Origin: Desulfosoma sp.
GTDB taxonomy: Bacteria; Desulfobacterota; Syntrophobacteria; Syntrophobacterales; DSM-9756
Length of the DNA stretch: 64,000 nt
Assembly: GCA_037481875.1 (NCBI GenBank)
Contig: JBBFKY010000009.1
Location: 1-64,000 of the forward strand
Direction of reading: 5' to 3'
Below the pieces are notes generated by a model. It had not been told where the DNA came from. It worked only from the letters and a program-made list of their open reading frames with translations, and did not search any database. Shown piece after piece: positions 1-64,000 of the stretch. The position numbers and the translations under genes are program-made. Position 1 is the stretch's first letter; each line of letters starts with the position of its first letter.

Positions 1-307
1 CGGTCGTCGGCTGAAGCTCCAGTTTGGTCGGCATTGTCCCGCCTTTCAAGCGTTTCGGAGCGTCTTTCTCAAATTTTGCCCAGCTTGAGGTAAATGGGAG
101 TCGTTGCAACAGCCTGGACCTATTCTATGTTCACGTTGAACGGGGGTGAGGTATGCCCGAAAACAGCTCAATGATCCCAGACATGACCACTTTTCTGCCA
201 CTGGTGAGTCGATGACTCGGGCGATTAGCAGAAACAGGGCATCGCCAACTGCTCAAAACAGGGTCACCACGCCCACACCTTAGCTCGCTCCCCCACACCT
301 CACGGAT
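1..307. other. Gene-free left edge
   Basis: I see no convincing gene here. A short leftward reading frame begins with ATG at 34 behind an AAAGGCGGG sequence and runs off the window after 11 codons, so it could be the start of a leftward gene, but it is too short to identify. The rest has stops in all frames and no recognised repeat. Confidence 0.3.
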
Positions 308-640
308 TCAGGAGAGTAGAAAAGATGGAGTCAACCCGAACTCAACAAGCACGGGGGAAAGTGCCCATGGGGAACAACTTTCTCCCTTTCTTTGAGAAAA
401 ACGGAAGGTGAGCTTTCTAACGCCACGGCTGGAATCTCTTCTATGTGGCTGCCCTTGGTTTGGGGCCCACCGGCGCATGGCCGCAAGGCGTCCCTCTTCA
501 AACCGCAAAGTGTGCACACAATCCATGGGACCAAAATTCTTAGCCTATGCCTCTACCATGATCTCCTCGTCGCCGTAGACAAAGGTCTTGCCGTGGTCGG
601 CATTTCGATGCGGGTATCCGAATTTTATCCAGGGGCGGAA
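308..640 (-). pseudogene. Broken DUF2845-type exported protein gene
   Basis: The minus strand encodes a stretch that aligns with the C-terminal half of the intact DUF2845 protein at 5910-6236. Matching blocks are NFGPMD followed by a histidine-containing LRFEEGRLA block, preceded by a region like EEIMVEA. In the intact copy the codon after VVEE is TGG (Trp); here the corresponding codon is TAG (545-547), an in-frame stop. Upstream, the homologous frame fades and no signal peptide or start can be found. Downstream of GRLA the frame runs on about 45 codons beyond where the intact protein ends. A nonsense mutation plus loss of the N-terminus makes this a pseudogene. That the two copies are paralogues is seen directly; the function of the family is unknown. 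Confidence 0.7.
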
Positions 641-695
641 CGATGTGTGTCTGCCCCGCAGATTTGTGAATTTCTGGCGGGCATAGTGATACGTT

Positions 696-1328
696 CTACA
701 GGGTTCTTCTCAGTTCGTCATGGCATTGGGCTGCACGGGCTTGAACACGATCCAACGCAGCCTGCACTTTCTGTTCGACATCTTTTCGGAATGCGACATC
801 CTGAATGGAACTTAGGTTGATCCAAACATTATAGGCGGCAATCCTTGCAGCCGCTGAAATCATCTGTACGGCGGCTCCGGCGTCGCTGACGGCACTGGGG
901 TTTCCGGATTGAACCGCTTCCAGGGCATCTTCCATCATCCGGTCCAGAGTCAAAAGCGTTTCCAGGGGCACTCGAGCCGCCTCCCGAAAGGCATGCTGCA
1001 TGGCCGCATCACGCCGATCCCGCTCTTCTTCCGTGTTTCGAGGCAGCCGAATACTTTCCACAACCGCCTGATAGGCTTCGGTGTCCTGTTGCATAAGCAC
1101 CTGGAACGCCGCCCGATGTTTTTCGGCTTTTTTTTCTACGGCCGCCATGAGGGGATGACGATCTCGAAACTTTTCTTTGGCCAAAGTAAGCCGGGCCACC
1201 ATGGTCGTGAGGGCCGCAGCCAGGGCTCCGGCCAAGGCCGCCACACTGCCCCCTCCGGGAACAGGCTTCGAAGAAGCTAGTTCTTCAAGAAACTCCGCGA
1301 CGGTCAACCGGTTTAGGTCCTTAATCAT
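696..1328 (-). CDS. fchA: Methenyltetrahydrofolate cyclohydrolase / formiminotransferase-cyclodeaminase family
   Basis: This 210-residue protein matches the cyclodeaminase (FTCD C-terminal) family, which converts 5-formimino-THF to 5,10-methenyl-THF with release of ammonia. The family signature PGGGS lies at residues 24-28, followed by an alanine-rich helix. The rest is predicted to be all-helical, and the length is usual for a stand-alone cyclodeaminase. The ATG is preceded by GGGAG at good spacing. It is the last gene of the leftward hut cluster, so it probably takes the formimino group that FtcD loads onto THF and completes histidine carbon recovery into the folate pool. In clostridia the same family (FchA) also serves as methenyl-THF cyclohydrolase, so a wider C1 role is possible. 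Confidence 0.85.
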   Translation of the reverse strand: MIKDLNRLTVAEFLEELASSKPVPGGGSVAALAGALAAALTTMVARLTLAKEKFRDRHPLMAAVEKKAEKHRAAFQVLMQQDTEAYQAVVESIRLPRNTEEERDRRDAAMQHAFREAARVPLETLLTLDRMMEDALEAVQSGNPSAVSDAGAAVQMISAAARIAAYNVWINLSSIQDVAFRKDVEQKVQAALDRVQARAAQCHDELRRTL

Positions 1329-1399
1329 TCATGCACTCCCTCATCATCGTGGGTCGAATGGGTCGGTGGACACATTTTTCCATGAGATCCCGAGCCCTT

Positions 1400-1432
1400 G
1401 GCCCGCTCCCTCCGCGGGCGGGACGCGCTGCT
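1400..1432. repeat. Short GC-rich palindromic repeat (GCGGGCGGGACGC type)
   Basis: Between fchA and hutI the sequence GCCCGCTCCCTCCGCGGGC plus a GGGACGC tail resembles the internal palindrome of the larger interspersed elements at 9411, 23577, 48715 and 63533, and a similar unit at 35850-35913. It may be a fragment of that family. The gap to hutI shows no other feature. Confidence 0.5.
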
Positions 1433-1544
1433 TTCAGCAAAAGACCGAGCTTCGGTCCCATGAGAGCCATACACACTTCGCCTTGATCACCCCTAAAAAA
1501 ACGGCCTGAGCCGAAGCGTTCCTGGTAATTTCTTGACGAAATTT

Positions 1545-2792
1545 CTACGGCATGTGTCTTTCGCCTTTTTTGTAGACTTCCAGCACGGGATTGGATCCGG
1601 CATGAAAGGCGACAATGGCCGGCGTTTCCCCATCAAGGACAAGAAAATCCGCCTGTTTTCCCACATCCAGGCTTCCCACCCGCGGCGCCGCTCCCAAAGC
1701 ATAGGCGGCGTTCAAAGTCGCCGCTGTCAAGGCTTCTTGGACGCTAAAGCCCATCAAGAGCACAGCGAGGCCGAACACAAAAGGCATGGATTCCGTGTAC
1801 GAAGATCCAGGGTTAGCATCGGTGGCCAGCGCCACGGGCACTTCCAGATCCATCATGGTACGTGCTTTCGCGAAGGGTTTACGCAGGCTGTAGGCGGTTG
1901 CCGGAAGAACCACGGCGATGGTTCCCGACCGAGCCATAGCTCTAAGGTTTTCCTCACTGGATGCCAATAAATGTTCCGCCGAAACCGCTCCCAGTTCCGC
2001 CGCCAATCCGGCACCCCCCAGGTCGTGCACCTCATCGGCATGCAACTTGGCTCCAAGACCAGCCTTTTGAGCCGCTTGCAAAATACGTCGCGCCTGTTCC
2101 ACAGAAAAGACGCCCTTTTCACAGAACACATCGCAAAACCTAGCGATTCCCTGGTGTACCACCTGGGGTATCATTTCTTCAATGACCAGGTCCACGTAAG
2201 CGTCCGGCCGGTCCCGGTATTCTTCCGGAACGGCATGAGCCCCCAAGAAGGTGGCGACCACATCCAGCGGAGTTTCACGGCCCAGGCGTTGGATGACGCG
2301 AAGCATTTTCAGTTCCGTTGCGGTCTCAAGCCCATAACCGCTTTTGATTTCCATGGTCGTGGTGCCCAGACGCAAGGCGGCGAGAGCTCTTCGCCGAGTA
2401 GCCTCGAAAAGGGCTCCCTCATCCGTTTCCCGAACCGATTTCACCGTAGAAAGAATACCTCCTCCTTGCCTGAGGATCTCCAGGTATTCCACGCCCTGTA
2501 GCCTCATGGAGAATTCACGTTCCCGTGGCGCCACGAAACACAGATGAGTATGCGGGTCCACAAAGCCAGGAATGACACAGCGCCCCTGGAGATCCACTTC
2601 AATGTCCAAGTGACGTGGATTCAGCCCCTTCATGACCGCATCTTCAGGCCCCACGGCTTCAATGATTCCGTTCCGGCACAGCAAAGCCCCTCGGTCCACC
2701 ACGCGCAGCATGCCTTGGTCGGGTCCTGCTTTGGGTTTTCCGGTATCCACCGGTGTGTGAATGGCGGCGTTTCGAAAAAGCTTGGTGATCAT
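1545..2792 (-). CDS. hutI: Imidazolonepropionase
   Basis: HutI hydrolyses 4-imidazolone-5-propionate to N-formimino-L-glutamate, the third step of histidine breakdown, in the cytoplasm. The 415-residue protein is full length for the amidohydrolase family. The metal-binding HxH lies at residues 81-83 in the block GFVDPHTHLCF. Further on are KLHADEV, a histidine in AEHL, and the C-terminal ATDANPGS block with its conserved aspartate. The start ATG overlaps the ftcD stop in an ATGA arrangement, which implies translational coupling with the upstream formiminotransferase gene. Its product is the substrate of that neighbour. Confidence 0.96.
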   Translation of the reverse strand: MITKLFRNAAIHTPVDTGKPKAGPDQGMLRVVDRGALLCRNGIIEAVGPEDAVMKGLNPRHLDIEVDLQGRCVIPGFVDPHTHLCFVAPREREFSMRLQGVEYLEILRQGGGILSTVKSVRETDEGALFEATRRRALAALRLGTTTMEIKSGYGLETATELKMLRVIQRLGRETPLDVVATFLGAHAVPEEYRDRPDAYVDLVIEEMIPQVVHQGIARFCDVFCEKGVFSVEQARRILQAAQKAGLGAKLHADEVHDLGGAGLAAELGAVSAEHLLASSEENLRAMARSGTIAVVLPATAYSLRKPFAKARTMMDLEVPVALATDANPGSSYTESMPFVFGLAVLLMGFSVQEALTAATLNAAYALGAAPRVGSLDVGKQADFLVLDGETPAIVAFHAGSNPVLEVYKKGERHMP

Positions 2793-3706
2793 GGCAGGTC
2801 ACCTTCAAGCATCTCCAGTAACTTGAGCTCAATGACCTGAGCGGGAGTAAAATCTCTAATCTGTAGGTAATAGGCGGTGCTGTCCATAAGAGCCGCGGCG
2901 GGAACCATGCCGTAAACTTCCGTTTCCACCACGGGGACCCCCCAGCGCTTGGCTTCCATGCGGATAAATTCCGTGATTCGATAAAGAGTGTTTTTTTCGC
3001 AATCGGTCACGTTAAGACTGACTTGGACAAGCCCTCGTTCTTCCAACGCCAGGCCGATTGCCTTGACATAGCCTAGACCTCCACTGGAAGCGCGTATTGT
3101 CTTGGCAATTTCTTTGGCGACACGCACATCGGTGGTACCAAGGTTCACGTTGAAAGCCACCAGGAACTTTCGAGCTCCGATGACGGTAGCGCCTGCCGTG
3201 GGATGAAGCCTTGGTTCGCCCACGTCCGGGTGTCGTTCGGGGTTTTCGATCTCTTTTTTCAAACCTTCGTATTGGCCTCGGCGAATCACTTCCAAGCGCG
3301 ACCGCTCCGGGCGAAGGGCCGCTTCTTCGTAGAAATAAACAGGGATACCGGTTTCCTGCCAGAATCGTCGGCCGAAATCGCGGGCCAAGGTTACGCATTC
3401 TTCCATGGAGATATGGCGCAGAGGGATAAACGGGATGACGTCCACAGCCCCAATGCGTGGATGGGCGCCTTGATGCCGATTCAGGTCGATGTGGGTGATG
3501 GCCGCCCTTGTGGATTCGAGCAAGGCTTCCTGGATGGGGCCTGGTGTTCCGGCAAGACTGACCACCAGCCGATTGTGGTCGGGGTCGGCTCGGTAATCCA
3601 ACAGCACGCAACCTCGGCGTTCGCGAAACGGGGCCACGATGGCTTCGATGATTTCAGGACGGCGTCCTTCGCTGAAGTTGGGTACACACTCAATCCATGG
3701 CGTCAT
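2789..3706 (-). CDS. ftcD: Glutamate formimidoyltransferase
   Basis: The 305-residue protein corresponds to the transferase half of mammalian formiminotransferase-cyclodeaminase. It moves the formimino group from N-formimino-L-glutamate to tetrahydrofolate, releasing glutamate. The N-terminal VPNFSEGR block and AHPRIG with His82 (the equivalent of the known catalytic histidine) are present, as is the HPTAGATVIGARKFLVAFN block. The cyclodeaminase domain is not fused but encoded separately by fchA in the same cluster. The gene overlaps hutI by 4 nt and starts with ATG behind AAAGG. Choosing this route rather than HutF/HutG conserves the carbon as a folate C1 unit. Confidence 0.95.
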   Translation of the reverse strand: MTPWIECVPNFSEGRRPEIIEAIVAPFRERRGCVLLDYRADPDHNRLVVSLAGTPGPIQEALLESTRAAITHIDLNRHQGAHPRIGAVDVIPFIPLRHISMEECVTLARDFGRRFWQETGIPVYFYEEAALRPERSRLEVIRRGQYEGLKKEIENPERHPDVGEPRLHPTAGATVIGARKFLVAFNVNLGTTDVRVAKEIAKTIRASSGGLGYVKAIGLALEERGLVQVSLNVTDCEKNTLYRITEFIRMEAKRWGVPVVETEVYGMVPAAALMDSTAYYLQIRDFTPAQVIELKLLEMLEGDLP

Positions 3707-3743
3707 AGGCGGCCTTTCTTACAAGCTTTGCACATTGAAATTC

Positions 3744-3772
3744 GTAGGGGCGGAGACATCGGTCCCCCCTAC
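3744..3772. repeat. GTAGGGGCGG palindromic repeat
   Basis: A near-perfect inverted repeat opens with GTAGGGGCGG and closes with CCCCCCTAC, in the 90-bp gap between hutU and ftcD. It belongs to the palindrome family also seen at 8377, 23629, 28311 and 48768. Transcribed within the hut operon it would fold into a stable hairpin and might tune ftcD-hutI expression relative to hutU; that is inference. Confidence 0.75.
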
Positions 3773-3795
3773 AGAAGAATGTTGATTTACAGGTG

Positions 3796-5505
3796 CTACC
3801 TGAAAGGCAGCATGGGAATTTTGACGCCACGTTCCCTGGCCACGTCTATGGCGCGTTCGTATCCGGCATCCGCGTGGCGCATGATTCCTGTGGCCGGATC
3901 ATTTCGAAGCACCGTGGTCACCCGCAATTCTCCTTCGTCGGTGCCGTCGGCTACGGTGACCTGACCTGCATGCAACGCATAGCCGATCCCCACGCCGCCT
4001 CCATGATGAAAACTGACCCAGCTGGCTCCAGAAGCCGTGTTAACCAGAGCGTTGAGCACGGGCCAGTCGGCGATGGCATCGGATCCGTCTTTCATGGCTT
4101 CGGTTTCTCGGTTAGGAGAGGCCACAGAACCGCAATCCAAATGGTCGCGACCGATGACAATAGGGGCTTTGACCGCGCCTTGGCGTACCAAATTGTTAAA
4201 AATCCTTCCGGCCTTGTCCCGTTCTCCGTAACCCAGCCAACAGATGCGTGCCGGCAGTCCCATATGCGCCACGCGAGCTTCAGCCATCTGTAACCAGCGC
4301 ACCATTCGCGTTTTTTCGGGAAAAGCTTCCATCAGAGCATGATCGGTGACGACGATGTCTTGGGGATCTCCAGAAAGGGCGACCCACCGAAAAGGGCCTT
4401 CACCTTCGCAAAAAAGAGGGCGAATATAAGCGGGCACGAATCCTGGAAAATCGAAGGCGTTTTTCACACCGCGCTTGAAGGCCTGACCCCGCAAGTTATT
4501 GCCGTAATCGAAAGCGACGGCCCCTCGATGCATCATGTCCAGAATGGCTCGGCAATGGACCGCCATGGAATCCATGGCCATGTCGATGTAGCGCTTAGGG
4601 TCTTTTTGGCGCAAAGCTAAAGCTTCTTCGTAAGGAAGTCCCGCCGGCACGTACCCGTTCAATTCGTCATGGGCACTGGTTTGGTCTGTAACCACATCAG
4701 GAATAAAGCCCATCTCCAACATCTTGGGTAAGACCTCGGCGCAGTTTCCCCAAAGACCGATGGAAAGGGCACTTTTGGCTTCCGCTGCTTGGCGCGCCAT
4801 GACAATGGCTTCGTTCAGGTCTTTTACCGACACGTCCAGATAGCGGGTCTCCAAACGCCGTTGAATGCGACGCCGATCCACTTCCACGCAAATGGCCACG
4901 CCCTCGTTCATGGTGACCGCCAAAGGCTGCGCACCGCCCATGCCCCCGAGACCTCCGGTCACGGTGATCTTGCCCGCCAGAGAACCACCGAAATGCTTTT
5001 GCGCCAATGCGGCAAAGGTTTCGTAGGTTCCTTGAAGAATGCCTTGAGTGCCGATGTAAATCCAGGAGCCGGCGGTCATTTGACCGAACATGATGAGTCC
5101 CTTGGCTTCCAGTTCGTGGAAATAGTCCCAAGTGGCCCAGGCGGGAACCAGATTGGCGTTGGCGATTAGGACACGAGGTGAGGTCGGGAAGGTTTTGACG
5201 ATCCCCACGGCTTTTCCCGACTGCACCAGCAAGGTTTCATCGTTTTCCAGATCCAGCAGGGCTTGAACGATGGCATCAAAGCACGCCCAATTGCGGGCCG
5301 CTTTGCCGGTGCCTCCGTAGACGATGAGTTCTTCCGGCTTTTCTCCTGTTTCCGGATCCAGGTTGTTACAGAGCATACGGAGAGCCGCTTCCTGATGCCA
5401 GCCTTTGCAATGCAACTGAGAACCCCGAGGAGCTCGAACCGGACGTGGCACACCGCAGCCGATCTGCAGCTCCCGGAGTAATTTTTCTTTCGGTGTAAGA
5501 CTCAT
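3796..5505 (-). CDS. hutU: Urocanate hydratase
   Basis: HutU converts urocanate to imidazolonepropionate using tightly bound NAD+. The 569-residue length is normal. The urocanase signature is seen as [14 protein letters not shown] near residues 415-428, carrying the conserved cysteine. A glycine-rich NAD-binding stretch ([11 protein letters not shown]) lies in the middle. The C-terminal [21 protein letters not shown] block is intact. The ATG at 5505 has an AGGAGG ribosome-binding site. It heads the leftward set hutU-ftcD-hutI-fchA. The first enzyme, hutH, is not here but about 52 kb away at 57608. Confidence 0.97.
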
Positions 5506-5909
5506 TTTTCTTTATCCTCCTACCAGGGGCTTTTGAATCGCGACCAGAGCGTATCATTGACGTGGCCGCGGCAACGAGTTGCTCCCAGTCCGCAAGGTCC
5601 GGGTTCTTTTCCTTAACCACGGCAAGGTACGGCTTGTTTGTTTATAGGATAGGCTTGTTCGTAAACTAAATTCAGCGGTAGGGGCGTTTTTGGAAAGAGA
5701 GTCTTCACACCCATCACACAATCCTGCTGGATGAGTTTTTGGGCTAATCCAACAGCTGCCTTCGCAGATGTGCCGAAAAATTTCTCTCAAGAGGACAGCC
5801 GGTTACAAAGACTCAACGACAGAGACCTTTGAGCCTGACCCTCTAAAGAACCAAGGGAGGAAACTTGTCCTGCTCTAAAAGAAGTTTCCCGGCTCTTTGC
5901 GTGGGCCTT
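5506..5909. other. Gene-free interval upstream of hutU
   Basis: About 400 bp separate hutU from the DUF2845 gene. On the minus strand a short open stretch near 5530-5630 reads like the tail of a coding sequence (NPDLADWEQLVAA), but it has no start or partners and I do not recognise it. The hutU promoter must lie here; I cannot pick a clear -35/-10 or sigma-54 site. An inverted repeat is listed separately at 5859-5889. Confidence 0.4.
5859..5889 (-). terminator. Possible terminator after the DUF2845 gene
   Basis: An 8-bp perfect inverted repeat, GGAAACTT paired with AAGTTTCC around a 15-nt loop, lies 20 nt after the stop of the leftward DUF2845 gene. The following T-rich tract is weak, so intrinsic termination is only a possibility. 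Confidence 0.35.
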
Positions 5910-6236
5910 TTAGTGGCCGCGTTCCCCGCGGTGGATTTCCGCAAGGCGGCCTCCTTCAAAACGCAATCTATGCATAAAATCCATGGGGCCGAAATTATAA
6001 ACCCATTCCTCCACCACAATCTTTTCATACCCATAGGGGGTGCGAAGGATCTTTTCTCCCACGTGCTGTTGATAAAGGGGGGGACCGCACTTGACGATCA
6101 CATCCCCTTTGGTTTCTCCAAGACGCACCAGCCGCGAACCGCACCGAAGCGACGACAGGGACGTTTGAGCCTGCGTCGTTGCCGCTCCATGCCAAAGCCC
6201 GAACCCTAAGACCACCAGCAAGGCCCACCATCTCAT
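5910..6236 (-). CDS. DUF2845 family exported protein
   Basis: This 108-residue protein of unknown function starts at an ATG with AAAGGAG in front. It begins with a classic signal peptide (MRWW followed by a hydrophobic core and an AQA-like cleavage region), so it is probably periplasmic. The mature part contains a CG pair (SLRCGSRLV), a second VKCGPP block and a C-terminal NFGPMDFMHRLRFEGG block. These are the pattern of DUF2845, small periplasmic proteins related in layout to SmpA/OmlA-like folds. A longer frame upstream to 6362 lacks a ribosome-binding site. A broken paralogue lies at 308-640 on the same strand, on the far side of the hut genes. Confidence 0.75.
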   Translation of the reverse strand: MRWWALLVVLGFGLWHGAATTQAQTSLSSLRCGSRLVRLGETKGDVIVKCGPPLYQQHVGEKILRTPYGYEKIVVEEWVYNFGPMDFMHRLRFEGGRLAEIHRGERGH

Positions 6237-6537
6237 CGTCGCTCCTTTCCCGCTCCACGGTTCCTGCTCATCCCCAATGTTCTTCATCGAACACTCCATC
6301 CCTGCCTTCACACTCCATGCAGAAATCAAGCCCATCATAACCCTCTTTGAAGGTATGCACAATTTTGTTTCGCTCCCGAGCAGCCTTCAAAACGCCTGTT
6401 TGTTCCGAAAAGACACGCCGAAACCAAGCATCGAAGACTATGGTGGAACAAATTTGTCACCAAAGATGGTCTCTTGGGCGCTCCATATGACTCCAAATGA
6501 CCTGCAAACACGTATCCATGCTTTCCTACGATTCCTA

Positions 6538-6553
6538 TGGCGCGAACCTTGCC
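6538..6553 (+). promoter_or_regulatory. Sigma-54 promoter of amtB
   Basis: The sequence TGGCGCGAACCTTGCC matches the sigma-54 consensus TGGCACG-N4-TTGC with one mismatch and the required 10 nt between the GG and GC pairs. It lies 78 bp before the amtB ATG, which would give a transcript starting near 6564. Nitrogen-regulated sigma-54 promoters are the rule for amtB-glnK. I did not find a clear NtrC dyad upstream. The remainder of the 6237-6630 interval shows no gene. Confidence 0.75.
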
Positions 6554-6630
6554 TAAGCGAATGATAGGCAACGGCCAAGGGATAATTGTTTTTTTGGAGA
6601 AGACTCACAAATGGAAGGAGAAGGAAAAAG

Positions 6631-8264
<1,634 letters not shown>

Positions 8265-8277
8265 CATTCGTGAACGA

Positions 8278-8385
8278 CATTCCTTCGCATCCCAGCCAAC
8301 ACATGCGGGGAGACATTCCTTTGTATTACAGCCAACATCTATGGGGGCGCATTCCTTTGCATCCAAGCCGACACCTGTAGGGGCG
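8278..8385. repeat. Three tandem 36-bp repeats
   Basis: Three imperfect copies of a 36-bp unit begin with CATTCCTT(T/C)G and continue through a CAGCCAACA-like core to a G-rich tail (8278-8313, 8314-8349, 8350-8385). The third tail runs into a GTAGGGGCGG palindrome. The unit keeps a reading frame but there is no start signal, so I do not treat it as coding. It lies directly after glnK. Confidence 0.8.
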
Positions 8386-8405
8386 GACCTGCGTGTCCGC
8401 CCTAC
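8377..8405. repeat. GTAGGGGCGG palindromic repeat
   Basis: The sequence GTAGGGGCGGAC then a short loop then GTCCGCCCTAC forms a long hairpin on either strand. It is the same unit as at 3744, 28311 and 48768. Its location 110 bp after glnK could let it act as a 3' transcript stabiliser. Confidence 0.8.
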
Positions 8406-8629
8406 AATGATTGACCGTTGCTCATTACTTGTCTTGCTTTCATTTTGAATTCCGATCCGTTAAAAGCCAAACGGCGACCGAATTTATTCTGGGTATTTTT
8501 ACTCATGGGCACTTCGTCAACGACCAGCCCTGACCTCATGGTTTTAAGCACCGTTCATGCCTCTTTGCCTGTGCACATTTCCGAGAAGGATTTGATCGTG
8601 GTGCTTCAGGAGGGCAAGCAGCAGAGCGT

Positions 8630-8807
8630 GATCGAGCCCATTTGGTAGCTCTTTTTACTGAAGTTTCTTTGGATGTTTTAGATCGGTTCCTAAGGCACCA
8701 TGGTATTTCGTCTAATAAAGCTTTGCAGTGCTATCTGAAATATGTGAAACCCACGGACTCCAAACCCCCTGGTTGAGGAGTGGTTGGGTGAACGACTAGA
8801 TCTGTAA
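8630..8807 (+). pseudogene. Unidentified decayed gene, possible partner of the AbiEii remnant
   Basis: A plus-strand frame reads DRAHLVALFTEVSLDVLDRFL and then RHHGISSNKALQCYLKYVKP before a TGA near 8776. A one-base shift restores a frame ending EEWLGERLDL and a TAA at 8805-8807, just where the AbiEii-like frame begins. The position suggests the C-terminal part of the upstream gene of a toxin-antitoxin pair, now frameshifted. I do not recognise the sequence, and the upstream part is not traceable. Confidence 0.35.
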
Positions 8808-9347
8808 GAAGCTTCTCCGTAGCGCCCTACAATGTTTAGACAGTCTTCCTCAATACCCTGAGCCTTTCTGGAGCCTCGGGGGTGGAACGGCGTTGATGCT
8901 TCGTTACGACCATCGAATCAGCAAGAACATAGATATTTTTATTCAAAACGTACAATACCTTACCTACTTGTCGCCGCGCCCGAATGATGCCGTTGCCGCC
9001 GTGTGCGACGGCTACGACGAACAATCCTCCTTTCTCAAGCTGCGTTTGCCTGATGGGGAAATAGATTTTATCGTCGCTCCCATTTTGACGAGCCAAGGAT
9101 AGAAAGAACAGCGTTTTGAGGGACGCGCTCTTCGTCTCGAGACTCCTGTGGAGATAGGGGCGAAAAAGGTTTTTTCCAGGGCTTCAGAGTTGAAGGTTCT
9201 GACATTCTCGATCCAGCCTTTGTTTTGCACTATGACCCTGCGAAGGTCTCAGCGGATAAGGCTGTTTTTTCGCTAAGGCGGACATTGTGCGCTCTCGGCC
9301 GACCCTGCTCGAAAAGAACTTTAAGAGATGAGCCAGAGAACAAGTAG
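8808..9347 (+). pseudogene. Decayed AbiEii/AbiGii-type nucleotidyltransferase toxin
   Basis: One plus-strand frame reads LPQYPEPFWSLGGGTALMLR, then HRISKNIDIFI, then YLSPRPND, then KLRLPDGEIDFIVAPIL: the N-terminal half of AbiEii-family nucleotidyltransferase toxins, including the GGT...D-x-D-like block. It is cut by an in-frame TAG at 9100-9102, after which the same frame continues with RLETPVEIGAKKVFSRASELKV, the next conserved block of the family. Near 9200 a one-base deletion shifts the frame, and the tail continues as DILDPAFVLHYDPAKVSADK to a TAG at 9345. No start codon with a ribosome-binding site remains. Two inactivating lesions make it a pseudogene. Family membership is recognised from memory of the motifs. 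Confidence 0.75.
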
Positions 9348-9410
9348 CTTTTTCGCCTCGGGGATTGGAGATGCTTCCTTTGGCATGAGGCAAGGTGCGG
9401 TCTTTTGAAA

Positions 9411-9599
9411 GCGGAAGTCCCGAATAAGCCATTCCATGCCATTTGGGTATGCATGGTGGGGCACGGTAAGGGGCGAGGCGCCGCCTCGGCCCATATGTGA
9501 ATGGTGGGTTCTTCCAGGAGCGTGGGCCTTCGGCCCGCCGTTTGTGCGGGCGGTCTGCCCGCGCTCACGGGGCAAGGTCATTTTCAGGCAAGCTCCAAG
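9411..9599 (-). mobile_element. MITE-like interspersed element, copy 1
   Basis: Read on the minus strand, the element begins CTTGGAGCTTGCCTGAAAA, contains a GCGGGCAGACCGCCCGC palindrome and a GAGGCGGCGCCTCGCC palindrome, and ends in a degenerate inverted copy of its start (GGAAGTCCCGAA on the plus strand at 9413). It shares its head and internal order with the copies at 23577, 48715 and 63533. There is no internal gene. It lies between the AbiEii remnant and the universal stress protein gene. Confidence 0.55.
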
Positions 9600-9647
9600 C
9601 CCATGCATGACCGCGGCTTGCATTTTCTTGCCGGTCAAGCCGCCTTC

Positions 9648-10583
9648 TTACTGGTTCACCCAGACAGCTTGATGCTGAAAGTCTGCGAGGATTTTCTTCG
9701 TCACGGAACTTCTCAGAAACCCCCAGGTGCCTTCGGAACCCCCGTGGCCCAGCACCACGATGCCGGCACGTTGTTCAGCACAATAGGCGAGAATATCCGA
9801 AGCTACCTTACCGGACATGGGAGCGGCCACAAGGCGAAGCCGGTCCGAAGGGAGATTGCTCTGAGCAATCATTTCCAGGGCTTGAGCATAGTTTTCGCGG
9901 ACTCCTTTAGGCTGATCGGCTACCCATCGGTTCATTTCCGTTGTAGGTTCCCGGCCTTGGGAGACAATCCTTTTGGAGAGTCTTTTGGAAAAATGGACCA
10001 CATCGATCCGGGTTGCCGTGTGTTCCAGCATGAACAGAGCATGATCCAAGGCTCGAACCGACGCAGCGTGTTCGGAGACGCACACGACCGCACGGGAAGT
10101 GTCCACCGGATTGTCCACAAACCAAATAGGGCTGACCAGGCAGTGATGCAGGAGTGCAGAAGTGTGATCGCCTTTAAGAAACCCTTCCAGGCGGCTACTG
10201 GATTGTTTTGGAAACAGAACAGCGTCCACGCGTTTGATGTCGGCGAGACGACAGGCATGATGGGCGACGCTCAGTTCTTTTTCCTGCATCAGTTCATGAA
10301 TAATGTCTTCGCTGAATCCCGATTCAATAAGCACTCGCTTGGCTCGAGCGCACGCTTTTAGAGCCGCTTCCTCGCGTTCCTTGAGAAATTCTTTCTTTTT
10401 AGCCACCTGAGCGGGACTCAGGCGTCCTTCGGCATACACGGGAGGAAGAGCTGGCATCAGGTAATGAATGGTAAGACTGATTTCAGAGCGGTCATGATAC
10501 AGTTCGGTCAGAAAACGAATAGGTCGAAGGGATTCTTCCGTATCGTCGATAGGCAGGAGAAAAGCTTTGGGTGTTGCAGCCAT
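9648..10583 (-). CDS. Tandem universal stress protein (UspA family)
   Basis: The 311-residue protein appears to hold two Usp-like alpha/beta domains. The first begins KAFLLPIDDTEESLRPIRF and the second near residue 165 with AVVCVSEHAASVRALDHAL. The second ends with IVVLGHGGSEGTWGFLRSSVTKKIL, a version of the ATP-binding G-x2-G-x9-G(S/T) motif in which the last glycine is replaced by serine, so nucleotide binding is uncertain. The start at 10583 has GAGGAGG in front; a longer frame to 10793 overlaps the neighbouring gene and has no support. It is the last gene of the long leftward operon, 11 bp after the MBL gene, and its link to translation genes is positional only. Confidence 0.8.
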   Translation of the reverse strand: MAATPKAFLLPIDDTEESLRPIRFLTELYHDRSEISLTIHYLMPALPPVYAEGRLSPAQVAKKKEFLKEREEAALKACARAKRVLIESGFSEDIIHELMQEKELSVAHHACRLADIKRVDAVLFPKQSSSRLEGFLKGDHTSALLHHCLVSPIWFVDNPVDTSRAVVCVSEHAASVRALDHALFMLEHTATRIDVVHFSKRLSKRIVSQGREPTTEMNRWVADQPKGVRENYAQALEMIAQSNLPSDRLRLVAAPMSGKVASDILAYCAEQRAGIVVLGHGGSEGTWGFLRSSVTKKILADFQHQAVWVNQ

Positions 10584-10594
10584 GAAGGGCCTCC

Positions 10595-11395
10595 TCAGGG
10601 GCTCAGTTCGCATAACGGGGTTGCCCGGTCCTGAGCGGCGATAAGAAAGCGCACATGATGCCATTGTTCTCCATGCAGCCGCTGCAGACGGGTGTCTTCG
10701 ACCAGTTTCGGGTGATTGTTGATTTCGCTCAAATGAGCCATGACGACCACCTGCAGGTTCTGATGATGCACATCCTGCAAAAGATCGCAGCATTCTTCGT
10801 TGCTCAGATGCCCGTGACGGCTTCGGATCCTTTGTTTGAGATGCCAGGGATAGGGACCATGTTTGAGACGATCCACATCATGATTGGCTTCCACGATCAA
10901 GCCATGGCAGTGTTGAAGGCGCGTACGTACCAATTGGGTGGCCGTGCCGCAGTCGGTACAGACGGCCAGCCGGCATCCATCGTGTTCGATGATATAGCCG
11001 ACGGGATCCGCGGCATCGTGGGAAAGAGAAAAAGGAAGAACGGTCAGGTCCCCGACGTTGAAAAGACGACCTGAATGGATAATATGCACCCCTGCCAATT
11101 CACCCAACTGACTGGGCAGACCTTCCAAGGTGGCTTGCGTTAGATAAACAGGAAGGTCGAAACGTCGGCTGAAGACTCCCGCTCCACGAATATGGTCACT
11201 GTGTTCGTGAGTGATCAGGACGCCGGCCAAGCGCCGTGGAGGCAGACCGACGTTTTCCAGGCGTCGCACCATTTCCCTGGCGCTCAAACCCGCATCCAGA
11301 AGCAACGCCGTTCCCGGACTGGCCACATAGACGGCGTTGCCTTTGGATCCACTGGCAAGGACTTGAAACACTAAAGCCATGGCCTTGACACTCAC
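10595..11395 (-). CDS. MBL-fold metal-dependent hydrolase (YycJ/WalJ-like)
   Basis: The 266-residue protein is a metallo-beta-lactamase-fold hydrolase, probably binding two metals. It shows HEHSDH at residues 63-68 after a VLITHEH strand, an N-terminal LASGSKGNA strand typical of the YycJ/WalJ subgroup, SHDAADPVGYII, and a late EANHD block. WalJ-type proteins have been linked to nucleic-acid processing, but the substrate here is unknown. The start is a GTG overlapping the stop of the M16 peptidase gene (GTGA), implying coupled translation; an ATG at 11380 is an alternative. Confidence 0.85.
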   Translation of the reverse strand: MSVKAMALVFQVLASGSKGNAVYVASPGTALLLDAGLSAREMVRRLENVGLPPRRLAGVLITHEHSDHIRGAGVFSRRFDLPVYLTQATLEGLPSQLGELAGVHIIHSGRLFNVGDLTVLPFSLSHDAADPVGYIIEHDGCRLAVCTDCGTATQLVRTRLQHCHGLIVEANHDVDRLKHGPYPWHLKQRIRSRHGHLSNEECCDLLQDVHHQNLQVVVMAHLSEINNHPKLVEDTRLQRLHGEQWHHVRFLIAAQDRATPLCELSP

Positions 11396-12642
11396 GCCGC
11401 CGCCATCGAACCCGTATCATCTTTCACGGGTCCCAGAAGCATCACGGCGGTATGTTCCCTTTGATAATGTTCGCGAAACCATTCCCGCACATCATCCACC
11501 GTGACGGCATCGATCGCCTCTTCCACTTCCTTCAAAGGCACATGACGCCCGAAAACGAATTCGTTCTTGGCCAGGCGGTTCATGCGCGCATCAGTGCTTT
11601 CGGCGTTCAAGTAGATGCTTCCTTTAAGGTGTTCTTTGGCGGCGGCCAGTTCCGACACTGAAATGGAATCGCGGCGGATGGCTTCCATTTCCGTTGTGAT
11701 GACGTGCAGAGTCTCGTCCACATCCTCAGGAGCCACGGCGGCGTAGACGCCCATCAGGCCTGTGTCTTCATGGCTGTTGACAAAAGAGTAGATGGAATAG
11801 GCAAGACCCCGTTTTTCCCGCACTTCCTGAAACAGGCGGCTGCTCATGCTGTTTCCGAGAACCACATTAAGCACATGGCAGGCGAAACGCTGAGGATCCA
11901 ACTGGGAACATCCTGGAAATCCCAAGCAAATGTGAACTTGTTCCAGATCCTTGGGCAGGAGTGTTCGATGCGCAAACACACGGGGTGGATGCCGGTGCGG
12001 AGCCTGGCGGGCATGGTTCAGGGATTCCACATGCGGGGCGACCAAGTCCACAAAGGCGTTATGGTCCACGTTGCCCGCTGCGGCGATAAGGACGGCTTGC
12101 GGAGCGAATCGTCTGCCGAGAAAACCGAGAATTTTGGAACGGTCCAGGGCCAGAACAGATTCTTCGGTGCCGTAGATGGGTGCGCCCAGAGGATGATCTT
12201 TCCAGAAGTTTTGCTGAAAGAGAATGTGGATCAGGTCTTCGGGAGAATCTTCGATCATGTTGATTTCCTGAACCACAACCTGGCGTTCCTTTTCAATTTC
12301 TTCCTCGGCGAACAAGGAATGAAGAAAGATGTCCATGAGCACATCCACCACCAGGTTCAGGTGGGTGTCCAAAACCTTGGCATGAAGACATAGATTTTCT
12401 TTGGATGTGAAGGCATTGGCGAACCCTCCGACCGCGTCCAGCGCTTTGGCGATGTCCAGGGCGGAGCGTTGTGCCGTGCCTTTAAAGAGCATGTGTTCAA
12501 TAAAATGAGTGATTCCTTGTTCGTGGGGCTCTTCGTCCCGAGACCCCACGTTGACCCAGATGCCCGTAGAGACGGTATAGACTCCTGGCATCTTTTCGGT
12601 CAGGATACGAACACCGTTGGATAACTGCGTTTTTTGAACCAA
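11392..12642 (-). CDS. M16-family zinc peptidase (processing-peptidase type)
   Basis: The 416-residue protein belongs to the pitrilysin/mitochondrial-processing-peptidase family. The inverted zinc motif HFIEH is at residues 46-50, and the conserved downstream glutamate region and the RGLAYSIYSF substrate-binding block follow, so it is likely active. I place the start at a TTG (12642) with AAAGAGG before it, because the open frame upstream lies inside pnp. It follows pnp by 10 bp; the pairing of an M16 peptidase with pnp is common in many bacteria. Its substrates are unknown. It lacks a signal peptide, so it should act in the cytoplasm. Confidence 0.9.
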   Translation of the reverse strand: MVQKTQLSNGVRILTEKMPGVYTVSTGIWVNVGSRDEEPHEQGITHFIEHMLFKGTAQRSALDIAKALDAVGGFANAFTSKENLCLHAKVLDTHLNLVVDVLMDIFLHSLFAEEEIEKERQVVVQEINMIEDSPEDLIHILFQQNFWKDHPLGAPIYGTEESVLALDRSKILGFLGRRFAPQAVLIAAAGNVDHNAFVDLVAPHVESLNHARQAPHRHPPRVFAHRTLLPKDLEQVHICLGFPGCSQLDPQRFACHVLNVVLGNSMSSRLFQEVREKRGLAYSIYSFVNSHEDTGLMGVYAAVAPEDVDETLHVITTEMEAIRRDSISVSELAAAKEHLKGSIYLNAESTDARMNRLAKNEFVFGRHVPLKEVEEAIDAVTVDDVREWFREHYQREHTAVMLLGPVKDDTGSMAAA

Positions 12643-12652
12643 CGCGGCCTCT

Positions 12653-14749
12653 TTATTTGCGTTGTTCCGGATTACCCAGCACGGCCTTACGGCTGAGTCG
12701 AATACGGCCTTCACGATCGATGTCGATGACTTTCACCAACACCTCATCACCTTCCTTAACAACGTCGGTGACTCTTTGAACCCGTTTGTGGTCCAATTGA
12801 GAAATATGAATCAGACCTTCCGTGTGCGGAAGGATTTCGGCAAAGGCGCCGAAGTCCGTCACCTTGGTGACCCGAGCCATATAGACTTGCCCGATTTCGG
12901 GTTCCATGGTGAGTCCTCGAATCTTGTCGATGGCCTTTTGGCATGCCTCCTTGTCCGGACTCATGATGACCACGCGTCCTGAGTCTTCCACATCGATCTT
13001 GGCTCCGGTTTCGGCCACGATTCCTCGAATGACCTTGCCGCCCGGGCCGATGACATCGCGGATTTTTTCCGGGTTGATGTGAATGACTTCCATGCGCGGC
13101 GCATAAGGGGACAGTTCCGGTCGAGGGGCGCTCATCACTTCCCGCATTTTGGACAAGATAAACAGGCGTCCTTGCCGGGCTTGCTCCAAAGCCCGCGTCA
13201 TGATCTCACGGCTGATCCCCGCAATTTTAACGTCCATTTGGATGGCGGTCACACCTTTCTCGTTTCCGGTCACCTTGAAGTCCATGTCCCCCAGGTGATC
13301 CTCATCGCCGAGGATATCGGAGAGGATCAGAAAATCTTCCCCTTCTTTCACTAGACCCATGGCGATACCGGCCACCATGTCCTGCACGGGGACTCCGGCA
13401 TCCATGAGAGACAAGCAGGCACCGCACACGCTGGCCATGGAACTGCTGCCGTTGGATTCCAGCACTTCACAGACCACTCGAATGGTGTAAGGAAAAGTGC
13501 CGTTGGAAGGCAAAATAGGTTTCACGGCCCGTTCCGCCAGAGCTCCGTGTCCGATTTCCCGTCGGCCTGGTCCCCGCAAAGGGCGCACTTCACCTACCGA
13601 ATAGGGCGGAAAATTGTAATGGAGCATAAAAGACTTGAAGGATTCTCCGGTAAGGGCTTCAATCTTTTGCTCATCGCTGGAAGAGCCCAAGGTGGTCACG
13701 GCCAGCACCTGGGTTTCACCACGACGGAACATGGCCGATCCGTGAGTCCGTGGCAGAAGCCCTACTTCAATGCTGATGGGACGAATTTCATCAAAGGCCC
13801 GCCCGTCGATACGGCGACGTTCCTGTACCATCATACGGCGCACCGTTTCCTTTTCCAGCTTTTCCAGGACTCGTTCCACGTCCTTTTCCGAGCCGGGAAA
13901 CTTTTCCGCCATGACGGCCAGCACGGTCTGATGAAGAGCTTTCTTCTTGTCCCGACGCTTCATCTTGTCGGCGGTGGTCATGGCTTCGCGCATGCCGTCG
14001 CCGACGGTTTCTCGAACCGCCTGTTCCAGCTCGAAAGGCACGACCGGTTCCACAATGTCTTCCTTGGGCAGTCCTGCAAGACGTCGCAACTCGTCCTGAG
14101 CGTCCAAAATAGGCAGAATAGCTTGATGCGCCGCGTCGATGGCTTCCAAAATGTCCGCTTCGGGAATGAACTGAGCGCCGCCTTCCACCATAACCACGGC
14201 GTCCCGGCTGCCGGCCACCACCATGTTCAAATCACTGCGTTCCAGTTGGACGGCACTGGGGTTGATGATCAGCTGCCCGTTTACACGCCCGACACGCACG
14301 GCGGCCACAGGTCCTGCAAAGGGAATGGCCGAAAGGTGCAAGGCGGCTGAAGCTCCCGTTAAAGCGACCACGTCCGGTTCGTTTTCCTGATCCACGGAAA
14401 GTACCGTGGCGATCACCTGGGTTTCATAAGCGAAACCTTTTGGAAACAGAGGCCGAATGGGGCGGTCGATCAATCTGGACGTAAGGGTTTCCTTTTCGCT
14501 GGGTCTACCGATTTCCCTTCGAAAAAAGCCGCCTGGAATCCGGCCCGCCGCGTAGCTCATTTCCTGGTATTCCACCATGAGCGGCACGAAATCGATACCT
14601 TCACGGACGCGATCTTCTTTGACGGCGGCGACCATGACCACTGTGTCCCCGTAGCGGACAAAGACCGCTCCGCTGGCTTGACGGACCGCATGGCCCGTTT
14701 CGAAAATGAGGGGGCGTCCGCCCACCTCAACCTGAACCGTTTTCTTCAT
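12653..14749 (-). CDS. pnp: Polynucleotide phosphorylase
   Basis: PNPase degrades RNA 3' to 5' using phosphate. The 698-residue protein shows the full domain order: two RNase PH domains (the first with [13 protein letters not shown], the second with [14 protein letters not shown] and GDMDFKVTG), a helical linker, then KH ([19 protein letters not shown]) and S1 ([17 protein letters not shown]) domains at the C-terminus. I chose ATG 14749 because GAGGAAG sits at proper distance in front of it; a GTG/ATG 15 bp upstream is possible. It follows rpsO by 42 bp, the classic rpsO-pnp pair. Confidence 0.97.
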
Positions 14750-14791
14750 AGATGTCTTCCTCATCTTTTCCGGGGTTGATCCGCATCCGTC

Positions 14792-15061
14792 TTAACGGCG
14801 CAGCCCCAAGCGCTCGATCAGAGTATGATACCGATCGATGTTCTTGCGTTTCAAATAATTGAGCAACTGTCGTCGCTGGCCGACCAGCTTGAGCAGACCG
14901 CGCCGAGAATGATGATCCTTTTTATGCACCTTGAAATGCTCGGTCAAATAATTGATCCGTTCACTGAGCAAAGCGATTTGCACCTCGGGTGATCCCGTAT
15001 CGCTGGGATGAATCTTGAAAGTGTCGATGATTTCTTTTTTCCTTTCTGGGGTGAGAACCAC
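14792..15061 (-). CDS. rpsO: 30S ribosomal protein S15
   Basis: The 89-residue protein is a full-length S15, the primary binder of the central domain of 16S rRNA. Conserved blocks [37 protein letters not shown] and the C-terminal LIERLGLRR are all present. It lies between truB and pnp as in most bacteria. In other species S15 represses its own mRNA; I did not resolve such a structure here. Confidence 0.98.
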
Positions 15062-15077
15062 GGGTATCCTCCTTTGT

Positions 15078-16064
15078 CTAGATGAAATTGTGCGATGATT
15101 GAAAAACCTTCAGACGTCGTTGGCCAGGATCGGTCACGGGCCACCACAGGGCCAGCAGCTCGTTGTCGGGACCCATAAGACGTACGGGTCCGCTGTGTCC
15201 TTCCGCAACCACCGCTTGTGAATCCAGCCAGGCTTCAGGCAGATGGCCGTGGCGCAACCGGTTTCGAATGGCAGAATCCGTCACGACCAAAGCAGGCAGA
15301 TGGGAAAGGGCCGCATGCAGAGGAATGACATGGCGCATCCACTCTCGATCGTGAGCCATCCTTTCCAAAGTGTCCAAAGGCAGGGCGTCATGGACCGAAA
15401 ACGGTCCATTTTGCGTTCGACGCAGTGCCGAGACATGAGCGCCGCAGCCGAGGCGGCTTCCTATGTCCGCGGCCAATTGTCGAACGTAAGTTCCTTTGGA
15501 ACAGTGCACACTGCAGGTGATTTCAGGCCAGGAGGCATCCAGGACATGCAAAGCGTAGATGTGCACGCCTCGCGAAGGTGTTTCCACTTGGTGGCCGGCC
15601 CGAGTCCATTCATAGAGTCGTCGTCCTTGCACCTTGACGGCCGCATAACGAGGGACCCGTTGCATGGAGGGTCCCACCATGAGGGCCGCAACTTCCCGCA
15701 CACGTTCGGGGGGGATGGGCGGACCTTCATAGATGTGGGTCACTTGACCTGTGGGGTCAAAGGTGTCCGTTTCCACACCCAAGCGCATGCGGAAAATGTA
15801 GTGCTTGTCGGTGAGAGTGAGGAGATCGGCGATGCGAGTGGCTTCGCCGAGGCAAAGGACCAGAAGTCCTGTGGCGAAGGGATCCAAGGTGCCCGTATGC
15901 CCCATTTTGGAAACACCTAGGCGGCGACGCAACGTGTCCACTACCTGATGCGAGGTCCATCCTTCGGGCTTGTCCACCAAAAGGATGCCGTGCACAGAAG
16001 CTGAAGCCTTCCTTTGTTGCGAACGCTTCGAGGGATCCATGGACGTCGGCAGCGTTTCAGGCAT
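15078..16064 (-). CDS. truB: tRNA pseudouridine(55) synthase
   Basis: TruB makes pseudouridine 55 in the T-loop of tRNAs. The 328-residue protein has the catalytic aspartate (Asp61) in [14 protein letters not shown], an N-terminal DKPEGWTSH strand, [21 protein letters not shown] and the [15 protein letters not shown] block. A PUA-like C-terminal region follows. The start overlaps the end of the DHH phosphoesterase gene by 8 bp. It sits between nrnA and rpsO in the translation operon. Confidence 0.96.
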
Positions 16065-17106
16065 GACTGTCTAAATACTCCAAAGCGGCTTGCGTCACCG
16101 AAGCCCGCACTTGGGACAAGGTTCCTCGTGTGCGAAAGGCCGACGCATGGCGATGTCCGCCGCCGCCGTAACGGCGTGCAAAAGCCGCCACATCCACAGG
16201 GTCCTTGGATCTGAGACTCACATGCACGGTTCCGTCCTCTTCCTCGCGAAACAGAGCGGCCATGAGCACGGAGCGGACGCTGCGCAGATGATTGATAAAA
16301 CTTTCCGCATCCGATCGAGTCGCTCCCGTTTCACGAAACATGGCCCGGCTTAGTTCAGCCGTCGCCAGCCGATTGTCGGCTTCAAAAGAGACGGTGAGAA
16401 GGACTTGGGCCAGCAGGCGTAATCTTTGAGGGGATCCGGAATCGTAAATCTGAGCCGCAATAAAAGCGGGCCGAGCTCCATGACCGACGAGTTCCGTGGC
16501 GATCTCCAGCACTCTGCGGGTTGTGTTGGAAAACCGAAAGGATCCGGTGTCTGTAAGAATGCCGGTATAAAGCTGGGAAGCCAGTTCCGGAGTGATCGGC
16601 ACCCTCAGAAAAACCGCAAGATCGTAAAGGAGTTCGCAGGTGCTGCTGGCCTTGGGATCCACCCAGGCCACGTTCCCGAAGGGATCCTCTGTGATGTGAT
16701 GATCAATATTGACCAGGATGGGAATTCGAGACAGAGCATCCGCCAGCACCGTGCCGACCCGATTGAACTCACCGCAATCTACCAAAATGGCCGTGTCGTA
16801 GTCTGCGACGGCGTTCCAGGTATGATGAATCTCTTCGACGCCCGCAAGGAAATCATGGCCCGAAGGCGGCGGGTCTTGGCAATAGGTGTCGACGGTTTTC
16901 CCTAAAAGCCGCAGCATGGTGGCCATCGCTAAAAGGGATCCCACGGCATCCCCGTCAGGGCGTACATGGGTTGCCACCGCAAAACGCCGACCTTGGTGGA
17001 TCACCTGTTTCAGAGAAGCCAATGTTTGAGCCTTAGCGGCCTGCTCAAAGGTTTCTTCGTGCAACACCGTGCGTGAACACTCACCGTAACTTTCAGGATT
17101 CTTCAT
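16057..17106 (-). CDS. nrnA: DHH-family oligoribonuclease / pAp phosphatase (NrnA-like)
   Basis: The 349-residue protein is a DHH-DHHA1 phosphoesterase. It carries the metal-binding THVRPDGDAVGS block, a VDCGEFNRVG strand, the namesake NIDHHITEDPFG, and the C-terminal GGGHRHASAF of DHHA1. NrnA-type enzymes degrade nano-RNAs and hydrolyse 3'-phosphoadenosine 5'-phosphate. The latter would matter in a sulfate-assimilating or sulfate-reducing cell, but that is inference. The chosen ATG overlaps the rbfA stop by 14 bp. The open frame extends to 17283 inside rbfA and is not credible as coding there. Confidence 0.92.
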   Translation of the reverse strand: MKNPESYGECSRTVLHEETFEQAAKAQTLASLKQVIHQGRRFAVATHVRPDGDAVGSLLAMATMLRLLGKTVDTYCQDPPPSGHDFLAGVEEIHHTWNAVADYDTAILVDCGEFNRVGTVLADALSRIPILVNIDHHITEDPFGNVAWVDPKASSTCELLYDLAVFLRVPITPELASQLYTGILTDTGSFRFSNTTRRVLEIATELVGHGARPAFIAAQIYDSGSPQRLRLLAQVLLTVSFEADNRLATAELSRAMFRETGATRSDAESFINHLRSVRSVLMAALFREEEDGTVHVSLRSKDPVDVAAFARRYGGGGHRHASAFRTRGTLSQVRASVTQAALEYLDSHA

Positions 17107-17440
17107 GGATTCGGTGAAGCAGCCGTTCAATTTTTTCTCCGTAATCAAAAGAGGCGTCAAAAAAGAATTGAATGTCCGGCACATAACGAAGTTCCACACG
17201 CCGGCCGATTTCGCGACGAATAAAGGGGCGAGCCTTTTCCAAGGCTCGAGCCACTTCCGGGCGTTCTTCGACTGTCCCCACAAAGCAGTAGTAGATCTTG
17301 GCGTACCGAAGATCGGCGCTTACTTCTACGCCCGTCACGGTCAACTTGGCCAGTCGAGGATCCCGAACACGTCGCAGAAGAATTTCGGCGACGGTACGCT
17401 GCAGAAGATCCGCGACACGGTCCGATCTTTTGTATTGCAT
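17093..17440 (-). CDS. rbfA: Ribosome-binding factor A
   Basis: RbfA helps mature the 5' end of 16S rRNA in the 30S subunit. The 115-residue protein is the usual length and opens with YKRSDRVADLLQRTVAEIL. It continues with the KH-like core, VTVTGVEVSADLRYAKIYYCF-like strands and RRVELRYVPDIQFFFDASFDYGEKI. It sits between the DUF503 gene and nrnA, in the canonical infB-rbfA-truB order with two inserted genes. Confidence 0.96.
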   Translation of the reverse strand: MQYKRSDRVADLLQRTVAEILLRRVRDPRLAKLTVTGVEVSADLRYAKIYYCFVGTVEERPEVARALEKARPFIRREIGRRVELRYVPDIQFFFDASFDYGEKIERLLHRIHEES

Positions 17441-17460
17441 CGTCTTTCCAGTGTCCCCTG

Positions 17461-17772
17461 TTAAAGCGGGATCATTTCGATATGATGACTTTCCAAATCG
17501 GCAATCCCCATGCCCACCATAAAATCCACCACTTTATCCAGAATGGAATTCAGCAGGCGTGCATCGTTGCCGATGACAGCTATGCCCAACGTCGCCCTTT
17601 GATAGCGGTCCAGGTCATCCACCTCCGCAATGGCAATGGGAAACCGATGCCGGCTTTTTTCAATAAGGCTTTTGACGATCTTGCGCTTTCCCTTTAGGGA
17701 ATCGTTTCCGTGAAGCCGAAATGTGACCCGGGCCACACCCACGCTGACCGTGGTCTCCTTCATGGTGCTCAC
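17461..17772 (-). CDS. DUF503 family protein
   Basis: This small basic protein (103 residues from a GTG, or 100 from the ATG at 17763) matches DUF503 (YlxP-like). The pattern includes GVARVTFRLHGNDSLKGKRKIVKSLIEKSRHRFPIA in several strands and helices, then AEVDDLDRYQRATLG. YlxP homologues sit between infB and rbfA in Gram-positives as well, and have been tied to ribosome assembly; the biochemical role is not established. Position here is the same, 20 bp before rbfA. Confidence 0.88.
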   Translation of the reverse strand: MSTMKETTVSVGVARVTFRLHGNDSLKGKRKIVKSLIEKSRHRFPIAIAEVDDLDRYQRATLGIAVIGNDARLLNSILDKVVDFMVGMGIADLESHHIEMIPL

Positions 17773-17915
17773 TCACACTTTCAACGGCAACCATTCAACT
17801 TCGGCCGGTGCTGCCACCTTTTTTTCATCGAGATAACTGCCCCCGCCTGGGACGGCGCAAAGGGTTGCGCTTTCACGGCACAGACCCGCCGATACCTCAG
17901 GCCATGGCGGGCCGC

Positions 17916-20840
17916 CTATGGCTGAGGCCGATCCTCTTGAGGCGGCTTGGTTTCCAGCACCGGAGCCACTTCCACCATGTGGTAGACTTCCAACAAATCT
18001 CCCACCTTGATGTCGTTAAAGTTTTCAATGGTCAAACCGCATTCAAAACCAGCTTTGACTTCCCGTGCATCATCCTTGAATCTTTTCAGGGACGAGATCT
18101 TACCGTCCCAGACCACCACACCGTCTCGAATGAGGCGGACCTTGGCGTTACGTTCAACTTTCCCGTCGGTGACATAGCAGCCCGCTACGGTCCCGATCCG
18201 TGAAATATGAAAGGTCTGGCGCACTTCGGCTCGCCCCAGAATTCGTTCTTCGTACTGAGGTTCCAGTAGGCCCACCATGGCGTCCTTGATGTCGTCCAGG
18301 ATCTGGTAGATCACGTCATAATACCGGATGCTCACTTTTTCTTGTTCGGCCAGTTCCTGGGCTTTGGCATCGGCACGGACATTGAATCCAATGATGATGG
18401 CGTTGGAAGCCGAGGCGAGCATGACATCGCTTTCGGAAATGGCGCCGGTGCCTGCATGGATAAGAGAGACCTTCACTTCGGGAGTAGAGAGTTTCACCAA
18501 GGAATCCCGAATGGCTTCCAGGGACCCCTGGACGTCGGTTTTGAGAATGACGTTGATTTCTTTGATTTGGCCGTCTCGAATCTGTTCATAGAGCTTCTCC
18601 AAAGTCACTTTGGTGGTGCGAGACAGCTCTTTTTCTCTGGCCCTCATCTGCCGATGTTCAGCGACCAGCTTGGCCTGTTTTTCATCGGCCAGCACCACGA
18701 AATCATCCCCGGCATTGGGCACTCCGGAAAGCCCCAGCACCTCTACGGGAACCGACGGCCCTGCGGCCGTGATTCTCTGGCCCTTGTCATTGAACATGCT
18801 GCGCACGCGGCCGGAGTAGGTGCCGCACACATAGGCGTCCCCTTCCCGAAGGGTTCCTTCCTGAACCAGAATCGTTGCGACGGGACCTCGACCTTTGTCC
18901 AACTTGGCCTCAATGACACGGCCTCGAGCCGGCTTGTCGGGGTTGGCCTTGAGTTCCATGAGTTCGGCCTGAAGCAGGACCATTTCCAGAAGATCTTCGA
19001 TACCGATCTTTTTCTTGGCGGAAATTTCCACCATTGTCACATCACCGCCCCATTCTTCAGGCAGAAGACCATGTTCGGACAATTCCCGTTTGACGCGATC
19101 CGGGTTGGCATTCGGTTTGTCGATCTTGTTAATGGCCACCATGATAGGTACCCCGGCGGCCTTGGCATGGTTGATGGCTTCGACGGTTTGTTGCATGACG
19201 CCGTCATCGGCCGCGACCACCAAAATGACGATATCCGTCACTTTGGCACCTCGAGCGCGCATCGCCGTAAAGGCTTCATGGCCCGGTGTATCCAGAAAGG
19301 TGATATGTCTTCCGTCCAGTTCCACGAAATAGGCGCCGATATGCTGAGTGATACCTCCGGCTTCTTCGTCGATAACCTTGGTGTGGCGAATGGCGTCCAG
19401 AAGCGATGTTTTGCCGTGGTCCACATGACCCATGACGGTAACGACGGGCGGGCGTGGCTTAAGATCTTCCGGGCGATCTTCGGTCGAATGGAGAATATCT
19501 TCTTCTTCGAATCCGGCTTTTTCCACTTCGTAATTGAATTCCGAAGCCACCAGAGCCGCTGCGTCAAAGTCGATGGCTTGATTGATGTTGGCGGGAAGGC
19601 CGAGAGCAAGCAGTTTTTTGATGATTTCCGTGGCCTTGACGCCCATCTGTTTGGCCAGATTGGCCACGGTGATGGCTTCATCAATGCGGATACGGCGCTT
19701 GATGGCCTTGGGCACGGTTACCAAAGGCTTTTGCGCCCCGGTGTCTTCACGTGGCAGGCCGGCTTTGCCTCGTTCGTCCTGAGCCCGTAGTTCTTTTTTG
19801 CTGTAAAGGTCTTCACGCCCGACGACTTCTTTGCGGCCTTTGCGCAGCTTTTTTTCGGCAACCGAAGGTTCCTCGTCCGGACGAAGGCGTTTTTTACGTA
19901 GAGGTTCCCGTGTGATTTCCTGTTCTGGAATAAAGCGCACCACTGTCGGAGGAACGTCAGGTTCTTCTTCCGGTTCAACTGGAATGACTTCTGGAAGACT
20001 GATGATACGAGCGGGTTCGTCTTTTCGGCGTTTACGACGGCGCCTTTTCGCTTTCTTTTTCTTACCTTTCTCGTCTTCTTCCGCTTCTTCCGGCAGAGGC
20101 TCGAGGACCTGACGCTTTTCAACAACAGGTGAAGGTTCAGGTCGAGAAATGATTCGTGCCGATGTTTCATGTTCGGCGAGAGGCGCTTGCTCTACCGGTT
20201 CTTCTGGAGCCGGTGTCCGTTCCGAAACCGCTGGCTCAAAGGATGAGACCGGCTCAACAGGCTCTTGGACCGAGACCGACTCCACGGTCCCCTCTTCAGG
20301 GCCGGCTTCGGCCTCCTCAGGCTCTTGAACCACGGGTTCGGTAAGAGCCGTTCTCGGCTCCTCTTCTTGAGAGAGCTCGATCGTGGGTTCAGGCTGCAGT
20401 GCGGTAGTAGGTTCGTCCTCTCTGAAGACTTCGACGGCCGGCGGGGCAGAAGGCGGTGGTTCCACGGCCGGCGGCAGGGCCGGTTCCTCAACCTCGGCTA
20501 TGGGCGCAACAGGTTCTTCGACCTCGACGTCTCGGGGCGGGGCCTGAGCCTCTTCCTCCATGGCTTCGAGCTCTTCCGCCGTTTCCGGCATTTCGACCTC
20601 CACGGGCTCCTCGGCTTCAGCCTTTTTCCGTCGTCGAATTACTTGTCGGCCGATCCTTTTTTCTTCCACCCGTTTGGTCCCATCTCCTTGGAGGTGCTCC
20701 CGAATCTTGGCGATGGCCGATTCACTCAAGGTGCTCATATGGTTTTTTACGGAGATCCCCATCTTGAGGATCCTCTCAAGGAGATCCTTACTATTCATAT
20801 CCAACTCTTTGGCTAGTTCGTGCACCCTCATTCGTGCCAT
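17916..20840 (-). CDS. infB: Translation initiation factor IF-2
   Basis: IF-2 is the GTPase that places initiator tRNA on the 30S subunit. The 974-residue protein opens with an IF2_N helix-turn ([24 protein letters not shown] in outline). It then has a low-complexity region of about 300 residues rich in Glu, Pro and Val, with a lysine/arginine patch near residues 250-275, and a second IF2_N domain ([18 protein letters not shown]). The G domain starts with [14 protein letters not shown] near residue 470, followed by DTPGHEAF and [13 protein letters not shown]. Domains II, III and C2 complete it. The long linker explains the size above the E. coli 890. It lies between ylxR and DUF503. Confidence 0.97.
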
Positions 20841-20852
20841 GGAAAAAACCCC

Positions 20853-21221
20853 CTAGAAATCTTCAACGGCCGTGTCCCCGGACTTAAACCGCGGACGTGT
20901 TTGGGTATTACGCACACATAACGATCGATCCTCCGTGGTTTCGCAGCCCGTCAAATCCTTGAGAAGAGTAGACATTTGCCTCATCAAGGATGGGGACACT
21001 CCCCGTAGCCGGCCTCGAAAAGCGCGAAAGAGTGCTTTGCCTTTCACAACGTGCTTAAGACACGAAGCACACGCATAGGCACCGCGTCCCGGCAGACGTT
21101 GTTTTCGATCATGGATCACCAGGCACTGTTCGTCCAAAACAAGCCGCACAAGGTCTTCCTTGGGTCGCTTGGACCGGCACACGATGCATGTTCGATATGG
21201 CGTGTGTCCTTGGCGAGGCAC
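20853..21221 (-). CDS. ylxR: YlxR family RNA-binding protein (DUF448)
   Basis: The 122-residue protein contains the YlxR domain: PYRTCIVCRSKRPKEDLVRLV, GRGAYACASCLKHVVKGKALFRAFRG. Four cysteines in two CxxC pairs could bind a metal or be structural. YlxR (RnpM) has been reported to bind RNA and, in Bacillus, RNase P RNA. The position between nusA and infB is the standard one. The C-terminal 40 residues are basic and not conserved. The start overlaps nothing and is 3 bp from the nusA stop. Confidence 0.93.
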   Translation of the reverse strand: MPRQGHTPYRTCIVCRSKRPKEDLVRLVLDEQCLVIHDRKQRLPGRGAYACASCLKHVVKGKALFRAFRGRLRGVSPSLMRQMSTLLKDLTGCETTEDRSLCVRNTQTRPRFKSGDTAVEDF

Positions 21222-21223
21222 TC

Positions 21224-22570
21224 TTATTCCACCGGTTTCATGTGTTCTTCGGATTCGGGCTCTTCACTTTCCCCTTCCTCCCCGGCATGGTTTTCGTCTT
21301 CATCAAGCTCATTCTCCTCGACTTCCAGCTCTCCAGCGCTTTCCAACAGGGATCGAGCCTGGGACTGCATGGCTTCCAGAGCTGACGCGGAAAGGCCGGT
21401 CAGAGTCTCCAACTCATCGATTCCCGCTTCACAAAACTCGTTCAGGGAAGTGATGCCCGCTTCATAGAGCTTGTCGGCCATTTCTTCCGACAAGTTATCG
21501 ATGTGCAGCAGAGCCTGGTAGCCGGCTTGCTTTTGACGTTCATAGCGGGATTCGCTTTTCACGTCGATATGCCAGCCCGTGATTCGCGATGCCAGCCTCA
21601 CATTCTGACCTCGACGGCCGATGGCCAGGGACAGCTGATCATCAGGCACAATGACTTCCATGCTTCGATTGGCCTGATCGATGATGACCTTGGTGATAAT
21701 GGCCGGAGCCAAAGCGTTCACCACAAACTTGGCCGGATCCATGTTCCAGGGGACGATATCGATCTTTTCTCCACGCAGTTCCTGTACCACCGCCTGAACC
21801 CTGGATCCCTTCATGCCCACACAGGCACCGACGGGATCCACGTCCGAATCCTTGGACACCACGGCGATCTTGGCTCGGGATCCAGGCTCGCGTGCCGCGG
21901 CCAAAATACTCACCGTTCCGTCGCTGACTTCAGGCACTTCAAGGCGAAAGAGCTGAATCAAAAAATCCGGATGCGTGCGGCTCAGGACGATCTGCGGGCC
22001 CTTGCTGATCTTTTTCACATCCAAAATATAGGCACGAATGCGATCCCCCTGCCGGTACACTTCGCGAGGAATCTGTTCTTTGACCGGTAAAACGGCTTCG
22101 GCGCGACCTAGATTCACGATGATGCCGGAACGATCCACCTTTTGGACAATCCCCGTGACGATTTCGCGTTTTCGGTCCTTGTATTCTTCGTACGTGGCTT
22201 CCCTTTCGGCATCCTTCATCTTTTGAATAATCACCTGTTTGGCCGATTGCGCTGCGATGCGGCCAAGGGTGTCCGTGTCCATGCGGATGCCTAGTTCATC
22301 GCCGATTTCCGATTCCGGGTCCAGGTTTCGAGCCTGTTCCAGTGAAATCTGCTTTTCCGGATCCTCGACTTCTTCAACCACTTCTTTGAACGTAAAGGCT
22401 TCCATTTCTCCAAACTCGTCGTTATAGGTTACCTCTACGTCAATCTTGGACCCGTAGCGCTTCTTGATGGCCGACTTGACCGCTTCGACCAGGGTTTCTA
22501 TCAACACGGCACGATCGATCCCTTTTTCTCGACTGACTTGATCGATCAACCGTTTCAATTCACTGGCCAT
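21224..22570 (-). CDS. nusA: Transcription termination/antitermination factor NusA
   Basis: NusA binds RNA polymerase and nascent RNA and modulates pausing, termination and antitermination. The 448-residue protein has the N-terminal polymerase-binding domain (beginning ELKRLIDQVSREKGIDRAVL), the S1 domain (IVTGIVQKVDRSGIIVNLGRAEAVL), and KH1/KH2 with VGACVGMKGSRVQAVVQEL and LAIGRRGQNVRLASRITGW. One helix-hairpin-helix-like repeat and an acidic tail (EEGESEEPESEE) close it. It is the second gene of the operon after rimP. In E. coli NusA feeds back on its own operon, which fits the terminator found just before rimP. Confidence 0.97.
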   Translation of the reverse strand: MASELKRLIDQVSREKGIDRAVLIETLVEAVKSAIKKRYGSKIDVEVTYNDEFGEMEAFTFKEVVEEVEDPEKQISLEQARNLDPESEIGDELGIRMDTDTLGRIAAQSAKQVIIQKMKDAEREATYEEYKDRKREIVTGIVQKVDRSGIIVNLGRAEAVLPVKEQIPREVYRQGDRIRAYILDVKKISKGPQIVLSRTHPDFLIQLFRLEVPEVSDGTVSILAAAREPGSRAKIAVVSKDSDVDPVGACVGMKGSRVQAVVQELRGEKIDIVPWNMDPAKFVVNALAPAIITKVIIDQANRSMEVIVPDDQLSLAIGRRGQNVRLASRITGWHIDVKSESRYERQKQAGYQALLHIDNLSEEMADKLYEAGITSLNEFCEAGIDELETLTGLSASALEAMQSQARSLLESAGELEVEENELDEDENHAGEEGESEEPESEEHMKPVE

Positions 22571-22633
22571 AATGCCCTTTCTCCTCCTGTGCTTCTCTTC
22601 GGTCCCGGATTCGGTCCCGTGTTCTTCAATGCT

Positions 22634-23152
22634 TCAGTTTTCCTGCCTTGATTTCGGTACTGCCTCAAGCGATTCAAAATAGCGCAAACGGGCCCTTTCC
22701 ACAGCGTCCAAGGGAATGTCATAGGGAATGCCGTCACAGTCCACACGGATCCCTTTCGGGTCCGCCGCCAGCAGAATTCCCTTGAAATTCTTTCGAGAGC
22801 CGATGGGAAGGCGGGTGCGTACAGCCACCACCTTGCCGATCTGGTGCGCGAAATGCTCCCAACGTCGAAGCGGCCGGTCCAACCCCGGAGAAGAGACTTC
22901 CAGATGGTAAGGACCATCAATGGGATCCACCACATCCAAAAGGTCGCCCACAACACGACTTACCGCCGCACAGTCTTCCACGCTGACCCCGCCGTCACGA
23001 TCCACAAAAAGACGAAGCACCCATCCTTGACTTTCCCGGCGGTACTCCACTTCCACCAATTCCATGCCTTCCGCCGTAATTACAGGGGTGGTCAGATCCC
23101 AAATTTTCTCAACGACCGCTCTCGCAGCGTCCTCTTTCATGTCCATGACCAC
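22634..23152 (-). CDS. rimP: Ribosome maturation factor RimP
   Basis: RimP assists 30S subunit assembly. The 172-residue protein has the N-terminal alpha/beta domain (TAEGMELVEVEYRRESQGWVLRLFVDRDGGVSVEDC) and the SH3-like C-terminal domain, joined by YHLEVSSPGLDRPL, the family signature. The frame opens with GTG at 23152; ATGs at 23146 and 23140 are alternatives, and none has a strong ribosome-binding site. This is because a terminator hairpin with its U-tract ends only 11 nt upstream. It is the first protein gene of the long leftward operon. Confidence 0.93.
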   Translation of the reverse strand: MVMDMKEDAARAVVEKIWDLTTPVITAEGMELVEVEYRRESQGWVLRLFVDRDGGVSVEDCAAVSRVVGDLLDVVDPIDGPYHLEVSSPGLDRPLRRWEHFAHQIGKVVAVRTRLPIGSRKNFKGILLAADPKGIRVDCDGIPYDIPLDAVERARLRYFESLEAVPKSRQEN

Positions 23153-23163
23153 ATGCCCAAAGC

Positions 23164-23190
23164 AAAAAAAAAGTGGGCGTTCAGCCCACT
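23164..23190 (-). terminator. Intrinsic terminator / attenuator immediately before rimP
   Basis: On the minus strand AGTGGGC pairs with GCCCACT around a 5-nt loop and is followed by nine Ts. The T-tract ends 11 nt before the first rimP start codon, so no promoter can fit between. Transcripts that include rimP must therefore read through it. It also closes the tRNA-Gly transcript, whose gene ends 184 bp upstream. The opposite strand lacks a T-tract, so the terminator works leftward only. Confidence 0.8.
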
Positions 23191-23373
23191 CCCATTAGCA
23201 GAGCAATGATCACAGAAAATCCGGCTTCAGTGCCGTGAAATGCGACGTTCACAAAAGACCGTGTTGAACATTGTCATCCACTAATCGAAGTCGGCGTCCG
23301 CCGGAAACCGCGCTCCCGCCACCTCAAAAAGGGAAGCCCTTTCGATCGAGGAAAGGGTGAGCTTCATGTCGCG

Positions 23374-23449
23374 TGGAGCGGGCAACGGGATTCGAACCCG
23401 CGACCCCAAGCTTGGGAAGCTCGTGCTCTACCAACTGAGCTATGCCCGC
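23374..23449 (-). tRNA. tRNA-Gly (anticodon CCC)
   Basis: The minus strand folds as a full tRNA. The acceptor GCGGGCA pairs with TGCCCGC, followed by discriminator T and an encoded CCA (23374-23376). The D arm is GCTC/GAGC, the anticodon arm CGAGC/GCTTG with loop TTCCCAA, and the T arm GCGGG-TTCGAAT-CCCGT. The anticodon CCC reads the glycine codon GGG. It lies upstream of rimP on the same strand, the place taken by metY in E. coli, and probably shares the operon leader. Confidence 0.95.
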
Positions 23450-23576
23450 CCAACCGCCACAACAACGTCATCCTAGAGAGTTCCCCCAGCGAAGTCAAGC
23501 CCAATGTCAGGAAGATGGCGTGAACCCAGCCCGTATTCAACTATAACCGGTTCGTGAATCCATAGGTATATAAAAT

Positions 23577-23760
23577 CCTAGGAGCTTGTCCGAAAATTGG
23601 CAATACCAAGGTGTCTTGCCATCACAAGGTAGGGGTGAGGAGGCGCCTCACCCCTACAAGGCGAACCTGGGCTATTTCTTGGGCTGCCATCCCTCAGGCT
23701 CGGCCTTTGTGCGAACGGGATGCCCGCGCCCCAAGAAAAAACATTCTCAGCTTCAAGCTT
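23577..23760 (+). mobile_element. MITE-like interspersed element, copy 2
   Basis: The element opens with CTAGGAGCTTGTCCGAAAA and carries a perfect 12-bp-arm palindrome, GTAGGGGTGAGG / CCTCACCCCTAC, at 23629-23657. It contains a GGGATGCCCGCGCCCC segment and ends near CATTCTCAGCTTCAAGC, a degenerate inverted match to its head. It has no gene. Together with its flanks it accounts for most of the 430 bp between tRNA-Gly and the archease gene. Confidence 0.6.
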
Positions 23761-23882
23761 CTCTTTGGTTTTGGAACCGGTTACCTCTATAGCATGAAAG
23801 ATGATGCAAGAGACGAGCCCAGGGGCACGGGACCTTTGCCAAGACTGTGAAGACCATGAGCGGTGTGGAAAAAGGGGTTCTA

Positions 23883-24326
23883 ATGGGTGGCAACGGTGAA
23901 GCAAAGGATCAGAATCTCTACGAAATCATCGATCACACGGCGGATGTGGGGCTTCGTGTACGAGGACGCCATGTGGCAGAGGTTTTTGAAAAAGCGGCCT
24001 TGGGATTCTATGACCTCATGGTGAGTCTTAAGGCTGTGGAAGCTGGTGCTGTTCGTCATGTCAGCGTGGAAGCCGAGGCGTTGGATGATCTTTTGGTGCA
24101 GTGGCTTTCCGAGCTTCTTTACCTTTTTGAAGTGGAGGGTTTTTTGGGCAAGAAGGTGCAAGTGGTTATCCATCCGCAATGGAGCCTGACCGCCGCCGTC
24201 CAGGGTGACTTTTTCGATCCGAAACGCCATGAACTCAAGCTCCTTTACAAAGCCGTAACGTATCATCAAGCTTCCGTAGATTTCTCTGACGGCACATGGA
24301 CGGCTCAGGTGATCTTTGATATCTGA
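23883..24326 (+). CDS. Archease
   Basis: Archease promotes multiple turnover and guanylylation of the RNA ligase RtcB. The 147-residue protein has the expected pattern: YEIIDHTADVGLRVRG at the N-terminus with the conserved aspartate, DLLVQWLSELLYLFE in the middle, and the C-terminal HELKLLYKAVTYHQASV strand ending in an aspartate near VIFDI. I chose ATG 23883 because the conserved part begins soon after it; GTG/ATG starts upstream only add unconserved residues. It is 45 bp before rtcB on the same strand, which supports the assignment. Confidence 0.93.
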   Translation: MGGNGEAKDQNLYEIIDHTADVGLRVRGRHVAEVFEKAALGFYDLMVSLKAVEAGAVRHVSVEAEALDDLLVQWLSELLYLFEVEGFLGKKVQVVIHPQWSLTAAVQGDFFDPKRHELKLLYKAVTYHQASVDFSDGTWTAQVIFDI

Positions 24327-24370
24327 CATTTTCGCTTGCCTGAAGGCTGATATGGCTGGGAGGTTCAAGT

Positions 24371-25828
24371 ATGAGCGGCAAAGAACGTCTCTCATTGGAA
24401 AGAATCGATGGGTGGCGCTGGAAGATTCCGCGCACCGGTGCCATGCGAACGGACGGTATCATTTATGCCGGAGAAAAAATGCTGGATGCCATTCGTCAAG
24501 ATCAGGCCATGGACCAGGTGGCCAATGTGGCCTGTCTTCCCGGGATCGTGGGTTATTCCATGGCCATGCCGGACATTCATTGGGGCTATGGGTTTCCCAT
24601 CGGAGGGGTGGCCGCTTTTTCCATGGAGGAAGGCATTGTTTCGCCGGGTGGTGTCGGATACGACATCAACTGTGGCGTGCGTCTCATGACCACTCACCTT
24701 AGGGCTCTTGAATTGGGTGCCGACAAGATTCGAGAACTGGTCACAGCCCTGTTTCGAAACATTCCCTCCGGCGTCGGATCTAGTCGCAAGGATTTTAAAC
24801 TGAGTGAAGCCGAACTGGATCACGTGCTGCTCAAAGGGGCTCAATGGGCGGTTTCCAAAGGGTTCGGCGAAGCTTCGGACTTGGAACGCATCGAAGAGGG
24901 TGGGTGTATTCCATGGGCTGATCCCGAACAGGTGTCCGCCAAGGCCAGAGAACGTGGCCGATCCCAGTTGGGAACACTGGGATCAGGTAATCATTTTGTG
25001 GAAATCGGTGTGGTGGAAGAGATCTACGAGCCGAAGACGGCGGAGGTTTTCGGTTTGTTTTTGGGACAGCTCACCGTTTTTGTTCATACGGGCTCTCGCG
25101 GTCTGGGTCATCAAGTCTGCGACGACTTTATCCGTGTCCTGCTCAAGAGCACGCAAAAGTACGGCATCGAGTTGCCGGACAAACAACTGTGCTGCGCCCC
25201 TGTGACTTCTTCGGAAGGACGGAGTTACCTTGGAGCCATGGGAGCCGCGGCCAATTTCGCCTTTGCCAATCGCCAAATGATCAGTCATTGGGTTCGAGAA
25301 ACCTTTGAACAGTTTTTTAAAGAACCGTCGGAACGCCTTGGTTTATCGCTCCTTTACGACGTATGCCACAATATGGCGAAAATTGAAGAGCATGTCTGGC
25401 AAGGGCGGCGCCTGAAATTGTGCGTGCATCGCAAGGGGGCCACTCGAGCCTTTGCGGCAGGTCATGAAGCCGTACCGGATCTCTACAGGTCTGTGGGACA
25501 GCCCGTGCTCATCCCCGGTGATATGGGTCGCTACAGCTACGTGCTGGTGGGAACGCAGCGGGCTATGGAAGATACCTTCGGCAGCACATGCCACGGTGCC
25601 GGCCGAGTGCTCAGCCGTCATCAAGCGGTGAAAAGCGCCAAGGGTCGAAGTGTCCTTAAGGAAATGGAAGATCGAGGCATCTTCGTTCTCGGCGCCAGCA
25701 AGGCCACTTTGGTGGAGGAAATGCCCGAAGCCTATAAGGATGTGAGCGATGTGGTGGAAGTTGTGGCCCACGCCGGTATCAGCCGCCCGGTGGCCAGGCT
25801 TCGCCCTCTCGGCGTTATGAAAGGGTAA
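24371..25828 (+). CDS. rtcB: RNA-splicing ligase RtcB
   Basis: RtcB joins RNA 2',3'-cyclic phosphate or 3'-phosphate ends to 5'-OH ends using GTP and manganese. The 485-residue protein has the archaeal/eukaryal-type length. Visible landmarks are GGVGYDINCGVRLM with the metal-binding aspartate and cysteine, LGTLGSGNHFVEI, HTGSRGLGHQV and HRKGATRAF. The ATG follows GGGAGG. Paired with archease it forms a complete ligation module that could repair cleaved tRNAs or mRNAs; which RNA is served is not shown by the sequence. Confidence 0.96.
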   Translation: MSGKERLSLERIDGWRWKIPRTGAMRTDGIIYAGEKMLDAIRQDQAMDQVANVACLPGIVGYSMAMPDIHWGYGFPIGGVAAFSMEEGIVSPGGVGYDINCGVRLMTTHLRALELGADKIRELVTALFRNIPSGVGSSRKDFKLSEAELDHVLLKGAQWAVSKGFGEASDLERIEEGGCIPWADPEQVSAKARERGRSQLGTLGSGNHFVEIGVVEEIYEPKTAEVFGLFLGQLTVFVHTGSRGLGHQVCDDFIRVLLKSTQKYGIELPDKQLCCAPVTSSEGRSYLGAMGAAANFAFANRQMISHWVRETFEQFFKEPSERLGLSLLYDVCHNMAKIEEHVWQGRRLKLCVHRKGATRAFAAGHEAVPDLYRSVGQPVLIPGDMGRYSYVLVGTQRAMEDTFGSTCHGAGRVLSRHQAVKSAKGRSVLKEMEDRGIFVLGASKATLVEEMPEAYKDVSDVVEVVAHAGISRPVARLRPLGVMKG

Positions 25829-25870
25829 ACATTGTTGGTCTTGGAGCTTGAAGCGGTGGCGCAGTGCCAG

Positions 25871-26677
25871 CTAGAATCTGACAATTCCTATCAGGACCGC
25901 CAGGAACGAAAAACCGATCCCCATGGTCCACTGCATAAAAAGGAACCGCTTGTCCATGCTTTCAAACCGTTGATTGATAGCCTCAAAGCGCGTGTGCATT
26001 TCTCGCTGCAGGGCTTCGAAGCGTTTGTCCATGGCTTGAAACCGCTCATTGATGGCTTCAAAGCGCGTGTGCATTTCTCTCTGCAAGGCTTCGAAGCGTT
26101 TGTCCATGGCTTGAAACCTCTCATTGATGGCTTCAAAGCGCGTGTGCATTTCTCGCTGCAAGGCTTCGAAGCGTTTGTCCATGGCTTGAAACCGCTCATT
26201 GATAGCTTCAAAGCGCGTGTGCATTTCTCGCTGCAAGGCTTCGAAGCGTTTGTCCATGGCTTGAAACCGTTCATTGATAGCTTCAAAGCGCGTGTGCATT
26301 TCTCTCTGCAAGGCTTCGAAGCGTTTGTCCATGGCTTGAAACCGCTCATCCATGGTTTGAAACCGTTCATTGATGGTTTCAAAGTGCGCGTGCATTTCGC
26401 GCTGCAAGGCTTCGAAGCGTGTGTCCATGGACACAAAACGGTCACAGATGACCTGGAAGCGGTCCATTTCCATTTGGCGAAGTGACTTGACTTCCTCTTC
26501 GACACGAATGATCCGCTCCAGTAGCGAGAGCTCCTTGGCCCGGAGTTCATTTTCCCTGAAGAACTGGGCGATCTTTTCGCTGATGAGGTTTTCCGCTTCT
26601 TCGTGCAAGAGGCGCCGAAGGGCCCCAAGCATCTTTTCGTCCAGAATGGGATCTTGCGGTATTTGGGACAAAACCAT
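25871..26677 (-). CDS. Tandem-repeat coiled-coil protein with C-terminal membrane anchor
   Basis: This 268-residue protein is not one I can name. The N-terminal 80 residues are helical and charged. From about residue 95 comes a 32-residue unit and then four near-identical 25-residue units (MHTRFEAINERFQAMDKRFE plus ALQRE), ending in a partial copy. Each unit splits into two heptads (RFEAINE, RFQAMDK) and one hendecad (RFEALQREMHT), the pattern of a long coiled coil. The last 25 residues are hydrophobic (MGIGFSFLAVLIGIV), so it is probably tail-anchored in the inner membrane. The ATG has GGAGGAAG before it. Other frames are also open over the repeats because the unit is 75 bp, but only this one makes sense as a protein. 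Confidence 0.7.
   Translation of the reverse strand: MVLSQIPQDPILDEKMLGALRRLLHEEAENLISEKIAQFFRENELRAKELSLLERIIRVEEEVKSLRQMEMDRFQVICDRFVSMDTRFEALQREMHAHFETINERFQTMDERFQAMDKRFEALQREMHTRFEAINERFQAMDKRFEALQREMHTRFEAINERFQAMDKRFEALQREMHTRFEAINERFQAMDKRFEALQREMHTRFEAINERFQAMDKRFEALQREMHTRFEAINQRFESMDKRFLFMQWTMGIGFSFLAVLIGIVRF
25975..26400. repeat. 75-bp tandem repeats within the coiled-coil gene
   Basis: About five copies of a 75-bp unit, with only a few substitutions between neighbours, encode the 25-residue coiled-coil unit. A 21-bp insertion lengthens the promoter-proximal copy. High identity between copies suggests recent expansion, and copy number may vary between strains without breaking the frame. 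Confidence 0.85.
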
Positions 26678-26991
26678 AAAAATCTTCCTCCGTCGGTCAT
26701 TGGGTGACCGATCTTACGAACTCTTCAGCCACCTTATCATGACAGCCTGGGTGGAGCAAGAGTCCCTTTGGAAACACTGACTTAGAGCTCATGGACGCCG
26801 CTGTCTTTGAAAATATTCCGGCACCGATGTCAAATACTCAGTTACGAAAAAAGGAATACCGGCCTGATACAGGCGAATCTCAAAGGGCCGTCTCCTAGGG
26901 CTCCGCGCCAAATCCTTTGAATGGGAAATGTTGCCACAACGCTGAATGGCTACCCAAAAGCGGGATTCCTCAACACTTGGCAAAAAGGGGT

Positions 26992-27462
26992 CTACATATC
27001 CACGTGCAGGATGCGGTAGGTGCGTTCGCCCGCTGGGGTTAGGACGGTGATTTCCTCGCCTTGGGTTCGGCCCATGAGGCCACGTCCTACGGGGGAATCA
27101 ATGGAGAGTTTGCCGTTGCGCACATCCGATTCAAAAGGGCCGACCATTTGGAAATGAAAGGTCTGACCCGTATCCACATTGAGAACAATGATTCGGGTTC
27201 CAAAGGCTACACGTCGAACAAGGAATTTTCGACCCACCACGATTTCACACTGGGCGATCTTGGTCTGAAGATCCTCGATCTTTCTCTGCAACGCCCGGTG
27301 TTGTTCTCGAGCCCAAAGGTACTGTTGGTTGTCAACCTTGACCCCGTACAAGCGAGCTTCCTGCAATTCTTCCAAGACGCGAGGTCGCACCACACGCCTT
27401 AGGTACAAGAGCTGCGCATAAAGGTTTCGAAAGCCTTGTCGTGTAATGGGAACCTTTTCCAT
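26992..27462 (-). CDS. GreA/GreB-family transcription factor, atypical tip
   Basis: The 156-residue protein has the Gre layout: an N-terminal coiled-coil hairpin (about 1-80) and a C-terminal FKBP-like domain ending SPVGRGLMGRTQGEEITVLTP. Gre factors reach into the RNA polymerase secondary channel and trigger cleavage of backtracked RNA. At the hairpin tip, where GreA has GDLKENAEY with catalytic Asp41 and Glu44, this protein reads GVKVDNQQY, so the first acid is lost and the second is Asp. It may compete for the channel without cleaving, as Gfh1 or Rnk-type proteins do; that is inference. It is a single gene between the coiled-coil protein and the NUDIX hydrolase. Confidence 0.85.
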   Translation of the reverse strand: MEKVPITRQGFRNLYAQLLYLRRVVRPRVLEELQEARLYGVKVDNQQYLWAREQHRALQRKIEDLQTKIAQCEIVVGRKFLVRRVAFGTRIIVLNVDTGQTFHFQMVGPFESDVRNGKLSIDSPVGRGLMGRTQGEEITVLTPAGERTYRILHVDM

Positions 27463-27549
27463 AGCATTCTTGGAAAGAAACTTGTGCTACCAACAAATGC
27501 CGCCGTAAACGAAGGGCCGCCGAACCTCGAGAAAGAGACCTGACGCGTC

Positions 27550-28176
27550 TTACGGGGTCGCAGTCAGCAGGCCTAGGCTTCCTTGTGCCTTGAGGCTCTC
27601 ATAAAGACACAGCGCGATCACGGTCTTACCGTCCGTGATGGTTCCTTCACGAATACCTTGCATCACCTGATGCACCGAAAGAATTTCAACCTTTGAAATT
27701 TCATCCTGATCGCCGTAGACTTTTTCACGTTTAAGTCCAAAAGCAGCAAAAATGACAATGACTTCATTGGAATACCCAATCGCCGGATAGTATCGAAAAA
27801 TGGGCGCAAGGGACGAGGCCGAGTACCCCGTTTCTTCCAGAAGTTCTCGGCGGGCGGCGTCTTCGGCAGATTCCCCCGGATCCAGTTTACCTGCCGGTAT
27901 TTCCAAGGTTTCCCGACCGATGGCGTAGCGCCACTGGCGTACCATGAGCAGCTGCGTGCCTTGGGGATCCGTAAAGGCCAAAACGGCGGCGGCTTCAGGA
28001 TGTTCCATGCGAATGCGTTCTGTGACTCTTCCTGTGCGCAGCCTCACGGCGTCCAGATGAGCGCTGAGATGATGCGCATGAATACTGGCCAGTGTGCGAA
28101 GGCGTTCTTCCATGTCTGCGTTGGACTCCACCAAAGGAACAAAGCTATTGCGCCATTGAAACCGTGCGCTTTTCAT
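27550..28176 (-). CDS. NUDIX hydrolase, ADP-ribose pyrophosphatase type
   Basis: The protein (up to 208 residues) holds a complete Nudix box, G-x5-E-x7-RELLEETGY, in GKLDPGESAEDAARRELLEETGY read as two parts. A LEIPAGKL strand precedes it and a proline-bearing loop after it, as in ADP-ribose pyrophosphatases (NudF/YffH group). It probably hydrolyses ADP-ribose or another nucleoside diphosphate derivative in the cytoplasm. The first ATG at 28176 has no clear ribosome-binding site; an internal ATG at residue 22 is possible. It stands alone, 87 bp after the Gre-type gene. Confidence 0.87.
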   Translation of the reverse strand: MKSARFQWRNSFVPLVESNADMEERLRTLASIHAHHLSAHLDAVRLRTGRVTERIRMEHPEAAAVLAFTDPQGTQLLMVRQWRYAIGRETLEIPAGKLDPGESAEDAARRELLEETGYSASSLAPIFRYYPAIGYSNEVIVIFAAFGLKREKVYGDQDEISKVEILSVHQVMQGIREGTITDGKTVIALCLYESLKAQGSLGLLTATP

Positions 28177-28699
28177 TAGAACAGTCGAGGTGCTTTTGGA
28201 AAGCTTTTTATGATGAGCCGAAGGAATCCTCTACGGGCACATCCAGCACGGGGTGTTGGGGTGTGGCGGTGGAGCTGAAAAGAGAGGCTGTCGATGGGAC
28301 GGCCGGCCCATGGAGGGGCGGACCTGCGTGTCCGCCCCGGAGTGTTTTGAAACGGGTGCGTAACAAGGCGGACCCATGGGTGCGCCCCTCCAGGTCGTTC
28401 GAGAGGAATTGGCCAAATTCGGGCGCCTCGGGGTGTTGTGCATCAAGGGGCTACGGGGAGCACCCCTTTCGAATGTCCATTGTGGCCCGCACAAGGTCCA
28501 AATTGTTTTCGGGAAGGGAAAGGCGCGGGGAGAGCCACCCATTTAAGAAGCACAAGGCATGAGGGTAGCTTGTGAAGAATTTCATTGACACAGGCGCTTC
28601 GGTGGCCCATATTTGTGCAACCGGATGGTTCCCGTGGAAATGGATGCGGATGATCGGTGTGTGGATGCTCCAAGGATCGAGAAAGCGGGTAGGGGGCTC
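28177..28699. other. Gene-free interval upstream of the complex I operon
   Basis: No gene is supported over about 520 bp. It contains palindromic GGGGCGGACCTGCGTGTCCGCCCC repeats (listed separately). The promoter of the nuo operon must lie here or closer to 28700, but I cannot choose a convincing site. A frame extending the NuoEF gene upstream to 28613 lacks a ribosome-binding site. Confidence 0.5.
28311..28403. repeat. Two adjacent GGGGCGGACC-type palindromes
   Basis: GAGGGGCGGACC...GTCCGCCCC at about 28313-28338 is followed some 35 bp later by GGCGGACCCATGGGTGCGCCCC. Both belong to the GTAGGGGCGG palindrome family seen at 3744, 8377 and 48768. They lie in the nuo upstream region. Confidence 0.7.
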
Positions 28700-30547
28700 A
28701 TGAGGCGTCCAGCGGTTTTTCAAAACCCTTCCAAAGACCTGAGTCCTTCCGAGGTCGTTCGAATTCAGGAAATCATTGAGCAATACCGAGGAAAGAAAGG
28801 GGCGCTGCTTCCTTTGTTGACCGAGGTGCAGGCGGTCTGCGGGCAATGGCTGCCGGCCAATGTGTTGGCCTGGATCGCCGATGAGGTGGATGTGCATTTG
28901 AGTTATCTTTACGGCATAGCCACCTTTTACACCATGTTGTCCTTGGAGCCTCGAGGAAAGTACATCATTCGTGTCTGTGAATCCCCGGCCTGCCATATTT
29001 TGGGAACGGGAACGGTCCTGGAGGCGCTTCGGACCGAATTGGGTATTGGCGAAGGGCAAACTACGGCTGACGGACTGTTCACTTTGGAACTGTCTTCCTG
29101 CCTTGGCGTGTGCGAAGTGGCTCCGGCCATGCAGATCAATGAAGTGGTCTTTGGGAACCTCACCCGCGAAAAAATTCATGATGTCCTGGAGCGGTATCGG
29201 CGAGGGGACGTGGTGGATTATCGCACCTTGCCCGGTTCCGGAGGAAGGGTGCGCACGGACTGGGAGATTCATCGTCGAGCGGTGCTGCTTCAAGGAGTTG
29301 GGGACATCGATCCCGAAAACATTGACGATTACTTAGCCATCGGCGGCTATGAAGCTCTTCGTAAAGTGATTTCGGGCATGTCCCCGGAAGAGGTGGTGGA
29401 GGAAGTCAAGGAATCGGGTTTGCGCGGCCGCGGTGGAGCCGGTTTTCCGACGGGTATGAAATGGTCTTTCACGCTGCCTTTAAAAGCACCCGAAAAATAT
29501 GTGATCTGCAACGCGGATGAAGGAGAGCCCGGTACCTTTAAAGATCGCTACATCATGGAAGGGAATCCGCACCGGCTTTTGGAAGGATTGATCATCGCCG
29601 GGTATGCTATCGGTGCCTGTAAGGGTTTTATTTATGTTCGCGGGGAGTATTACCTTTCCATGCATCGGCTGCGCCGAGCCGTGGAGCAGGCGCGGCAGCG
29701 CGGCTTTCTCGGGGAACGTATTCTGGGATCTTCTTTTTCCTTTGAGGTGGAGATTCGATCCGGTGCCGGCGCCTACGTCTGCGGTGAGGAAACGGCTCTT
29801 ATTGAATCCATCGAGGGACTGCGGGGCAACCCCAGGGTTAAGCCGCCTTTTCCCGGAGTTCGAGGCCTCTGGGCCATGCCCACGGTGGTCAACAACGTGG
29901 AAACCCTGGCCAATGTGCCGCTGATCATCAAAAACGGCGCTTCATGGTACCGGTCCTTTGGCACGGAAGATTCTCCAGGAGTGAAGCTCTATCAAATCTG
30001 CGGCCATGTGAATTCGCCTCAGATCGTGGAAGCCCCTTTAGGACTCACCCTTCGAGAACTTATTGAAGTGTACGGCGGCGGCATGAAAGATGGTATTCCT
30101 TTCAAGATGTGCCAAACGGGGGGAGCTTCCTTCGGCTTTTTTACGGCGGAACATCTGGACACGGTCATGGACTATGTGTCCATGCAGAAAAAAGGCGGCG
30201 CTTTAGGATCCGGCACCATGCTGGTGATGAACGAAAAGACCTGCGTGGTGGATGTGGTCCGAAACATCATGCACTTTTTCCAGCATGAATCCTGCGGATT
30301 TTGTACACCGTGTCGGCGGGGCACTCGAGTGCTTTACGAAACCCTGTGCCGAATCGCTCAAGGGGAAGGCCGTGAAAGCGATCTTTCCATGATGATCGAT
30401 TTAGCCCAGACCATGTCGGCGACGGCCAATTGTGCCCTGGCCATGTCTCCCATCTTTTTTGTTCGCACCACCATCGAACGGCTCAAAAACGAATACCTGG
30501 CCCACATTGTCGACAAGAAATGCCCTCTGGGAGTCTGTCCCGCATGA
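28700..30547 (+). CDS. nuoEF: Fused NADH-quinone oxidoreductase subunits E and F
   Basis: The 615-residue protein joins the two NADH-input subunits of complex I. Residues about 15-165 are NuoE, with [2Fe-2S] ligands in CESPACHIL (near 93 and 98) and CLGVC (near 134 and 138). Residues about 185-610 are NuoF, with SGLRGRGGAGFPTGMKW for NADH/FMN binding near 242, NADEGEPGTFKDR, and the N3 cluster motif SCGFCTPCRRGT near 532 with its fourth cysteine in NCAL. All ligands are present. ATG 28700 follows a GGGGG run. It heads the nuo operon, 34 bp before nuoA. Such a fusion at the head of the operon differs from the usual A-to-N order. Confidence 0.95.
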   Translation: MRRPAVFQNPSKDLSPSEVVRIQEIIEQYRGKKGALLPLLTEVQAVCGQWLPANVLAWIADEVDVHLSYLYGIATFYTMLSLEPRGKYIIRVCESPACHILGTGTVLEALRTELGIGEGQTTADGLFTLELSSCLGVCEVAPAMQINEVVFGNLTREKIHDVLERYRRGDVVDYRTLPGSGGRVRTDWEIHRRAVLLQGVGDIDPENIDDYLAIGGYEALRKVISGMSPEEVVEEVKESGLRGRGGAGFPTGMKWSFTLPLKAPEKYVICNADEGEPGTFKDRYIMEGNPHRLLEGLIIAGYAIGACKGFIYVRGEYYLSMHRLRRAVEQARQRGFLGERILGSSFSFEVEIRSGAGAYVCGEETALIESIEGLRGNPRVKPPFPGVRGLWAMPTVVNNVETLANVPLIIKNGASWYRSFGTEDSPGVKLYQICGHVNSPQIVEAPLGLTLRELIEVYGGGMKDGIPFKMCQTGGASFGFFTAEHLDTVMDYVSMQKKGGALGSGTMLVMNEKTCVVDVVRNIMHFFQHESCGFCTPCRRGTRVLYETLCRIAQGEGRESDLSMMIDLAQTMSATANCALAMSPIFFVRTTIERLKNEYLAHIVDKKCPLGVCPA

Positions 30548-30581
30548 GTCCTAGGGGTATGAGGTGCGAGGAGGCCGGTCT

Positions 30582-30938
30582 ATGACGGCGATGTATATTC
30601 CTGTGCTGATCTATCTTGTGATCACGATGGGGGTGATAGGCGCCATCATTTTTCTTTCCAGGCGCATCGGCACACGAAAGGTCACTCGAGAAAAGATGCT
30701 TCCCTACGAGTGCGGCATGGATCCTATCGGCACATTGGAAATTCATTTTCCCGTTAAATTCTATGTCTTGGCCATGATTTTCATCATTTTCGACATCGAA
30801 ACCGTGTTCCTCTACCCGTGGGGCGTGATTGTTCGGGATCTGGGCTGGTTTGGATTTGTCGAAATGCTTGTCTTCACTGTGGTTCTGTTGATCGGCCTTG
30901 TCTATCTCTACCGAAAGGGGGCTTTGGAATGGGACTAG
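30582..30938 (+). CDS. nuoA: NADH-quinone oxidoreductase subunit A
   Basis: The 118-residue inner-membrane protein has three hydrophobic helices and the family blocks [11 protein letters not shown] and [21 protein letters not shown], whose acidic residues lie near the quinone site. The ATG at 30582 is preceded by CGAGGAGG; a start 18 bp earlier is less likely. Its last codons overlap the nuoB start by 10 bp. Confidence 0.96.
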
Positions 30939-31465
30939 AGCAACAGATCCGAAGCCAGATACTCACGTCCACATTGGAAAAATTCGTCAACTGGGCCAGA
31001 AAGTCTTCCGTATGGCCGGCGACGTTCGGGTTGGCCTGTTGCGCCATCGAAATGATTTGCACGGCCGCTAACCGTTTTGACATCGCTCGGTTCGGCATGG
31101 AAGCCTTTCGTGCCTCTCCGCGACAAGCGGATCTCATGATTGTGGCCGGCACGGTGACCAAGAAGATGGTGCCGGCCGTCGTGCGCATCTATGAACAGAT
31201 GCCGGAACCCAAGTGGGTGATCGCCATGGGGGCGTGCGCGAGTTCGGGAGGCATCTTTCGAAGCTACGCTGTGGTGCAGGGTATTGACCGATATCTTCCG
31301 GTGGATGTGTATGTTCCGGGATGCCCTCCCAGGCCGGAAGCTCTTCTTTACGGCATTCTGAAACTCCATGAAAAAATCTTAAAGGATCCGTTTCTGACGA
31401 AAAAGGAAGGACCCATCGTGGCGGATCTTCAGGCGGCACAGAATCTTCGGGAGGTACGGGCGTGA
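30929..31465 (+). CDS. nuoB: NADH-quinone oxidoreductase subunit B
   Basis: The 178-residue peripheral-arm subunit binds cluster N2 next to the quinone. Its four cysteines are seen in GLACCAIEM (a CC pair), MGACASSGG and [11 protein letters not shown]. The start overlaps the nuoA stop, and the stop overlaps the nuoC GTG start, so all three are translationally coupled. Confidence 0.97.
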
Positions 31466-31944
31466 GCGGGGAAGCGGTGCCCAGGACTTATGTGCAAGAA
31501 GTCATGGATGAACTGGCTGCCGAAGCTGTTCGTGGTCGGACATGCTTTCGGGAGCAATGGACCCTTGAAGTACGCTCGGAGTTTTTGCTGCAGGTTATGA
31601 CGGAACTTAGAAACCGATGGGGATTCCGATACTTGATCGATGTGACGGCCGTGGATTTTCATCCGAAAACCCCTCGGTTTCAGGTGGTCTACCATCTTTG
31701 GTGCCACGATCGTCAGGCGTTGCTTCGTGTGAAGGCATGGGTCGACACGGATCCGCCAAGTGTTCCATCCGTCACGGGACTGTGGAAGACGGCCGGCTGG
31801 CATGAAAGGGAATGCTACGACCTTTTTGGGATCACCTTTATGGGACATCCTGATCTACGACGCATTCTGCTCCCAGAATCGTGGCAGGGGCATCCATTGC
31901 GAAAGGATTATCCCACCGAGGGTCCCGACTGGGATCTGGATTAG
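31462..31944 (+). CDS. nuoC: NADH-quinone oxidoreductase subunit C
   Basis: The 160-residue subunit belongs to the peripheral arm and carries the 30-kDa signature [20 protein letters not shown] and [19 protein letters not shown]. It is separate from NuoD, unlike the NuoCD fusion of E. coli. The start is a GTG sharing the GTGA overlap with the nuoB stop. Its C-terminus is short, ending soon after the signature. Confidence 0.96.
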
Positions 31945-31953
31945 GATCGCACC

Positions 31954-33129
31954 ATGAGTGAGCTGACCGAACGATTGATCCTTAATGTAGGGCCTCAACA
32001 TCCCAGTACCCATGGGGTGCTGCGGGTGGTGGTGGAATTGGAAGGGGAGGTCATTGTGCGGTGCACGCCGGACATTGGGTACTTGCACCGCGGCATTGAA
32101 AAGCTCATGGAATCCAAGACCTACCACCAATGCCTGCCCTTGACCGACCGCATCGATTACCTGGCCGGTTCCGCCAACAATTTGGGGTTCGTGCTGGCGG
32201 TGGAAAAGCTTCTGGGCATCGAGGTGCCGCCTCGAGCTCGGTACCTTCGGGTGATCGTGGCGGAAATGACTCGAATCTCCAGCCACCTCTTTTGGCTGGC
32301 CACCCACGCCCATGACCTTGGAGCCATGACACCGCTGTTTTATGCGTTTCGAGAACGGGAACAACTCATGGATCTTTTTGAGGCGGTGGCGGGAGGGCGT
32401 TTGTTTCCGTGTTATTTTCGTATCGGCGGCGTTGCTCGCGATGTTCCTGACGGCTGGACCGATGGGGTTCGGGAATTTTGCCGCACTTTTCCCGAAAAGA
32501 TGAAAGACTATGAAACCCTTCTCACCAAAAATCCTATCTGGATCAAGCGCACCAAGGGTGTTGGGGTGCTCACGGTGGATGAGGTTTTGGACTACGGGTT
32601 GAGCGGCCCGGTGGCGCGAGGTTCCGGCATTCCCTGGGATGTGCGGCGCGCGGATCCCTACTGCGGGTATGATGAGTTCGATTTTATCATTCCTGTGGGG
32701 GAAAACGGGGATACCTACGATCGGTATCTGGTACGATTGGAAGAAATGCGCCAAAGCGCCCGCATCATCCTGCAGGCTCTAGATCGGCTTCCTTCAGGGG
32801 ATATCGCCGTCAAGGATCCCACTATCACTTACCCGCCGAAGGCGGATGTATACACCAAGATCGAATCCCTCATTCAGCACTTTCTATTGGTGGAGGAAGG
32901 CATTCGGCCGCCTGAAGGAGAAGTTTTTCATCATACGGAAGCACCGAAAGGGGAACTGGGGTTTTACATCGTCAGTGACGGTTCGTCTCATCCTTTTCGT
33001 GTGAAAGTGCGAACCCCTAGTTTCGTGAACCTGCAGGTGCTGAGCAAGATGGCGGAAGGCAGACTTTTGGCGGATCTCATCGCCCTCATTGGAACCATTG
33101 ATATCGTGCTTGCGGATGTGGATCGATAG
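31954..33129 (+). CDS. nuoD: NADH-quinone oxidoreductase subunit D
   Basis: The 391-residue 49-kDa subunit forms the quinone pocket with NuoB. GPQHPSTHGVLR at residues 10-22 contains the conserved histidine, and GYLHRGIEKL and the C-terminal LIGTIDIVLADVDR are intact. It lies 9 bp after nuoC. Confidence 0.97.
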   Translation: MSELTERLILNVGPQHPSTHGVLRVVVELEGEVIVRCTPDIGYLHRGIEKLMESKTYHQCLPLTDRIDYLAGSANNLGFVLAVEKLLGIEVPPRARYLRVIVAEMTRISSHLFWLATHAHDLGAMTPLFYAFREREQLMDLFEAVAGGRLFPCYFRIGGVARDVPDGWTDGVREFCRTFPEKMKDYETLLTKNPIWIKRTKGVGVLTVDEVLDYGLSGPVARGSGIPWDVRRADPYCGYDEFDFIIPVGENGDTYDRYLVRLEEMRQSARIILQALDRLPSGDIAVKDPTITYPPKADVYTKIESLIQHFLLVEEGIRPPEGEVFHHTEAPKGELGFYIVSDGSSHPFRVKVRTPSFVNLQVLSKMAEGRLLADLIALIGTIDIVLADVDR

Positions 33130-33131
33130 CG

Positions 33132-35834
33132 ATGATCACAGTCACCATCAACGGAAAAGCCTTGGAAGCCCAACCGGGCATGACCATCATGGAAGTGGCG
33201 GACAGATACGGGATTTACATTCCCAGACTGTGCTACCACAAAGCCTTGAGTCCCATCGGGGCGTGTCGCATCTGCGTGGTGGAAGTGAAACCGGGTCCGC
33301 CACGACCTGTACCCGCCTGTACAACGCCTGTGACCGACAAGATGGAGGTGACCACCGAATCGGAGCGGCTCACCCATTATCGTCGAGAGCTTCTTCAGTT
33401 GTTGCTTATCAACCATCCTTTGGATTGTCCCATCTGCGATAAGGGCGGGGAATGCGAACTGCAGAACCTGACCCGTCATCTGAAAATTCAGGAGCAGCCT
33501 TATAAAGCGGCACGACTGACCCCGAGTTATGACAGTCAGTCTCCTTTGATGGAACGGTACCCGGATCGTTGTGTGAACTGCGAGCGATGTGTTCGTGTTT
33601 GTCGAGATAATGTGGGCGCTGCCGCTCTTTATTTTGACAATCGAGGTTATCGTACGGCCGTGACGGCCGGCGGTGCGGTTATGGATTGTGAGTTTTGTGG
33701 CTCATGCATCGCGGTGTGCCCCGTAGGGGCCATCATCGACAAAACATTCAAGTACAGTGCTCGATCCTGGCAGATGGACAAAGACACCGCGATTTGCCCG
33801 TACTGCGGCGGTGGATGCCACCTGGTGCTCAATACCAAAAAGGGACGTTTCAAAAGGGTCACCAGTTCTTTTGATGAACCGGTCAATGCCGGCCTTTTGT
33901 GCAGTCGGGGCCGATTCGGCCTGAACATTGTGCAGGAAGAATCCAGGCTGAAAGAGCCGCTCCTTCGCAAGGACGGCCGTCTTGTACCGGTTTCCTGGAA
34001 TGAGGCTCTGGATTTTGCCGCCGACCAACTGCGACGTCTTCAGGATCAGTTCGGGCCCAAAGCTTTTGCCGGTGTAGGATCGCCTCGAGCCACCAATGAA
34101 AGCAACTATGTGTTTCAAAAGTTCTGTCGAGCCGTCCTGGGGACGCCTCACGTGGATGCCACCACGGCTCTGGATCACCAGCGCATGCTCAAAGCCCTTG
34201 TGGATGTGCTGGGGCGTCCCAAGGTGATCTATGCCAACGAAAAGGAAAGCCTGCCTCGAGTCATTCGAGGGGTTTCTGGATTTCAGTTGGCTTTAGGCAC
34301 TTACGACGATCTGGAAAAAGCCGATACGGTCCTGGTGATCGGCTCCGATGTCAAAAAAGAGATGCCGCCTCTGGTCTGGAGGGTCAATGCCGGGCAAAAG
34401 CAGAAGAGGCTTCAAGAACTGCTCATTGTGAGCTCACGGCGTACACGGTTTCGGTCCGCAGCCCAGTGGAACGCGTTCTGTCGACCTGGAAGTGCGGGTT
34501 TTGTGGTCCTTGGAATCCTCAAGTCGCTCTTTGAAAAAGCTGACACCCGGCTTCGAGGGTTCGGAGATTTCCGTCGTGAGGAGGTCTTAAGAAAACGGCT
34601 GGATGCCACAGACTGGAGTCTGGTGGAAGAAGCGAGCGGGCTGCACCGAAACGATCTGGACCATGTGGCCCAAAAGCTTATGGATGCCGAAAGGCCGGCT
34701 CTGATTGTGGGCTACGATTTAGGTGGTCTTGCGGACGGCTATGGGGCCATGTGCTACGTTGCCGACCTTATGTTGGTGCTGGGCAAAAAGCTTCGGCTCC
34801 ATCTCACTGCCGAAAAGGCCAACACCCAAGGTTGTTCGGACATGGGGGTCAGTCCCTTCTGGTTGCCGGGCTATGTGCCTTTGCATGAGGCCGAACGCAT
34901 TGAAGCCTTGTGGGGGCGCTCGATTCCTAAGGAAGCGGGTTTTCCCTTGGATCAAATTCTGCGCGCCGCCGCGGAAGGCGGCCCGGAAGCCCACAAAGGC
35001 CTTCTCCTCATGGGGACGAACCTTTTGGGCACGCATTATTCTCGATCCTTAGTGGAAAAGGCTTTGGAAAAGGCAGCCTTCGTCATGAGCCAGGAAGTGT
35101 TTCTGAACGAAACGGCGGCTCGGGCCCATGTGGTCTTTCCGGCTAAAACCGCGGTGGAAAGCGAAGGCACGATCACCAGCGGAGAACTGAGAGTCCAAAA
35201 GCAGCGAGGTCGTTCCTTTGTGGACGGGCCGTGGGATGACTGGAAAATCCTTCAGGAACTGTCCCGTCGCTTGGGTGTGGACTTAGGCTATGGCTCAGTT
35301 CAGGATGTGTTTCAGGAAATTTGCACTGTATTCCCCCACTACGATCAGTATCCCTTTCCGGAAATTCCTCGGGAAGGGTACTGGTGGAACCGTATGTATC
35401 GGGCCAAATACGGGTCGGCCGGTTGGCGTCGGGTTTTAGATCCCACTTTAGGGGCGGTGATCCCTTGGCTGGAATTTCCTCCACAAGCTTCCGACGCTTA
35501 TCCCATGTTTTTAATGGTCAGCCGGTCGCTTTTTCAATCCGGCACTTACGGACGCTACGGGACGGGTCCCAAGACATTGGAACCGCAAGGGGGTGTGTGG
35601 TTGAGTTCGGAGGATGCTCGAGCTTTGGGCATTCAAGACGGGGATACGGTCGTGTTGGCGACGCCTCATGGGATGTTGGAAGCTCAGGTGGGCCTTGATC
35701 GTCGAGTTCCTCAAGGCGTGGTGCAGGCTGCGACTCACTTTGAAAATCTGCCCTTAAACCGGATTACCGATGGCGGTCTATTGACGCCCGTACGGGTGGA
35801 AAGGTTGAGTCCCTCAAAGGCGGTTCGGCAATGA
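33132..35834 (+). CDS. nuoG: NADH-quinone oxidoreductase subunit G
   Basis: The 900-residue subunit carries the electron wire of the peripheral arm. The N-terminal [2Fe-2S] domain shows LCYHKALSPIGACRICVVE. The His-Cys3 cluster (HPLDCPICDKGGECELQ) follows. Two [4Fe-4S] motifs come next, CVNCERCVRVCRD and CEFCGSCIAVCP, which is more than the minimal set. A further CPYCGGGC block opens the molybdopterin-like domain, as in NuoG proteins with cluster N7. The remaining 650 residues resemble formate dehydrogenase alpha subunits without evidence of an active molybdenum site. It follows nuoD by 2 bp; E and F, normally placed between, are fused at the operon head. Confidence 0.95.
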   Translation: MITVTINGKALEAQPGMTIMEVADRYGIYIPRLCYHKALSPIGACRICVVEVKPGPPRPVPACTTPVTDKMEVTTESERLTHYRRELLQLLLINHPLDCPICDKGGECELQNLTRHLKIQEQPYKAARLTPSYDSQSPLMERYPDRCVNCERCVRVCRDNVGAAALYFDNRGYRTAVTAGGAVMDCEFCGSCIAVCPVGAIIDKTFKYSARSWQMDKDTAICPYCGGGCHLVLNTKKGRFKRVTSSFDEPVNAGLLCSRGRFGLNIVQEESRLKEPLLRKDGRLVPVSWNEALDFAADQLRRLQDQFGPKAFAGVGSPRATNESNYVFQKFCRAVLGTPHVDATTALDHQRMLKALVDVLGRPKVIYANEKESLPRVIRGVSGFQLALGTYDDLEKADTVLVIGSDVKKEMPPLVWRVNAGQKQKRLQELLIVSSRRTRFRSAAQWNAFCRPGSAGFVVLGILKSLFEKADTRLRGFGDFRREEVLRKRLDATDWSLVEEASGLHRNDLDHVAQKLMDAERPALIVGYDLGGLADGYGAMCYVADLMLVLGKKLRLHLTAEKANTQGCSDMGVSPFWLPGYVPLHEAERIEALWGRSIPKEAGFPLDQILRAAAEGGPEAHKGLLLMGTNLLGTHYSRSLVEKALEKAAFVMSQEVFLNETAARAHVVFPAKTAVESEGTITSGELRVQKQRGRSFVDGPWDDWKILQELSRRLGVDLGYGSVQDVFQEICTVFPHYDQYPFPEIPREGYWWNRMYRAKYGSAGWRRVLDPTLGAVIPWLEFPPQASDAYPMFLMVSRSLFQSGTYGRYGTGPKTLEPQGGVWLSSEDARALGIQDGDTVVLATPHGMLEAQVGLDRRVPQGVVQAATHFENLPLNRITDGGLLTPVRVERLSPSKAVRQ

Positions 35835-35849
35835 GGAAAAGCGCTGGTT

Positions 35850-35913
35850 TTCCTGGAAGGGTGAGCCTGGTGCCCGCTGTTTTCGCGGGCGGAACGCCCG
35901 TGGATTCCAGGGA
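35850..35913. repeat. Palindromic element between nuoG and nuoH
   Basis: TCCTGGAA at the left pairs with TTCCAGGGA at the right, and inside lies a second inverted repeat built on GCCCGC...GCGGGC plus GGAACGCCC. It resembles the internal half of the MITE-like elements. Within the operon transcript it would fold strongly and may shape relative expression of the subunits before and after it. Confidence 0.55.
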
Positions 35914-35961
35914 AGAATGCGCTCTCGAACAAGCGCTAGGTGCAGTGAAAGGCGGCACACC

Positions 35962-36990
35962 ATGGAATGGATCGTCTACGGTGTTCTCACGCTAGCCAAG
36001 ACGGCTCTCGTGCTCTTTGTTTTGCTCACAGCCGTGGCCTACGCCACGCTCATGGAACGTAAGGTTTTGGGTTTCATGCAGCTGCGTTTAGGACCGAATC
36101 GAGTCGGGCCCTGGGGACTGCTGCAGCCGTTGGCGGACGGTGTTAAGCTTTTCTTTAAGGAAGACATTGATCTGCCGGTATCCGAACCGCGCCTGTACAC
36201 TCTTGCTCCATGGGTGACCGCGGTGGCGGCCCTGACACCCTTTGCGGCCATTCCTTTTGCGGACACGATCTTTCCGGAAACCGTCAGCCTTTTCGGCCGC
36301 ACGGTGGATTTAACCTCGTATGGCATCCATCGCGGGGTCATCGCCGATCTTCCCGGAGCGGTCCTTTTCATTTTAGCCGTCTCTTCGCTTTCCACGTACG
36401 GCGTTGTCCTGGGAGGCTGGGCCTCGGACAACCGATATTCTTTGTTGGGCGGGATTCGAGTGACTGCGCAGATGATCAGCTATGAACTGGCTTTGGGCAT
36501 GGCCGTGGTCGGTGTGCTCATGGTGGCGGGATCCATGCGGCTCACCGAAATCGTCGATGCCCAAAGCCGTGTCCCTTTTGTGGTTTATCAGCCTTTAGGG
36601 TTCGTGCTGTTTATGATTGCCGCTTTTGCGGAAGCCTGCCGCACCCCCTTTGACCTCATTGAGTGTGAAAACGAGCTGGTGGCCGGATACCACACGGAAT
36701 ACAGCTCCATGCGCTTTGCCTTGTTTCAGTTGGCCGAATATGCCCACATCATCACGGTGAGTGCCGTGGCGGTCACCTTGTACCTTGGTGGATGGCAAGG
36801 GCCGTGGCTGCCTTCCGGAGCTTGGTTTGTGTTAAAGACGGCCGCCTTGGTGTTCTTCTTTATCTGGGTACGGGCCACGTATCCTCGAGTGCGTTTCGAT
36901 CAGCTGATGCATTTCGGGTGGAAGGTGCTTTTGCCTTTATCTTTAGCCAATATCGTGGTCACGGGATGCTTTGTCCTGATCTGGGGTTGA
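35962..36990 (+). CDS. nuoH: NADH-quinone oxidoreductase subunit H
   Basis: The 342-residue membrane subunit links the quinone pocket to the pump arm and has eight predicted helices. Conserved blocks are MERKVLGFMQLRLGPNRVGP, QPLADGVKLFFKED, EACRTPFDLIECENELVAGYHTEYSSM and RATYPRVRFDQLM. The ATG at 35962 begins MEWIV; a start 45 bp upstream lies in the repeat and is rejected. Confidence 0.97.
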   Translation: MEWIVYGVLTLAKTALVLFVLLTAVAYATLMERKVLGFMQLRLGPNRVGPWGLLQPLADGVKLFFKEDIDLPVSEPRLYTLAPWVTAVAALTPFAAIPFADTIFPETVSLFGRTVDLTSYGIHRGVIADLPGAVLFILAVSSLSTYGVVLGGWASDNRYSLLGGIRVTAQMISYELALGMAVVGVLMVAGSMRLTEIVDAQSRVPFVVYQPLGFVLFMIAAFAEACRTPFDLIECENELVAGYHTEYSSMRFALFQLAEYAHIITVSAVAVTLYLGGWQGPWLPSGAWFVLKTAALVFFFIWVRATYPRVRFDQLMHFGWKVLLPLSLANIVVTGCFVLIWG

Positions 36991-37013
36991 TATGAGGGTT
37001 TCAAGGAGAGGAC

Positions 37014-37415
37014 ATGCTAGGACCGCTGGTTAAAGGGCTCGCCAAGACCTTTGAACAACTTTTTCGCAAGCCCATCACCATCGAATATCCGGACAAGAAG
37101 CGGGAAGTGACCGAACGGTTTCGAGGGCATCCCAGGCTTCTCAAAGATGAAAACGGGCGCATCAAATGCGTGGCTTGTCATTTGTGCGAGACGGTCTGCC
37201 CATCCAAGGCCATCTCCATCGAACCGGAAGCGGGGGAGACCATGCACGAGAAGCGGCCGCGCAGTTTCGTCGTGGATCTAACGAGATGCATCTTTTGCGG
37301 TTTTTGTCAGGAAGCCTGCCCCAAGGGAGCGATCATGCTCAATCGGAAGTACGAACTGGCTCAGTATGACAAGAACGCTTTGCTCTACGACAAGGAAAAG
37401 CTCCTTCAAGATTAG
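37014..37415 (+). CDS. nuoI: NADH-quinone oxidoreductase subunit I
   Basis: The 133-residue ferredoxin-like subunit carries clusters N6a and N6b in CVACHLCETVCP and CIFCGFCQEACP. It is somewhat shorter than most NuoI (160-180), lacking part of the N-terminal arm, but the two cluster motifs and the C-terminal tail are complete. It follows nuoH by 23 bp with AAGGAGAGG ahead of the ATG. Confidence 0.96.
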   Translation: MLGPLVKGLAKTFEQLFRKPITIEYPDKKREVTERFRGHPRLLKDENGRIKCVACHLCETVCPSKAISIEPEAGETMHEKRPRSFVVDLTRCIFCGFCQEACPKGAIMLNRKYELAQYDKNALLYDKEKLLQD

Positions 37416-37435
37416 GACATGGTGAGGACCGTTCC

Positions 37436-37954
37436 ATGGAACTTGTGCTGTTCGTGGCCTTTTCTTCCATCACTTTGGTGAGCGCCGCCGCCGTGGTTTT
37501 GCATCCGCATCCCCTTAAGAGCGCCCTGTTTCTCATTGTGACCTTTTTTGCCATGGGCGGTCTGTATCTTCTTTTACAGGCGGAATTCATCGCCCTGATG
37601 CAGGTTCTGGTCTATGCCGGCGCCGTCATGGTCCTCTTTCTTTTTGTGATCATGTTGCTGAACCTGAAACCTCGAGGTGAAGACCGGTCGGCTTTCAAGA
37701 AACGTTTGAGCTGGGCTTTACCGCTGGTTTTGGTTTTCGTGGGAGCGGTTTTAACCGTGGTCACCAGTCCTTTGGCCCGTTTGGGCCCTTCAGCGCAGCA
37801 GGGTGTTGCCTGGGTGGAAACTCAAGGGGGCAATGTGAGGGCTGTGGGTCGAGCCCTGTTTACGTCGGCCTTTTTGCCCTTTGAAGTCACTTCCATTGCT
37901 CTTCTGGTGGCCGTTGTGGGAGTCATTGTCCTGGCCAAAAAGGAACGCAAATAG
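37436..37954 (+). CDS. nuoJ: NADH-quinone oxidoreductase subunit J
   Basis: The 172-residue membrane subunit has five predicted helices, with the block YLLLQAEFIALMQVLVYAGAVMVLFLFVIMLLNL in parts marking helix 3 and its pi-bulge region. It lies 20 bp after nuoI and 74 bp before nuoK. Confidence 0.95.
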   Translation: MELVLFVAFSSITLVSAAAVVLHPHPLKSALFLIVTFFAMGGLYLLLQAEFIALMQVLVYAGAVMVLFLFVIMLLNLKPRGEDRSAFKKRLSWALPLVLVFVGAVLTVVTSPLARLGPSAQQGVAWVETQGGNVRAVGRALFTSAFLPFEVTSIALLVAVVGVIVLAKKERK

Positions 37955-38028
37955 ACAAAGACTCCGTGATTCGAAGGATGTTTCAAAGCAGGCTTCATGG
38001 TGTGGGCCGACACGGGAAAGGATAGGGC

Positions 38029-38334
38029 ATGGCGGTTCCGGTTGAATACTATGTCCTTGTGAGTGCGTTGTTGTTTGCCGTGGGGGTGTTAGGCGTCCTG
38101 ACCCGGCGAAACGCCATTGTGATCTTCATGTCCATCGAATTGATGCTCAACGCGGCGAATTTGAGCTTTGTGGCTTTTTCCAGGGTTCTTGAAGGCCTGG
38201 ATGGACAACTCTTTGTCTTTTTCGTCATGGTGGTGGCGGCGGCGGAAGTGACTGTCGGCCTGGCCATCATCGTCACTCTGTTTCGCAATTGGAAGACTAT
38301 TTTCGTGGACGAAGTTCGGCTTCTCAAAGGTTAA
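38029..38334 (+). CDS. nuoK: NADH-quinone oxidoreductase subunit K
   Basis: The 101-residue membrane subunit has three helices with the two conserved glutamates, in [10 protein letters not shown] and [11 protein letters not shown], which are needed for proton translocation. The ATG at 38029 is preceded by AAAGG. It is full length. Confidence 0.97.
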
Positions 38335-38356
38335 GGGAAGAAAAAAAGAGGTCACT

Positions 38357-40279
38357 ATGGAGACGGCGTGGATCATTCCGGCCTTGCCCTTTACCGGCTT
38401 TCTCCTGAACGGTTTGTGGGGACGACGGCTGCCCAAAAAATATGTGGGCCTGATTGCCTGCGGTGCCATGGGTCTGGCGTTTGTGTGGGCTTTGCATTTC
38501 CTGCGGATGCTTCTGCAGCAGGAACCGTCCCAAAGGTTTTGGGAACCCGTCTGTTACACGTGGATACGAGTGGGGGAATTTCAGGCCGATATCTCATTTC
38601 TTATCGACCCTTTAAGCATGGTCATGATCCTGGTGGTCACAGGCGTGGGGTTTCTCATCCACGTTTATTCCATCGGATACATGCATGACGATCCCGGTTA
38701 CAGCCGCTACTTTGCTTACCTCAATCTCTTTGCTTCGGCCATGTTGCTCTTGGTCATGGCCGACAATCTGCTGGTCATGTTTGTGGGTTGGGAAGGTGTG
38801 GGTCTCTGTTCGTATCTTCTCATCGGCTTTTGGTATGAAAAACAATCGGCCGCTGATGCCGGAAAAAAGGCTTTTATCGTGAACCGTATCGGCGATTTCG
38901 GTTTCCTGCTTGGCATCTTTTTGACCTTCTGGACATTCGGGTCTCTGAATTTTCGAGAGGTCTTTGAGGCGGCTGCCGGAAACTTTGCCGTGGGAGACAT
39001 GGTCCTGGTCGGGATCACCTTGCTGCTTTTTGTGGGGGCCATGGGAAAATCAGCCCAGATTCCGCTTTATGTGTGGCTTCCCGATGCTATGGAAGGTCCC
39101 ACTCCCGTTTCGGCCCTCATCCATGCCGCCACCATGGTCACCGCCGGGGTTTACATGGTGGCTCGATGCAGTGTGCTCTATGCGCTTTCTCCGTTTTCCA
39201 TGGGTTTTGTGGCCATAATCGGGGGAATCACAGCCGTTTTTGCGGCTTCCATCGGCTTGGTGCAAAACGACATCAAAAGAGTGCTAGCCTATTCCACGGT
39301 AAGCCAGCTGGGATACATGTTCCTTGGCTGCGGTGTCGGTGCCTTCGTGGCGGGCATTTTTCACCTCATGACCCACGCCTTTTTCAAGGCGTTGCTGTTT
39401 CTTGGAGCCGGAAGCGTCATTCATGCTCTGTCCGGAGAACAGAACATTCAGCGCATGGGTGGGCTTCGTTCTTCTCTGCCTGTCACCTTCACCACTTTCA
39501 TGATGGGGACTTTGGCTATTGCCGGTATTTTCCCTTTTGCAGGCTTTTTCAGTAAGGATGAAATCCTTTTTGAAACCCTCATGAGCGGCCGGACCACGCT
39601 TTACGCTCTGGCTTTGGCTGGAGCGGGTTTGACGGCTTTTTACATGTTCCGCTTGGTGTTTTTGACCTTTTTCGGTCCAACACGCCTGGATGAAGAAACC
39701 GCCCACCATGTCCATGAAGCTCCGAAAACTATGGCTGTGCCTTTAATGATTCTGGCGGTTCTGTCGCTGGTCGGAGGATGGATTCAGATGCCGGGGATTG
39801 AGGGAGGACGGCTTTTGGGACTGTTTCTGGAGCCCGTCTTTCAAGAGGCGTCCCATCTCTTGGGGCATCATGGGGATGCGGTCCATCCGTCCTTGTGGCT
39901 TGAAGGAGCTCTTATGGGCGTTTCGGTGGCCGTGGCTGTGGTGGGTATTTTCATCGCCTACAGGTTTTATATGGCCGATCCGCAACGCCCTGTGCGTTTG
40001 GCGCAGAGGTTTTCTCGAGCCTACCGATGGTTGTGCCACAAATATTATGTGGATGAATTTTATCAAGCGACCATTGTTGAGCCCCTCAAAAAAGCGGCCG
40101 AGAGTGCGCATCAATGGGTGGATCGGCGGACCATCGACGGTGCCGTTGACGGTACAGGGAGCCTGTTTCGCACTGTAAGCGGCCTGGTGCGCCGTGTGCA
40201 AACGGGTGTCTTTCCCCACTACGCCTTGTCGGTGATGGCCGGAGTCTGTCTTCTGCTTTTGTTCATCATGGCTCTTTGA
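38357..40279 (+). CDS. nuoL: NADH-quinone oxidoreductase subunit L
   Basis: The 640-residue antiporter-like subunit holds the long lateral helix. Visible blocks are GWEGVGLCSYLLIGFWY, the key lysine region in VGAMGKSAQIPLYVWLPDAMEGPTPVSALIHAATMV (in parts), and AYSTVSQLGYMFLG. The C-terminal extension of about 120 residues includes KYYVDEFYQATIV, as expected for the lateral helix and anchor. It is the largest of the three pump subunits. Confidence 0.97.
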   Translation: METAWIIPALPFTGFLLNGLWGRRLPKKYVGLIACGAMGLAFVWALHFLRMLLQQEPSQRFWEPVCYTWIRVGEFQADISFLIDPLSMVMILVVTGVGFLIHVYSIGYMHDDPGYSRYFAYLNLFASAMLLLVMADNLLVMFVGWEGVGLCSYLLIGFWYEKQSAADAGKKAFIVNRIGDFGFLLGIFLTFWTFGSLNFREVFEAAAGNFAVGDMVLVGITLLLFVGAMGKSAQIPLYVWLPDAMEGPTPVSALIHAATMVTAGVYMVARCSVLYALSPFSMGFVAIIGGITAVFAASIGLVQNDIKRVLAYSTVSQLGYMFLGCGVGAFVAGIFHLMTHAFFKALLFLGAGSVIHALSGEQNIQRMGGLRSSLPVTFTTFMMGTLAIAGIFPFAGFFSKDEILFETLMSGRTTLYALALAGAGLTAFYMFRLVFLTFFGPTRLDEETAHHVHEAPKTMAVPLMILAVLSLVGGWIQMPGIEGGRLLGLFLEPVFQEASHLLGHHGDAVHPSLWLEGALMGVSVAVAVVGIFIAYRFYMADPQRPVRLAQRFSRAYRWLCHKYYVDEFYQATIVEPLKKAAESAHQWVDRRTIDGAVDGTGSLFRTVSGLVRRVQTGVFPHYALSVMAGVCLLLLFIMAL

Positions 40280-40309
40280 CGGAACATGCCTCGATAAAAG
40301 GATGTTGTG

Positions 40310-41878
40310 ATGGAGTCTGTGTCCTTTCCTCTACTTTCGACGCTCGTTTTCCTACCCTTGGTGGGGGTTCTGGTGCTCCTTGTGGTAGACCGGAACAACG
40401 AACCGGTACAGCGCTGGACGGCGCTGACGGTTATGGGCATCGGCTTCGGCCTGGCCCTTTTTGTCTATGCGGGATTTGACGCCACCAACGTGAGTTATCA
40501 GTTTGAAGAGAAATACTCATGGATACCCGGTCTCGGGATTTCGTATCACCTGGGTGTGGACGGCATCAGCCTGCTTCTGGTCATGCTCACGGCTTTTCTC
40601 GGACCCATCTGTGTCCTGGCCTGCTGGTCGGACATTCAATATCGACTCAAAGAGTTCCTTATCTGCCTATTGTTCTTGCAGACGGGCATGTTGGGGGTTT
40701 TTGTGAGTTTGGACCTGGTCCTGTTCTATGTCTTCTGGGAAGTGATGCTCATTCCCATGGCCTTACTCATTCTCATTTGGGGCCATCCGGCACGAAGGAT
40801 TTACGCGGCCGTTAAATTCTTCCTTTATACCATGGCCGGGTCGGTGTTCATGCTGGTCGGCATTCTTGTTTTGTATTTCCATCATGCGCGGACGACCGGC
40901 GTCTATTCTTTTGATTTGGTCACCCTCAGTGGTATGGTTCTGCCATTTTCGTTGCAACTCTGGCTTTTTATTGCTTTTGGCCTGGCCTTTGCCATCAAAG
41001 TGCCCATGTTTCCTTTTCATACCTGGCTTCCTGACGCCCATACGGAAGCTCCTACCGTCGGTAGTGTGGTGTTGGCCGCCGTGCTTCTGAAGATGGGCAC
41101 CTATGGTTTTTTGAGGTTTAATCTGCCGCTGTTCCCTGATGCTTCCGTGTTTTTCATGCCGGTCATGGTGGTTTTAGCCTTGGTGGGGATCATCTACGGA
41201 GCCTTCATGTGCCTGGTGCAAAAAGATCTGAAACGACTCATCGCTTTTTCCAGCGTGAGTCACCTAGGGTTTGTGGTTTTGGGTTTGTTCAGTTTCACGT
41301 TGCAAGGGATGCAGGGAAGCCTGCTGCAGATGATCAATCACGGTTTGAGCACAGGAGCCCTCTTTCTTCTTGTGGGAATGCTTTATGAGAGGCGTCACAC
41401 GCGGTTGATCGCCGACTTTGGGGGTCTGTCCAAGCCCACACCGACTTTGACCACCTTTTTCATGATCGCCACGTTGGCTTCCATCGGACTGCCGGGTTTG
41501 AACGGCTTTGTGGGTGAATTTTTGATTTTGCTTGGAACATTTCGTGTCAAACCTGTGTGGGCGGTTCTTGGGGCCACAGGAGTGATTCTTGCCGCCTGGT
41601 ACATGCTCTGGATGTTTCAGCGTGTGTTTTTCGGCGAAGTGACCCACGAAGAAAACAAAAGGCTTCTGGATCTGGTTCCTCGAGAAATCGGCCTCTTGGT
41701 GCCCGTGGTCCTCATGATGGTCTGGATCGGCATAGCGCCTACACCCTTTCTGGAAAAGACCGAGCCGGCCGTCGCGCGTGTGTTGCACCTTGTGCAGGAA
41801 CGTGTGCAGACGGCTGAAGCATGCCGCCCCGTATGGATGACGGTCTGTGCGGCATGGGAACACATCAAGGGAAAGTGA
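40310..41878 (+). CDS. nuoM: NADH-quinone oxidoreductase subunit M
   Basis: The 522-residue antiporter-like subunit shows FYVFWEVMLIPMALLI with the conserved glutamate, KVPMFPFHTWLPDAHTEAPTVGSVVLA, and IAFSSVSHLGFVVLG. I use ATG 40310 rather than the GTG just before it. It lies 30 bp after nuoL. Confidence 0.96.
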   Translation: MESVSFPLLSTLVFLPLVGVLVLLVVDRNNEPVQRWTALTVMGIGFGLALFVYAGFDATNVSYQFEEKYSWIPGLGISYHLGVDGISLLLVMLTAFLGPICVLACWSDIQYRLKEFLICLLFLQTGMLGVFVSLDLVLFYVFWEVMLIPMALLILIWGHPARRIYAAVKFFLYTMAGSVFMLVGILVLYFHHARTTGVYSFDLVTLSGMVLPFSLQLWLFIAFGLAFAIKVPMFPFHTWLPDAHTEAPTVGSVVLAAVLLKMGTYGFLRFNLPLFPDASVFFMPVMVVLALVGIIYGAFMCLVQKDLKRLIAFSSVSHLGFVVLGLFSFTLQGMQGSLLQMINHGLSTGALFLLVGMLYERRHTRLIADFGGLSKPTPTLTTFFMIATLASIGLPGLNGFVGEFLILLGTFRVKPVWAVLGATGVILAAWYMLWMFQRVFFGEVTHEENKRLLDLVPREIGLLVPVVLMMVWIGIAPTPFLEKTEPAVARVLHLVQERVQTAEACRPVWMTVCAAWEHIKGK

Positions 41879-41888
41879 GGCATGGTCC

Positions 41889-43355
41889 ATGTCGATGGTA
41901 GCGCTTCTTCATGAATGTCAAGGGATTCTTTCCGTTCTGGTCCTTTCCATAACCGGCGTTCTCGTGTTGCTCTTGGACGCTTTTTCTCCTCTGGAACGTA
42001 AAGGCCGACTGGGAGCTCTGGCCGTCGTCGGAACCCTTTTGGCTCTGGCCTCGTTACGTCTCAAACCCGCGGGAACGGCCTTTTTTAACGGTATGGTGGT
42101 GTGGGATTCTTTCAGTGTGTTTTTGAGCGGCGTGCTGCTGTTGGGAGCGGTGTTGGTCATTCTTCTATCTTTTGATCAAATGAGGCTTACCGGCCTGGAA
42201 TGCGGGGAATACTACGCCCTGGTGCTGTTCGCCACCACGGGCATGATTCTTATGGTGCAGTCCTCCCATTTCATTTTGCTTTTTTTAGGTTTGGAAATCT
42301 TTTCCATCGCCATTTACATCTTGGTGGGCATTGCACGTCATGAAAAGAGAGCCAACGAAGCAGCCGTAAAATACGTCCTTTTAGGGGGGTTTGCGTCAGG
42401 CTTTTTGCTTTACGGCCTTACGTTTATCTATGGGGCTACAGGATCCCTTTCCATGAACGCCATGGCAGCGTATTTGGGAAAAGGGGATACCGTCTACAAT
42501 CCCTACCTCCTTTTGGGTTCTGCTCTGGTTCTGGTGGGTTTCGCCTTCAAGCTGGCGCTGGCGCCGTTCCATTTGTGGACTCCGGACGTGTACGAAGGGG
42601 CGCCGACACCCATCACCGCTTATATGGCTGTGGGAGTGAAAGCGGCTGTTTTTGGGGCCTTGGTGCGCACCTTCTGGGTGGCTCTACCCATGGTTCATCC
42701 TCACTGGAACATGTTTTTCTGGGCCTTGGCGGCAATCACCATGACCGTGGGGAACCTCATGGCGCTGTCCCAGGAGAGTGTCAAGCGTATGCTGGCCTTT
42801 TCCAGTATTGCCCATGCGGGATACTTGTTCATGACCGTGGTTGCCGATTCCAAAGAAGCTTTGACCGCTCTCTTGGTCTATCTTCTTGCTTACACCGTCA
42901 TGAACGTCGGGGCATTCGGCGTCCTGGTGATGGTCCAGAATCGACAGGAAAGCGGCGAAAGCCTGGAAGACTTCCGCGGACTTGCGGCTCGTTCGCCTTT
43001 ACTGGCGGCGTCTATGGCTCTTTTCCTGTTTTCTTTAGCCGGGATTCCGCCGACGGCAGGCTTTATTGGGAAGTTCATGGTCTTTTCGGCGGTGGTTCAG
43101 TCGGGTTATACATGGCTGGTGATTGTGGCGGTCATCAATTCGGTGATCGCTGCCTACTATTACCTTCGTGTGGTCATCATCATGTATCGACCCGGTGAAG
43201 AAAAGGCGATCTCTTTTTCAGGAACGTTCATGGCAAGTCTTTCCAGCGGGGAAAAGGGAGCGCTGCTAGGCGCGGGAGTCCTGACGGCCTTGGTGGGACT
43301 GTGGCCTCATACGTTTTGGCATCTGGCACGCCAGGCCGTGCATGTTCTTTTTTAG
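41889..43355 (+). CDS. nuoN: NADH-quinone oxidoreductase subunit N
   Basis: The 488-residue antiporter-like subunit closes the complex I operon. It shows LFLGLEIFSIAIYILVG, KLALAPFHLWTPDVYEGAPTPITAYMAVG and LAFSSIAHAGYLFM. The frame opens earlier, but the family sequence begins at the ATG at 41889, 10 bp after the nuoM stop. No clear terminator follows before the GAF protein gene 37 bp downstream, which may therefore be co-transcribed. Confidence 0.96.
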   Translation: MSMVALLHECQGILSVLVLSITGVLVLLLDAFSPLERKGRLGALAVVGTLLALASLRLKPAGTAFFNGMVVWDSFSVFLSGVLLLGAVLVILLSFDQMRLTGLECGEYYALVLFATTGMILMVQSSHFILLFLGLEIFSIAIYILVGIARHEKRANEAAVKYVLLGGFASGFLLYGLTFIYGATGSLSMNAMAAYLGKGDTVYNPYLLLGSALVLVGFAFKLALAPFHLWTPDVYEGAPTPITAYMAVGVKAAVFGALVRTFWVALPMVHPHWNMFFWALAAITMTVGNLMALSQESVKRMLAFSSIAHAGYLFMTVVADSKEALTALLVYLLAYTVMNVGAFGVLVMVQNRQESGESLEDFRGLAARSPLLAASMALFLFSLAGIPPTAGFIGKFMVFSAVVQSGYTWLVIVAVINSVIAAYYYLRVVIIMYRPGEEKAISFSGTFMASLSSGEKGALLGAGVLTALVGLWPHTFWHLARQAVHVLF

Positions 43356-43392
43356 GTTTCTCGATCCATAGCCGGCATCGAAAGGAAACGTT

Positions 43393-44229
43393 ATGGAAAA
43401 GAAGACAAGTCCACAAGTACAACGGGCGCTCACCCTGGTGCTTCAAGGGCTTTTGGAAAGCCTTTCGGAACCTCAGGTGGCCGATCTGGTGGTGGATCGC
43501 CTGGCTCGAAAGGTGCAACAAGACGGCTGCTGCCCGCTCAATATCAAGGATGTCTCCGACCTGGAAGCGTGCCCCTTTACGGCTTTGTCCTTGGAATGTT
43601 TTCACCGGCAGGCTTTTGTGGGGGAAGAAATCGATGAAGATTCCGTCGCCATGCTGCGCCTTTTCAAAAATCCGTACCTTCAAGGGTTTATGAACATCAG
43701 CCGAACGGTGACATCCACTTTGGAATATCGCAAGGTGCTTCAGGTGATTGTGGAAGAAGTGACCAAGATCTTTCAAGCCAAGGGATGCACGCTGCTTTTG
43801 CTGGATAAGGAAAAATCAAGGTTGGATCAGGTGGCGGCCTTCGGATTGAGTGAGAAATATCTGGAAAAAGGGCCCGTGGACGCGGCTCGTAGCATCGCGG
43901 AAACCACTTCGGGAACCCCCGTGCAGATCTATGATGTGCAAAACGATCCACGAGTCCAATACCCGGCGGAAGCGGTCTTGGAGGGGATCGGATCCATTTT
44001 GGCCGTTCCCATTGTCATTCGGGATCGAGTCATCGGCAGTATGCGTATTTTTACGGAAAACAAACGACGTTTTCACAAGTACGAAGTGGAATACGCCATG
44101 GCGGTGGCGGAACAATGCGGCATTGCCATTGAAAACGCGCTGATGTACAGCAAGGGTCGAGAAAAATACCGTTCCCTGCTTTCCGAAGTGCACAATTGGA
44201 TCGAATACTGCGCCTATCGGCCCGAATAG
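43393..44229 (+). CDS. GAF-domain protein
   Basis: The 278-residue cytoplasmic protein has an N-terminal region of about 100 residues that I do not recognise, containing several cysteines (two at 47-48, then 58). A GAF domain follows at about 110-260: ISRTVTSTLEYRKVLQVIVEEVTKIFQAKGCTLLLL, then SILAVPIVIRDRVIGSMRIF and VAEQCGIAIENA. No output domain follows, so it probably passes a small-molecule or redox signal to a partner. It lies 37 bp after nuoN on the same strand and may be read with complex I. The ligand is unknown. Confidence 0.8.
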   Translation: MEKKTSPQVQRALTLVLQGLLESLSEPQVADLVVDRLARKVQQDGCCPLNIKDVSDLEACPFTALSLECFHRQAFVGEEIDEDSVAMLRLFKNPYLQGFMNISRTVTSTLEYRKVLQVIVEEVTKIFQAKGCTLLLLDKEKSRLDQVAAFGLSEKYLEKGPVDAARSIAETTSGTPVQIYDVQNDPRVQYPAEAVLEGIGSILAVPIVIRDRVIGSMRIFTENKRRFHKYEVEYAMAVAEQCGIAIENALMYSKGREKYRSLLSEVHNWIEYCAYRPE

Positions 44230-44242
44230 CAAGGCCGGTCGG

Positions 44243-45526
44243 TTACTGCACACGAAACACGCGCTCTGTCCACTCTAAGGCCTGAAGGTATCGAGTTGTG
44301 AGGGCTGAAACGTCGAGGTGAAGCTCGGAGCCGATGCGACCGAGGGTGTCCCACTTGGCTTTTTCATAGGCAAGAACGGTTTCGTACAGAACGCGGTACC
44401 GATTCATGCTACCGAGAAGGGACGCTTTGATGGCATCGTCAAGTGGGACCTCCTGCAGGGCCTCATCTATGGGACGCCCCAGCAACGTATCCATGACGGA
44501 AAAGATGCCCATGAGGAAGAGTTGATCCTTCTCCGCACCCATTCCCACAAGATCCGCCAATAGTTCCAGAAAGCGACCTCGAATCAGGGACATCTTGACC
44601 AGTTCGTTGGGCTGCTTGGCTGTTAATCTCGAATAGACACTCAAGGTGGCCCACTTTCGAATTTCCCGTTCCCCAAGAAGGACCATGGCGTGCCGAATAG
44701 AGCTGACCCTATGCCGCAGGCCGAAAAAGGCCGAATTGATGTAGCGCAGCAGCTTGTAGACCAGAGCAGGATCTTGTTTGATGACCTTATGGACGGCTTC
44801 CATGTCCAGATCGGGCCGATTTAGCTCGGCGATGAGCTTCAAGGCATGGTACTTAAAAACCGGGACGTCTTGACGTCGAATGATAACGGGTCGGCTGAAA
44901 AAATAGCCTTGAAACAGCGTATAGCCGGCTTCCAGCGCCTGTTGAAATTCTTCACGTGTTTCTGTTTTTTCCGCGAGAAGATGGGGGACACGATGTTTCA
45001 GGTCTCGAGCGATCCTCGCTTGGAAATCATTACCGGTTCCTCGAAAATCCACTTTAACGATGTCCACCAGCCCCAGGAGTTCGCGGTGTGAGTCTTCCAA
45101 GACGATCACATCGTCCAAAGCCAGCGAATAACCGTCTTCTTTCAAACGGCGGCAGGCCGTATAGACGGCCGGGGATGGTTCCACATTTTCCAAGATTTCA
45201 ATGACGGCCCATTCTTTGGGAAGGAAGTAAGGGGCGTTTTGGAGCAAAAGATTTTCCGTAAAATTGATAAAAGCCTTTCGGCCTCCCACAAAAATTTCTG
45301 TCCCCATGGTAAAGAAAAGATTTTGAATCACACTGACGGAAGCTTGGTCGCCGTCACGAAAAACGGCCTGTTGATCCTGAGAAGCCGCCCGGTATAAAAG
45401 TTCGTAACCATAGACGTGAAGGCGTCGATCGAAAATGGGCTGTCGAGCGATAAAGCTTTCCATCGGGTAGGAAAGACGCAAAAGGGTGTCGTCGGCTCTC
45501 ACCGGTGTTGGACGATCGATTTCCAT
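44243..45526 (-). CDS. EAL-HDOD signalling protein (YuxH type)
   Basis: The protein (about 427 residues) joins a degenerate EAL domain and an HDOD domain. The N-terminal FIARQPIFDRRLHVYGYELLYRA replaces the catalytic EAL with ELL, and downstream the ALDDV and DIVKVD blocks are retained in outline. It is thus unlikely to hydrolyse cyclic di-GMP, although it might bind it. The HDOD part (about 215-410) includes INSAFFGLRHRVSSIRHAMVLLG and lacks a full HD metal site. YuxH-type proteins act as signalling scaffolds. Start choice is uncertain: ATGs at 45559 and 45463 are alternatives, the last being nearest the conserved region. It converges with the GAF gene, 13 bp apart. Confidence 0.85.
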   Translation of the reverse strand: MEIDRPTPVRADDTLLRLSYPMESFIARQPIFDRRLHVYGYELLYRAASQDQQAVFRDGDQASVSVIQNLFFTMGTEIFVGGRKAFINFTENLLLQNAPYFLPKEWAVIEILENVEPSPAVYTACRRLKEDGYSLALDDVIVLEDSHRELLGLVDIVKVDFRGTGNDFQARIARDLKHRVPHLLAEKTETREEFQQALEAGYTLFQGYFFSRPVIIRRQDVPVFKYHALKLIAELNRPDLDMEAVHKVIKQDPALVYKLLRYINSAFFGLRHRVSSIRHAMVLLGEREIRKWATLSVYSRLTAKQPNELVKMSLIRGRFLELLADLVGMGAEKDQLFLMGIFSVMDTLLGRPIDEALQEVPLDDAIKASLLGSMNRYRVLYETVLAYEKAKWDTLGRIGSELHLDVSALTTRYLQALEWTERVFRVQ

Positions 45527-45685
45527 GCAACGAGGTTCTTTATCCTTGCCCATTGGCATGCGCACCGTTTGTCAGGACAAAGTTTTTCGGACAGGACGGA
45601 TCCTTGGCTACGGGTTCATGAAATCAGAGTGCCCAAGACGATCCCAACCTCTTGATTGCAGTATATTCTTTCAGGCACTGAAGCC

Positions 45686-46555
45686 ATGTGGGTGATGCTT
45701 TCCATCCTGACCGCTTTTGCGGCAGCTTCCGTTGATGCCTGGACCAAAAAATTTTTCGGGCATCGAGATGCCGTCACTATGGCTTGTTATCCTCTCGTTT
45801 ACAGCCTGCCGCTTCTTCTTGTCACGTTTCCTTTTGTTGCCATACCCGCCTTGGATGCCACTTTCTGGTGGTGCTTTGGGCTCTCCATTCCCATCAACTG
45901 CCTGAGTTTTGTCCTTTACATGGAAGCCATTCGCCTTTCCCCTTTATCGTTAACGGTGCCTTTTCTGACCTTAACCCCAGTGTTCATGCTGGTCACCGGT
46001 TACGCCGTCCTTGACGAGGTCGCCTCATGGCCTGCCGTTGTCGGCATCGGCGTCACTGTGTGCGGCGGGTACCTGCTCCACGCCCCCTCTGTCCACATGG
46101 GCTTGCTGGAACCCCTGCGATCCATCGCCAAGGAAAAGGGATCTCTCCTCATGATCGCCGTCGCTTTCATCTATAGCTTTTCCGCGGTGCTGGGCAAGAA
46201 AACCATCCTTCACTCCTCTCCATTGTTTTTCGGTTTATTTTTCTTTCTCCTTCAAAACTTTTTATTGGTCGCCTGGGCCGTTCTGACGCGCCGAGTGAAC
46301 GCTCGCCAATTGCTAGCCAGGTCCGAAGGGTCTAAAGGCCTTCTTGTGGGAGGATTGTATTACCTGCATGTCATTTTGCACGTGTGGGCCATTTCCATGA
46401 CCCAGGCGTCCTACATGATTTCCCTTAAAAGACTAAGCGCCGTCTTTGGGGTGCTGTATGGAGGGTGGCTGTTCAGGGAAGGCCACTTGGGATGGCGTTT
46501 GGTGGGAGCGGCGGTCATGGTGGTCGGATCGGCTCTGGTGGCCGTGGCAGGTTGA
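45686..46555 (+). CDS. EamA/DMT-family transporter
   Basis: The 289-residue membrane protein has about ten hydrophobic helices in two EamA-like halves. The first opens MLSILTAFAAASVDAWTKKFF and the second with LLMIAVAFIYSFSAVLGKK. The ends of each half show the typical PFLTLTPVFMLVTGYAVLDE and LKRLSAVFGVLYGGWLFREGH. Members export or import metabolites and amino acids; the substrate cannot be told. The ATG at 45686 is 120 bp from the divergent EAL-HDOD gene. Confidence 0.82.
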   Translation: MWVMLSILTAFAAASVDAWTKKFFGHRDAVTMACYPLVYSLPLLLVTFPFVAIPALDATFWWCFGLSIPINCLSFVLYMEAIRLSPLSLTVPFLTLTPVFMLVTGYAVLDEVASWPAVVGIGVTVCGGYLLHAPSVHMGLLEPLRSIAKEKGSLLMIAVAFIYSFSAVLGKKTILHSSPLFFGLFFFLLQNFLLVAWAVLTRRVNARQLLARSEGSKGLLVGGLYYLHVILHVWAISMTQASYMISLKRLSAVFGVLYGGWLFREGHLGWRLVGAAVMVVGSALVAVAG

Positions 46556-46620
46556 GTTCCAAGAGTGATCAAAGCTTGTATGAAATAGCGTTGTTTGACC
46601 GTTGTGTAGGAGGCATCGGC

Positions 46621-46962
46621 ATGAGGACACAGTGTGCGCGATATGGTGTGGGTATCTTGGCTGGGGCCCTGTGGATCGCCTGCTTTTTTTCCATAGCTCC
46701 AGCCGCTGAGAATGTTTTCTATCGAGCCGGGTATGTCATAGGGTTTCGAGATGCCCAAACCTGGAAAACTAAAGACCCTTCTATGACGGCAGGCCGCTAT
46801 GCTGAAATGACTCGGGACGCTCTGGCAGCTCAAGGGCCGGTGCCCAGAGTTTTCTGGCGTGGTTTGCGTGATGGGTTCCGAGATGCCGTGCGGGCCTACA
46901 CGCCTAAATTTACTGCGAAAGATGTGGATGTGGAACAACTTCCTGCCCACCTTCGTCCGTGA
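46621..46962 (+). CDS. Small exported protein of unknown function
   Basis: The 113-residue protein starts at an ATG with TAGGAGG in front. It has a signal peptide (MRTQCARYG, then a hydrophobic stretch ending SIAPAAE), so it is likely periplasmic. The mature part is short and rich in Arg and Ala, with [14 protein letters not shown] and a similar [17 protein letters not shown], an internal echo of a YxxGxRDA pattern. I do not recognise a family. It lies 107 bp ahead of the chemoreceptor gene. Confidence 0.65.
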
Positions 46963-47068
46963 TGAAATAGTCGTCTTTTGTACTCAAGTTTTCATTCTTT
47001 CTGACCGATTCAAGAATATGACGGGCAAAGGATGTGTGTTTTTCGGGTACTGGACAGGAGGAATGGCC

Positions 47069-48691
47069 ATGGAAAGGTTTGGGGGCAAGAAGGGAAAGTT
47101 TTCCACAAGAATCATTGTTTTTGGTGTCGGCGGAGTATTGACTTTTACGGCGGTTTTGACCTGGATTTCGTTTACGCTGGAATCGCGCATCATGGATGAA
47201 AAGAAAATTGCCACTCGACATGTTGTGGAAGTGGCGTATTCCCTGCTGGAAAAGTCCGCCAAAATGGCTCAGGAAGGGGGCCTTACGGAGGAAGCTGCCA
47301 AACGGCAGGTCTTGGATCAGATTCGTGCCTTGCGTTACAGGGAAAACGATTATTTTTGGATCAATGACTTGAAGCCGGTGATGGTCATGCATCCCTTCAA
47401 ACCGGAACTTAACGGAAAGGACCTTGCGGATTTTAAGGATCCGAACGGTAAGCATCTTTTCGTGGAGTTTGTCAAAGTCTGCAAGGAAAAAGGAGCCGGT
47501 TTCGTGGATTACCTCTGGCCCAAGCCGGGTTTTGAGAAGCCCGTACCCAAAGTGTCCTATGTGAAATTGTTTGAGCCGTGGGGATGGGTGATCGGGAGCG
47601 GTATTTATGTGGATGACGTGCGGGCTCAGGCGAACCGTATTCGACTCGCTTTCGGTGGAATCGCTGGAGCCATGCTACTTATCGGGCTTTTGGCTACCTG
47701 GTGGATCGTGCGCTCCGTAGCCCGGCCCATTGATAATGTGGTTCGTGGACTTTACGAAGGTTCCGAACAGGTGGCGGCCGCTTCCGAACAGGTCTCGCAA
47801 GCGGGACAATCCCTAGCCGACGGCGCTTCCCAACAGGCGGCATCCATTGAAGAAACCTCCTCGGCTCTGGAGGAACTGGCTTCCATGACTCGACAAAATG
47901 CGGACAACGCCGCTCAAGCTCATGGGATCGTCAAAGAATCGGCCCGAGATATTGAAGAGGCCACGACGGCTATGGGCGATCTGACTCAGGCTATTCATGC
48001 CATTACCGCAGCCAGTGAGCAAACACAAAAAATCATCAAGACCATCGACGAAATCGCCTTTCAGACGAATTTGCTGGCTCTGAATGCTGCCGTGGAGGCG
48101 GCTCGAGCCGGCGAGGCTGGAGCGGGTTTTGCGGTGGTGGCCGATGAAGTGCGTAACCTGGCCATGAGGGCTGCGGAAGCCGCTCGAAGCACTGCCGAAA
48201 TTATCGAAGATACCGTCAAAAAGGTTCGGGATTGTTCCACTATGGTCGGTCGAGCCAATGGTGCCTTTCATAAGGTTGAAGGAGGAAGCCGGCGCATCGG
48301 GGATCTGGTGGCGGAAATCGCGGCGGCAAGCAACGAACAAGCCGAAGGGATCGAGCAGATTAACAAAGCGGTGTCCCAATTGGATCAGGTGGTCCAACAA
48401 AACGCCGCGCATGCCGAAGAAACGGCTTCCGCATCCAATGAATTGAAGCATCAGGCGGAACGTATGAAACATTATGTGGCGGAACTGCAAAGTATTGTGG
48501 GAACGACCGTCATTGATGCCGACGGATCTCAAAGAGGGCACGGTAAGAAACCACGTAAGAAAGGAAACGGGAAAGATGTTGAAGCTTTTGATGCCGTGAC
48601 GATTCAAAAAGACATGAAACCGCTCCCGTCTCTTCCAGCATCTCATAAGGAAAATCTCCGCCAAAGGAGGCTGAATTTGAAGGAATTTTAA
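47069..48691 (+). CDS. Methyl-accepting chemotaxis protein with Cache domain
   Basis: The 540-residue receptor has an N-terminal membrane helix, then a single-Cache sensor (about residues 40-185) with the blocks [20 protein letters not shown] and [14 protein letters not shown]. This family (sCache_2) often binds small carboxylates. A second helix (about 195-215) and a short HAMP-like linker follow. The signalling domain has the hairpin [37 protein letters not shown] in parts. No C-terminal methyltransferase-docking pentapeptide is seen. I chose ATG 47069 because AGGAGG lies 8 bp upstream; the open frame extends back over the previous gene. The ligand is unknown. Confidence 0.93.
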
Positions 48692-48714
48692 TGGTTCTGT
48701 GAACCCCATCAGCC

Positions 48715-48955
48715 CTAGGAGCCTGTTGAAGAACGCATAGTACCAAGGTTTTAAATGGCGTTTCAAGGTAGGGGCGAGGCATCGTCTCGCCCCTACTGTG
48801 TCTTTTCCTGGAGACCTGGGCCTCCCGATGGATGTGTTCAGATCCCACCAGGGTGGAACACCTCCAGACCGTGTCTTTTCTTTGAGACCTCGGCACTTAA
48901 AACGATCATTTTGCGGGCGGGACGCCCACCGCTCCCAAAAACAAATCCGTTCGCG
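48715..48955 (+). mobile_element. MITE-like interspersed element, copy 3
   Basis: The head CTAGGAGCCTGTTGAAGAAC resembles the start of copy 2. It is followed by TAGTACCAAGGT, also shared. A perfect 11-bp-arm palindrome, GTAGGGGCGAG / CTCGCCCCTAC, lies at 48768-48796, and a GCGGGCGGGACGCCC unit near 48913. The right end is ill-defined. It lies downstream of the chemoreceptor gene and has no gene inside. Confidence 0.5.
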
Positions 48956-49077
48956 TACAGATTCCTGAAAGGGCGGGTCAAGAATCCCGTCCTGAACTTT
49001 GGAAGAAAACCCATAGACCCGCCTTCGGGCAGCCTCCCTTCGGGATGCTCCATGCTCGGCAGCCGCACCCACCCAAC

Positions 49078-49141
49078 AAGGGACGGACCAATGTGTCCGC
49101 CCATAACCCCGTAGGAGCGCGTCGGTGTGTCCGTTCCCACA
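49078..49141. repeat. Degenerate GGACGGACC / GTAGGAGCGCG palindromes
   Basis: Two more imperfect palindromes, GGACGGACCAATGTGTCCGCCC and GTAGGAGCGCGTCGGTGTGTCCG in part, follow copy 3 and recall the GTAGGGGCGG family. With copy 3 they fill the 576 bp between the chemoreceptor and the Crp/Fnr gene, where I see no gene. Confidence 0.5.
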
Positions 49142-49267
49142 GTTTCGGCGTACCACGCACCTGGTGTTCATGGAGCTGTTATGCTACAAGGGTCGAACAA
49201 GGCTTGGGCGTCACCGGTATTTTCATTTATAGGGACTTCGAAGAAAACTTTTCCCGGAGTCTGTTTC

Positions 49268-49981
49268 ATGACCGCTGCGGTGGGGAAGAAGGCCTTGGAA
49301 AACAGGATCAATTGTTTAAGCCACGGCGTCTTGTTTGAGAACCTTTCTCAGGAACAGCTCACCACGCTTGCGGGCATCTGCAGTGAACGTTTCTACAAGA
49401 AGGGGGAAACGCTGTTTGCTGAAGGTAAAAAAGCGGAAGGTTTCTTTGTGGTCTGCAGCGGTCGGGTCAAGGTTTTCAAGGTTTCTTTTGAGGGTCGAGA
49501 GCAAATCCTCCATCTTTTTGATGCCGGAAACATCTTGGGGGAAGTGCCCATGTTTGCCGGCGGTTCCTACCCCGCTCATGCCGAAGCCTTAACGGACGTG
49601 ACGGCTTTGTTCATTCCTCGCCATGAATTCATTCGCCTCATTCAAAAAGACAGCGGACTGGCTCTGACCATGTTGGCGGTTCTTGCTCGAAAGCTTCGCC
49701 ATTTCACCGCTCTTGTGGAAAGCCTTTCCTTGAAGGAAGTTCCGGGAAGACTGGCTTCGTACCTTCTTTATCTCAGTGAGCGCAACCCGACCACCGACAC
49801 CGTGGACCTGGATTTGTCCAAAACACATTTGGCGGCCGTGCTGGGCACGATTCCGGAAACCCTGTCCCGCATCTTTTCCAAAATGGCTGCCGCCGGACTC
49901 ATCGAAATGCAGGGACGAACCATTCGCCTTAAAGACCGCGAAGCCCTCATGGCTCTCTCTCAGGGGGAGAAGCTCGGGTAA
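49268..49981 (+). CDS. Crp/Fnr-family transcription regulator
   Basis: The 237-residue regulator has an N-terminal cyclic-nucleotide-binding-type beta roll (about 15-135: LFENLSQEQL, FAEGKKAEGFFVVCSGRVKVF, GNILGEVPMFAGG) and a C-terminal winged helix (about 165-225). The recognition helix lies in SKTHLAAVLGTIPETLSRIFSKM. The four N-terminal cysteines of FNR are absent, so an oxygen-sensing iron-sulfur cluster is unlikely; a DNR-like haem or ligand role is possible. ATG 49268 has GGAG 9 bp upstream. It overlaps the convergent transporter gene by 35 bp at its 3' end. Confidence 0.9.
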   Translation: MTAAVGKKALENRINCLSHGVLFENLSQEQLTTLAGICSERFYKKGETLFAEGKKAEGFFVVCSGRVKVFKVSFEGREQILHLFDAGNILGEVPMFAGGSYPAHAEALTDVTALFIPRHEFIRLIQKDSGLALTMLAVLARKLRHFTALVESLSLKEVPGRLASYLLYLSERNPTTDTVDLDLSKTHLAAVLGTIPETLSRIFSKMAAAGLIEMQGRTIRLKDREALMALSQGEKLG

Positions 49982-50939
49982 AGCGCCGATGTGTCAGACC
50001 CGCTTGAGGATTGCCAAGACAGTAACCCACGAGTCCTCCCACGATCAGGAACAATCCAGCCCAACCCCACAGCGTGGGCCAGGCTCCGTGCAGCCAAAGG
50101 ATTTCACCGGCAAGGGAAAACAGCACCTCACCCGCTTGAGTGGCGTCCACAGCCGCGATGGCTAGGGGATCATGCGATGCATTACGCGCCTTGTAGAAAA
50201 GGGATGTGGCCACCACGCCCGAAGACAGAGCCACAATGCCTGTGTGCAGCCATTGAGAGGCATCGGGAGGATCCGGGCGAACAAGAATCCACAGAAAAAT
50301 CCAAAAAGGCACGGATCCCAAGGTCATCAGGAACACGCAGGTGGGGGCGTCTCTAAGGTGTGAAGAATTCACGAATGGAATCCGTTGAAAGCCGCCGTGA
50401 CGGGCTGCATTGAGCATCTGGTTTCCTATGGGATAAGCAAAAGCTGCCAGCACAACAAAAATAGCTCCGAACAAGGCTTCTCGGACTTGGGCGGGGTGGC
50501 TGACCTGTTCGGCATGGACCAAAAGAATTCCCATAAAGATGATGGTGGTGAAAAAGACACCCACATAGGGCACGGGGCGCTTGAAGGCCCACAAGACTAC
50601 CGGTGTGGCCAAAATGGTGATCTGCCAGGTGGCGGCCACGATCCATCCGGGAGCATGATCCGCCGCAAAACACAGGGCTCCGTAAAACACACCAAAGCCG
50701 ATGGATCCCGCCGTCATCCAAAAAAACCCATGGGCTCGAAAAATCTTGAAAACTCCAGTGAAATACATCCATCCATGACGGGCAAGTATCCACAGGGAAA
50801 GGATCCAGAACATATGGAAATAGCGAAGCACCGCCGACCACATCCAATGGCCGCCTCCAAGACTCATGGCACGGTTCAGAATAAACGTCGCGCTGAAAAA
50901 GGCCGATGCGGCTAATCCAAGAAAAACAAGGCGAATCAT
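49947..50939 (-). CDS. Multidrug-efflux-type DMT transporter
   Basis: The 330-residue membrane protein has about ten helices and begins MIRLVFLGLAASAFFSATFILNRAM. The sequence resembles the multidrug resistance efflux transporter (EmrE-like, DMT superfamily) group more than the plain EamA form at 45686. Conserved-looking parts are ATWQITILATPVVLWAFKRP and DATQAGEVLFSLAGEILWL. The substrate is unknown. It reads towards the Crp/Fnr gene and their last 35 bp overlap, so convergent transcription interferes or is balanced there. Confidence 0.78.
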   Translation of the reverse strand: MIRLVFLGLAASAFFSATFILNRAMSLGGGHWMWSAVLRYFHMFWILSLWILARHGWMYFTGVFKIFRAHGFFWMTAGSIGFGVFYGALCFAADHAPGWIVAATWQITILATPVVLWAFKRPVPYVGVFFTTIIFMGILLVHAEQVSHPAQVREALFGAIFVVLAAFAYPIGNQMLNAARHGGFQRIPFVNSSHLRDAPTCVFLMTLGSVPFWIFLWILVRPDPPDASQWLHTGIVALSSGVVATSLFYKARNASHDPLAIAAVDATQAGEVLFSLAGEILWLHGAWPTLWGWAGLFLIVGGLVGYCLGNPQAGLTHRRFTRASPPEREP

Positions 50940-50993
50940 GGGATTATGACTCCGTTATCTCTAGATGTGAGGAGTTTATGACATCGTACTATT

Positions 50994-51009
50994 TGGCACG
51001 AAAGTTGGC
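50994..51009 (+). promoter_or_regulatory. Candidate sigma-54 promoter for the TRAP binding protein
   Basis: TGGCACGAAAGTTGGC has a perfect -24 element, but the -12 element reads TTGG where TTGC is expected, so the critical GC is GG at the standard 10-nt spacing. It lies 160 bp before the TRAP binding protein start. C4-dicarboxylate transporters are often sigma-54 controlled, but the mismatch leaves this uncertain. Confidence 0.35.
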
Positions 51010-51171
51010 CTGTGGTAAAGGAAAATGACGTGAATGTCAGGCGCGGCTCCTCTTCCTTTTCCGTTCCCTTTTCCTGTTCATGTTGTTCCGACGCGGGTGA
51101 GACTTCCACAGACACAAGGAGCCATGGGGACTGGTGAAAAAAGTACGAAAACAGAACACAAGGAGGATCGC

Positions 51172-52272
51172 ATGGACAGAAGGTCGTTCATTAAGAAGGT
51201 GGGTTTGGGAACGGCGGCGGCAGCAGCGGCGGCGACGATCAACGCGCCTTACGTCTGGCCTAAAGGTCAGACCTATCAATGGCGTATGGTGACCACCTGG
51301 CCCCCTCAGATGCCCGTGCTCCAAACCGGGGCGGAACGATTCGCCAAACGCGTGGCCGAGGCTACAGAAGGACGCCTGAAAATCGATGTGTATGCGGCTG
51401 GGGAATTGGTCCCCGCTTTGGGTGTCTTTGATGCCGTGTCTCAAGGCACTGTGGAATGCGGCAGCGGGGCTTCCTACTATTGGGCCGGCAAGAGCCCTGC
51501 GGCTCAGTGGTTTTCCGCCGTTCCCTTTGGATTTAACCCTCAGGGTATCAATGCCTGGTTTTATTCCGGTGGAGGGTTACAGCTTTGGGAGGAAGTCTAC
51601 GCCCCGTTTAATGTGGTGCCCAGACCGCAGGGCAACACGGGTGTGCAGATGGGCGGATGGTTTAACAAAAAGATAGAAACCATAGATGATTTCAAAGGCT
51701 TAAAGATGCGTATTCCAGGCCTTGGCGGCAAAGTGGTGGCCAAGGCCGGAGGTACCGTGGTGTTGTTGGCTGGAGGAGAAATTTACACGTCCTTGGAACG
51801 GGGCGTCATCGACGCCACGGAATGGGTCGGCCCGCTTCATGACCTGCGCATGGGCTTTTATCAAGCAGCCAAGTATTACTACTACCCTGGATGGCATGAA
51901 CCGGGGACGACTCTGGAGGTCATCTTCAACAAGAAAGCTTACGAATCGCTTCCCAAGGACTTGCAGGCCATCCTTGACGCCGTGGCCATGGAAACCAACC
52001 TGTGGAGCTTGTGTGAATTTGAAGCCCAAAACGGAGCCGCTTTGGAAACGTTGGTGAAGGAACACAAGGTGCAATTGGTGAGGTTTCCAGACCAGGTGTT
52101 GGAAGCGTTACGAAAACTTTCCGAAGAAGCCATTGAAGAGGAGGCCAACAAGGATCCTATGGCCCGCAAGGTGCATGAAGCTTTCAAGGCTTTCAAGGCA
52201 AAGCTGGGTCCGTGGGGCACTGTGTCTGAAAAGGCCTATTATGATCTTATTGCCGCCAAAATTGGTGCGTAA
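51172..52272 (+). CDS. dctP: TRAP transporter substrate-binding protein (TakP-like)
   Basis: The 366-residue periplasmic protein binds an organic acid for TRAP uptake. It starts MDRRSFIKK followed by an alanine-rich stretch, a Tat-type twin-arginine signal. The mature sequence resembles TakP, the 2-oxoacid binder: WPPQMPVLQTGAERFAKRV, MRIPGLGGKVVAKAGG, and YYYYPGWHEPGTTLEV. Pyruvate or another 2-oxo monocarboxylate is the likely ligand, by family. ATG 51172 has AGGAGG upstream; an earlier frame start is not supported. Unusually its permease genes lie on the other strand and converge on it. Confidence 0.92.
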   Translation: MDRRSFIKKVGLGTAAAAAAATINAPYVWPKGQTYQWRMVTTWPPQMPVLQTGAERFAKRVAEATEGRLKIDVYAAGELVPALGVFDAVSQGTVECGSGASYYWAGKSPAAQWFSAVPFGFNPQGINAWFYSGGGLQLWEEVYAPFNVVPRPQGNTGVQMGGWFNKKIETIDDFKGLKMRIPGLGGKVVAKAGGTVVLLAGGEIYTSLERGVIDATEWVGPLHDLRMGFYQAAKYYYYPGWHEPGTTLEVIFNKKAYESLPKDLQAILDAVAMETNLWSLCEFEAQNGAALETLVKEHKVQLVRFPDQVLEALRKLSEEAIEEEANKDPMARKVHEAFKAFKAKLGPWGTVSEKAYYDLIAAKIGA

Positions 52273-52290
52273 GGACTGAGGCGGCCACGA

Positions 52291-52321
52291 TTGTCGGCGT
52301 CCCCGGGAGGGGCGCCGACAA
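52291..52321. terminator. Inverted repeat between convergent TRAP genes
   Basis: TTGTCGGCG pairs perfectly with CGCCGACAA around a 13-nt GC-rich loop, 18 bp after the dctP stop and 15 bp before the end of dctM. It has no strong T-tract on either side, so it may be a bidirectional terminator of modest strength. Confidence 0.55.
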
Positions 52322-52335
52322 GATACCGGTTCTTT

Positions 52336-53652
52336 TCAACGCAAGAGAGCCCGTGGAAGCCAGGTGGCCAGAGGTGGAAAAAAGACCACGGCGATCAAGC
52401 CCATGAGCTGTAAAAGAACAAAAGCGATAATTCCTCGATAAATGTGCCCGGTGGTGATTTCAGGAGGAGCTACACCTTTGAGGTAGAAAAGGGAAAACCC
52501 AAAGGGTGGCGTCATAAAGGATGTCTGAAGGTTCACGGCGAAAAGAATGGCGAACCACAGAGGATCAAACCCCAATTCTTTCATGATAGGGGCCAGTACA
52601 GGAATGTGAATGAACGTAATTTCAATGAAATCCAAAAAGAACCCGATAATGAAAACGATACTCATGCAAATGAAGAGCACGCCCCACTTGCCGTAAGGAA
52701 TATGGGTCAGAATATTCCGGACCCAATGGTCTCCTCCTAGACCTCGAAAAACAAGTCCGAAAGCTCCCGCTCCCACCAAAATGATGAACACCATGCAGGT
52801 GAGACGCGTGGTGGTTTGCATGACCTGCACGAGAATATCCAAAGAAAATTTCCTGTTGAACGCAGCAAGGACCGTGGCTCCGGTAGCTCCTACCGCGGCG
52901 GCTTCCGTCGGGGATGCGATGCCGGCAAAGATGGAACCCAACACACTAACCATGAGCACCAAGGGAGGGACCAAGGCTTTGGCGAGACGCCGAAAGAATC
53001 CCGCAGCAAGGATTTCTTTCCATTCCTCCTGAGGAATCAGGGGAGCCCAGGCTGGTTTGAGGCGGGCCACAATGAGTATATAAACGATGTAAAAGAACAC
53101 CAGCACGAGGCCGGGGATGATGGCGCCGATAAAAAGATCTCCTACGGAAACTCCAATGATGTCTCCCAAAAGGACAAGGACGATGCTGGGGGGAATGATC
53201 TGTCCCAGCGTGCCCGAAGCGGAAATGGTGCCTGTGGCCAGTTCCGGCTGGTAGCCTCGCCGCAGCATGGTGGGAAGACTCAACAACCCCATGGTGACCA
53301 CCGTAGCCCCTACGATGCCCGTAGAAGCTCCAAGAAGGGCTCCTACCACGACCACAGATACGGCCAATCCCCCTCGAATGCGCCCGAAAAGAAGAGCCAT
53401 GGTTTCCAGAAGCTCTTCCGCAATCCCGGAACGTTCCAGCATCACGCCCATAAAGACGAAAAGAGGCACGGCAAGCAGTGTGAAATTGGTAATGACGCCC
53501 CAGACTCGCAACGGAAGTAAGTTGAAAAAGTTCCAGCCGAAACCATAGAGGCCGAAAAAGAGGGCCGTGCCGAGAAGTGTAAAAGCGACGGGAAAGCCGA
53601 ACATAAGAAGGATGGTCAAGGCGAGAAACATCAATCCCGGCAGGGATTCCAT
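52336..53652 (-). CDS. dctM: TRAP transporter large permease
   Basis: The 438-residue inner-membrane protein has about 12 helices and the DctM blocks: FPVAFTLLGTALFFG, GASTGIVGATVVTMGLLSLPTML, GTISASGTLGQIIPPSIVLVLLGD, and the C-terminal LAVNLQTSFMTPPFGFSLFYLKG. It couples sodium or proton influx to uptake of the acid carried by dctP. Its start is joined to the end of dctQ, so the two are co-translated. Confidence 0.95.
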   Translation of the reverse strand: MESLPGLMFLALTILLMFGFPVAFTLLGTALFFGLYGFGWNFFNLLPLRVWGVITNFTLLAVPLFVFMGVMLERSGIAEELLETMALLFGRIRGGLAVSVVVVGALLGASTGIVGATVVTMGLLSLPTMLRRGYQPELATGTISASGTLGQIIPPSIVLVLLGDIIGVSVGDLFIGAIIPGLVLVFFYIVYILIVARLKPAWAPLIPQEEWKEILAAGFFRRLAKALVPPLVLMVSVLGSIFAGIASPTEAAAVGATGATVLAAFNRKFSLDILVQVMQTTTRLTCMVFIILVGAGAFGLVFRGLGGDHWVRNILTHIPYGKWGVLFICMSIVFIIGFFLDFIEITFIHIPVLAPIMKELGFDPLWFAILFAVNLQTSFMTPPFGFSLFYLKGVAPPEITTGHIYRGIIAFVLLQLMGLIAVVFFPPLATWLPRALLR

Positions 53653-54194
53653 CAGTGTCCTCCTTTTCTGGCTTCAGTTGCGGTGTTGATTTTGCCCATA
53701 ATCACCATAAGGCTTCTTAAGGTCATGGGAACGCCTTGAACGGCAATGAGGGTAAAACCCAAAGGAATCATCGCCTTGATAACGTATCGGGCTGGAAGAC
53801 CTCCAGGATCCGGGGATCCTTCGCCGATAGCCCACGAAGCCGCCAGGAATTTCATTGAAGTGGCGATGACGAGATAACAGCCGGGTAACAGAAAAAAAAT
53901 GCAGCCCAGGAAATTGATCCAGGCTTGGGTTTTCGGGGAAAGACGCTGGTAGAAAACATCCACGCGAACATGAGCGTCGTAGAGTAGAGTGTAGCCGGCC
54001 CCGACAAGGAACAAGACTCCAAAAAGATGCCACTCCAGTTCCTGCACAAACACAAAGGTTTTTTTGAACATGTAGCGCATGATCACATCCGCCGTGACCA
54101 CAACCACCATAATGAGGGATACCCAGGAGACGGCCCTTCCGACGGTTCGGTTTATGCTGTCCAAGCGATTGCAGAATCGTTCCAGTTTTTCCAT
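53652..54194 (-). CDS. dctQ: TRAP transporter small permease
   Basis: The 180-residue membrane protein has four helices with the DctQ landmark VQELEWHLFGVLFLVGAGYTLLYDAHVRVDV in parts. It is full length and complements dctM, with which it forms the TRAP membrane unit. Upstream, 38 bp away on the same strand, is the gamma-glutamyltransferase-like gene, so the three may form an operon. Confidence 0.93.
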   Translation of the reverse strand: MEKLERFCNRLDSINRTVGRAVSWVSLIMVVVVTADVIMRYMFKKTFVFVQELEWHLFGVLFLVGAGYTLLYDAHVRVDVFYQRLSPKTQAWINFLGCIFFLLPGCYLVIATSMKFLAASWAIGEGSPDPGGLPARYVIKAMIPLGFTLIAVQGVPMTLRSLMVIMGKINTATEARKGGH

Positions 54195-54232
54195 GGAAAT
54201 CCTTTACCTCCTTAAGCTGGGCTGAGCAGGGT

Positions 54233-55996
54233 TCACCATGCCAAAGCACAGGCCGGAAAAACGGCGCTGCGATGGCCTCGAGGATCCGCGGCCGCGACAC
54301 ACAATCCGTTGTGTTCCCGAGAAACCGCACAAATGAAGCCCAGGCTCCACGGCGGTTCCACAATCACGTCATGCCCGAGGGTTTCCAGAGATCGCAGGGT
54401 TTCCTCGGGGATTCGTGATTCCACTCGCAGTCGTGCCGGAAATGCGTCATGGGGATAAAAGGTGCCGGGAAAATGGTCCGAGCATATTTTGGGGCTCTCT
54501 ATGGCTTGTGCCGTGTCCATGCCAAAGACGGTTCGGTTGAGGAAAAACTGCAGGGTCCACTGATCCTGTTGGTCTCCACCCATAGTGCCGAAAGCCATCC
54601 AGGGCTCGCCGTTTCGAAAGGCAAGGGATGGAGTCAAGGTGGTCCTGGGGCGTTTGCCAGGATAGAGAGCATTGGGATGAGCGGAATCCAGGTAGAAGGT
54701 TTGAAGCCTTGTGCCCAGAGGAAATCCCAAGGCAGGAATGACTTCATTTCCGGAAATCCAGCCGCCGCTGGGTGTCAAGGCGGCCATGTTGCCCCAAACG
54801 TCGGTGACGGCCACATGCACTGTGCCATATCCCCACCTTTCCCACCGAAAGACAGCCTCTGGAGAAAGAAGGGCATGGCCTCCTCGTGGATCCCCTGGTC
54901 GATGTTCCCGGCTGGCTCGATGAGGATCGATAAGTGAGCGTCGAAGCGAGGCATAGGATGGGCTGAGCAGTTCACGCAAGGGGACATCCACAAAACGGGG
55001 ATCCGCATAGTATTGCTCACGGTCTGCAAAAGCCAGCTTGGCTGCTTCCACCCATAGGTGAAGATAGACCGGGCTGTGCCATGCCATGGTTTCCAGATCA
55101 AAGGCTTCCATAAGGCGAAGTATTTGCAAAAAAACAGGGCCTTGAGACCAGGGGCCGCATTTGAATACCTGGGTGTTTCGAAATTCCACGCTCACAGGGT
55201 TTTCAAAAAGAGTCTCATAGGCTTCCAGATCGCTCCGGGTCAGAAACCCTTCCTTTTCTTGAACGAAACGGTCAATCTCCTGAGCGATATCCCCCTTGTA
55301 AAAGGCGTCTCGAGCGGCACGTATCCCTCGCCATCGATCCTCCCCGAAGCGCCTGGAAGTTTCCATAAGGTGATCCATAACCTGTCCGTAAGCGGCATTG
55401 ACGAGCCGAGCGCCCAAAGCCGGAACTTTTCCTTGAGAATCAAGGTACAAAGAAGCCGACGCCGGCCACTGCTTTTGAAAAAGATCGGCATTTTCGCGAA
55501 TGCCGAACTTGGGCATGTCCAGCAGACCTTCATGCACGGGAAAGCCGTCTCGAGCCAAAGTCTTGGCGGGTTCGAGAATATCGTGAAGAGGCAATGTGCC
55601 GAACTTTATCAACATGTCTAGAAGGGCGGCCACGGCGGCAGGAACACCGACTGCCGGCATGCCTTGGGGAGGGATCAAGGTCATGCCTCGGCTGACATAG
55701 GCTTCCAAGGTCGCCGCAGCAGGGGCTTGAGTGTTGCCGTTGACCACCGTCACTGAGCGGTTTTGAGCGACATAAAGCACCATGGGACATTCACCGCCGA
55801 TGGTGAACATGTGAGGATTGACCAAGCCCTCCACAAAGACGGCGGCGGCCGCCGCGTCAAAGGCGTTGCCTCCGGCTTTGAGCATGTCCATGGCTGCTTG
55901 CGCGGACAAGTAATGCTCGGAGGCGACGGCTCCATGAAACCCCAAAGCGGCACGAAAGTCACAGTCGATTCCGTCGGTTTTGCCGAAAGCACGCAT
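54233..55996 (-). CDS. Gamma-glutamyltransferase family protein
   Basis: The 587-residue protein is of the gamma-glutamyltransferase (N-terminal nucleophile) family. It has NGNTQAPAAATLEAY-type strands in the large part. The predicted cleavage and nucleophile threonine is in YGTVHVAVTD, aligned with the TTH motif of canonical enzymes, though the second Thr is Val. The oxyanion and substrate region is seen as TPSGGWISG and GGDQQDQWTLQF. No signal peptide is seen from ATG 55996 (with AGGGGG upstream); the frame runs on to 56263 but that part is not conserved. It could act on gamma-glutamyl or related amide substrates. Its place before the dctQ and dctM genes suggests it supplies or uses the imported acid. 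Confidence 0.85.
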   Translation of the reverse strand: MRAFGKTDGIDCDFRAALGFHGAVASEHYLSAQAAMDMLKAGGNAFDAAAAAVFVEGLVNPHMFTIGGECPMVLYVAQNRSVTVVNGNTQAPAAATLEAYVSRGMTLIPPQGMPAVGVPAAVAALLDMLIKFGTLPLHDILEPAKTLARDGFPVHEGLLDMPKFGIRENADLFQKQWPASASLYLDSQGKVPALGARLVNAAYGQVMDHLMETSRRFGEDRWRGIRAARDAFYKGDIAQEIDRFVQEKEGFLTRSDLEAYETLFENPVSVEFRNTQVFKCGPWSQGPVFLQILRLMEAFDLETMAWHSPVYLHLWVEAAKLAFADREQYYADPRFVDVPLRELLSPSYASLRRSLIDPHRASREHRPGDPRGGHALLSPEAVFRWERWGYGTVHVAVTDVWGNMAALTPSGGWISGNEVIPALGFPLGTRLQTFYLDSAHPNALYPGKRPRTTLTPSLAFRNGEPWMAFGTMGGDQQDQWTLQFFLNRTVFGMDTAQAIESPKICSDHFPGTFYPHDAFPARLRVESRIPEETLRSLETLGHDVIVEPPWSLGFICAVSREHNGLCVAAADPRGHRSAVFPACALAW

Positions 55997-56420
55997 GGAA
56001 ATCCCCCTGCCGGTGGATACTTTCCACCGTCCCAATGTGCAGCATCGAACATTTTCCCCAAGGGTGGGGAGAAGCCCTTCAAGGGCATGGGGGGCCGAGC
56101 GAGAAAAGCCGGAACTGGGTTGTGTCGAGGGAGGAGTTCTTCGGTTCGCTATCGCTGTCGCTTGCAGAAAACCCGGCCCATTTCCTGGTGATGACGTCAC
56201 GCCGGCTTTGCAGGCTTTTGTCAAACACCACGCCTGCATACCCAAACCAAACGCAAAATTCAAGTCTGGACTGAGATGATTCCTGGATCTATAGATGGGG
56301 ATGATTTCAGAGTGCTGGTATGGAGAACAGAAACACCACAGTACTCCTAAAGGGCTCTGAAGCCGGCGGGAGCGGGGCGTTAGGAATGCCGTTGAGGATC
56401 AAAGGGGAGAAGCGAGAGTC
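55997..56420. other. Gene-free interval
   Basis: About 420 bp separate the divergent gamma-glutamyltransferase and BASS transporter genes. I see no gene, clear palindrome or sigma-54 site in it. Promoters for both flanking genes must be here. Confidence 0.4.
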
Positions 56421-57452
56421 TTGAATCGTCCACGCGCCTATACAGAAAGCCGATCGCAGATTGTCAGAGCCCGGCTTGAGGTTCTGTTTTCTTTCTTAGA
56501 ACGTCACGGCTTTGTTTTGGGGCTGATTCTGGTAACGGGTTTGACCTTGGCCGATGACGCTGAATTAAGCGTTCAATGGGGTCGCTGGCTCAAAGAGCAT
56601 CATGCGCCGAATGTTCTTATCGGAGCCATTTTTTTCTTTTCGGGTTTGTCTCTGGAAAAGGAAACACTTTATAAAGGCGTCTTGGACTTGAAGGCCGTGC
56701 TGGGCGCCTTGAGCCTCATTTTTCTTGTCTCACCCCTTTGGGCTCTTGCTTTGGCTCGAGAACCCTTAGGGCCTGGACTCACGGTCGGGCTTTTTCTGGT
56801 AGCGTCCATGCCTACCACCCTGAGCAGCGGCGTTGTTTTGACAGGCGCTGCAGGCGGGAACATGGCTACAGCTCTTCTCATTACCATCGTTTCAAACAGT
56901 GCCGCTGTTTTTGTAACACCCTTTCTTCTCGAGTTTCTTGTCGGCCAAACCGTGACCCCCACATCCATGGAGCTGCACAAAACCTCTCTCATGATCACCT
57001 TGGTCGCTCTGGTTTTTGCCCCTCTGGCTTTGGGCATGAGCCTCAGAGCCGCATGGCTGACCCTTTCACAGCGCATTAAAGGCCCTCAACCGTCCACCCT
57101 GAACACCTTTTTGGTGCTTTGCATTGTCTGGATAGGGGTTTGCGGATCCCGTCACACCATGGTTCAGGGAGTCCACCTGTTGCCTTTGGTGGTTGCCTTG
57201 AGTGTGGTGTTTCATGGGGGACTTTTGCTTTGTGCTTTCCTTATGGCTCGCGCTCTTAAGTTGTCGGTGGGTCGTCGTGAAGCCGTGATCTTTATGGGAG
57301 GTCAAAAGACACTGCCTCTTTCCGTGCTTATTCAAACGGCTGTTTTTCCTCAATATGGAGAAGCCCTGGTGTTCTGTGTGTGCCATCATGTGGTGCATCT
57401 CGTGATGGACGGATGTGTGTTGAGTTTCATTAAAAACTTCAAAAAAGGGTGA
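56421..57452 (+). CDS. Bile acid:sodium symporter (BASS/SBF-like) family transporter
   Basis: The 343-residue membrane protein has about nine to ten helices and belongs to the SBF-like group (as E. coli YfeH). Blocks are ADDAELSVQWGRWL, SMPTTLSSGVVLTGAAGGNMATALLITIVSNSAAVFVTP and GGQKTLPLSVLIQ, the last two being the crossed-helix substrate region. Members carry organic anions, so an amino- or keto-acid substrate is plausible. The start is a TTG with GGGAG in front. It precedes hutH by 155 bp on the same strand. Confidence 0.85.
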   Translation: MNRPRAYTESRSQIVRARLEVLFSFLERHGFVLGLILVTGLTLADDAELSVQWGRWLKEHHAPNVLIGAIFFFSGLSLEKETLYKGVLDLKAVLGALSLIFLVSPLWALALAREPLGPGLTVGLFLVASMPTTLSSGVVLTGAAGGNMATALLITIVSNSAAVFVTPFLLEFLVGQTVTPTSMELHKTSLMITLVALVFAPLALGMSLRAAWLTLSQRIKGPQPSTLNTFLVLCIVWIGVCGSRHTMVQGVHLLPLVVALSVVFHGGLLLCAFLMARALKLSVGRREAVIFMGGQKTLPLSVLIQTAVFPQYGEALVFCVCHHVVHLVMDGCVLSFIKNFKKG

Positions 57453-57607
57453 AAAAGAGCTTAGAAGCCTGTACCCTGAGGATAAAGCACGAAAAGTTCC
57501 CGGGGATGGCAAGGTTTCGGGACCGCTTTTCCTGTAGGTGAAACGCCTGCGCTTGCGAGAAGCGTCTCGGTTTCTTGCAGCCTTAAGGACGCTCGAGAAG
57601 ACCGGAA

Positions 57608-59134
57608 ATGATTCTTTTGGATAAAGACGGTTTCACTGTGGAGCAGCTGGTGGAGGTGGCTCGTTGTCGCGTGCCGGTGGATTTCACTGAGGCGGCCCGC
57701 CTTCGCCTTCTTAAGGCTCGGGCTCTGGTGGATTCCTGGGTGGCGGAAGGGCGGGTCATCTACGGCGTCACGACGGGTTTTGGTGCGCTGAGCGATGTGG
57801 TCATTTCCGCAGCGGATGTGAGGACTCTCCAGACCAATATTCTAATGAGCCATGCCGCAGGCGTGGGCCCGGAATTGGCTCCGGAAGAGGTGCGGGCTCT
57901 CATGGCCCTGCGCCTCAAAGATCTGGCGCGGGGTCATTCCGGGATTCGATGGGAAACGGCGGAGCGCCTTCGGGACTTTTTAAATGCCGATATTTTACCG
58001 GTGATTCCGGAAAAAGGATCTGTGGGAGCCAGCGGAGACCTGGCACCCTTGGCACATATGGCGTTGCCTCTCATCGGTTTGGGAGAAGTCTTTTATCAGG
58101 GTAAAAGACTGGCGGCCGGAGAAGTTCTGCAGCTTTTGGGGTGGAACCCTTTGGTTCTGGAAGCCGGAGAAGGTCTAGCCCTGGTGAACGGCACGCAGCT
58201 CATGACCGCCCTTGGAGCCTTGGCTGTTTATGATGCCCAAAACTTATCCAAGGTCGCTGATATTGCGGCTTCCATGAGCCTGGAAGTGCTTATGGGCAGC
58301 CGGATGGAGTTCGACCCCAGAATTCACCGTGTGAGGCCCCATCCAGGCCAAGCCAAGGCGGCCCATAACATGCGCCGTATCACGCACAATAGTGAGATTA
58401 TCTCGTCTCACAAGGATTGTTCGCGGGTTCAGGATGCCTACACCTTGCGATGTTCTCCCCAGGTGCATGGCGCTTCCAAGGATGCCATAGCGTATTGTCG
58501 GGAAGTTATAGAAAGGGAGATGAACGCGTCCACGAACAATCCATTGATTTTTGCCGACTGTGAGGAGTTTCTTCTGGGAGGGAATTTCCACGGACAACCG
58601 GTGGCCCTGGCCATGGATTTTCTGGCGATCGCTCTGGCCGAATTGGCGGACATTTCGGAACGGCGCATCGAACGTTTGGTCAATCCTCAGTTGAGCGGCC
58701 TTCCCGCTTTTTTGGTTTCTCAGGGAGGGCTCCATTCGGGATTCATGATTGCCCAATACACGGCGGCGGCTCTGGTTTCGGAAAACAAGACCCTGGCCCA
58801 TCCCGCCTCGGTGGATTCCATTCCCACATCCGCCAACAAAGAAGACCATGTAAGTATGGGAACTTTTGCGGCCCGCAAATGCCGCGAAGTGGTGCACAAT
58901 GTGGAAACCGTGCTGGCCATCGAACTTTTGTGCGCCGCTCAGGCTCTGGACCTTTTTACCAACATGCGCCCGGGTGTGGGCACTCTGGCCGCCTACCGAC
59001 GGATTCGCCAGGATATCGGCCACTTGGAAAAGGACCGTGTCCTGGCCCCGGACATTCAAGCCATGGTCGAACTCCTTCGCACCCAAGAGCTTGTGCGGGC
59101 GGTGGAAGCCGAGGTGGGAGGGCTTCATGCCTGA
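57608..59134 (+). CDS. hutH: Histidine ammonia-lyase
   Basis: HutH removes ammonia from L-histidine to give trans-urocanate. The 508-residue length is normal. Ala141-Ser142-Gly143, in GSVGASGDLAPLAHMAL, forms the MIO electrophile autocatalytically. Other landmarks are GVTTGFG at 53-59 and the C-terminal ETVLAIELLCAAQALD block with its catalytic glutamate and the RPGVGTLAAY segment. The gene is separate from hutU-ftcD-hutI-fchA, 52 kb away, and follows the BASS transporter, which may therefore carry histidine or urocanate (inference). Confidence 0.97.
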   Translation: MILLDKDGFTVEQLVEVARCRVPVDFTEAARLRLLKARALVDSWVAEGRVIYGVTTGFGALSDVVISAADVRTLQTNILMSHAAGVGPELAPEEVRALMALRLKDLARGHSGIRWETAERLRDFLNADILPVIPEKGSVGASGDLAPLAHMALPLIGLGEVFYQGKRLAAGEVLQLLGWNPLVLEAGEGLALVNGTQLMTALGALAVYDAQNLSKVADIAASMSLEVLMGSRMEFDPRIHRVRPHPGQAKAAHNMRRITHNSEIISSHKDCSRVQDAYTLRCSPQVHGASKDAIAYCREVIEREMNASTNNPLIFADCEEFLLGGNFHGQPVALAMDFLAIALAELADISERRIERLVNPQLSGLPAFLVSQGGLHSGFMIAQYTAAALVSENKTLAHPASVDSIPTSANKEDHVSMGTFAARKCREVVHNVETVLAIELLCAAQALDLFTNMRPGVGTLAAYRRIRQDIGHLEKDRVLAPDIQAMVELLRTQELVRAVEAEVGGLHA

Positions 59135-59390
59135 GCTGTACCAGGAGCGAGCCGTTATCGTTTTTGAATCATGGAAGCCATGAAGAGGATGGCTGAAAAG
59201 TTGTGAGTCATGCGGTCGGAGACTTTGCCAAAAGCGATCCGCGTACTATAGTAATTTTAATTGTTGGGTTTCCGTGCGGTCGGACACTTCCTCCTCCTCC
59301 TAACCTCCTGAAACAGACCTACCTTGGGGCAACGGCACAGGTTTTTGTCTGGCCCTGTCACGGCCTCCTCGAGCGTTCACGGAGGATTTT

Positions 59391-61013
59391 ATGTCGACGC
59401 CCGTTTTTCAACCAAAACAGAGGGCCTATGAATCCTCTGAACGATTGAGGGTTCTTCTCGATCTGAGCCTTGCCCTTTACCGCTGCGTGGACCTGCATTG
59501 CTTGATGCGGGACACTCTTCCAAAGGTTCGCCAAATTCTGAACGTGGAAGCGGTGTCCATTATGATTGCCGATACCCCGGAAAACTTTCTGCAAGTGGTT
59601 TGGAACGAAAATCTTCCCGAAGCCCTTGACGATTTCCTGAAAAAGACGCGTATTCCCATGGAAAGAAGCATTGCCGGGTCTGTTTTCAAAAGCCGTTGTG
59701 GCGAAGTGATTGCGGATGTGCGTCAGGATTCGCGCCATTATGCGTACCTGGATCAAACCTTGGGTTTTCAGACACGATCTCTTTTGGCCATTCCATTAGT
59801 GTCGGAAGACCATGCGGTGGGGGTTTTGGAATGTATCAATAAAACCGATGGGGCTTTTGAGCCGGCAGATGTGGAGCTGGGGGAGGCGGTGGCCGGTATT
59901 TTGTGCCTGGCCATTCAAAGGGCCACACTTTTCGAGGATCTGAAAAAACGTAATGTCCAGCTTCAAAATCTGGTCGATTCTTGCAATCGGAAGATTCTGG
60001 AGATAGAAAGCGAAAAAGAGCGACTGTCGAGAGAGTTGCAGGGGCGCCACCAGTTCCAAAGCATCATCGGCTCCAGCGAAGCCATGCTTAGAGTTTTTGA
60101 GCATGCTCGGCATGCCTTGAACTCGGACATTACGGTTCTGATTCAAGGTGAGACTGGAACGGGCAAGGAACTCATTGCGCGATGTCTGCATTACGAAGGT
60201 CTTCGAAGAGACGGGCCGTTTGTGGCGGAAAATTGTGCGACCATTCCGGAGAATTTGTTCGCATCCGAACTCTTCGGCCATGTCAAGGGGGCTTTTTCCG
60301 GCGCCGTCAGAGACCGAAAAGGATTGTTGGAAACCGCGCATAATGGAACACTTTTTCTGGATGAAGTGGCTGACATGCCCATGGACGTCCAAAAAAGCTT
60401 ACTAAGGACTCTTGAGGACGGTTCCTTTCGGCCGGTGGGTTCCAACGAAACCCGAAGGTCCGATTTTAGGCTTATTACCGCCACACACAAGGATCTTCAA
60501 AAAGAAGTGGATGAAGGTCGATTTCGACAAGATCTCTATTATCGAATCAGCGTCTTTCGCATTGACATGCCGCCGTTTCGAGAACGTTATGGAGATGTCC
60601 CTCTGCTCGCTTTGCACTTTCTCAAAGAGTTCGATCAAAAGTACTGTAAAAATATCTCAAGCATTGACACTGAGGCCTTGGAACTCCTGAACAGCTATCC
60701 TTTCCCTGGGAATGTTCGAGAGTTACGAAATGAAATCGAGGGTGCCTATGCCGTTGCGGATGCCGGCCGCCCCTTGATGAAGAAACACTTCAGTCCTAAG
60801 TTGTTGGCATTTGCCAAAACCACGACCCAAAAACGTTCTCAGAAGCTTAAGGAATGCCTGGAGACAGTGGAATGCAACCTCATCCTTGAAGCTTTGCAGT
60901 CTTCCAAAGGCAACCAAACCCAAGCGGCCGCCATGTTGGGATTGAGCCGCTACGGTCTTGCCAAGAAAATTCGGCGTTACAAGCTAAGTTTTGAGAAAGG
61001 AAAACATCGTTGA
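59391..61013 (+). CDS. Sigma-54-dependent transcription activator with GAF sensor
   Basis: The 540-residue protein has a GAF sensor domain (about 20-185), a short coiled linker, an AAA+ domain (about 220-455) and a Fis-type helix-turn-helix (about 485-535). The AAA+ part shows Walker A GETGTGKE near 254, the sigma-54 contact loop as GAFSGA (canonical GAFTGA) near 300, and FLDEVADMP of Walker B. The C-terminal helix-turn-helix reads NQTQAAAMLGLSRYGLAKKI. It should open sigma-54 promoters in response to a small ligand. The ATG has GGAGG upstream. Its target is unknown; a TGGCACG sequence at 61223 lies just downstream. Confidence 0.94.
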   Translation: MSTPVFQPKQRAYESSERLRVLLDLSLALYRCVDLHCLMRDTLPKVRQILNVEAVSIMIADTPENFLQVVWNENLPEALDDFLKKTRIPMERSIAGSVFKSRCGEVIADVRQDSRHYAYLDQTLGFQTRSLLAIPLVSEDHAVGVLECINKTDGAFEPADVELGEAVAGILCLAIQRATLFEDLKKRNVQLQNLVDSCNRKILEIESEKERLSRELQGRHQFQSIIGSSEAMLRVFEHARHALNSDITVLIQGETGTGKELIARCLHYEGLRRDGPFVAENCATIPENLFASELFGHVKGAFSGAVRDRKGLLETAHNGTLFLDEVADMPMDVQKSLLRTLEDGSFRPVGSNETRRSDFRLITATHKDLQKEVDEGRFRQDLYYRISVFRIDMPPFRERYGDVPLLALHFLKEFDQKYCKNISSIDTEALELLNSYPFPGNVRELRNEIEGAYAVADAGRPLMKKHFSPKLLAFAKTTTQKRSQKLKECLETVECNLILEALQSSKGNQTQAAAMLGLSRYGLAKKIRRYKLSFEKGKHR

Positions 61014-61299
61014 CAGAAGCCAACGCTGTTGACTCTTGAGGGCCGAAGCGATCCCGCGGGGTGTTTGAATGTCTCACGCCCAAAAACCAGCAGGCTGATA
61101 CGAGAAGACGGCGCAGCGTTTTTTCAAAAGGCGTCAACAATGTTGCCACCAGTAAGGGTCTTTTTTTGCGTCGACACCATCCTCATTGCCGCAACCCATG
61201 GAATTTCTCCATGATTTGGTTCTGGCACGAAAACTGATCATCCCAAAGACCAAAGATTTCTGAAGATCCATCACCGAAACCCAAATCTTGGAGGAAGCC

Positions 61300-61665
61300 A
61301 TGAAGCAAAAACTTGATATCAGCTGGCTGATGGGGATGATCGTTAAAACACCTTGTATCATCGGGCTGTTTTGGCTTGTCATCGGGATAAGTACCCCGGT
61401 TGCGCTGGGGGAAGAATCGGAGGCTAAAAACTATTATGACCAATGCATAGAAAGTCGTCTTGAAAATTGTGAAAGAAAAGCATCCTATGAAACGTGCGCA
61501 GGTCCCCGGTTGCAAGAGTGTGCGGCCCGAGCCCACAAAGAAGCCGCTTTCCTGAGGGCCAACAAGGACCAATTGATGGCCGACATGGAATCGGAAAAGG
61601 TTAAACCTATCAAGTACAAGGTGGATTATACGCTGATCAAAGCCTATCACCGGACAGGGGAATGA
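61300..61665 (+). CDS. Small exported cysteine-containing protein
   Basis: The 121-residue protein has a hydrophobic signal segment (about residues 9-35, ending in a TPVALGEE region) and a mature part with four cysteines in a CIESRLENCERKASYETCAGPRLQEC-like spacing, suggestive of two disulfide bonds. I do not recognise a family. The ATG has GGAGGAAG upstream. The gene is single, ends in a clear terminator, and lies 286 bp after the sigma-54 activator. Confidence 0.65.
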   Translation: MKQKLDISWLMGMIVKTPCIIGLFWLVIGISTPVALGEESEAKNYYDQCIESRLENCERKASYETCAGPRLQECAARAHKEAAFLRANKDQLMADMESEKVKPIKYKVDYTLIKAYHRTGE

Positions 61666-61686
61666 ACCGTGTAGAAAGCATTGTTC

Positions 61687-61722
61687 GGCGCCGTCCTGAA
61701 AAAAGAACGGCGCCTTTCTTTA
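61687..61722. terminator. Intrinsic terminator between convergent genes
   Basis: GGCGCCGT pairs with ACGGCGCC around a 12-nt loop, followed on the plus strand by TTTCTTT. It ends the small exported protein gene; the leftward epimerase gene stops just inside the T-tract region, and the A-rich loop gives no long U-tract on the other strand. Confidence 0.75.
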
Positions 61723-62619
61723 GATTCCTAAAACTTCCTTGAGGGCTTGCTCGATTTCTGGATAACGGAAAACATAACCGTGACGCAGAAGCACGGAGGG
61801 AAAGACTCTTTGGCCTTCGAGCAGCACGGAGCCGAATTCACCCAAAGCCAGCTTGAGAGCAAAGGCGGGGGTTCTAAGAAAGCTGGGTCGATGAAGCAGT
61901 TTTCCAAGAACGTGGGCCAAGGTTTCGTTACGGACAGGGTTGGGAGCACAAAAATTCACAGGCCCTTCAACGGCTTTATTTTCCATGACAAACAACATGG
62001 CACCGATGAGGTCTTCCATGTGAATCCAGGAAAACCATTGGCGTCCGTCGCCTAAAGGCCCCCCGACGAACCTTTTGAAAGCCGGAATCATCTGCCCCAA
62101 AGCGCCTCCCGTTTTGCCCAACACGATGCCGAATCGTGGACATACCACACGGGCTCCTTTGGATCGCGCTGCTAAGGCAGCCGCCTCCCAGTCCACGCAA
62201 AGGGATGCCAAAAAATCCGAACCGGGGGGCTCGTCTTCCGTCAGGCTGGCATCCCCTCTGGGGCCGTAGTAACCTACCGCGGACGTGCTCAGCAGGGTCA
62301 GGGAGGTCCCATCGGGAATGGCCTGAACCAGATTTCGAGTGGTGAGAATGCGGGAATTGTAAATGATCTTTTTAGAATTGGGTGTCCAGCGCCGAAAGAT
62401 GGAGGCTCCGGCCAAATTGATCAGGATATCCTGGGGAGCGACGGCTTCTTGCCATGATCCTGCCTGAGTGGTATCTGCCGAAATGTAGTCCACCTCGGGG
62501 GGCAGAGCGTTCGGCCGAGGCCCCTGGGCCACGCCTGTGACCTGATGACCACGTTCCACCAATCGATGACACAACTGAGTGCCCACAAACCCTGAAGCTC
62601 CGGTTATCAGAACCTTCAT
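61720..62619 (-). CDS. TIGR01777 family NAD(P)-dependent epimerase
   Basis: The 299-residue protein is a short-chain extended dehydrogenase of the TIGR01777/YfcH (SulA) group. The Rossmann GASGFVGTQLCHRL at residues 6-20 binds NAD(P). A STSAVGYYG block with the catalytic tyrosine, then FGIVLGKTGGALGQMIPAFKRFVGGPLGDGRQWFSWIHMEDL in outline, and the C-terminal LRHGYVFRYPEIEQALKE, are typical. The substrate is unknown. The ATG has GAGGAGC upstream. Confidence 0.93.
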   Translation of the reverse strand: MKVLITGASGFVGTQLCHRLVERGHQVTGVAQGPRPNALPPEVDYISADTTQAGSWQEAVAPQDILINLAGASIFRRWTPNSKKIIYNSRILTTRNLVQAIPDGTSLTLLSTSAVGYYGPRGDASLTEDEPPGSDFLASLCVDWEAAALAARSKGARVVCPRFGIVLGKTGGALGQMIPAFKRFVGGPLGDGRQWFSWIHMEDLIGAMLFVMENKAVEGPVNFCAPNPVRNETLAHVLGKLLHRPSFLRTPAFALKLALGEFGSVLLEGQRVFPSVLLRHGYVFRYPEIEQALKEVLGI

Positions 62620-62726
62620 GGCGTGCTCCTCGTCTTATGGATTGGGCGATGGCGCCTCTATGGTTTTGAGAACCACAATAACCTAGAACCCTTGGGGTTC
62701 CAAGGCCGACAAAGAAGGAAAGACAC

Positions 62727-62757
62727 AAAAAAACCCGCCCGGTGAAAAGGCGGGTTT
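62727..62757 (-). terminator. Intrinsic terminator of the small cysteine-rich protein gene
   Basis: On the minus strand AAACCCGCC pairs with GGCGGGTTT around a 9-nt loop and runs into seven Ts. It follows the stop of the 62778-62963 gene by 20 nt. The opposite strand has a weaker GTTTG tail. Confidence 0.85.
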
Positions 62758-62777
62758 GTTTGCGGCGTCTTTCAGAC

Positions 62778-62963
62778 TTACTGAAAGTAAGCGCACTTTT
62801 CGCACGTAAAGCCGCTCCACATCCCTTTTGCGGCCTTATCCAGGCAGTCGTCATAGTGCAGACAGTCAAAATTGCGCAATCCTTTGCCTTCTTTGCACTT
62901 GACAGGGTTGGGAGTCGGCTGGGGCGTCGAAGGGACGCACCTTTGCGTTGACGGTCGCGTCAT
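62778..62963 (-). CDS. Small cysteine-rich protein
   Basis: The 61-residue protein has AGGAGG 6 bp before the ATG and a strong terminator after the stop. It carries five cysteines: three spaced along the middle and a FTCEKCAYF pair near the C-terminus. The C-terminal half (HYDDCLDKAAKGMWSGFTCEKC) resembles small cysteine proteins found in several Desulfobacterota, which may bind zinc; the function is unknown. It is the only gene between the epimerase and the TolC region with such clear signals. Confidence 0.75.
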   Translation of the reverse strand: MTRPSTQRCVPSTPQPTPNPVKCKEGKGLRNFDCLHYDDCLDKAAKGMWSGFTCEKCAYFQ

Positions 62964-63035
62964 GGCAACCTCCTGTGAAACTTCAAGGATTAGCCCTCAT
63001 TCGTTGGAATGTGATACACGCGCATGAGAAATTGT

Positions 63036-63140
63036 TTACCTGTTGGTGGAACTCTTGCACAACATGCCTAAAAGAAGAAAACCTGCAGCGGCGATGGCCC
63101 AGCACGCCATGTCCATAAAACCCTCCATGGTTCCGGTCAT
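63036..63140 (-). CDS. Possible 34-residue membrane peptide
   Basis: A minus-strand frame of 34 codons starts with ATG behind AAAGGGCGAAG and reads MTGTMEGFMDMACWAIAAAG, then FLLLGMLC, ending KSSTNR. It would be a single membrane helix. It lies just before the cysteine-rich protein gene on the same strand. Very short, so it may be chance. Confidence 0.35.
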   Translation of the reverse strand: MTGTMEGFMDMACWAIAAAGFLLLGMLCKSSTNR

Positions 63141-63532
63141 AACTTCGCCCTTTGGAAAGGCGCGGGTAGATAACTTAGGTCGGCAAAGAGGTCAAGAGTT
63201 TTTTGAGCAGAAAAAGGAAGGCACCGAAATTTTTGTTTCATGCCGTGCAATCCCATGCCCGTTCGGGTCGATCTTAGCCGCATCAACGTATCGCGCCTTT
63301 TTACACAATCGCGAGGACTTCGTCAAAGAAAAAATGTCGAAAGCCTTTCATCCCGGTTTGCAGCTCTTTCGTTTCCAGGAACAGCATGAAAATATCTTGG
63401 ACAAGTATCATTTTGTGGTTACATTGGCACGATTGATACCCAGGGGAGCGGCCTTAGCGGCGACACGGATCGATGGACGCCGTAAGGGGCATGACGTGGG
63501 GTTGAACGAAAGAGTGAAGGGGGTGTCGGATT
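63141..63532. other. Interval without a convincing gene
   Basis: A plus-strand frame of 200 codons (63043-63645) is open here, but it has no ribosome-binding site, no recognisable family and runs into the interspersed element at 63533. I do not call it a gene. Confidence 0.4.
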
Positions 63533-63723
63533 CTTGGGGGCTTGTCCGAGAACGGTTTCCCCCTGGGAGCGCAGGCGCCCGCTCGGTTCAGATGGCGGGC
63601 CGGAGGTCCGCAGAAGCAGTCAATAGCCCGGTTTCGGGGTTGTAATGGCGAGGCGCCGCTCAGTCCTTACTTGAAACCCCATTAAAGACCTTGGTACTGC
63701 CGGTTTTCGGACAAGCTTCCAAG
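63533..63723 (-). mobile_element. MITE-like interspersed element, copy 4
   Basis: This is the best-bounded copy. The left end CTTGGGGGCTTGTCCGAGAAC and the right end (minus strand) CTTGGAAGCTTGTCCGAAAAC are inverted matches of about 21 bp. Inside lie AGTACCAAGG, a GAGGCGCC segment and a GGCGCCCGC/GGCGGGCC region as in the other copies. It is 191 bp long with no gene. No clear target duplication was found at the flanks. Confidence 0.65.
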
Positions 63724-63782
63724 GGGTTTATATAGTTTTTGGCGCCGAACATGGCTTCAGCAACGGAGGGATGAGGAAACCC

Positions 63783-64000
63783 ATGAGGTCTCTTAAACGG
63801 CGTATCGCAAAACTCTTCCTAACCTTATTGTGTCTGCCCGCCGTCGTGTTTCAGAGCGGTTGGATTCCTGCGGCTGCCGGCTCTGAAGCGACTCTAGGAG
63901 AAGTCCTGTCCCTTAAGGATGCTTTGCAGGAAGCCTTGGCGAACCACCACCTGATTCGAGAAGCCGAGGAATTGGAAAAGGCGGCCATGAACGAAGAGCA
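63783..64000 (+). CDS. TolC-family outer membrane efflux protein, 5' part
   Basis: The first 72 codons of a gene that runs off the right edge. It starts with an ATG behind GGAGGGATGAGG. It has a basic start and a hydrophobic signal peptide ending near IPAAAGSE. The mature part begins LSLKDALQEALANHHLIREAEELEKAA, the opening of TolC/OEP repeats. It should form the outer-membrane channel of an RND or type I exporter, whose other genes would lie beyond the window. Confidence 0.8.
   Translation, partial: MRSLKRRIAKLFLTLLCLPAVVFQSGWIPAAAGSEATLGEVLSLKDALQEALANHHLIREAEELEKAAMNEE

Follow-up and report, generated by a model that had tools for sequence, protein, structure and literature searches.

A conserved leader RNA with a putative three-strand switch between tRNA-Gly(CCC) and rimP in Desulfobacterota

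Organization of the locus

The window analysed here is a stretch of 64,000 nucleotides from Desulfosoma sp. (contig JBBFKY010000009.1), in which the rimP operon lies on the minus strand. In the direction of transcription, a promoter-like site (23498-23470) is followed by tRNA-Gly(CCC) (23449-23374), a 180-nt gap, a terminator, and the genes rimP, nusA, ylxR and infB. A promoter scan describes the first of these as a sigma-70-like TTGACT-17-TAGGAT sequence 20 nt 5' of the tRNA, which was itself recognized by both ARAGORN and Rfam. The protein-coding genes were assigned from Pfam as rimP (22634-23146; RimP_N, 1.9e-27), nusA (21224-22570; NusA_N, 4e-38), ylxR (20853-21221; YlxR, 2.6e-17) and infB (17916-20840; IF-2, 1.7e-45). 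The first possible rimP start, a GTG at 23152, leaves the 11-nt gap to the T tract that an earlier, preliminary description of this DNA had claimed. Comparison with two relatives of the same genus (MEPKEDPTRAVV and MNGKVEATRAVV) indicates that the start is probably the ATG at 23146 (MDMKEDAARAVV), 17 nt past the tract. Elsewhere in the window, an open reading frame at 25871-26677 contains a tandem, coiled-coil-like repeat unit (RFEAINERFQAMDKRFEALQREMHT).

Four segments, A to D, can be distinguished between the tRNA and rimP. Segment A (UCCCUUUUUGAGGUGGC, short form UCCCUUUUUGAGG; 23334-23318) carries invariant letters and is predicted to pair with segment B (GCCGACUUCGAUUAGUGGAU, short form CUUCGAUUAGUGGA; 23295-23276), the partner common to A and C. 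Segment C (GCUCUGCUAAUGGGAGUGGGC; 23204-23184) would serve both as the antiterminator partner of B and as the 5' arm of the terminator, while segment D, the 3' arm, occupies 23178-23164 together with the T tract. A further hairpin, P0 (CCCTTTCCTCGATCGAAAGGG; 23357-23337), lies between the tRNA and segment A. It was detected by a scan and in the leader sequences, and is present in the window's family and some other families without being universal.

The terminator before rimP

The C:D terminator spans 23193-23164. As reported in the preliminary description, it consists of a 7-bp hairpin (AGTGGGC/GCCCACT on the minus strand) and nine T at 23172-23164. The stem can be extended from 7 to 10 bp with weaker pairs, the RNA strand reading GGGAGUGGGC-UGAAC-GCCCAC before the nine T that end at 23164, and with 10 pairs it is the longest terminator-like site in the scan. 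The predicted folding energy of the 51-nt hairpin region is -20.0 kcal/mol, compared with -11.65 +/- 2.46 for shuffled sequences, and none of 200 shuffles was as good. A hairpin and T run of the same type are present in all 49 class loci put through extraction, and the terminator helix is paired in 99.9% of cells across 97 phylum-wide sequences.

This terminator belongs to a known kind. Naville & Gautheret (2010; PMC2965389) describe as the most ubiquitous attenuator the rimP-leader, a GGGc..gCCC motif with a U stretch that lies directly 5' of rimP-nusA-infB, separated from the start by 4-130 nt. Both stem and U stretch are found in the window, and the 17 nt to the ATG at 23146 fall within the published range. 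The terminator before rimP is real and an ordinary member of the rimP-leader terminators.

A long stem that buries the rimP start codon in the minimum-energy fold of the window was discarded as a candidate, having by eye no match after the terminator in the relatives L009 and L010. In L049-L053 and other loci of family f5, the likely rimP ATG lies only about 4-6 nt past the U tract. Since the Shine-Dalgarno sequence in f5 has no room outside the hairpin, the hairpin may affect translation there as well.

Extent and distribution of the conserved leader

A rimP match was obtained in 52 of 55 genomes of the class, and upstream regions were taken from 50 of the 52, leaving out G045 and G048. All 50 regions have tRNA-Gly(CCC) 5' of rimP; it is complete by ARAGORN in 49, and in the fiftieth (L023) the tRNA is truncated by the contig end and the leader is present. 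Across the class, the gaps between tRNA and rimP share segments A to D in a constant order. An alignment of 48 sequences, from which L012 was omitted as a near copy of L011, has 24 invariant columns and was used to build a covariance model, R1. At a threshold of E <= 0.001, R1 matches 129 of 395 phylum genomes, 17 within the class and 112 outside it. The match is single in 128 of the 129, and G036 has a second, weak match on the opposite strand.

Outside the class, the loci examined were the best 53 of the 112, the remaining 59 being weaker matches. Within these best 53, rimP is downstream in every case, either inside the stretch taken first (46 loci) or about 0.6-1.7 kb further on, past inserted genes (7 loci). 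An upstream tRNA-Gly(CCC) accompanies 46 of the same best 53; the loci without one are L098, L119, L121, L123, L124, L125 and L126, some of them near a contig end. An exact-pattern scan of a collection of genomes from 84,980 species returned 76 records, a set that overlaps the covariance-model set. The records are labelled as Desulfobacterota or by older names or members of it (Deltaproteobacteria, Thermodesulfobacteriota, Desulfarculus and others), with three labelled only as Proteobacteria. Named carriers include Desulfacinum infernum, Desulfoferrobacter suflitae, Desulfocarbo indianensis and a Desulfosoma MAG. The tRNA lies within the limit in 74 of the 76, one miss falling exactly at 150 nt and the other at a contig end, and rimP is present in 74, both misses ending at a contig edge. 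The distance between tRNA and leader ranges from 0 to 80 nt, and in many families segment A begins 0-2 nt past the CCA end of the tRNA.

On this comparative evidence, the whole stretch from 23334 to 23164 is a conserved leader RNA of which the terminator forms the last part. In Rfam 15 no family matches it; only the tRNA reaches the gathering score, and weaker matches were judged to be chance. The rimP family RF01770 has no match above its curated cut-off in any of the 55 class genomes, and none at all in G000. A literature search on Deltaproteobacteria, tRNA-Gly and rimP leaders generally, mostly at the level of listings and covering few subscription journals, returned no description of the leader. 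The leader is absent from Rfam and previously uncatalogued, the new part being the RNA that surrounds a terminator of known kind.

Pairing and covariation

RNAalifold recovers both A:B and C:D from the 48 class sequences. For A:B, P2 and C:D taken together, 92.3% of cells are paired in these sequences compared with 89.0% after shuffling, and 69 two-sided changes compare with 25.2 in shuffles; in neither respect did any of 500 shuffles do as well, although here and below such counts are not probabilities since the rows are related and not independent. Slid partners, used as a control, give 35-52% paired in the same 48 sequences. Across the 97 phylum-wide sequences (alignment A3), A:B and C:D are 96.0% paired versus 92.1%, with 109 two-sided changes versus 26.6 (0 of 500 shuffles for both), the A:B count including UCCCU:AG.GGA, which lies outside the model used to fit the alignment. 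The six middle pairs of A:B provide a separate measure: over 35 distinct A/B combinations, 160 of 210 pairs are formed, compared with 142.7 +/- 3.2 and a maximum of 154 in 5000 redeals of the partners.

The preliminary description had proposed a search for an alternative antiterminator fold, and one was found: the 5' arm of the terminator has an alternative partner in segment B. With P2 included, B:C is 90.5% paired versus 85.6% shuffled and has 73 two-sided changes versus 26.5 (0 of 500). These changes fall mostly in an inner helix, UUAGUGGAU/GUCUGCUAA, and few are in the 9-bp core, which likewise lies outside the model used for alignment fitting; the core has seven two-sided cells and none among the 48 class sequences. 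The scarcity of such changes in the core is attributable to its letters being tied to other partners. Covariation is seen both in the inner helix and in the UCCCU:AG.GGA part of A:B, which are mutually exclusive because both use B. Column B9 illustrates the double constraint, its A/B/C letters being UAU in 61 rows and CGC in 7 and pairing with both A and C in 73 of 91 rows.

The B:C duplex was also compared with shuffles of C. This test covered 178 leaders, of which 7 lacked A/B by pattern and 10 lacked a terminator according to a finder that misses runs such as TTTATTTG (L091) and whose call in L189 is probably spurious. In 71 of 114 unique leaders, including that of the window, at most 2 of 200 shuffles equalled or beat the duplex, and in 85 of the 114 at most 10 of 200 were as good. 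The duplex is weak (more than 10 of 200 as good) in the other 29, among them the genomes L014 (100 of 200) and L015 (20 of 200), which belong to the family of the window. B:C is unsupported in L014, in members of f12 and f56, and in a mostly Desulfobacterales group (L135, L152, L160, L177, L191, L196, L199 and L203).

The energies of the competing folds are equilibrium values in which the polymerase is not included. On a prefix that ends with C, the B:C fold is lower in 36 of 48 class sequences and A:B in 12, and 38 of 48 full-length cores are more stable in the terminator state. In the window, B:C is favored on the prefix (-55.1 vs -48.3), and the antiterminated form of the full core is slightly lower (-62.0 vs -59.8). 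Such a near balance of two folds is as expected of an attenuator.

Promoters and lineages that depart

A promoter overlapping the hairpin, which would have spoken against the attenuated operon of the preliminary description, was not found; the promoter-like sites within 22000-25000 all lie 5' of the tRNA. Between 23470 and rimP there is no promoter-like site at the scan threshold. Of 48 class loci with enough sequence, 39 have TTGAnn-16..18-TAnnnT no more than 75 nt from the tRNA, compared with 32 of 1000 control windows, and the tRNA promoter is thus conserved in the class. Given the position of this promoter, the tRNA would be made from all transcripts, as had been suggested.

Several lineages depart from the common arrangement. 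Ten Desulfarculus-type loci (nine distinct records, L130 being apparently identical to L185) retain A and B and show no U-tract terminator. In all 10 of these loci B has the sequence GUGGACC or GUGGAGCC and a GGUCCAC lies 57-59 nt beyond it, an arrangement reproduced by 92 of 5000 shuffles, which suggests that B has retained a pairing partner farther downstream although the terminator has not been kept. Other genes separate the leader from rimP in seven f12 loci, where the leader may therefore function independently. By eye, some of the inserted genes in L218-L224 (f12) resemble small toxin-antitoxin or transporter genes. The five f13 loci (L119, L121, L123, L124 and L125) lack A and B, and their rimP is preceded by a promoter of its own, TTGCAN-17-TATANN; GGUCUGCU and the terminator are retained, and no upstream tRNA was found in the sequence available. 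Together with L126, these loci lack A/B and have a TTG-17/18-TAT promoter 5' of the terminator. The absence of A/B where rimP has its own promoter fits a role for A/B in transcripts from the tRNA promoter.

Relation to known leaders

In most species, as far as the account in PMC2965389 extends, the rimP-leader has no larger conserved element, and an antiterminator is described in some Gammaproteobacteria only. The leader described here differs from that majority form in having about 170 nt that are conserved and potentially switchable, with segments A, B and C. The E. coli operon metY-rimP-nusA-infB likewise begins with a tRNA and has terminators before rimP that transcripts read through (PMC6511841), but its tRNA is fMet and its terminators are two (t1/t2); this likeness is drawn from published descriptions and not from a sequence comparison of the A/B/C arrangement. 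CspA-family proteins are reported to antiterminate in the E. coli leader (PMC11648934, PMC12562117). In B. subtilis, NusA-stimulated intrinsic termination in the leader of its own gene nusA (ylxS) limits nusA, and that account, so far as it goes, describes no tRNA or A/B segments (PMC12288461).

A T-box riboswitch shares the terminator/antiterminator switch, and segment B contains a UGGA complementary to the UCCA end of tRNA-Gly. A T-box was nevertheless rejected because there is no Rfam T-box match, there is little room for a stem I, and UGGA becomes CGGA in some lineages. A 6S RNA at the locus was rejected as well, the 6S RNA (RF00013) of the genome lying elsewhere (G000:C6:3296-3474). For comparison with boxA, the NusB-S10 antitermination site, two rRNA leaders of Desulfacinum (G003; L210 and L211) carry GTCTGCTCTTTGAAAAC. 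The C segment of the G003 rimP leader shares only GUCUGCU with it, and G009 and G036 do not show this likeness; no rRNA belonging to the window was found. The comparison gives no clear support for a boxA in the leader. A Burkholderia 'sRNA' family, RF02420 (Bp1_162), matches weakly at 23196-23102. It starts with a UGGGC..GCCCA hairpin and a pyrimidine run, much like the rimP-leader terminator, and may be a rimP leader under another label.

A model for the leader and its alternatives

On balance, the tRNA-rimP interval probably functions as a cis-acting leader RNA, a three-strand transcription attenuator read from the tRNA promoter. Comparison shows the conserved RNA, the A:B helix and the terminator and, in most lineages, that of the window included, a strong B:C alternative. 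Transcription would start at the promoter 5' of the tRNA. If A:B formed, C would be free for D and the GGGC/GCCC terminator would stop the polymerase at 23164, once the tRNA and a short leader RNA had been made. Pairing of B with C instead, along the full length of the 9-bp core and inner helix, would block the terminator, and rimP-nusA-ylxR-infB would be read. The choice would be made during transcription, tipped by NusA, a cold-shock or ribosomal protein, or another ligand. The factor would probably act on A, a pyrimidine-rich strand freed in the read-through state; that it is a protein, by analogy with CspA antitermination in E. coli, is a guess. Feedback by NusA on its own operon is plausible, since NusA of B. 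subtilis is autoregulated by leader termination. The comparative evidence favors the attenuated rimP-nusA-infB operon of the preliminary description, which had recognized the terminator alone and overlooked the leader conserved across the phylum. What counts against the simple cis model are the lineages with A:B that lack a terminator or a good B:C, or that have inserted genes.

It is conceivable that the GGGC/GCCC terminator alone matters and that NusA stimulates it and so limits its own synthesis, the upstream RNA being kept for tRNA processing or by descent. The motif is that of the published rimP-leader, NusA autoregulates in B. subtilis (PMC12288461) and, according to a citation in PMC2965389, represses the operon of E. 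coli, and f13 keeps the terminator without A and B. Such an attenuator would leave unexplained the invariant A and B with their compensatory changes, as well as how strongly B fits C in 71 of 114 leaders, and is considered unlikely. Another alternative is a stable small RNA or tRNA 3' trailer, acting in trans or in tRNA maturation, that the terminator merely ends and past which rimP is reached by leaky read-through. The closeness of A to the CCA end in many families, the retention of A:B where the terminator is missing or rimP displaced, and the promoter 5' of the tRNA agree with it. Against it stand rimP downstream in all of the best 53 non-class loci, a tRNA distance that varies from 0 to 80 nt, and a terminator of rimP-specific type, and it is considered improbable.

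tRNA genes often end in terminators, and that general habit is what would favor an ordinary tRNA-gene terminator, with rimP having its own promoter in the leader or between the hairpin and the start codon. This is very improbable: the scan, at its threshold, found no such promoter between 23470 and rimP, 17 nt separate the tract from the ATG, and lineages in which rimP does have its own promoter are recognizably different. Going beyond the cis-acting attenuator, the leader could be a new sensory element of Desulfobacterota, phylum-wide, whose three-strand switch couples tRNA-Gly(CCC) output, NusA and ribosome-maturation genes. A ligand would act on the A:B hairpin and the downstream platform would be swapped between lineages, being a terminator or, in Desulfarculus relatives, another structure. 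This wider proposal is tentative and somewhat doubtful.

Implications

Both a general transcription factor and ribosome factors depend for their supply on the rimP-nusA-infB operon. For the known rimP-leader, the antiterminator is visible only in some Gammaproteobacteria and the recognizing factor is left open, as far as PMC2965389 describes it. Here the antiterminator partners can be read from covariation, which offers defined point changes for probing what tips the putative switch. The leader also adds a sizeable structured RNA beyond the contents of Rfam. It is common to many sulfate-reducing bacteria and their kin, and through two competing folds it probably decides whether the operon is read.
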